In this document: piece by piece, positions 1 to 20,769 of the stretch
Layout of the letters: each line of letters starts with the position of its first letter
Numbering within the stretch: the first letter of the stretch is position 1
From: a virus
Strand: one strand, 5' to 3'
DNA: 20,769 nucleotides
Virus record (IMG/VR): IMGVR_UViG_3300028364_000180
Coordinates: 1-20,769 of that record
Notes under the pieces: generated by a model
Seen by the model: the letters and a program-made list of their open reading frames with translations, nothing else
Told to the model about the DNA's origin: nothing
The model's database searches: none
Program-made: the position numbers and the translations under genes

Positions 1-70
1 AAGACCATATCAGGGCTGCTGCTAGCTGCTGGGGGTGCCAGTAGCTGTGGGAGCTACACTAAAACGCGAG

Positions 71-129
71 CAGCTACACTGCGGAACTGTGGCAGCTACA
101 CTGCGGCACTGTGGCAGCTACACTGCGGC
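71..129 (+). repeat. 22-nt tandem repeat, about 2.7 copies
   Basis: Units run 71-92, 93-114 and a partial 115-129. Each begins CAGCTACACTGCGG, and the first two differ by one base. A degenerate extra unit begins at 51 with GAGCTACACT. The array passes straight into the CAG-rich array that follows. Confidence 0.9.
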
Positions 130-176
130 AGCCAGCAGCAGCCAGCAGCAGCCAGCAGCCAGCAGCAGCCAGCAGC
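129..176 (+). repeat. CAG / CCAGCAG low-complexity array
   Basis: This is a run of CAGCAGC and CCAGCAG units with no interruption. The composition is unlike the rest of the window. Positions 152-170 are nearly complementary (18 of 19) to 14-32. Confidence 0.9.
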
Positions 177-205
177 GACCGATGGGGACCGATGGGGACC
201 GATGG
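177..205 (+). repeat. 10-nt tandem repeat GACCGATGGG, about 2.9 copies
   Basis: Perfect units at 177-186 and 187-196 are followed by a 9-base partial copy at 197-205. A related GACCGGTGG occurs at 265-273 and again at 327-335. Confidence 0.9.
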
Positions 206-297
206 CACCTAGGGCGAGGCTCTGCAGCCAGCAGCAGCTGCAGGATCCAGCAGAGACCGCTGGAGACCGGTGGCACCTAGGGCGATGCTCTGCAGCC
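197..297 (+). repeat. Direct repeat pair of ~33 nt (197-229 and 265-297)
   Basis: The two copies differ at two positions and are spaced 68 nt start to start. Both contain GGCACCTAGGGCGA followed by GCTCTGCAGCC. The intervening DNA holds the inverted repeats CTGCAGC/GCTGCAG (222-228/237-243) and CCAGC/GCTGG (247-251/259-263). Confidence 0.9.
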
Positions 298-491
298 CGC
301 ATGGTTGCTGGGCTGTGGCTGATGGCGACCGGTGGGATCTGCTGGCCACCCCCCGCGCTGATGGGGGCCGGCGGTTTGCAGCTACGGGGCTAATACCCCG
401 AGAGTCTCTCAGCGACCAATATCCCCTGTAGCAGCGGCAACGCACTTTCTGTACTAAAAAACGCCCCCTATGCAAAAATATGAAAAACAGT

Positions 492-499
492 GGTACAAT
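492..499 (+). promoter_or_regulatory. Possible extended -10 promoter for the first small-gene operon
   Basis: TG at 491-492, one base, then TACAAT at 494-499 makes an extended -10 element. There is no good -35 hexamer. It lies 85 nt upstream of the first gene and is the only promoter-like site with this shape between the repeat region and that gene. The use of host sigma70-type polymerase is inferred. Confidence 0.4.
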
Positions 500-583
500 C
501 GGTTCAACTCGGGCTGGGTGCAACCCAACTGGCCTACTCGCAATAGGCTGGGGCCGAGGATACTAATCACACGAGAATCGGCC

Positions 584-952
584 ATGCCTAGACTAATCAA
601 AGGACCGTCCAGACGACTGGGACAACTGCGGCCCGCCGACACCATCGCAGGGACGCTATGGACGTCCCCCTTCTTCAGTCAGTTTGAAGTCACACTGGTC
701 AACTGTGTGAATGTAAGCACGGGGGATTCCAAGATATCTATATTCCACGACCCTGATGGATCCACCTACGATGAGGACACGGCTCTTGTCTATGAGTACA
801 CCATCGGACCAGGCGACCTCTTCCAGTTCGAGGCGCAGAAGAGTATAGTTGGCTACAAAGCGGGCGAGACCATCGGGGTCCAGTCCTCTGTAGCTAACGC
901 TGTTAACTTCAAGGCGTACGGGCGGGTCAACGACGAAGAGGTCGTGCCATGA
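584..952 (+). CDS. Small beta-rich phage structural protein (hypothetical)
   Basis: The protein is 122 residues. The N-terminus is basic (MPRLIKGPSRRLGQL), then comes a run of alternating hydrophobic and polar residues typical of a small beta-sandwich. It resembles in layout the widespread small phage proteins of the type 'basic start, LYTSP-like turn, beta-strands, GD.I... strand' found near tail or head genes. That family assignment is from memory of pattern and is not certain. The start at 584 is chosen over the in-frame ATG at 470, because the longer version would overlap the promoter-like element at 491-499 and add 38 residues of unlike composition. The stop overlaps the next start (ATGA, 949-952), so the two are probably translationally coupled. 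Function is unknown; a minor virion role is likely from context. Confidence 0.75.
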   Translation: MPRLIKGPSRRLGQLRPADTIAGTLWTSPFFSQFEVTLVNCVNVSTGDSKISIFHDPDGSTYDEDTALVYEYTIGPGDLFQFEAQKSIVGYKAGETIGVQSSVANAVNFKAYGRVNDEEVVP

Positions 953-1158
953 GTACTAGACATCTGATTAACCCAGGCGGCAACGGGGCAAAACCGGTTG
1001 TTGTGACCGACGACCCTGATAATATTTCCAGAGGCGCGAGAGCACTGGAGAAGACAGAAGAGCTGGCGCATTCAACAGCTGAAACTAACCTGCACCTCTC
1101 GGTGCTATCGAACAATACGTTCGCAGAGGCAGACATCAATGATCATCGAAGACGGTAA
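949..1158 (+). CDS. Small hypothetical phage protein
   Basis: The protein is 69 residues, polar and rich in Asn, Asp and Thr. The middle (LEKTEELAHSTAETNLHL) is likely helical and could form a short coiled coil. The C-terminus ends in DHRRR. No family is recognised. It starts inside the stop of the preceding gene (ATGA) and its last 20 nt overlap the next gene, the packing expected of a real gene in a phage operon. A short coiled-coil protein between two beta-rich small proteins could be a trimerisation or attachment piece of a head or tail appendage, but that is a guess. Confidence 0.6.
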   Translation: MSTRHLINPGGNGAKPVVVTDDPDNISRGARALEKTEELAHSTAETNLHLSVLSNNTFAEADINDHRRR

Positions 1159-1690
1159 AGGGAAAAATGGCAGCGCCAGCGTCAGTCAAGCACAACGGCT
1201 GAATGTCTCGGCTAAGAGCAACCCTCGGGTCGCGTACGTCTCAAGGGACTCAGGGAAGGCATTCCGTGCCACCTTTTTCGGAGCTGGGGCGGCCGATGAC
1301 TACATCGCTTACTTGAAGAACGCATCCGCGGTAGACGACCTGTACATCGATGAGATTACTCTCGGTGGGGTCGAGTCGATCCTTTGGAAGATAGCAAAAG
1401 TGAACGGTACAGCCGGAGCAGGCGCGGCAGTTACCCCCGTTAACTTGAATTTTAAATCGGGTCTTCCGGCAGCGGCGACCGCCATGAACGGGGACACCCC
1501 AATAACTGGCCTAACGGCCGTGGGTCTGGTCGGGATTAAACGATCACGCGCTCTAGAAAGCGCATCGTTCAAGCTAGACAGCGCAGTGATACTGGGCCCA
1601 GGCGATGCACTGGCGATTGAGTACGACACTGGCACCTCGGGTGTCTACGACGCCGACATATTGTTCCATTATGAGGCCCCAACAACGTAG
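1139..1690 (+). CDS. Hypothetical beta-rich virion-type protein
   Basis: The protein is 183 residues and rich in Ala, Gly, Thr and Val, with many short predicted strands (for example residues 30-45, RVAYVSRDSGKAFRATFFGA, and the ILGPGDALAIEY segment near the end). It has no signal peptide and no membrane segment. The late strand pattern 'GPGDALAIEYDTGTSG' recalls the 'GPGDLFQFE' stretch of the first gene of the operon, so the two may be distantly related. The gene overlaps its upstream neighbour by 20 nt. A probable promoter for the terminase operon follows directly. The exact role is unknown; a decoration or appendage protein is plausible from fold type and position. Confidence 0.7.
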   Translation: MIIEDGKGKNGSASVSQAQRLNVSAKSNPRVAYVSRDSGKAFRATFFGAGAADDYIAYLKNASAVDDLYIDEITLGGVESILWKIAKVNGTAGAGAAVTPVNLNFKSGLPAAATAMNGDTPITGLTAVGLVGIKRSRALESASFKLDSAVILGPGDALAIEYDTGTSGVYDADILFHYEAPTT

Positions 1691-1699
1691 GGCGACTGC

Positions 1700-1708
1700 T
1701 GATATAAT
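1700..1708 (+). promoter_or_regulatory. Extended -10 promoter ahead of the terminase operon
   Basis: TGATATAAT at 1700-1708 is a perfect extended -10 (TG, one base, TATAAT). The -35 position has only a weak match (around CAACAA, 1680-1685). Transcription would begin near 1715 and give a leader of about 27 nt before the small terminase gene. Confidence 0.6.
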
Positions 1709-1741
1709 CAATGCGTACGCCACCGGATTCGACAGGTTTGA

Positions 1742-2110
1742 ATGATGGGACAGAAACTAATCAATGATCCACTAGAGTTCGAGCTACTCGCTGATGCTTA
1801 CTTTCAGGAGTGCTTGACGCCTATACCACCCAGACCTCTCACTCTCCCAGGTCTGGCGTACGCGCTCGGGTTCTCAGGCACACGGACATTGCTACACTAC
1901 CGAAACGACGACACTCACGAAGAGTTCCATGATGTGGCCAACAGGGCATGTCTTCGCGTGGAGCAGTTCACCGCAGAGCAATTATTCAATAAGGGCGTGA
2001 ACGTCGCCGGCCCAGTGTTCTCACTAAAGAACCAAGGCTGGAGAGACAAGCCGGAAGGCGAGTCCGAGACAATCATCGTCAAGATTGAAGGGGCCGCGGC
2101 CCGACTGTAA
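1742..2110 (+). CDS. terS: Terminase small subunit (DNA-packaging gp3-like)
   Basis: The protein is 122 residues. Small terminases bind the phage pac or cos site and hand DNA to the large terminase motor. The region around residues 25-50 (LTLPGLAYALGFSGTRTLLH) reads as a helix-turn-helix. The later 'VFSLKNQGWRDK' at residues 92-103 is the conserved tail motif of the DNA-packaging gp3 family (P22 gp3 and relatives). Length fits that family. Two ATGs (1742 and 1745) are possible; AGG at 1734-1736 serves as the ribosome site and suits the second slightly better on spacing. Its TAA overlaps the large terminase ATG by one base, the usual arrangement for this pair. Nearby repeats at 1-300 could contain its recognition site, which is inference. 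Confidence 0.88.
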   Translation: MMGQKLINDPLEFELLADAYFQECLTPIPPRPLTLPGLAYALGFSGTRTLLHYRNDDTHEEFHDVANRACLRVEQFTAEQLFNKGVNVAGPVFSLKNQGWRDKPEGESETIIVKIEGAAARL

Positions 2111-3525
2111 TGACACTGGCCCCCACGACCAAACCTAAAAAATTCAAACTGACCACTCAGCAAGACTCGGCGGTTGAGGCCTTAGGGGCTGACGCTGCCG
2201 ACTTCGGGCTGGGCGGCGGTTCTAGATCCGGCAAGACGTTCCTCCTGGCATACGCTGTGGCGACCAGAGCACTTAGGGTTGGTAACAGTCGTCACGCGGT
2301 GCTCCGGTTCCGGCAGAACGCGATCATCAAAGCCGTCGTGCGAGACACGTTCCCGAAAATGATGGAGCTCTGCTACCCAGGAATGTACAACGAGAAGAAC
2401 CTCAACAAGACAGACTGGTTCTACAAATTCCACAATGGATCCGAGATATGGTTCGGGGGCCTAGACGACAAGGACCGAGTCGAGAATATCCTCGGTAACG
2501 AATACGCGACCATCTACTTCAATGAGTGCTCTCAGATACCGTGGCAGTCAGTCAAACTGGCCCTCACACGTCTAGCACAGGTGTGCCCTGGCCTTGCGCT
2601 CAAGTCGTACTACGATTTTAACCCCCCATCGAAGCGTCACTGGACGTACAAATACTTCGTCGAGAAGAAGAGCCCAGACACCAATAAGTACCTGATATCA
2701 CCAAACAACGTCGGGTTTATGTTCATGAACCCCATGGACAACCAAGAGAACCTGGATCCCAAGTACCTTGAGCGCCTTAACGAGATGCCCGAGAAAGAGC
2801 GGAAGCGTTTCTTTCTGGGCCAGTTCGCCGATGAGGACAACGACTCCCTCTGGAACGACGAGCTCATCGATGCGACCCGATGCACCGGTGGCAAAGGCGA
2901 CGAGCTCCCAGACCTGGTCAGGATCACAGTCAATGTGGATCCATCAGGCTGTTCAGACGATGACCCAGATAGCAGGTCGGACGAGATTGGCATCACTGTG
3001 ACCGGACTGGGCACGGACGGCAGGGGGTACCTGCTCGAAGACCTATCTGGAAAGTATGGTCCGAGCACGTGGAGCAAGATCGTCGGAGACGCATTCAAGC
3101 GTTGGATGGCAGACTGCGTGGTCGGCGAGTCCAACTACGGCGGGGCAATGGTTAAACACACCATCGAGGCCGGCAACGACTCGGGCGAGAACATACCGGT
3201 CAAGCTGGTCCACGCCACCCGAGGTAAGACCGTCAGGGCAGAGCCTATAGCGACATTGCAGCAACGTGGTAAGATCCGGTTCTACGGGTACTACCCAGAG
3301 ATCGAGGAGCAGCTTTGCAGCTTCTACCCAGACGGATACAAGGGGCTGAAATCCCCAGACCGTGCGGACTCAGCTATCTGGGGGTTCACTGAACTGTTCC
3401 CAGGTATGACCAAAGACGAGAGCAGTCAGGTCTGGGTACCACCTAAAGTGGTAGCAAACCAAAACCAAGCCAGTAACTACGGCCACAGGGGGACCCCTGG
3501 CCTACCACCAAGAGGAAGACCATAA
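2110..3525 (+). CDS. terL: Terminase large subunit (packaging ATPase and nuclease)
   Basis: The protein is 471 residues, typical for a podovirus motor. It pumps DNA through the portal and cuts the concatemer. An N-terminal ATPase domain carries a Walker A motif at residues 35-43 (GGGSRSGKT) and a Walker B motif at 134-139 (TIYFNE) with Glu139 as the catalytic carboxylate, followed by C-S-Q as the coupling region. The C-terminal RNase H-like nuclease shows acidic positions Asp277 (NVDPSG), Glu340 (VVGESNYGG) and Asp420 (SPDRADSAIWGF). The start codon overlaps the small terminase stop by one base and the stop overlaps the next gene in the same way, so expression is coupled. All key motifs are present and there is no sign of decay. 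Confidence 0.96.
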   Translation: MTLAPTTKPKKFKLTTQQDSAVEALGADAADFGLGGGSRSGKTFLLAYAVATRALRVGNSRHAVLRFRQNAIIKAVVRDTFPKMMELCYPGMYNEKNLNKTDWFYKFHNGSEIWFGGLDDKDRVENILGNEYATIYFNECSQIPWQSVKLALTRLAQVCPGLALKSYYDFNPPSKRHWTYKYFVEKKSPDTNKYLISPNNVGFMFMNPMDNQENLDPKYLERLNEMPEKERKRFFLGQFADEDNDSLWNDELIDATRCTGGKGDELPDLVRITVNVDPSGCSDDDPDSRSDEIGITVTGLGTDGRGYLLEDLSGKYGPSTWSKIVGDAFKRWMADCVVGESNYGGAMVKHTIEAGNDSGENIPVKLVHATRGKTVRAEPIATLQQRGKIRFYGYYPEIEEQLCSFYPDGYKGLKSPDRADSAIWGFTELFPGMTKDESSQVWVPPKVVANQNQASNYGHRGTPGLPPRGRP

Positions 3526-3956
3526 TGCCGAAGAAAAGAGCGAGAGAAGAAGACGGGCAGTTCAAAGGTGACGACCCATCAACACCAGTGGTCAACGAGG
3601 CGTTCGAGCCCAGCAACCTGCTAGTGACTCGAATCGCCAAGATGTGCCACGCCGTGAACACTGCGTACCAAGAGTTGCTCGGTGAGAAGACTCAACCGGA
3701 CTGGGACGACGCCGACCCAGGCATTCGATCCTCAGCCATTGCAGGAGTGCAGTACGCACTGGCTAACCCTAACGTAAAACCTGAGGACAGCCACAAGAAA
3801 TGGCTCAAGTCTAAGGAGGCGCAGGGGTGGAAGCACGGGCCTGTGAAAGACTCAGTGAAGAAAACCCACCCGTGCATGGTCCCGTACAAAGAGCTCCCAT
3901 CGGAGCAGCAGACCAAAGACAAGCTGTTCCTAGCCACAGTCCGTAGCCTCTCGTAG
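3525..3956 (+). CDS. RyR-domain phage protein
   Basis: The protein is 143 residues. From about residue 38 to the end it matches the RyR repeat (Pfam RyR family, first described in ryanodine receptors): a helix with 'HKKWLKSKEAQGWKHG', then the paired signature 'KKTHPCMVPYKELPSEQQTKD', then a final helix. The first 35 residues are charged and probably disordered. RyR domains occur alone in many phage and bacterial proteins, but a biochemical role in phages is not established. The gene begins within the large terminase stop (TAATG) and lies just before the portal operon, so it is made together with the packaging proteins. A role in packaging, assembly or host interference would fit; none can be chosen from sequence. 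Confidence 0.85.
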   Translation: MPKKRAREEDGQFKGDDPSTPVVNEAFEPSNLLVTRIAKMCHAVNTAYQELLGEKTQPDWDDADPGIRSSAIAGVQYALANPNVKPEDSHKKWLKSKEAQGWKHGPVKDSVKKTHPCMVPYKELPSEQQTKDKLFLATVRSLS

Positions 3957-3978
3957 GCTACCCACGCGCTGGGGACCG

Positions 3979-3987
3979 TGATATCCT
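3979..3987 (+). promoter_or_regulatory. Possible extended -10 promoter before the portal operon
   Basis: TGATATCCT at 3979-3987 is an extended -10 with a weaker hexamer (TATCCT). It sits in the only sizeable gap (3957-4015) between the RyR gene and the portal operon. The G-rich stretch just upstream (GCTGGGGACCG, 3968-3978) resembles one at 546-556 (GCTGGGGCCGA). Confidence 0.4.
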
Positions 3988-4015
3988 AGATCAATAGACA
4001 CCGAGGACGCATGCC

Positions 4016-4204
4016 ATGAGTAATATGTTTAAACAGCCAAAAGCTCCGATGGCCACCGTTGTACAGCCGGCGGCTGCCGCGCCTACAGAGGCAGACATTG
4101 CGAAGGAAGCCGCAACAATAGAGCGCAATAAAGCCAAAAAAGGCAAGCGCAAAACAAGCACCGCCAGCACAGTCCTATCAGGTGCGGGTAACACCTTAGG
4201 TTAA
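4016..4204 (+). CDS. Small basic phage protein ahead of portal
   Basis: The protein is 62 residues. It has a Met/Pro/Ala-rich start, a helical middle (TEADIAKEAATIERNKAKK), a basic Lys/Arg patch and a Ser/Thr/Gly-rich tail (STASTVLSGAGNTLG). Small proteins with this layout, ending in a 'K/R-G-x-x-S-T-x-x-T-G' type tail, are common next to portal or connector genes in podoviruses; their function is unknown. It is 4 nt upstream of the portal gene, so coexpression is certain. It may be a minor virion or connector-associated protein. Confidence 0.75.
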   Translation: MSNMFKQPKAPMATVVQPAAAAPTEADIAKEAATIERNKAKKGKRKTSTASTVLSGAGNTLG

Positions 4205-4208
4205 CAAC

Positions 4209-5795
4209 ATGCCGAAGCTAACCGCTGAAGATATCTGCCAACGCGCAGGTAATATGTTCAAGTCACAGAGTGTGGCTGTATCGCTATGGCAGACACTCGC
4301 AGATAACTTCTACCCAGAGAGGGCGGACTTCCTGTTGACCAGAAACATGACGGGGCTGGAGATGGCCAACAACACGGTTGACTCCTTTCCTATCTTGGCC
4401 CGCAGAGACCTAGGCAACTCGTTCCACGCTATGTTGCGGGACGCGAGATGGTTTGAAATCACAGCTGGAGCCGACACAGAGGCTGACCGAGAGGGCAAAC
4501 TGTGGCTAGAGTGGGCGACCAATCGCCAGTACAAAATCATGCAAGACAGATCCTCTAACTTTGAGCGAGCTGTCAAGATAGGCGACCACGACTTTGCCAC
4601 GTTCGGCAACGCGGTACTATCCCTCGAACCAAACAAAACTAGAACAGGTGTGATCTACAGGCCTTGGCACCTACGCGATTGCGCGTGGGAAGAGAACGAG
4701 TCTGGCCAGGTGGAGACAGTCGTCCGTAAATGGGACCCGACCCTGCACCAACTTGTGCGAATTTTTGGCGAAAAGGCGTTAACTCCGGCTCTCCGAGAGA
4801 AATACAACAAGAATCCTTTCTGTACTACCCGTGTGTACCACATGACGATTCCGTCCGACTTGTCGGGTGACGAGGAAATGACTCGGTATAAGAACTGCTC
4901 ATACTTCGTTCTCGAAAGTGAGAAGACGATGCTCGAGTACAAAGGCATAAATTACGCTTACTACATCGTCCCCAGATTCCAAACGATTGCCGGATCCCCT
5001 TACGGGTACAGCCCAGCCACGATGGCTGCTCTACCTGACGCGAGGACATTGCAGTCTATGACGTTCACACTTCTCGAAGCGGGTGAGCGGTATGCCAGAC
5101 CTCCGATGGTGGCGACGTCTAAAGTGATCACCGGCGTGGTGGATCTATCCCCTAACGGTATAACCTGGGTGGACAACGAATATGACGAGAGACTGGGGCA
5201 AGCCCTAAGATCCCTTGACCAGAACAAAGGCGGCTACCCGATTGGGGCGGCTGAGCGGAACAGGGTATACGAGACTCTGCAGAAGTCCTTTTATCTAGAC
5301 ACTTTGAGTCTGCCTCTGGGCGACAAAGAGATGACTGCGTACGAAGTACAAGAGCGAATGAAGCAGTACAGACGCACTAACTTGCCATTGTTCGCCCCTA
5401 TGGAGCGAGACTATAACGGCCAGATATGCGAAGCCACGTTTGATCTGATGTTGATGATGGGCCAGTTAGGATCCCCACAAGACATACCCAAGTCACTTGG
5501 AACAGACGTAGAATTTAAATACGTGTCCCCACTCACGAGCGATGAAGAAGAAGAAAAGATGAATCAGTTTGCTAGGATCCGGCAGGAACTTGCCGAGGCC
5601 GCGCAGCTGGACGCAGGAGTACTAGACAACTTTGACTTTGATGAGGCCATACGTGACTCCATCCAAGGTGTGGACGCCCCAGTGAACTGGACGCGGCCGT
5701 ACGACGAAGTCACTCAAGTACGAGAAGCTAGACTCGCACAGCAAGCTGCGGCAGCAGCGGCCGAGATGGGGGCACCACAACAAGGTGCCGCATGA
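4209..5795 (+). CDS. Portal / head-to-tail connecting protein
   Basis: The protein is 528 residues. It matches the podovirus head-tail connector family (T7 gp8-like, Pfam Head-tail_con): a helical start, then 'LADNFYPERADFL' (residues about 29-41), the early conserved 'DSFPILARRDLGNSFHAMLRD', the 'PWHLRDCAWEENESGQVETVVRKW' beta-wing segment, 'GSPYGYSPATMAALPDARTLQ' near the middle, and a helical C-terminus ending in a poly-Ala tail. Portals form a dodecameric ring at one capsid vertex; DNA passes through it during packaging and ejection, and it nucleates procapsid assembly. Length is normal. About 16 of 37 arginines use AGA or AGG, unlike the capsid gene. The stop overlaps the next start (ATGA). 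Confidence 0.95.
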   Translation: MPKLTAEDICQRAGNMFKSQSVAVSLWQTLADNFYPERADFLLTRNMTGLEMANNTVDSFPILARRDLGNSFHAMLRDARWFEITAGADTEADREGKLWLEWATNRQYKIMQDRSSNFERAVKIGDHDFATFGNAVLSLEPNKTRTGVIYRPWHLRDCAWEENESGQVETVVRKWDPTLHQLVRIFGEKALTPALREKYNKNPFCTTRVYHMTIPSDLSGDEEMTRYKNCSYFVLESEKTMLEYKGINYAYYIVPRFQTIAGSPYGYSPATMAALPDARTLQSMTFTLLEAGERYARPPMVATSKVITGVVDLSPNGITWVDNEYDERLGQALRSLDQNKGGYPIGAAERNRVYETLQKSFYLDTLSLPLGDKEMTAYEVQERMKQYRRTNLPLFAPMERDYNGQICEATFDLMLMMGQLGSPQDIPKSLGTDVEFKYVSPLTSDEEEEKMNQFARIRQELAEAAQLDAGVLDNFDFDEAIRDSIQGVDAPVNWTRPYDEVTQVREARLAQQAAAAAAEMGAPQQGAA

Positions 5796-6079
5796 ATTTA
5801 GAAACCGAATGTTTTAAAGTCGAGAGCCTGTCAGCGCAAGAGATCATTGCCTTTCAGTCCCTCGAAACCGGAGAGGCGGATGCCCACCAGCAGCGTCTGG
5901 CGCTGTCTGTTCTCCTAAAGAAAATGTGCAGAACGTACGACACCCACTTCCTCCCAGGCCAGCCCGACGGATCAGCGTTCTTGAGTGGCCGAGGGTTCGT
6001 AGGGCAGCAGGTGTTGAAGTGCATGAGACTGGACCCCAGGGCCCTTAAACAACTAAGAGAGGAAGAAGAAAATGGCTGA
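5792..6079 (+). CDS. Bbp19-like small phage protein
   Basis: The protein is 95 residues. The core (residues about 36-85: 'LLKKMCRTYDTHFLPG...SAFLSGRGFVGQQVLKCMRLDP') has the 'C..F....... F..GRR.VG..ll' layout of the small Bbp19-type proteins found between connector and scaffold or capsid genes. The assignment rests on pattern, not on a search. It starts in the portal stop (ATGA) and its end overlaps the scaffold start by 8 nt. Function is unknown; an assembly role is suggested only by position. Confidence 0.65.
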   Translation: MNLETECFKVESLSAQEIIAFQSLETGEADAHQQRLALSVLLKKMCRTYDTHFLPGQPDGSAFLSGRGFVGQQVLKCMRLDPRALKQLREEEENG

Positions 6080-6959
6080 TGAAATAACCCCACCAAGTAC
6101 ACCAGCAGAAGAGACTCCACCAACAGACCAGCCAGCGGGTGGCACTCCCCCAACGGACCAGCCAGCGGAGTCGTGGTTCCAAACACTCCCTGAGACGTGG
6201 CGCGAAGATCTAGCCGGTGAAGACGAAGGCCGTCTTAACCAGCTTAAACGTGTGCCCGACCTACCCACATTCGCTAAGAATTATTTTGAAGCGCAGGATT
6301 CTCTGCGCACCAGACAAGAGTCGGCAGGTCTCCCAGAGAATCCCACCGACGAGCAGCTGGCCGAGTACCGAACTAAAATCGGTGTCCCTGAGACAGCGGA
6401 CAAGTATGAGCTGGGCGAAGGACTGGTCCTAAGCGACGAGGACAGGAAAGAACTTGCTCCGGTCTTTGAGATCATGCACGCGAATAACATCCCACACTCT
6501 GCAGCTGCGGACCTTGTGGACACCTACACCAAGCTCGAGAACCAGCGGACAGAGCGGATGGCCAGCCAAGATGTGCTCGACTCTCAGGCTGCGATCAAGC
6601 AGCTCAAGGAGCAATGGGGGCCGGACTACGAGACGAACCGCAGCATCACTGTGGCCAACCTAGCCGCTCACCTCCCAGAGGAAGCGATGGAAAGTTTCAT
6701 GGGTGCCAGACTAGCCAATGGTAAAGCTCTATTCAACGACCCAGGCGTGGTCGAAGCATTCGCTCAGATGGCTAGGGTCATCAACCCAGCTGCCACACTG
6801 GTTCCGTCTGGATCCAACCCTGTCCAGTCGCTAGAGGCTCGTCAAGCTGAGCTCACTGATAAGATGGGCACCCCTGAGTGGTACAAAGACAAGGCCGCTC
6901 AGAAAGAGTTCTTGGACAACGAGACAGCCCTAGAGCAGTTAAGGTCTAGACAGAAGTAA
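6072..6959 (+). CDS. Scaffolding protein
   Basis: The protein is 295 residues, very acidic and highly polar, with a Pro/Thr-rich disordered start that includes a duplicated segment (PPTDQPAGG then PPTDQPAES, residues about 18-35). The rest is helical and rich in Glu, Gln, Lys and Ala, including the 'P.tAdkYel' type segment at 'GVPETADKYELGEG' that is common in podovirus scaffolds, and a charged C-terminal helix (LEQLRSRQK) of the kind that contacts the coat protein. Scaffolds template the procapsid and leave before packaging completes. It lies directly before the major capsid gene, the standard position. A ribosome site (AGAGGAAG) lies about 10 nt before the ATG. Confidence 0.9.
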   Translation: MADEITPPSTPAEETPPTDQPAGGTPPTDQPAESWFQTLPETWREDLAGEDEGRLNQLKRVPDLPTFAKNYFEAQDSLRTRQESAGLPENPTDEQLAEYRTKIGVPETADKYELGEGLVLSDEDRKELAPVFEIMHANNIPHSAAADLVDTYTKLENQRTERMASQDVLDSQAAIKQLKEQWGPDYETNRSITVANLAAHLPEEAMESFMGARLANGKALFNDPGVVEAFAQMARVINPAATLVPSGSNPVQSLEARQAELTDKMGTPEWYKDKAAQKEFLDNETALEQLRSRQK

Positions 6960-6976
6960 CAAAGCGGGACTATACT
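6947..6976 (+). promoter_or_regulatory. Promoter for the capsid gene
   Basis: TAGACA at 6947-6952 (five of six to the -35 consensus), an 18-nt spacer and TATACT at 6971-6976 (five of six to the -10 consensus). The -35 lies inside the end of the scaffold gene. Transcription from about 6983 would give a capsid mRNA leader of about 160 nt. An extra promoter in front of the capsid gene fits its need for the highest expression. Confidence 0.55.
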
Positions 6977-7021
6977 AAGGGCCACAACTCAAAGTAGACC
7001 CCTGATTCAAGTCTTACAGCC

Positions 7022-7047
7022 CCAGTGGATCTTAGCGGATCCGCTGG
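7022..7047 (+). promoter_or_regulatory. Stem-loop in the capsid mRNA leader
   Basis: A 10-bp stem (7022-7031 with 7038-7047, one G-U pair) closes a 6-nt loop. No T-run follows, so it is not an intrinsic terminator. It could stabilise the capsid mRNA 5' region or mark a processing site; this is inference. Confidence 0.5.
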
Positions 7048-7090
7048 CCAACCTGACACAAGACGAGAGGACGGCCAACTCGAACCGACG

Positions 7091-7130
7091 TTGATAATGT
7101 AACTTAATTGTTAATGTTTATTATCATACT
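7091..7130 (+). promoter_or_regulatory. AT-rich leader segment with inverted repeat, before capsid ribosome site
   Basis: This 40-nt stretch is about four-fifths A/T, in contrast to its surroundings. TGATAAT (7092-7098) and ATTATCA (7120-7126) form an inverted repeat with a 21-nt spacer. TTGATA (7091-7096) resembles a -35, but no -10 sits at the correct distance. It is most simply an unstructured translation-enhancing leader next to the AGGAG at 7132-7136; an operator is the alternative. Confidence 0.45.
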
Positions 7131-7144
7131 TAGGAGATACTGAA

Positions 7145-7975
7145 ATGCCTGATACAGCTTTTCAAACCATGTATCGCCAGGAGATGATCCAAGGATTCGA
7201 GAAGCGCCAGTCGCTTGTCCGTAAGACCACTGTCACTAGCGCCGATATCAACGGCAATCAGGCAGTATTCCTTGTAGCAGACTCTGGTGGTGCAACAGCA
7301 GTAAGCCGAGGCGTAGACGGAGACCTTCCAACACGTCCGGATAACCTGAACCAGTACACCGCAACCTTGCAAGAATGGCATGATGTTCCTGAGCGCACGC
7401 GCTTCAACATCTATGCGTCTCAAGGTGACGGCCGTAGACTCATGCAAGAGACTTGTATGAATGTCATCAATCGTAAGATCGATGAAGACATCCACAACGC
7501 TCTTGGACTAGCGACTGTTACTTGGGGCACAGCAGCTCCGGCTACTATCCCGCTAATATCTAAAGCTAAGACCAAGTTAGGCAATGCCTTCGCTGATATG
7601 GACGCGCCAATGTATGCGCTGATTACTCCAGCGTTCCATGCGTACTTGATGTCTTTCCCTCAGTTCACTTCCGCTGATTACGTCCAGATGCCTGGTTGGG
7701 ACAGTGTCCCTAAAGACAAGGCGTTCAGCTGGTATGGCGTGAACTGGATCGTGGATCCCGCACTTCCAGGAGCTGGAACTAATAGCGCGACTTGCTTCAT
7801 GTACTCCATGAACGCAATCGGTCACGCATGCGACACGACCAACCTAAACACGGCAGTAGGCTACGATGACAAGAACGACAAGTCATGGGCCCGTTGCTCA
7901 ACATTCATGGGCAGCAAGCTGCTACAGAACAGTGGTGTAGTGAAAATGCTACATGACGATTCTGCGTTCTCATAA
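7145..7975 (+). CDS. Major capsid protein
   Basis: The protein is 276 residues, on the short side for an HK97-fold podovirus coat protein. It begins 'MPDTAFQTMYRQEMIQGFEKRQSLVRKTT', the typical N-terminal arm, followed by 'GNQAVFLVADSGGATAVSRGVDGDLP', a central helix 'ETCMNVINRKIDEDIHNAL' (the spine helix), 'YALITPAFHAYLMSFPQFTSADYV' and a C-terminal beta-rich domain. This matches the phage capsid family seen in non-enterobacterial T7-like phages. The ribosome site AGGAG (7132-7136) is well spaced. Arginine codons are almost all CGN (10 of 11), which contrasts with neighbouring genes and suggests selection for high expression. Its own promoter and leader lie upstream, and a terminator lies after the next gene. 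Confidence 0.93.
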   Translation: MPDTAFQTMYRQEMIQGFEKRQSLVRKTTVTSADINGNQAVFLVADSGGATAVSRGVDGDLPTRPDNLNQYTATLQEWHDVPERTRFNIYASQGDGRRLMQETCMNVINRKIDEDIHNALGLATVTWGTAAPATIPLISKAKTKLGNAFADMDAPMYALITPAFHAYLMSFPQFTSADYVQMPGWDSVPKDKAFSWYGVNWIVDPALPGAGTNSATCFMYSMNAIGHACDTTNLNTAVGYDDKNDKSWARCSTFMGSKLLQNSGVVKMLHDDSAFS

Positions 7976-7980
7976 GGAGT

Positions 7981-7985
7981 AGGTG
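7981..7985 (+). promoter_or_regulatory. Ribosome site deciding the decoration-gene start
   Basis: AGGTG at 7981-7985 is six bases before the ATG at 7992. An AAGGAG at 7974-7979 lies three bases from the alternative GTG at 7983, too close to use. The pair favours the ATG. Confidence 0.5.
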
Positions 7986-7991
7986 AACCTA

Positions 7992-8552
7992 ATGGCATAT
8001 TCTACTAGCACAGCCCCAGGCTTAATCGCCCAGAAGAATGGATCAAACGGCCGAGCCGTATGGTCTTATGTTTCTGAGGACAGCATTGCGGTCGTCGGTG
8101 TAGCCGGCTACTTCTCCAATGGTGATGACCTCGGTATGAAAGTTGGTGACGTGATTTACGTTACCAACAGCACTACCGGCGGAACCACAATGTCGTTTGT
8201 ATCTGCAGTTACAACCGGTGGTGCCGCAAGCATCTCTGGCGGTTCGCAGAACCTTGGCACAGCCGGCGCGGCCGTCGTTACACCTGGTATCCAGACTGTG
8301 ACGATCAGCCAAGCCACGCAGGTGACAGCTACTATTGCAGAAGCTGGGCTACATGCGGGCCTATTCACAGTCGAACAGACTGGATCAGGCACGGCCGGTC
8401 ACACGCTGACTTTAACTTCCGGCACGTTTGACGGTACTAATAACACCGCCACTCTTAACGCCGTAAACGAGAAGTTGGTAGTGCTCTTTGATGACGCCGG
8501 TAACGGCACCATCATAGTGAACACTGGTGCAGTTGCTTTAAGCTCAGTTTAA
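7992..8552 (+). CDS. Probable capsid decoration / head protein
   Basis: The protein is 186 residues, Gly/Thr/Val-rich, all-beta, with no charged helices. The N-terminal half carries 'AVWSYVSEDSIAVVGVAGYFSNG...LKVGDVIYV'-type spacing (here 'GMKVGDVIYVTN'), a layout common in small proteins encoded right after phage capsid genes. The C-terminal half ('TVTISQATQVTATI...TLNAVNEKLVVLFD') is a second beta-domain. The ATG at 7992 is chosen over the GTG at 7983, because AGGTG at 7981-7985 is spaced correctly for 7992 while AAGGAG is too close to 7983. Like the capsid gene it is followed closely, and the pair ends in a strong terminator, so the two are probably made in large amounts together. Role as a decoration or head fibre protein is inferred. 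Confidence 0.75.
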   Translation: MAYSTSTAPGLIAQKNGSNGRAVWSYVSEDSIAVVGVAGYFSNGDDLGMKVGDVIYVTNSTTGGTTMSFVSAVTTGGAASISGGSQNLGTAGAAVVTPGIQTVTISQATQVTATIAEAGLHAGLFTVEQTGSGTAGHTLTLTSGTFDGTNNTATLNAVNEKLVVLFDDAGNGTIIVNTGAVALSSV

Positions 8553-8581
8553 AGTAACCCAGTGAGCAAGACCCCTTGAGA

Positions 8582-8618
8582 AAGCCTCTGCTGCCAAAAC
8601 GCGGCAGGGGCTTTTTTT
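8582..8618 (+). terminator. Strong intrinsic terminator after the capsid operon
   Basis: A 13-bp stem (8582-8594 with 8601-8613, two G-U pairs) closes a CAAAAC loop and runs into seven T residues (8612-8618). It separates the high-copy head proteins from the low-copy tail genes. No clear promoter follows, so the tail genes probably depend on read-through or on antitermination. Confidence 0.93.
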
Positions 8619-8636
8619 ATAACCCCACGAAATAAT

Positions 8637-8642
8637 AGGAGG
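8637..8642 (+). promoter_or_regulatory. Consensus ribosome site after the terminator
   Basis: A full AGGAGG lies five bases before the ATG at 8648. It is the best ribosome site in the window and may compensate for low mRNA level behind the terminator. Confidence 0.7.
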
Positions 8643-8647
8643 CCGAA

Positions 8648-9109
8648 ATGGCTGACACAGAAGAGAAGAAAACGCGAGAACTCATCCCAGTTAAACCTGG
8701 GGAATTTGGACTGGCCGTCCACCACTACCGTACATTCCACGCCACTATCCCAGCGGGTATGGGCAAGAAGGACTTGGTCAAGGCCGAGATGTGGGATCAC
8801 GTGGCCAGCCAGTTGCAAATGTACAACGAGATACGAGCTATCGCTGAGGACGGAGCATGGGTGGCGCACTTGATAGTCACGTTCAGGCACGCCAACAAAG
8901 CGATGGTAGAAATAATAAACTTCACCGAGCTAGAGAAAGTCAGCTACGAAGAGCGGGCCGGACTGGGTAAGTTTGAAGTCAAGCAGCGCGGTGTGAAAAA
9001 GTGGTGTATTATCGACAACACTGACGGCACAGTCGTGCAAGAGCTGATCCCGACACAGGGGGAGGCGTACAAGAAGCTAGACGAACATCTAGCTGTTCTC
9101 AATAGATAG
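8648..9109 (+). CDS. Conserved phage virion-cluster protein of unknown function
   Basis: The protein is 153 residues. A charged start is followed by 'AVHHYRTFHATIPAG...LVKAEMWDHVASQLQMYNEIRAIAEDGAWVAHLIVT' (residues about 24-80): a mixed segment, then a short barrel-like unit with an 'EDGAWVA.L.V' strand that is common in small proteins encoded next to podovirus tail genes. The C-terminal part is 'KWCIIDNTDGTVVQELIPTQGEAYKKLDEHL', another alpha/beta segment. No catalytic motif is seen. It has an excellent ribosome site (AGGAGG, 8637-8642) and is the first gene after the terminator. Its link to the tail or head is inferred from place. Confidence 0.75.
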   Translation: MADTEEKKTRELIPVKPGEFGLAVHHYRTFHATIPAGMGKKDLVKAEMWDHVASQLQMYNEIRAIAEDGAWVAHLIVTFRHANKAMVEIINFTELEKVSYEERAGLGKFEVKQRGVKKWCIIDNTDGTVVQELIPTQGEAYKKLDEHLAVLNR

Positions 9110-9116
9110 GTAAACT

Positions 9117-11474
9117 ATGGCCGCCTCCAAGCTACTGATATACAACAACGCTCTCCAAATACTAGGCGAGCGAAGGTTATCAAACCCTACGGAGGATCGA
9201 GAACCTCGGTACGTGCTCGACCAGGCGTACGAGCTCGACCTTGTGGAGCACTGCTTGGAGGTGGCTAAACCTAGATTCTCCGTGAATAGTGCCAAGCTGG
9301 CCAGTCCAGCAGCCAGCACCGTCCACGGCCTAGACAGCGTGTATAGCCTTCCGTCAGACTACATCTCCACCCTCGGGGAAGCAGGTCTGCACGGCTCTAA
9401 TGGGTCTTTCTTCTCTGACGAAGATTTCCAGAACCCAGTAGACCGATACATCATCGAGAACCGGACAGTCGCCACTGATGTGGCAACGAACCTCTGGATC
9501 CGGTACATCTCAAAATCCCGACCGCTCTCTTCTTGGACGCCTACGTTCGCCAGACTTGTTTCGGCGTACTTAGCCAGAGAGACCGCCAGTCGGTTAAACC
9601 CTAGCCGGATCGAGATAGCTGAGGCCGCGTATCAATCTGCGCTGGCCAAGTGCATCGAGCTTGAGGGCGTCAAAGAAAATGACGTGATTCCTCAGGCACC
9701 GGCCGCGAGCTTGTCGGCGGACCAGCTGACAATCTACAATCAGGCTGCCGCAGCGTTAGGCCGACCTGAGTTTAGAAGCGTGAACAACGGGTCCAGCCTA
9801 CGACTGGCAATGGATTCGATCTATACCATCGCGGTCGAAGCCAGCTTGGAAGAGGTCAAGCCTCGGTTTGCGGTCCTTAGTGCGAGGCTAGGGACGCCAG
9901 CTACCAGCTCAGTCCACGGTTTAGACAGCGTGTATACGCTTCCCTCCGACTATTTATCCACTCTGGGTGACCAAGGCGTGCACGGGGCCAACGGTTCTTT
10001 CTTCTCTGACGAAGATTTCCAGAACCCAGTAGACCGATACGTCATAGAAGCCCGAACGGTGGCGACAGATATCCCAACTAATTTGTGGATCCGGTATATA
10101 TCCAACGATGTGGCTGAGTCCGTTTGGACCCCATCATTCCGAGAAGTAGTATCTCTGCGTATCGCGCTGCTTATTGCTAAGCGGTTCTCCCCAGAAGGAG
10201 AGGCCGGCATAGCCGAGATGGTTACCGTTGCGACAGAGAAGTCTATCCAACGTGAAGGCATTAAAGAGAATGCACCTCTGCCGCAGGCACCGGCCGCAAG
10301 CCTGTCAGCCGAGCAGCTGCAGATATACAACTCCGCAGCAGCTATGCTGGCCCAGCCAGAGTTTAGGCACGGGGACGATGGATCCGCACTTAGGCTGGCA
10401 ATGGATTCAGTGTACGCACTGGCCGAGGATGACCTTCTCGAGACCATCAAACCGAAGTTTGCCACTCGGGTCGTATCTCTAACCGGCGGCAGCCCTTCGG
10501 CTATCCACGGGTACGACAATGTGTTCGACCTGCCCGCGGATTTTAAGAACATCTGCGAGCTGTGGTCAGACGAGAACCTAGAAGTTCCTATCACTCGGTA
10601 CTTTCTAGAAGATGACAAGATCGCTATCGACGGCTACGCCACCGCGTATATCCGGTACATCATCGGAACGACTGCTGAGTCCGCGTGGTCCCCGTTATTT
10701 AAGAAAGCCATGTCGGCCTACATCGCCAACGAGCTGGCGTATCGGTACGTCGAGAGGCTTCCTGCCCAAAACATAGCTGAGGCTCTTAAAGAGCGCGTGG
10801 GACTGGCGGTCCAAGTAGATGGCGCTAAAGAACCATCGATGCGACCAATATCCGGCACACGGACACTGGACGACACCTACCGAGCTTTGTACAACAAGGC
10901 CCTGCAGATGCTGAGGCTTCCCCAGTTGGTGTCCAACACTGACGAATCTGAGCGCAAAGTTGCTCTGGATTACGCCCTTGACAACAAGGCCGTGGAGACC
11001 GTGTTCGAGCTGATATCTTGGGGGTTCTTGTACAAGACCGCGGAACTGGCACCAGATGGAGCCGAGACCCCGACAGTGGGGTTCGATTACTCGTACGCTG
11101 TGCCAGCCGATATGATTCGCATCGACAAGTTGTCTGCTGATGAGTACTTCCGATACCCAGTCAACTACGCGAGAGAGGGCGGGTACTTCGAGACTGACGC
11201 CACAACTCTGTACATCCGGTATCTATCAAACGAGCAAACGACAACGCCGAGTACTTGGCCCACTTACATTTACAACCTAGTGGCAGCTGAGCTGGCCAGA
11301 GCTTGTGCGCACCTCCCGAACGCAGATATGAAGAATGCCGAGTTTAAGTACCAAGAATACAAAGGAGAGGCGTTCAGCACCGATGCCCAGCGCAACCCAC
11401 CTCAAGTCATTGCCGAGGGGAGCTGGACAAGGGCCAGAAGCACGTGGCCGACCAGACGATATCAGAGGCCATAG
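9117..11474 (+). CDS. Tail adaptor: four fused copies of tail tubular protein A
   Basis: The protein is 785 residues, whereas the normal tail tubular protein A (T7 gp11-like adaptor that joins portal to nozzle) is about 200. Four homologous units lie in a row. Each opens with an '.IYN.A...L' helix (Tyr at 9, 207, 404 and 592), then 'LE.VKPRFA...A.L', then 'S.VHGLDSVY.LPSDY' or its variant, then an 'NPVDRY.IE..TVATD..TNLWIRYIS' strand, then 'W.P.F...VS..IA...A.R'. Units 1 and 2 are most alike and share an exact 45-nt DNA match. Units 2 and 3 follow the same linker (PQAPAASLSADQL or PQAPAASLSAEQL). Unit 4 is the most different and carries the C-terminal tail. Nothing is frameshifted or broken. 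The chain is assigned to the connector by family and by position directly before the nozzle. Confidence 0.9.
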   Translation: MAASKLLIYNNALQILGERRLSNPTEDREPRYVLDQAYELDLVEHCLEVAKPRFSVNSAKLASPAASTVHGLDSVYSLPSDYISTLGEAGLHGSNGSFFSDEDFQNPVDRYIIENRTVATDVATNLWIRYISKSRPLSSWTPTFARLVSAYLARETASRLNPSRIEIAEAAYQSALAKCIELEGVKENDVIPQAPAASLSADQLTIYNQAAAALGRPEFRSVNNGSSLRLAMDSIYTIAVEASLEEVKPRFAVLSARLGTPATSSVHGLDSVYTLPSDYLSTLGDQGVHGANGSFFSDEDFQNPVDRYVIEARTVATDIPTNLWIRYISNDVAESVWTPSFREVVSLRIALLIAKRFSPEGEAGIAEMVTVATEKSIQREGIKENAPLPQAPAASLSAEQLQIYNSAAAMLAQPEFRHGDDGSALRLAMDSVYALAEDDLLETIKPKFATRVVSLTGGSPSAIHGYDNVFDLPADFKNICELWSDENLEVPITRYFLEDDKIAIDGYATAYIRYIIGTTAESAWSPLFKKAMSAYIANELAYRYVERLPAQNIAEALKERVGLAVQVDGAKEPSMRPISGTRTLDDTYRALYNKALQMLRLPQLVSNTDESERKVALDYALDNKAVETVFELISWGFLYKTAELAPDGAETPTVGFDYSYAVPADMIRIDKLSADEYFRYPVNYAREGGYFETDATTLYIRYLSNEQTTTPSTWPTYIYNLVAAELARACAHLPNADMKNAEFKYQEYKGEAFSTDAQRNPPQVIAEGSWTRARSTWPTRRYQRP
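9132..9725 (+). repeat. Adaptor unit 1 of 4
   Basis: Residues about 6-203 of the adaptor. The '.IYN' helix starts at Tyr9. It shares 'HGLDSVYSLPSDYISTL' and 'FFSDEDFQNPVDRYIIE' with unit 2. Confidence 0.85.
9405..10040 (+). repeat. Exact 45-nt direct repeat inside the adaptor gene (9405-9449 and 9996-10040)
   Basis: The two 45-nt stretches are identical, spaced 591 nt (197 codons) apart and in the same frame, while flanking codons for equal or similar residues have drifted. This points to a recent duplication or gene conversion limited to this loop. Confidence 0.9.
9726..10316 (+). repeat. Adaptor unit 2 of 4
   Basis: Residues about 204-400. It is closest to unit 1 in the middle and closest to unit 3 at its start (SADQLTIYNQAAAALG against SAEQLQIYNSAAAMLA), which suggests stepwise duplication or exchange between units. 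Confidence 0.85.
10317..10880 (+). repeat. Adaptor unit 3 of 4
   Basis: Residues about 401-588. It keeps 'IHGYDNVFDLPADF' and 'ITRYFLEDDKIAIDG' in place of the unit 1/2 versions and lacks the 'HGSNGSFFSDEDF' loop, so it is shorter there. Confidence 0.8.
10881..11474 (+). repeat. Adaptor unit 4 of 4
   Basis: Residues about 589-785. It is the most diverged unit but keeps 'ALYNKALQML', 'YSYAVPADMIRIDKL', 'RYPVNY', 'LYIRYLS' and 'VAAELARACAHL'. It ends in a charged, flexible tail (SWTRARSTWPTRRYQRP). Confidence 0.8.
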
Positions 11475-11477
11475 AGA

Positions 11478-14400
11478 ATGAGCCGCACCTATACTAATAA
11501 ATTCAACCGTGGTGAAGTCGATGAAGGCGTCATGGCCCGCGACGACATCGAGCGCGTAAACAACTCTGCGACTCTGGTGGACAACTGGATGCCTGCCCGT
11601 GTTGGTACGATGCGCACTCGGCCTGGGACCGAGTTCTTGGGCACAGCCAAAGTGAACGGAGCGCACTTCTTAATGCCATTCGTAGATGATGGCACGGTCC
11701 CTACGATCCTAGAGTTCTCTCAGTCCACAGCTAATCCAAGTGTGGAGTCTGTCCGGTTCTGGATCAATGGGATATTAGCTCAGGTGACAGCCACGACGGA
11801 CACTATCACCAACGGTGCTTTTGCCTCAAACATAACCGGCTGGACCGATGCGTCAACTGGATCCGGAGCGGAAGGAATAGCTCACGAGCCAACCACCCAG
11901 AGGATGCTTATTCAGGGCGGGCCAGGTGATGGGGACTGGGGAAGAGCCTATCAGACCCTTACCTGCTCAGCAGGCGAGAGGACACTAAGGATAGAAGTAT
12001 CCGAGTCCCCCATACTTTGCCAGCTCGGCACAGGCGGAGCCCTTACGTCGGACATATTCGAGGGGTACTTAGGGTTTGGGGTGCACCTCCTCACTTGGAC
12101 TTCTGACGGATCCGACACCACTCTCACTCTTTCTAACTTCGCGGGGTACGCCGCGTTTGTAGACAACATCGCGTATGACGGGGTGGGTGAGTTAACTCTT
12201 ACCGGCAATATGGCCACAGATACTACAACCACCGCGATCACCTTAGACACCTTGCGGTACACCCAGATCAACGACGTGATGTTCATAGTCGACGGTGGGT
12301 ACGAGATAAACGGGTTCAGCTGGCCCTTCTGGATTATAAAAAGACTAGGGCAGAAGTCCTGGTCCTTTGAGCTGCCAGATATAACAGATGGGCCATTCGG
12401 CAATATCAATGTGACCTCCACTACTCTGGCGCCGTCAGCTGTGAATGGGAACATCACACTGACTGCCAGCTCCGCCATATTTGACACTACTAAATCAGTG
12501 CTGAAAACATACCAGCTGCTACACGGGGATGTTTATGGGAAGGCGCAAGTCATGTCCGTGGTCTCTCCGACGGTGGCTAATGCCCGAGTGCTTGAGTCTT
12601 TCGGTGGGACCGGTGCAGTCAAAGAGTGGTGGGAAGGATTATTCGCGCCGTACCTACCATCCCCTACAGCTGTTGAGGTGTACGAAGGCCGGCTCTGGCT
12701 GGCTGGTGGAGCTAGGCTGTACGGATCTGTCTCAGACCTTTACACGTCGTTTGATGAGCTCCTAGAGGGCAACTCCGCCTCTATTATTAAGACCATAGGC
12801 TTTGGGCCTGTTCAAGACGTAGCGTGGCTCCTAGGCGGCGACGTGCTGCTGTTGGGCCTTAGCTCAGAAGAGGTGCAGGTGAAGTCCAATGGTGATTTCA
12901 ACCCGCTGAACGCAAACAACGCGAACGTCAAGCGAGGAACCAACAAGGGGTCCGCTGAGGTCCGTCCGGCTGTCGTGGATCAGATTGTTTATTTTGTTAA
13001 CCGCAGCCTGCTTAAACTATTTGCACTCAGCGGCCTGAAGGGTGAGCAGATATCTGCTAACGACACTACAATCCTACACCCAGACATCTGCGCCCCAGGC
13101 ATAAAGAAGTTAATCTACTCGAGCGAGCCAGAGCCGAGGATGTACTGCTTGCTGACTAACGGTGAGCTACGAGTCCTACTGTTTGATAATGTTGAAGATG
13201 TGACCGCGTGGTCTAGGATAACCCTAGGCGGGGGCGGGACCGTGGAGGATATAACATCAGCTCCGACTGCTGCTGAGGATGAGATATATATGGTGGTGGA
13301 GCGGGACGGCGTCCGGTACATAGAGCGCCTCGCTAAGTTTTCTCAAAGCCGCGGAGAGACCGACTCTAGGCACTACGACTCACACGTGTACAAACGCTCC
13401 CCTGGGGGGACTTTCGACGGTCTAGACCACCTAGAGGGGCTGGACGTCTACGTCTGGGCCGATGGGGTGGAGAAAGGAGCCGCAACAGTTTCGAGCGGCC
13501 AGATCACATTAGCTTCATCCGGATGGACCGATGTCGTGGTGGGGCTTCGCCCGACTGCCACATGGACCAGCAACAGGCTGAGCCGGTATGTAGAAAAAAC
13601 GGTCCTCAATTACCGCAAGCGGGTAGTCCAGATAGGGCTAGTCATGCGGTCCGTCGCGCTTAGGAATTTACTGTACGGGTCAGACGTGAACCGGCTGCAA
13701 CCGATGCCAGACATCGACGAGGGCCGACCAAGGGCACCTACCACTGAGCCAGAGCCTACTATCGTGGGGAGTCTCACGGGTGGTTTAACGATCAATGGCA
13801 TGGAGCAGTACGACGGGCCAGGTTCTTACCTTCTCTGCGCCACCAATTCGACCGCGTTCACCGACGAGTCTCGCCGGCAACAAGCTGCAGTGAACGTGGG
13901 CGGGCCAATATCCAGCGGCGGCGTGAACTGGGTAGTGGGCGGCAACACCGACTCGAACGGTAATATGCAAAATTTAATTCAAGTGAATCCCAGCGTCGCA
14001 TCGGTCACTGCTTTTGACTTCGACGACATGCCAGGGGGCGGTGCGGGGTACCCCTCGCTGGCATACGACAACGTGGTTGATGAGTACCTGTACGCCTACA
14101 CCAACCTCACTCCTAACTTCACCAGGTATGACATCGGCGCGGGGACTTGGTCTACCTTAGCCAATGCCCCTACTACCGGTATTTTCAAGTCCGACATACA
14201 AACCTATAACGGTAAAGTTTACCTGTACGGGGCTCAGCAAAGCACGAGCACAGGAGGGTTCTATGTGTACGATATCGCCACGGACACGTGGTCCACGTTA
14301 ACTCCCGTATCACCCCCTACGCTCAAGCGTTCCCCGACAACGGCACTGCCGAAGACTGGCGCCGGCGCAGGTAAATTTTACATGTTAGAGGGAGCGGACA

Positions 14401-15905
14401 TGGTTACTAACCAAGTCATCCTGTCATTCTTTGAGTATAACATCGGGACTAACACGTGGAGCGCGTTAAGCACTGCGGGGCTATCCCGAAGCGCACTCCG
14501 GAGCATGGTGGCACCTGGTAATGGGAAGCTGTACACATTTGGGGGGACGGTACCCCACTTCGGGTTTTTCCCACAGCGGACGCTCAACGAGTACGACATC
14601 GCTACCAACACGTGGTCAACGCTGACGGACCTATCTGACTACACCGACACCACAGTTCCATTCAACAGGTCGGAGTCAGCGGTCTGGACAGACGGCGAGA
14701 GTATTTTTGTAAAGACAGGATCTCTCGATCAGACGACTGGAGTATCCCCAGCTCCACCGTTCGCGGTCAAAGACCTGTGGGTGTACGACATCGCAGGGGA
14801 CACATGGACCCAGACCAACGAGGCCGACAACGAGATATCATCGGGAGGAGGGCCGGCTCAGATTATAGACGTGACCTCCCCTAGCGCGATGTTCGTCGCG
14901 GGTTCCACCGCTCTCCTCGCGACAGGAACATCCGGAGACCATCTCTTCTCATACCGGTGCAAGCAGGACAGCTCGTTCGCTTTTTTCCTCACTAGGACCA
15001 GCACAGTGGCTACGGTGAAGAGGGGCATCGCGGCAGTGGATATCACTGACATCACCTCACCTGTGCAGGTGGACTACCTAGAGGGCGCCAGTGCTGGCAT
15101 ACCCGACGTGCCCGTACCAAGAGGGATGTGGATAGACTCCCCTTTTCTATACACGGTCGGGCACGCCCTCGCAGGCTCTGTGTCCGCTATAAACATCAGC
15201 GACCCCGCGTCACTGGCGGTCGAGTCCAGCTTGGCGCTAGTGACAACAGGTGACCCTGTGGCGCCAGAGATGATTGGGTCAAGAGGGCAGTACTTGTATA
15301 TCGCGTGGGAAGAGCGGGTCCATATCGTGGACAAGAGCAACCCAGCTGATATGGATGTTACTGTCTTCGGGACTGGGCTAGGTGCGGCCGAGTACTGCCT
15401 TGTGGACGGATCCAACATGTTTGTTCTGGATCCCACTGCAGGGACTTTGAATATCTACAGTCTAGCGGACGACGCCTTGGTTCCGACACTTCTCGGGTCA
15501 GTCACTGCGACAAAGCTGCAGGGAATGAGGGACATGTCTGCGTATGCGCCGTACTTGTGGTTCGCGGGTGGCACAACAGGGTGCGTTGTTTCGTACACCT
15601 CTATCGATACACCAACAGTCCTTGCGGAGTACACTGGGTTTGCGGGCCTTCAGGCGATTCGGACTTTCTCGGCCAACCAAGTGTTCGCCGGATCTAATAC
15701 TGATCCAGATGGTTTTCTATATGTCGCTGACCAAAGGTCGTGGCAGCTGGTAGACTATGATGAAATGTCATTTGAGTTTGATGGGACGTACGACACGGAC
15801 TCGCGGGTGACGGTGCAAACAACTGGGCCAGCCACAATGCTGGCAATAACATACGAGGTAGAGGACATTGATGATCCGACCGATGGAAGCGGAAGACCTA
15901 ACTAA
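11478..15905 (+). CDS. Tail nozzle (tail tubular protein B-like) with carbohydrate-binding-like and double beta-propeller inserts
   Basis: The protein is 1475 residues, about twice the usual nozzle. The start is typical: 'NKFNRGEVDEGVMARDDIER' then 'NWMPARVGTMRTRPGTEFLG' (residues 8-55). Residues about 108-236 form an extra beta-sandwich ('ITNGAFASNITGWTDAS...'). The nozzle body continues to about 755 ('AVEVYEGRLWLAGGARLYGS', 'LGLSSEEVQVKSNGDFNPLN', 'YGSDVNRLQPMPDIDEGRPR'). Residues about 756-1425 are a foreign block: five Kelch repeats with 'YDIxxxTW' at 884, 931, 987, 1039 and 1103, then LVIVD-type blades ('IIDVTSPSAMFVAG', 'AINISDPASLAVES', 'HIVDKSNPADMDV'). The conserved C-terminal nozzle strand resumes at 1426 ('DYDEMSFEFDGTYDTDSRVT'). 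It follows the adaptor by 3 nt. Confidence 0.88.
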   Translation: MSRTYTNKFNRGEVDEGVMARDDIERVNNSATLVDNWMPARVGTMRTRPGTEFLGTAKVNGAHFLMPFVDDGTVPTILEFSQSTANPSVESVRFWINGILAQVTATTDTITNGAFASNITGWTDASTGSGAEGIAHEPTTQRMLIQGGPGDGDWGRAYQTLTCSAGERTLRIEVSESPILCQLGTGGALTSDIFEGYLGFGVHLLTWTSDGSDTTLTLSNFAGYAAFVDNIAYDGVGELTLTGNMATDTTTTAITLDTLRYTQINDVMFIVDGGYEINGFSWPFWIIKRLGQKSWSFELPDITDGPFGNINVTSTTLAPSAVNGNITLTASSAIFDTTKSVLKTYQLLHGDVYGKAQVMSVVSPTVANARVLESFGGTGAVKEWWEGLFAPYLPSPTAVEVYEGRLWLAGGARLYGSVSDLYTSFDELLEGNSASIIKTIGFGPVQDVAWLLGGDVLLLGLSSEEVQVKSNGDFNPLNANNANVKRGTNKGSAEVRPAVVDQIVYFVNRSLLKLFALSGLKGEQISANDTTILHPDICAPGIKKLIYSSEPEPRMYCLLTNGELRVLLFDNVEDVTAWSRITLGGGGTVEDITSAPTAAEDEIYMVVERDGVRYIERLAKFSQSRGETDSRHYDSHVYKRSPGGTFDGLDHLEGLDVYVWADGVEKGAATVSSGQITLASSGWTDVVVGLRPTATWTSNRLSRYVEKTVLNYRKRVVQIGLVMRSVALRNLLYGSDVNRLQPMPDIDEGRPRAPTTEPEPTIVGSLTGGLTINGMEQYDGPGSYLLCATNSTAFTDESRRQQAAVNVGGPISSGGVNWVVGGNTDSNGNMQNLIQVNPSVASVTAFDFDDMPGGGAGYPSLAYDNVVDEYLYAYTNLTPNFTRYDIGAGTWSTLANAPTTGIFKSDIQTYNGKVYLYGAQQSTSTGGFYVYDIATDTWSTLTPVSPPTLKRSPTTALPKTGAGAGKFYMLEGADMVTNQVILSFFEYNIGTNTWSALSTAGLSRSALRSMVAPGNGKLYTFGGTVPHFGFFPQRTLNEYDIATNTWSTLTDLSDYTDTTVPFNRSESAVWTDGESIFVKTGSLDQTTGVSPAPPFAVKDLWVYDIAGDTWTQTNEADNEISSGGGPAQIIDVTSPSAMFVAGSTALLATGTSGDHLFSYRCKQDSSFAFFLTRTSTVATVKRGIAAVDITDITSPVQVDYLEGASAGIPDVPVPRGMWIDSPFLYTVGHALAGSVSAINISDPASLAVESSLALVTTGDPVAPEMIGSRGQYLYIAWEERVHIVDKSNPADMDVTVFGTGLGAAEYCLVDGSNMFVLDPTAGTLNIYSLADDALVPTLLGSVTATKLQGMRDMSAYAPYLWFAGGTTGCVVSYTSIDTPTVLAEYTGFAGLQAIRTFSANQVFAGSNTDPDGFLYVADQRSWQLVDYDEMSFEFDGTYDTDSRVTVQTTGPATMLAITYEVEDIDDPTDGSGRPN
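11800..12186 (+). other. Carbohydrate-binding-like insert in the nozzle
   Basis: Residues about 108-236 read as a jelly-roll of the carbohydrate-binding type: 'NGAFASNITGWTD' is the usual first strand pair, 'GRAYQTLTCSAGERTLRIEVSES' the next, and 'TLTLSNFAGYAAFVDNIAYDG' the closing strand with the 'A.VDNI' signature. Sugar binding is inferred from the fold only. Confidence 0.6.
13921..14820 (+). other. Kelch-type beta-propeller within the nozzle
   Basis: Residues about 815-1114. Five 'Y-D/N-I-x-x-x-T-W' blade ends at 884, 931, 987, 1039 and 1103, each after a 'GK.Y..GG' type strand (for example 'NGKVYLYGA', 'GKFYMLEGA', 'GKLYTFGGT'). Spacing is 47-64 residues, normal for Kelch. Confidence 0.82.
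14856..15752 (+). other. LVIVD-type second beta-propeller within the nozzle
   Basis: Residues about 1127-1425. Blades repeat a 'I..VDITDITSPV' / 'INISDPASLAV' / 'VHIVDKSNPADMDV' motif, as in the LVIVD repeat family of beta-propellers. The last blade ends in 'GFLYVADQRSWQLVDYD' and joins the nozzle C-terminus. Confidence 0.7.
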
Positions 15906-16233
15906 CCTGGATCTCAATTCGTTTGGTAAAAGCATTAGAGCTGTGGTCGCCGAAGTGGGAGGCAAGGCAGTGGCGGTAGCGGGGGTAATTCACACGAGTC
16001 CCCCGTATGCGTTCGCCAACCTTACTCCAGCCATGCGGGACCACCCGAGAGACATCATGCGAGTGATTAAATCTTTCGACGCATTCTTGCAGCAGCACTA
16101 CGAAGTGGTGTACGCCGTGGCCGACCCAGAAGAGAATAATGCGCCCAGAGTGTTGCGCAAGATAGGTTTCGAGTACTATATGACAACTATTCAAGGGGAC
16201 ATCTACCGATGGCAACAGCAGCCATACCATTAG
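15871..16233 (+). CDS. GNAT-fold protein (internal virion protein A-like)
   Basis: The protein is 120 residues. It has the layout of an acetyltransferase of the GNAT type: strands 'IRAVVAEVGGKAVAVAGVIHTS', a long helix 'RDIMRVIKSFDAFLQQHY', then 'VVYAVADPEENNAPRVLRKIGFEYY', which is the classical 'N..a.r...k.GF' end. The acetyl-CoA loop (Q/RxxGxG) is not clear, so activity is uncertain. Similar proteins sit between nozzle and internal virion genes in T7-like phages, in the place of T7 gp13. The ATG at 15871 is used in preference to a TTG at 15868. It overlaps the nozzle gene by 35 nt and the next gene by 25 nt. Confidence 0.78.
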   Translation: MIRPMEAEDLTNLDLNSFGKSIRAVVAEVGGKAVAVAGVIHTSPPYAFANLTPAMRDHPRDIMRVIKSFDAFLQQHYEVVYAVADPEENNAPRVLRKIGFEYYMTTIQGDIYRWQQQPYH

Positions 16234-16784
16234 CCTCAACGGCTTTCAGCGTCCTTGGAAAAGTCCAAGAGGGAAAGTCAGCTAGGAAACAAGGCGAGTC
16301 CGTCAATGCGCAGCAGCGGGAGAATGCCCGTCGAAAGCGGCAAGAAGGCAAACGACAAGCTGAAGAGATCGAACGACAGACCGCGAGGATGATGTCTGAT
16401 ACCGAGGCCATACAGGCCGGATCCGGATTCTCGGGGAGTGACGGTGCTGCGGCTAGACAAATAGCGCGACAAGGGGGTGTGGGCAAGTACAACGAGCTCG
16501 CCGCTCTATACGAGACTGACCAGCAGGCCATCGACATGGAGCGCCAAGGCGCTGCAGCTAAAGCACAAGGTAGAGCCCAGCAGCGTGGGGCGTACATGGG
16601 TGCGGCCGCGACTGCGTTGGGAGGCATCGCCAGTTTCAATAAGGATGGTGGGTTCAGCCAGTTCAAGAACAAGAACCCAGGCAAGATACTGGAGTCTACA
16701 CCGTCGTGGTCGAGAGCCGTGCCGTTCACCCGCTCATTCGCAGCTACGCCGCGAGGCAGTAGCATCATGCGGAGGCCCATCTAA
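16209..16784 (+). CDS. Internal virion protein B-like (T7 gp14-type)
   Basis: The protein is 191 residues. It begins with a hydrophobic 'AAIPLASTAFSVLG' stretch, then a long charged helix (residues about 18-60, Arg/Lys/Glu/Gln), 'MMSDTEAIQAGSGFSGSDGAAARQIARQG', a second helix, and a glycine-rich 'GAYMGAAATALGGIASF' segment. This helix plus small-residue membrane-active plan is that of T7 gp14 homologues, which form the outer-membrane part of the ejection channel. The gene lies between the GNAT and gp15-like genes, the expected place. Its stop overlaps the next start by one base. Confidence 0.85.
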   Translation: MATAAIPLASTAFSVLGKVQEGKSARKQGESVNAQQRENARRKRQEGKRQAEEIERQTARMMSDTEAIQAGSGFSGSDGAAARQIARQGGVGKYNELAALYETDQQAIDMERQGAAAKAQGRAQQRGAYMGAAATALGGIASFNKDGGFSQFKNKNPGKILESTPSWSRAVPFTRSFAATPRGSSIMRRPI

Positions 16785-18388
16785 TGCCTCAATTACCTAG
16801 AGCTACCGACATAAACCGGACTGTGGTCAACGACCAGCAGAGCATTGCTGTTGTCGATGATCGAGCCATAGGCCGAGGCATGCAGGAGGTCGGGGCCACT
16901 GTGGGTGCTATCGGGGCTGATATAAAAGACCGCCGGACTAAGTACGAAATGTCCCAGGCCAGAGCTGAGTTTCTAACAGCCAAAGCCAAAGAGGACAATG
17001 CTTACGACGGTGACGAAGACTACGCTTCGATGGGCGAACGGTACTCCAACAATTTGGGGACCAGCCTTACCGAAGCCGCATCGATGATAACGGATCCTAT
17101 GGCCCGTCAGATGTTTGAAGACGAGGCCAGAGTGACGTTCACTCAGGGCCAAGAGCGCATCTCTAACTTCGCCAGAACAGTGGAGCGAGACTACCAGCGC
17201 GGGTACGTCTCAGAACGACTGGACAGCATTCGGGAGGCCGGCCTGACTGGCAGCCTGATAGATGCGCAGAACGCCGCCAACGATCTCATAGACAGCTCAG
17301 TGGGGATGGACTGGCTAGATTCTGAGGAAGCTGAGCGCCTGAAAATATCATGGCGCAACGATGCGGCCACAGCAAAGCTGGAGATGATGCCACCTGAGCA
17401 GCGTGTGGACGCGCTCAACGAGGATTGGGCTAAATTCCTACCCAGCGATGCTAGAGCTAAAATACTACGAGTGGCGGAGGAGCAGACTCTGCAAGGTAAA
17501 GCTGTGCGCAACGTACAGTCCCTCGACGGCATGTCGCCTGAGGAGGGCTGGGATTGGATACAAAAGAACGTGACCGACCCGCAGGAGATGATCGCTACCG
17601 AGTCTAGGTTCGAGGTTAAGATGGCCAGAGACAAGAAAATAGTGGATGCCCAGCAAGAGGAGTACCACCAGACCTACTTCAACGGCATCCGGCTAGATGG
17701 CGGCTCCGTGCAAGACATCCCACCCGACATTCTTAAGCAGATGGATCCCAGTATTGTTAACAACATGAAAGAGGCGGAGCGCAACTACGCTCTCGATCAG
17801 AACCCTAAGACACCTAGGCTGGTGGAAGAGAACCTGCAGTGGCTGTACGCAAACTCCACTCCTCGGGAGCTTAGGCGATACTTTCATGAGATATCGTCTC
17901 AGTTAAGTGACGAGGACTTTGGTATGTGGAACCAGTCGTCACTGGAGTCCAACGACGCGCTAGAGAATGACCCCATATTTACAGGCACTCAAATGATTCA
18001 AGATAAGGTACGGGAAGTGACTATGGGAGATAACGACCCTGAACTATTGTCGCAGTACCGGCGCAAGTTTGAGCGGTATGTCTATGACTTCAGGGCCATC
18101 AACGGGAGAGACCCGACCGGCCCCGAACAAGGTGACGCTATCAACGAGATATTCTTGTTCGTCCCGACTAAAGAGAAAATAATCGGCACGGAACCTAAAG
18201 CATTTAAACTGTGGGATAGCATGAGCCCAACCGAACAGGGGGAAGCTCGAAGCTACCTGCAGAGCATAGATCCACCAGCGTACGAGAAAGCCGAGTCCGA
18301 AGCTAGGGCGAATGGGCGAGGTATGGATGGGAGGTATATTGTTGAGCTGTTCTCTGAGTACTCAGATGCCGAGGATTTCACACCCTAA
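16784..18388 (+). CDS. Internal virion protein C-like (T7 gp15-type)
   Basis: The protein is 534 residues, mostly helical and charged, with no signal peptide. It begins 'MPQLPRATDINRTVV', typical of internal core proteins. A long helical region follows ('IGADIKDRRTKYEMSQARAEFLTAKAKED'). A motif-poor middle contains 'TERDYQRGY'-type repeats (here 'TVERDYQRGYVSERLDSIREAGLTGS'). T7 gp15 homologues form the periplasmic channel for DNA ejection; this protein is somewhat shorter. GGAGG (16771-16775) provides a ribosome site and the start overlaps the previous stop (TAATG). The last base of its own TAA is the first of the next ATG. Confidence 0.82.
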   Translation: MPQLPRATDINRTVVNDQQSIAVVDDRAIGRGMQEVGATVGAIGADIKDRRTKYEMSQARAEFLTAKAKEDNAYDGDEDYASMGERYSNNLGTSLTEAASMITDPMARQMFEDEARVTFTQGQERISNFARTVERDYQRGYVSERLDSIREAGLTGSLIDAQNAANDLIDSSVGMDWLDSEEAERLKISWRNDAATAKLEMMPPEQRVDALNEDWAKFLPSDARAKILRVAEEQTLQGKAVRNVQSLDGMSPEEGWDWIQKNVTDPQEMIATESRFEVKMARDKKIVDAQQEEYHQTYFNGIRLDGGSVQDIPPDILKQMDPSIVNNMKEAERNYALDQNPKTPRLVEENLQWLYANSTPRELRRYFHEISSQLSDEDFGMWNQSSLESNDALENDPIFTGTQMIQDKVREVTMGDNDPELLSQYRRKFERYVYDFRAINGRDPTGPEQGDAINEIFLFVPTKEKIIGTEPKAFKLWDSMSPTEQGEARSYLQSIDPPAYEKAESEARANGRGMDGRYIVELFSEYSDAEDFTP

Positions 18389-20769
18389 TGCCATTAACTC
18401 CAGAAGAACGGGCCGAAGCCAGAAAGTGGAAAGACGAGCGCAGAAAGCGGCAGCTCACCACGTCGATAGGTCTCGCGTCACAACCTGGCGTGGACCCTTC
18501 CGCAGCTAGAAAAGCCCAGCAGGTCCAATACGAGACCGGCATTCCTGCGTCTGTTGCAGAAACAGATATCGACAGGGCCCAGTCCCTAGCGACCACACCA
18601 AGCCCTAACCCCGTGGCCGACTTGGCTGACACTCCGGCTGTTGCTGAGTGGATGTCGGATCCTGCTCAGGCTCGTATGTCTATTGATGACATGGAGCAGA
18701 TGAAGGCCTTTGAGAGAGCTCAGAGGCGCAAGGAGGGCTACTGGAAGAACGTAGGCCTCGGCATGGGCGAGCGTACGAACAGCCTGACTGGTAACCTCAT
18801 TCAGTTTGCGTCGCACTCCATCGACGGTTATGAACAAATAATAGAGACCCTAGGGCTAGCCGAGCGGGACAGCTTAAACTTTTCCGATAAAGTCAGAGGA
18901 GTTGGCACGGCTATCGCTGAAGGTGGGCTGGGGTATGAGAGCCAGTACAACTGGGAAGACTTCAAAGACGAGCCGACCGTGGCAAACCTGGCCGGATACG
19001 TGATGGAGACAGGCGCAATGTCGATGGTGGACATCGGCGGCATGATGTTATCCCTGCCTCTCTACTTAGCCAGCAAGTCCAACGAGACAGGTAATGCCAT
19101 AGCGGAGCGGGATGGGAGAGACTCAGCCTCGGCCGCGGACGTAATTAGAGGTATGCCAACAGCTGTGGCCGTCACCTTGATAGACCGGTGGTCTGCTAAG
19201 GGGGCCCTCGGGCTGATGACTAAAGGCAAGGTGGGGAAACTCACTTGGGGCCACGCCGGTAGAGAGATAGGTAAAGCAACGGCCCGAGAGGGTGCAACGG
19301 AATTTCTACAAGAGCAAGTCGAATACATCGGCGAGACCATGGGCACCAAGTACGCCTACAGCACTCCTAACCGCGTCAAGCTGTTAGAGCAGCTGGATAG
19401 AGGTGCGGCAGGCATGGTGGCCGGTGGCCCAATGGGTGCAGCCATGAGAGGCGCGTCGCTCCCACTGGATGCGGTTAGCTACTCGATCCAGCAGCGCATG
19501 AGCGACGACATAAAAACTGTGGGTGAGCAGCAGTCTCTCGACGGCATGATATATTCCATTCAGAACATGAAGCTGAACCAAGAGGCCCCAGATGTGGCCC
19601 GCGGTTTCTTCAAAGGCATGGACCCAAACGATAAAGTGTACCTGACCCCAGAGGCAGTACGGGCTGCGGTAGACGAAGGGTTCACTATCCCCGACTACCT
19701 CCAGGCTCAACTCGATGCCGGCACAGATGTGTCGCTGAGCGTTGAAGACTTTGCGATGGATGTTGTGAGCGACTCAAACCTAACTGAGCGCCTTCGGCCC
19801 CACATGAAGCGGAGCCCCGACGCCCAAACCCAGAGCGAGATACAGAACCGAGACACCACCCGCATCGAACGGCTAATGAACCTGGCCAAGACCGAGACTG
19901 CAACTAAGACTGAGGCCGACGAAATCCACGAGGAAGTCGCGGCCCAGCTGGTGGCGTCAGGTCGGCTCTCTGCGGCGTCCGCTAAGATATCAGCAGCAAT
20001 AATCCCCGCCTACGTGACCAGCACTGTGGCGGACCTGCGCGGTCGAGGCCAAGACGTCACGGTTCGTGAAGTCTACGACCTAATGAACTTTAAAGTGGAG
20101 CCGGCCAAGAACGCGAAGCCCCCTGCTAAACCCTACGTGCCACCACCCGAGATAGAGAACGCGGCTGAAATTGGGCCCCAGACCGACACCACGGTTGAGA
20201 TTGTGGAGGATGGCGCACAGGAAGAGATGGCAGATCCGGCTGTCGAGGCCCCAATCGAAGAGGGCCAAGCAGCCCCAGAAGTTGAGGCTGCTCCGGAACC
20301 AACACCAGAGCCAGTCGCTGAGATGACGGCGGACACACTGAGGTCTCAGATCACTGATGCTGTGCCAGCGGCAGACCGCAAGAAAGTGCAAAACTTTGTT
20401 AAGCGCAGGCTGGACAAAGGGACTCCGGTCGCTGAGATAATGGACCAGGTCAATGCCCAGTACGGGTTATCGCTGTCGGCACCGGAGCAAGAAGCGCCGA
20501 GGGTGACGGACGAAGCTATTGCAGCCGCAATAACTGAGGCCGGTGTGGTGTCTGCGGATGCTACACCTGAGCAGATCGAGTCAATTTCGGTTAAGCCCAA
20601 GACCTCTAAGAAAGTCCGGATCCAGCACGCTAACCCTCGTATCGACATGTACTTTAAAGAGGTCACCCAGCGCATACCGGAGCTCACCGAGGCCGCTAAG
20701 AAAGTGGAGTCTGGCGAGATGACGACAGCTGAGTACTCCAGGTTGGTGAACGAATATAAGCCCGTGACG
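18388..20769 (+). CDS. Large internal / polyvalent virion protein, 5' part (runs off the window)
   Basis: At least 794 residues with no stop before the window edge. It is T7 gp16-like by position, the third internal virion gene. Residues about 45-110 ('ETGIPASVAETDIDRAQSL...NPVADLADTPAVAEWMSDPAQARMSIDDMEQM') match the start typical of very large phage virion and polyvalent proteins. Residues about 200-230 ('LAGYVMETGAMSMVDIGGMMLSLPLYLA') and about 339-356 ('GAAGMVAGGPMGAAMRG') are membrane-active. 'EGATEFLQEQVEYIGETMG' (residues about 297-315) is another family hallmark. A Pro/Glu/Ala-rich linker (about 572-650) leads to a final segment 'RIPELTEAAKKVESGEMTTA' then 'EYSRLVNEYKPV', which in related proteins precedes further enzymatic domains. 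Transglycosylase or other enzymatic domains are not visible yet. Confidence 0.88.
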   Translation, partial: MPLTPEERAEARKWKDERRKRQLTTSIGLASQPGVDPSAARKAQQVQYETGIPASVAETDIDRAQSLATTPSPNPVADLADTPAVAEWMSDPAQARMSIDDMEQMKAFERAQRRKEGYWKNVGLGMGERTNSLTGNLIQFASHSIDGYEQIIETLGLAERDSLNFSDKVRGVGTAIAEGGLGYESQYNWEDFKDEPTVANLAGYVMETGAMSMVDIGGMMLSLPLYLASKSNETGNAIAERDGRDSASAADVIRGMPTAVAVTLIDRWSAKGALGLMTKGKVGKLTWGHAGREIGKATAREGATEFLQEQVEYIGETMGTKYAYSTPNRVKLLEQLDRGAAGMVAGGPMGAAMRGASLPLDAVSYSIQQRMSDDIKTVGEQQSLDGMIYSIQNMKLNQEAPDVARGFFKGMDPNDKVYLTPEAVRAAVDEGFTIPDYLQAQLDAGTDVSLSVEDFAMDVVSDSNLTERLRPHMKRSPDAQTQSEIQNRDTTRIERLMNLAKTETATKTEADEIHEEVAAQLVASGRLSAASAKISAAIIPAYVTSTVADLRGRGQDVTVREVYDLMNFKVEPAKNAKPPAKPYVPPPEIENAAEIGPQTDTTVEIVEDGAQEEMADPAVEAPIEEGQAAPEVEAAPEPTPEPVAEMTADTLRSQITDAVPAADRKKVQNFVKRRLDKGTPVAEIMDQVNAQYGLSLSAPEQEAPRVTDEAIAAAITEAGVVSADATPEQIESISVKPKTSKKVRIQHANPRIDMYFKEVTQRIPELTEAAKKVESGEMTTAEYSRLVNEYKPVT

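Follow-up and report, generated by a model that had tools for sequence, protein, structure and literature searches.

Introduction

A single adaptor ring has been reported for podoviruses other than phicrAss001, which is the exception with its separate ring genes (PMC10172136). The tail barrel of phicrAss001 consists of five stacked rings, each proposed to be dodecameric, which are built by four paralogous proteins, and the ring at its muzzle (nozzle) end binds via residues 15-26, in two conformations. The contacts of single-unit adaptors have also been mapped. The nozzle touches the adaptor at the alpha1-alpha2 loop, through E26, D35 and D39 in T7 and through E19, E20 and N24 in P-SCSP1u. On the other side, in the solved phages, among them P-SCSP1u, the portal is contacted by the embracing helix and by the alpha4 end, among other sites. 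In addition, tandem duplication of a tail module is known from the T5 tail tube protein, in which it leads to pseudo-hexameric rings of trimers (PMC9022992).

Could several adaptor units, then, be carried by one protein chain? In the open-licence papers searched, no description of concatenated adaptors was found. Here, we analyse a stretch of viral DNA of 20,769 nucleotides (positions 1 to 20,769 of IMG/VR record IMGVR_UViG_3300028364_000180), called the window below, in which one gene encodes an adaptor of four units.

Four adaptor units in one chain

The gene and the parts of its product are listed below. The units are classed as first (N), middle (M) or last (C) in a multi-unit chain, or as the unit of a single-unit chain (S).

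9117..11474, plus strand: gene for a concatenated tail adaptor with four units and 785 aa (ORF; four phrog_394 matches; four units in the AlphaFold model)
9117..9707, plus strand: unit 1, first (N) type, residues 1-197 (unit HMM; class tables)
9162..9200, plus strand: alpha1-alpha2 loop of unit 1, residues 16-28, putatively nozzle-facing (AlphaFold helices; T7 and P-SCSP1u contacts)
9666..9716, plus strand: linker 1, residues 184-200, 17 residues from the end of alpha4 to the next alpha1 (AlphaFold helices)
9711..10298, plus strand: unit 2, middle (M) type, residues 199-394 (unit HMM; codon-window comparison)
9844..10105, plus strand: stretch of unit 2 like unit 1 (9253-9514), 74.8% DNA identity (blastn of units; codon windows)
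10257..10307, plus strand: linker 2, residues 381-397 (AlphaFold helices; junction lengths)
10302..10862, plus strand: unit 3, middle (M) type, residues 396-582 (unit HMM; unit tree; motif counts)
10821..10871, plus strand: linker 3, residues 569-585 (AlphaFold helices; junction lengths)
10866..11438, plus strand: unit 4, last (C) type, residues 584-774 (unit HMM; class tables)
11382..11471, plus strand: C-terminal arm (DAQRNPPQVIAEGSWTRAR...), residues 756-785, after the last unit only (tail motif counts)

The 785-aa product, with a mass of 87.0 kDa, consists of four homologous adaptor units of the gp11/tail tubular protein A family in series. The profile phrog_394, a single-unit tail protein of 190 positions, gave four separate matches in the ORF (E=1.5e-78), and the unit boundaries obtained with the unit HMM are close to the unit starts given in the initial annotation, which had proposed four fused copies of this domain. 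The copies are diverged, as it had also stated, with a pairwise identity of 24-54%, and each of the six unit pairs far outscored 500 shuffles (z = 16 to 93). The AlphaFold model of the chain, built with 40 relatives (mean pLDDT 85.7), contains four confident copies of one fold, alpha1-alpha2-beta-alpha3-alpha4, which is a helical bundle with an inserted beta domain. Based on this model, Foldseek matched the solved adaptors of LME-1 (9efk), Carin1 (8ck1), PhiM1 (8vb4), KP32 (TTPA, 5mu4) and T7 (gp11, 6r21), all of which are single units of ~200 residues, with TMt of 0.46-0.76. The whole protein had no matches in a PDB sequence search, and a unit profile was needed to reach 8ck1_E (4e-25) and 9efk_T (2e-17); the latter, the LME-1 adaptor, is present as 12 chains, relatives being known to form a dodecameric ring on the portal. 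The family named in the initial annotation is therefore the right one, and the counter-possibility that it raised, one true adaptor unit followed by unrelated domains, is ruled out, because all four stretches match phrog_394 and share the fold. An assembly artefact is ruled out as well, since the units are diverged and an identical protein is encoded by two other IMG/VR contigs, 3300028361_000234 and 3300012031_000058, whose DNA is ~99.9% identical to the window across 12-14 kb.

Gene neighbourhood

The genes that accompany the adaptor gene are as follows.

4209..5795, plus strand: portal (PF12236 head-to-tail connector), single copy (domain match)
7145-7975: major capsid, neighbour of the adaptor gene
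11478..15905, plus strand: nozzle (phrog_376) with a C-terminal Kelch propeller region (PHROG/domain match)

Portal, capsid and nozzle together form the gene set of the T7/BPP-1-type short tail, and the order of capsid gene, adaptor and nozzle is that of Burkholderia phage BcepC6B, whose adaptor is single-unit. A scan of the window with the unit HMM found no second adaptor ORF, all four units being in the single ORF.

Some other features of the window were also recorded. The nozzle protein has 1475 aa, with the Kelch beta-propeller region at residues ~880-1142; the nozzle of most relatives is ~880 aa long, and those of L042 (1609 aa) and L076 (1222 aa) are long too. A small ORF at 15868-16233 weakly matches phrog_308, an internal virion protein (E=5e-5), and at its place a GNAT acetyltransferase is annotated in the relative MW202898. 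The large ORF with an LPD22 domain at 18388-20769, which runs off the contig end, probably encodes an internal or ejected virion protein. Near the contig start, at 70-205, there are short G+C-rich tandem arrays with units of 22, 17 and 10 bases. They are read from the window alone, as contig 3300012031_000058 is identical to the window from position 271 on and ends there.

Relatives with one to five units

Relatives were gathered from viral contigs with adaptor queries (the window chain and L018), portal alignments and then an alignment of three-unit adaptors, and units were counted in every ORF of the gathered contigs. The homologues of two, three or four units that the initial annotation had suggested looking for were all found, together with a chain of five: the distinct complete chains with one, two, three, four and five units number 57, 32, 10, 3 and 1, respectively, where the tallies depend on seeds and contig ends and are not abundances, the 57 include a paralogue from L231 that is short and divergent, and the 32 include L213, an independent partial duplication. 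A few further chains are interrupted by contig ends. The relatives sit in syntenic podoviruses, and unit number differs even among close relatives. For example, L003, the nearest three-unit relative, is syntenic and contrasts with the four units of the window, while L073 has three units and L076 has two. The complete five-unit chain occurs in one contig only (L018); it has 960 aa and is matched by phrog_394 in five stretches, and the identity between the two units that are most alike is 64%. In L015, the contig end falls inside the fourth unit, and because this unit is of the middle type, the chain probably has five or more units.

With the window, two-unit and three-unit queries, no multi-unit adaptor was found in 50,697 records of named phages, and a genome collection search yielded one relative, a two-unit chain in a Glaciecola MAG (L243), which suggests Glaciecola as a host. 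Two BFVD models, A0A516L4P3 (583 aa) and A0A516M5L4 (1139 aa), each aligned to the window model over ~790 columns with Foldseek, and by this comparison of models they are likely the same kind of chain. The family phrog_9239 (741 positions) was tried as a multi-unit adaptor and rejected, since only its first ~190 positions match, as far as seen.

Three relatives depart from the common layout. L231 has two separate adaptor-like genes (14885-15409 and 17550-18188), a normal single unit and, upstream of it, a short and very diverged paralogue of 174 aa. The L213 gene (14744-15823, 359 aa) arose by independent duplication within the single-unit group, and its second unit is without the first helix and loop, while W-x-F is present in both units. 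The two-unit ORF of L050 (13023-14546) has ~109 extra residues ahead of the first unit, which are either an extra domain or the result of a start called too early.

How could such chains be arranged in the tail? The initial annotation had proposed a trimer of pseudo-tetramers, in which three chains of four units give one ring of twelve. Extended to the relatives, a single ring would take 12/n chains, with six of two units or four of three. The numbers 1, 2, 3 and 4 all divide 12, lateral neighbours could equally be joined by a linker of 17 residues, and the T5 tail tube protein, with trimers in pseudo-hexameric rings (PMC9022992), is a precedent. Such lateral fusion does occur in phage tails, and therefore the idea was reasonable. 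However, a rule that the unit number divides 12, which holds for the four units of the window, is broken by the complete five-unit chain of L018, which cannot tile twelve, and L015 probably breaks it too. In addition, most units of a single ring would be without the nozzle loop and portal arm of the single-unit type. Since the position code described below also fits stacked rings better, the trimer is not supported, and we regard a single ring as unlikely.

Position-specific features of the units

The motif counts, which come from related sequences and hence are not independent events or trials, with L213 left out, are distributed among the N, M, C and S units as follows: DxS in the alpha1-alpha2 loop in 0/43, 19/19, 33/37 and 1/60; W-x-F at the end of alpha2 in 0/43, 0/19, 37/37 and 58/60; and the C-terminal arm (tail motif) in 1/43, 0/19, 36/37 and 53/60. 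With the patterns fixed beforehand, 24 units from later loci were then tested, and 23 of them fit. On the side against a stack, fusion would in any model remove the C-terminal arm where two units are joined. In the window, unit 1 has an alpha1-alpha2 loop of the single-unit type, KPRF in place of W-x-F, and is without the arm, while W-x-F and the arm are present in unit 4, like in single-unit adaptors.

The same division is seen when segments are compared. In the first 44 columns S units are closer to N units (45%) than to C units (28%), but in columns 45-125 they are closer to C (34-36%) than to N (23-26%), as they are in the tail (28% versus 11.5%); alpha3 shows no difference. Within multi-unit chains, the S-type alpha1-alpha2 loop is kept in the first unit only, W-x-F and the C-terminal arm, both on the portal side, are kept in the last unit only, and the middle units combine a loop of the last-unit type with a top of the first-unit type. 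DxS-like loops occur in two basal single-unit adaptors, BcepC6B (DEDS) and L006 (SDDS), and therefore such a loop can also meet the nozzle. Based on the contacts mapped in T7 and P-SCSP1u, what single-unit relatives have at the nozzle appears to be kept in the first unit, and what they have at the portal in the last unit, while the two inner faces are carried by middle units, as a line of rings between portal and nozzle would require. The loop of unit 1 would face the nozzle, because the nozzle contacts of both phages fall in that loop region, and the C-terminal arm would be the counterpart of the portal-embracing segment.

In the unit tree, the C units of all chains but L213 cluster, adjoining the S units, and the N and M units form a separate group (SH-aLRT 97). 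Repeated independent origins of middle units, which a quick tree suggested, are not forced by a careful tree, and one origin is allowed. From such a tree, it could be argued that twelve chains are present and that the last unit alone forms the adaptor ring, with the first and middle units as decorations on its exterior, such as additional docks for fibres. The last unit is indeed most like the single-unit adaptors, and the first and middle units are on a long branch (0.89). However, the single-unit type of nozzle loop is kept in first units, and the pairing found in middle units, a bottom of the last type and a top of the first type, is what successive contacts would select. Consequently, this arrangement is rather improbable.

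A probable stack of rings

The linker from alpha4 to the next alpha1 has 17 residues in 49 of the 55 junctions (range 15-20), and the arrangement between units is not fixed by the AlphaFold models (pTM 0.42 for the four-unit chain and 0.57 for a two-unit chain). The window chain might also be a polyprotein, from which cleavage would release individual ring proteins that then assemble in the manner of phicrAss001. The gene at 6072-6959 has a weak protease match (phrog_458, E=4e-7) next to a stronger one to a family of unknown function. However, cleavage would not need a linker of nearly fixed length and no cleavage site is shown, so that we consider a polyprotein very improbable.

The window protein is probably a single-chain, multi-ring tail barrel, in which twelve chains form n stacked rings from portal to nozzle. 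An axial stack is favoured over a single ring because the position code splits nozzle-side features, in the first unit, from portal-side features, in the last, with hybrid middle units. The open unit number (one to five), which varies among close relatives, the nearly fixed linker length and the five-ring precedent of the same fold in phicrAss001 also support the stack. Under the portal, twelve 785-residue chains would assemble with the N-terminus at the nozzle and the C-terminus at the portal, each unit position making its own dodecameric ring, which would give four stacked rings. The last unit would dock on the portal through its ancestral top and the C-terminal arm, and the first unit on the hexameric nozzle through its alpha1-alpha2 loop. 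The middle units would act as spacers, with a bottom of the last-unit type and a top of the first-unit type, and each linker would climb the side of the next ring, like the embracing arm on the portal in single-unit phages. Each added middle unit would then lengthen the tail by one ring. Twelve copies of the long chain, which the initial annotation had named beforehand as refuting its trimer, are what we infer rather than observe.

How could the chain grow? Unit 2 is a mosaic, in which codons 1-45 are like unit 3 and codons 46-135 are like unit 1 in DNA, with 64-84% identity to unit 1 per 15-codon window and 90% at the linker end. The stretch at 9844..10105 looks like a trace of recent exchange or duplication. 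If a first unit recombines within alpha2 with a middle or last unit, the product may be a middle unit with both right faces at once, and unequal exchange that creates middle units with matching faces could make the unit number grow. For the relatives as a whole, the balance tips somewhat towards an uncultivated podovirus family with a variable-length barrel of twelve chains and n rings, whose length is set by unit number and which has grown by unequal exchange. If so, the series from one to five units would provide tail tubes of graded length in nature, it would allow the adaptation between portal and nozzle by rings to be tested cleanly, and it would show a ring module gaining position-specific faces after duplication.

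Comparison with known systems

T7 gp11/TTPA and the other phrog_394 adaptors share with the window chain the unit fold, the place before the nozzle gene and the companion portal and nozzle. However, their known members have one unit of ~200 residues per chain, while the window chain has four, which are position-specialised. T5 pb6 is also a ring-forming tail module duplicated in tandem within one chain, but it has another fold, two units and lateral pseudo-symmetry. The rings R1-R5 of phicrAss001 are formed by paralogues of the adaptor fold that are specialised by place, as the several units of the window chain are, and the window model matches the phicrAss001 structure in Foldseek (7qoi_FS, E=2e-4). 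The difference is that phicrAss001 uses four separate genes and the window one covalent chain, for which stacking is proposed. If the stack is correct, the barrel of the window would be the one-chain counterpart of the separate-gene barrel of phicrAss001.
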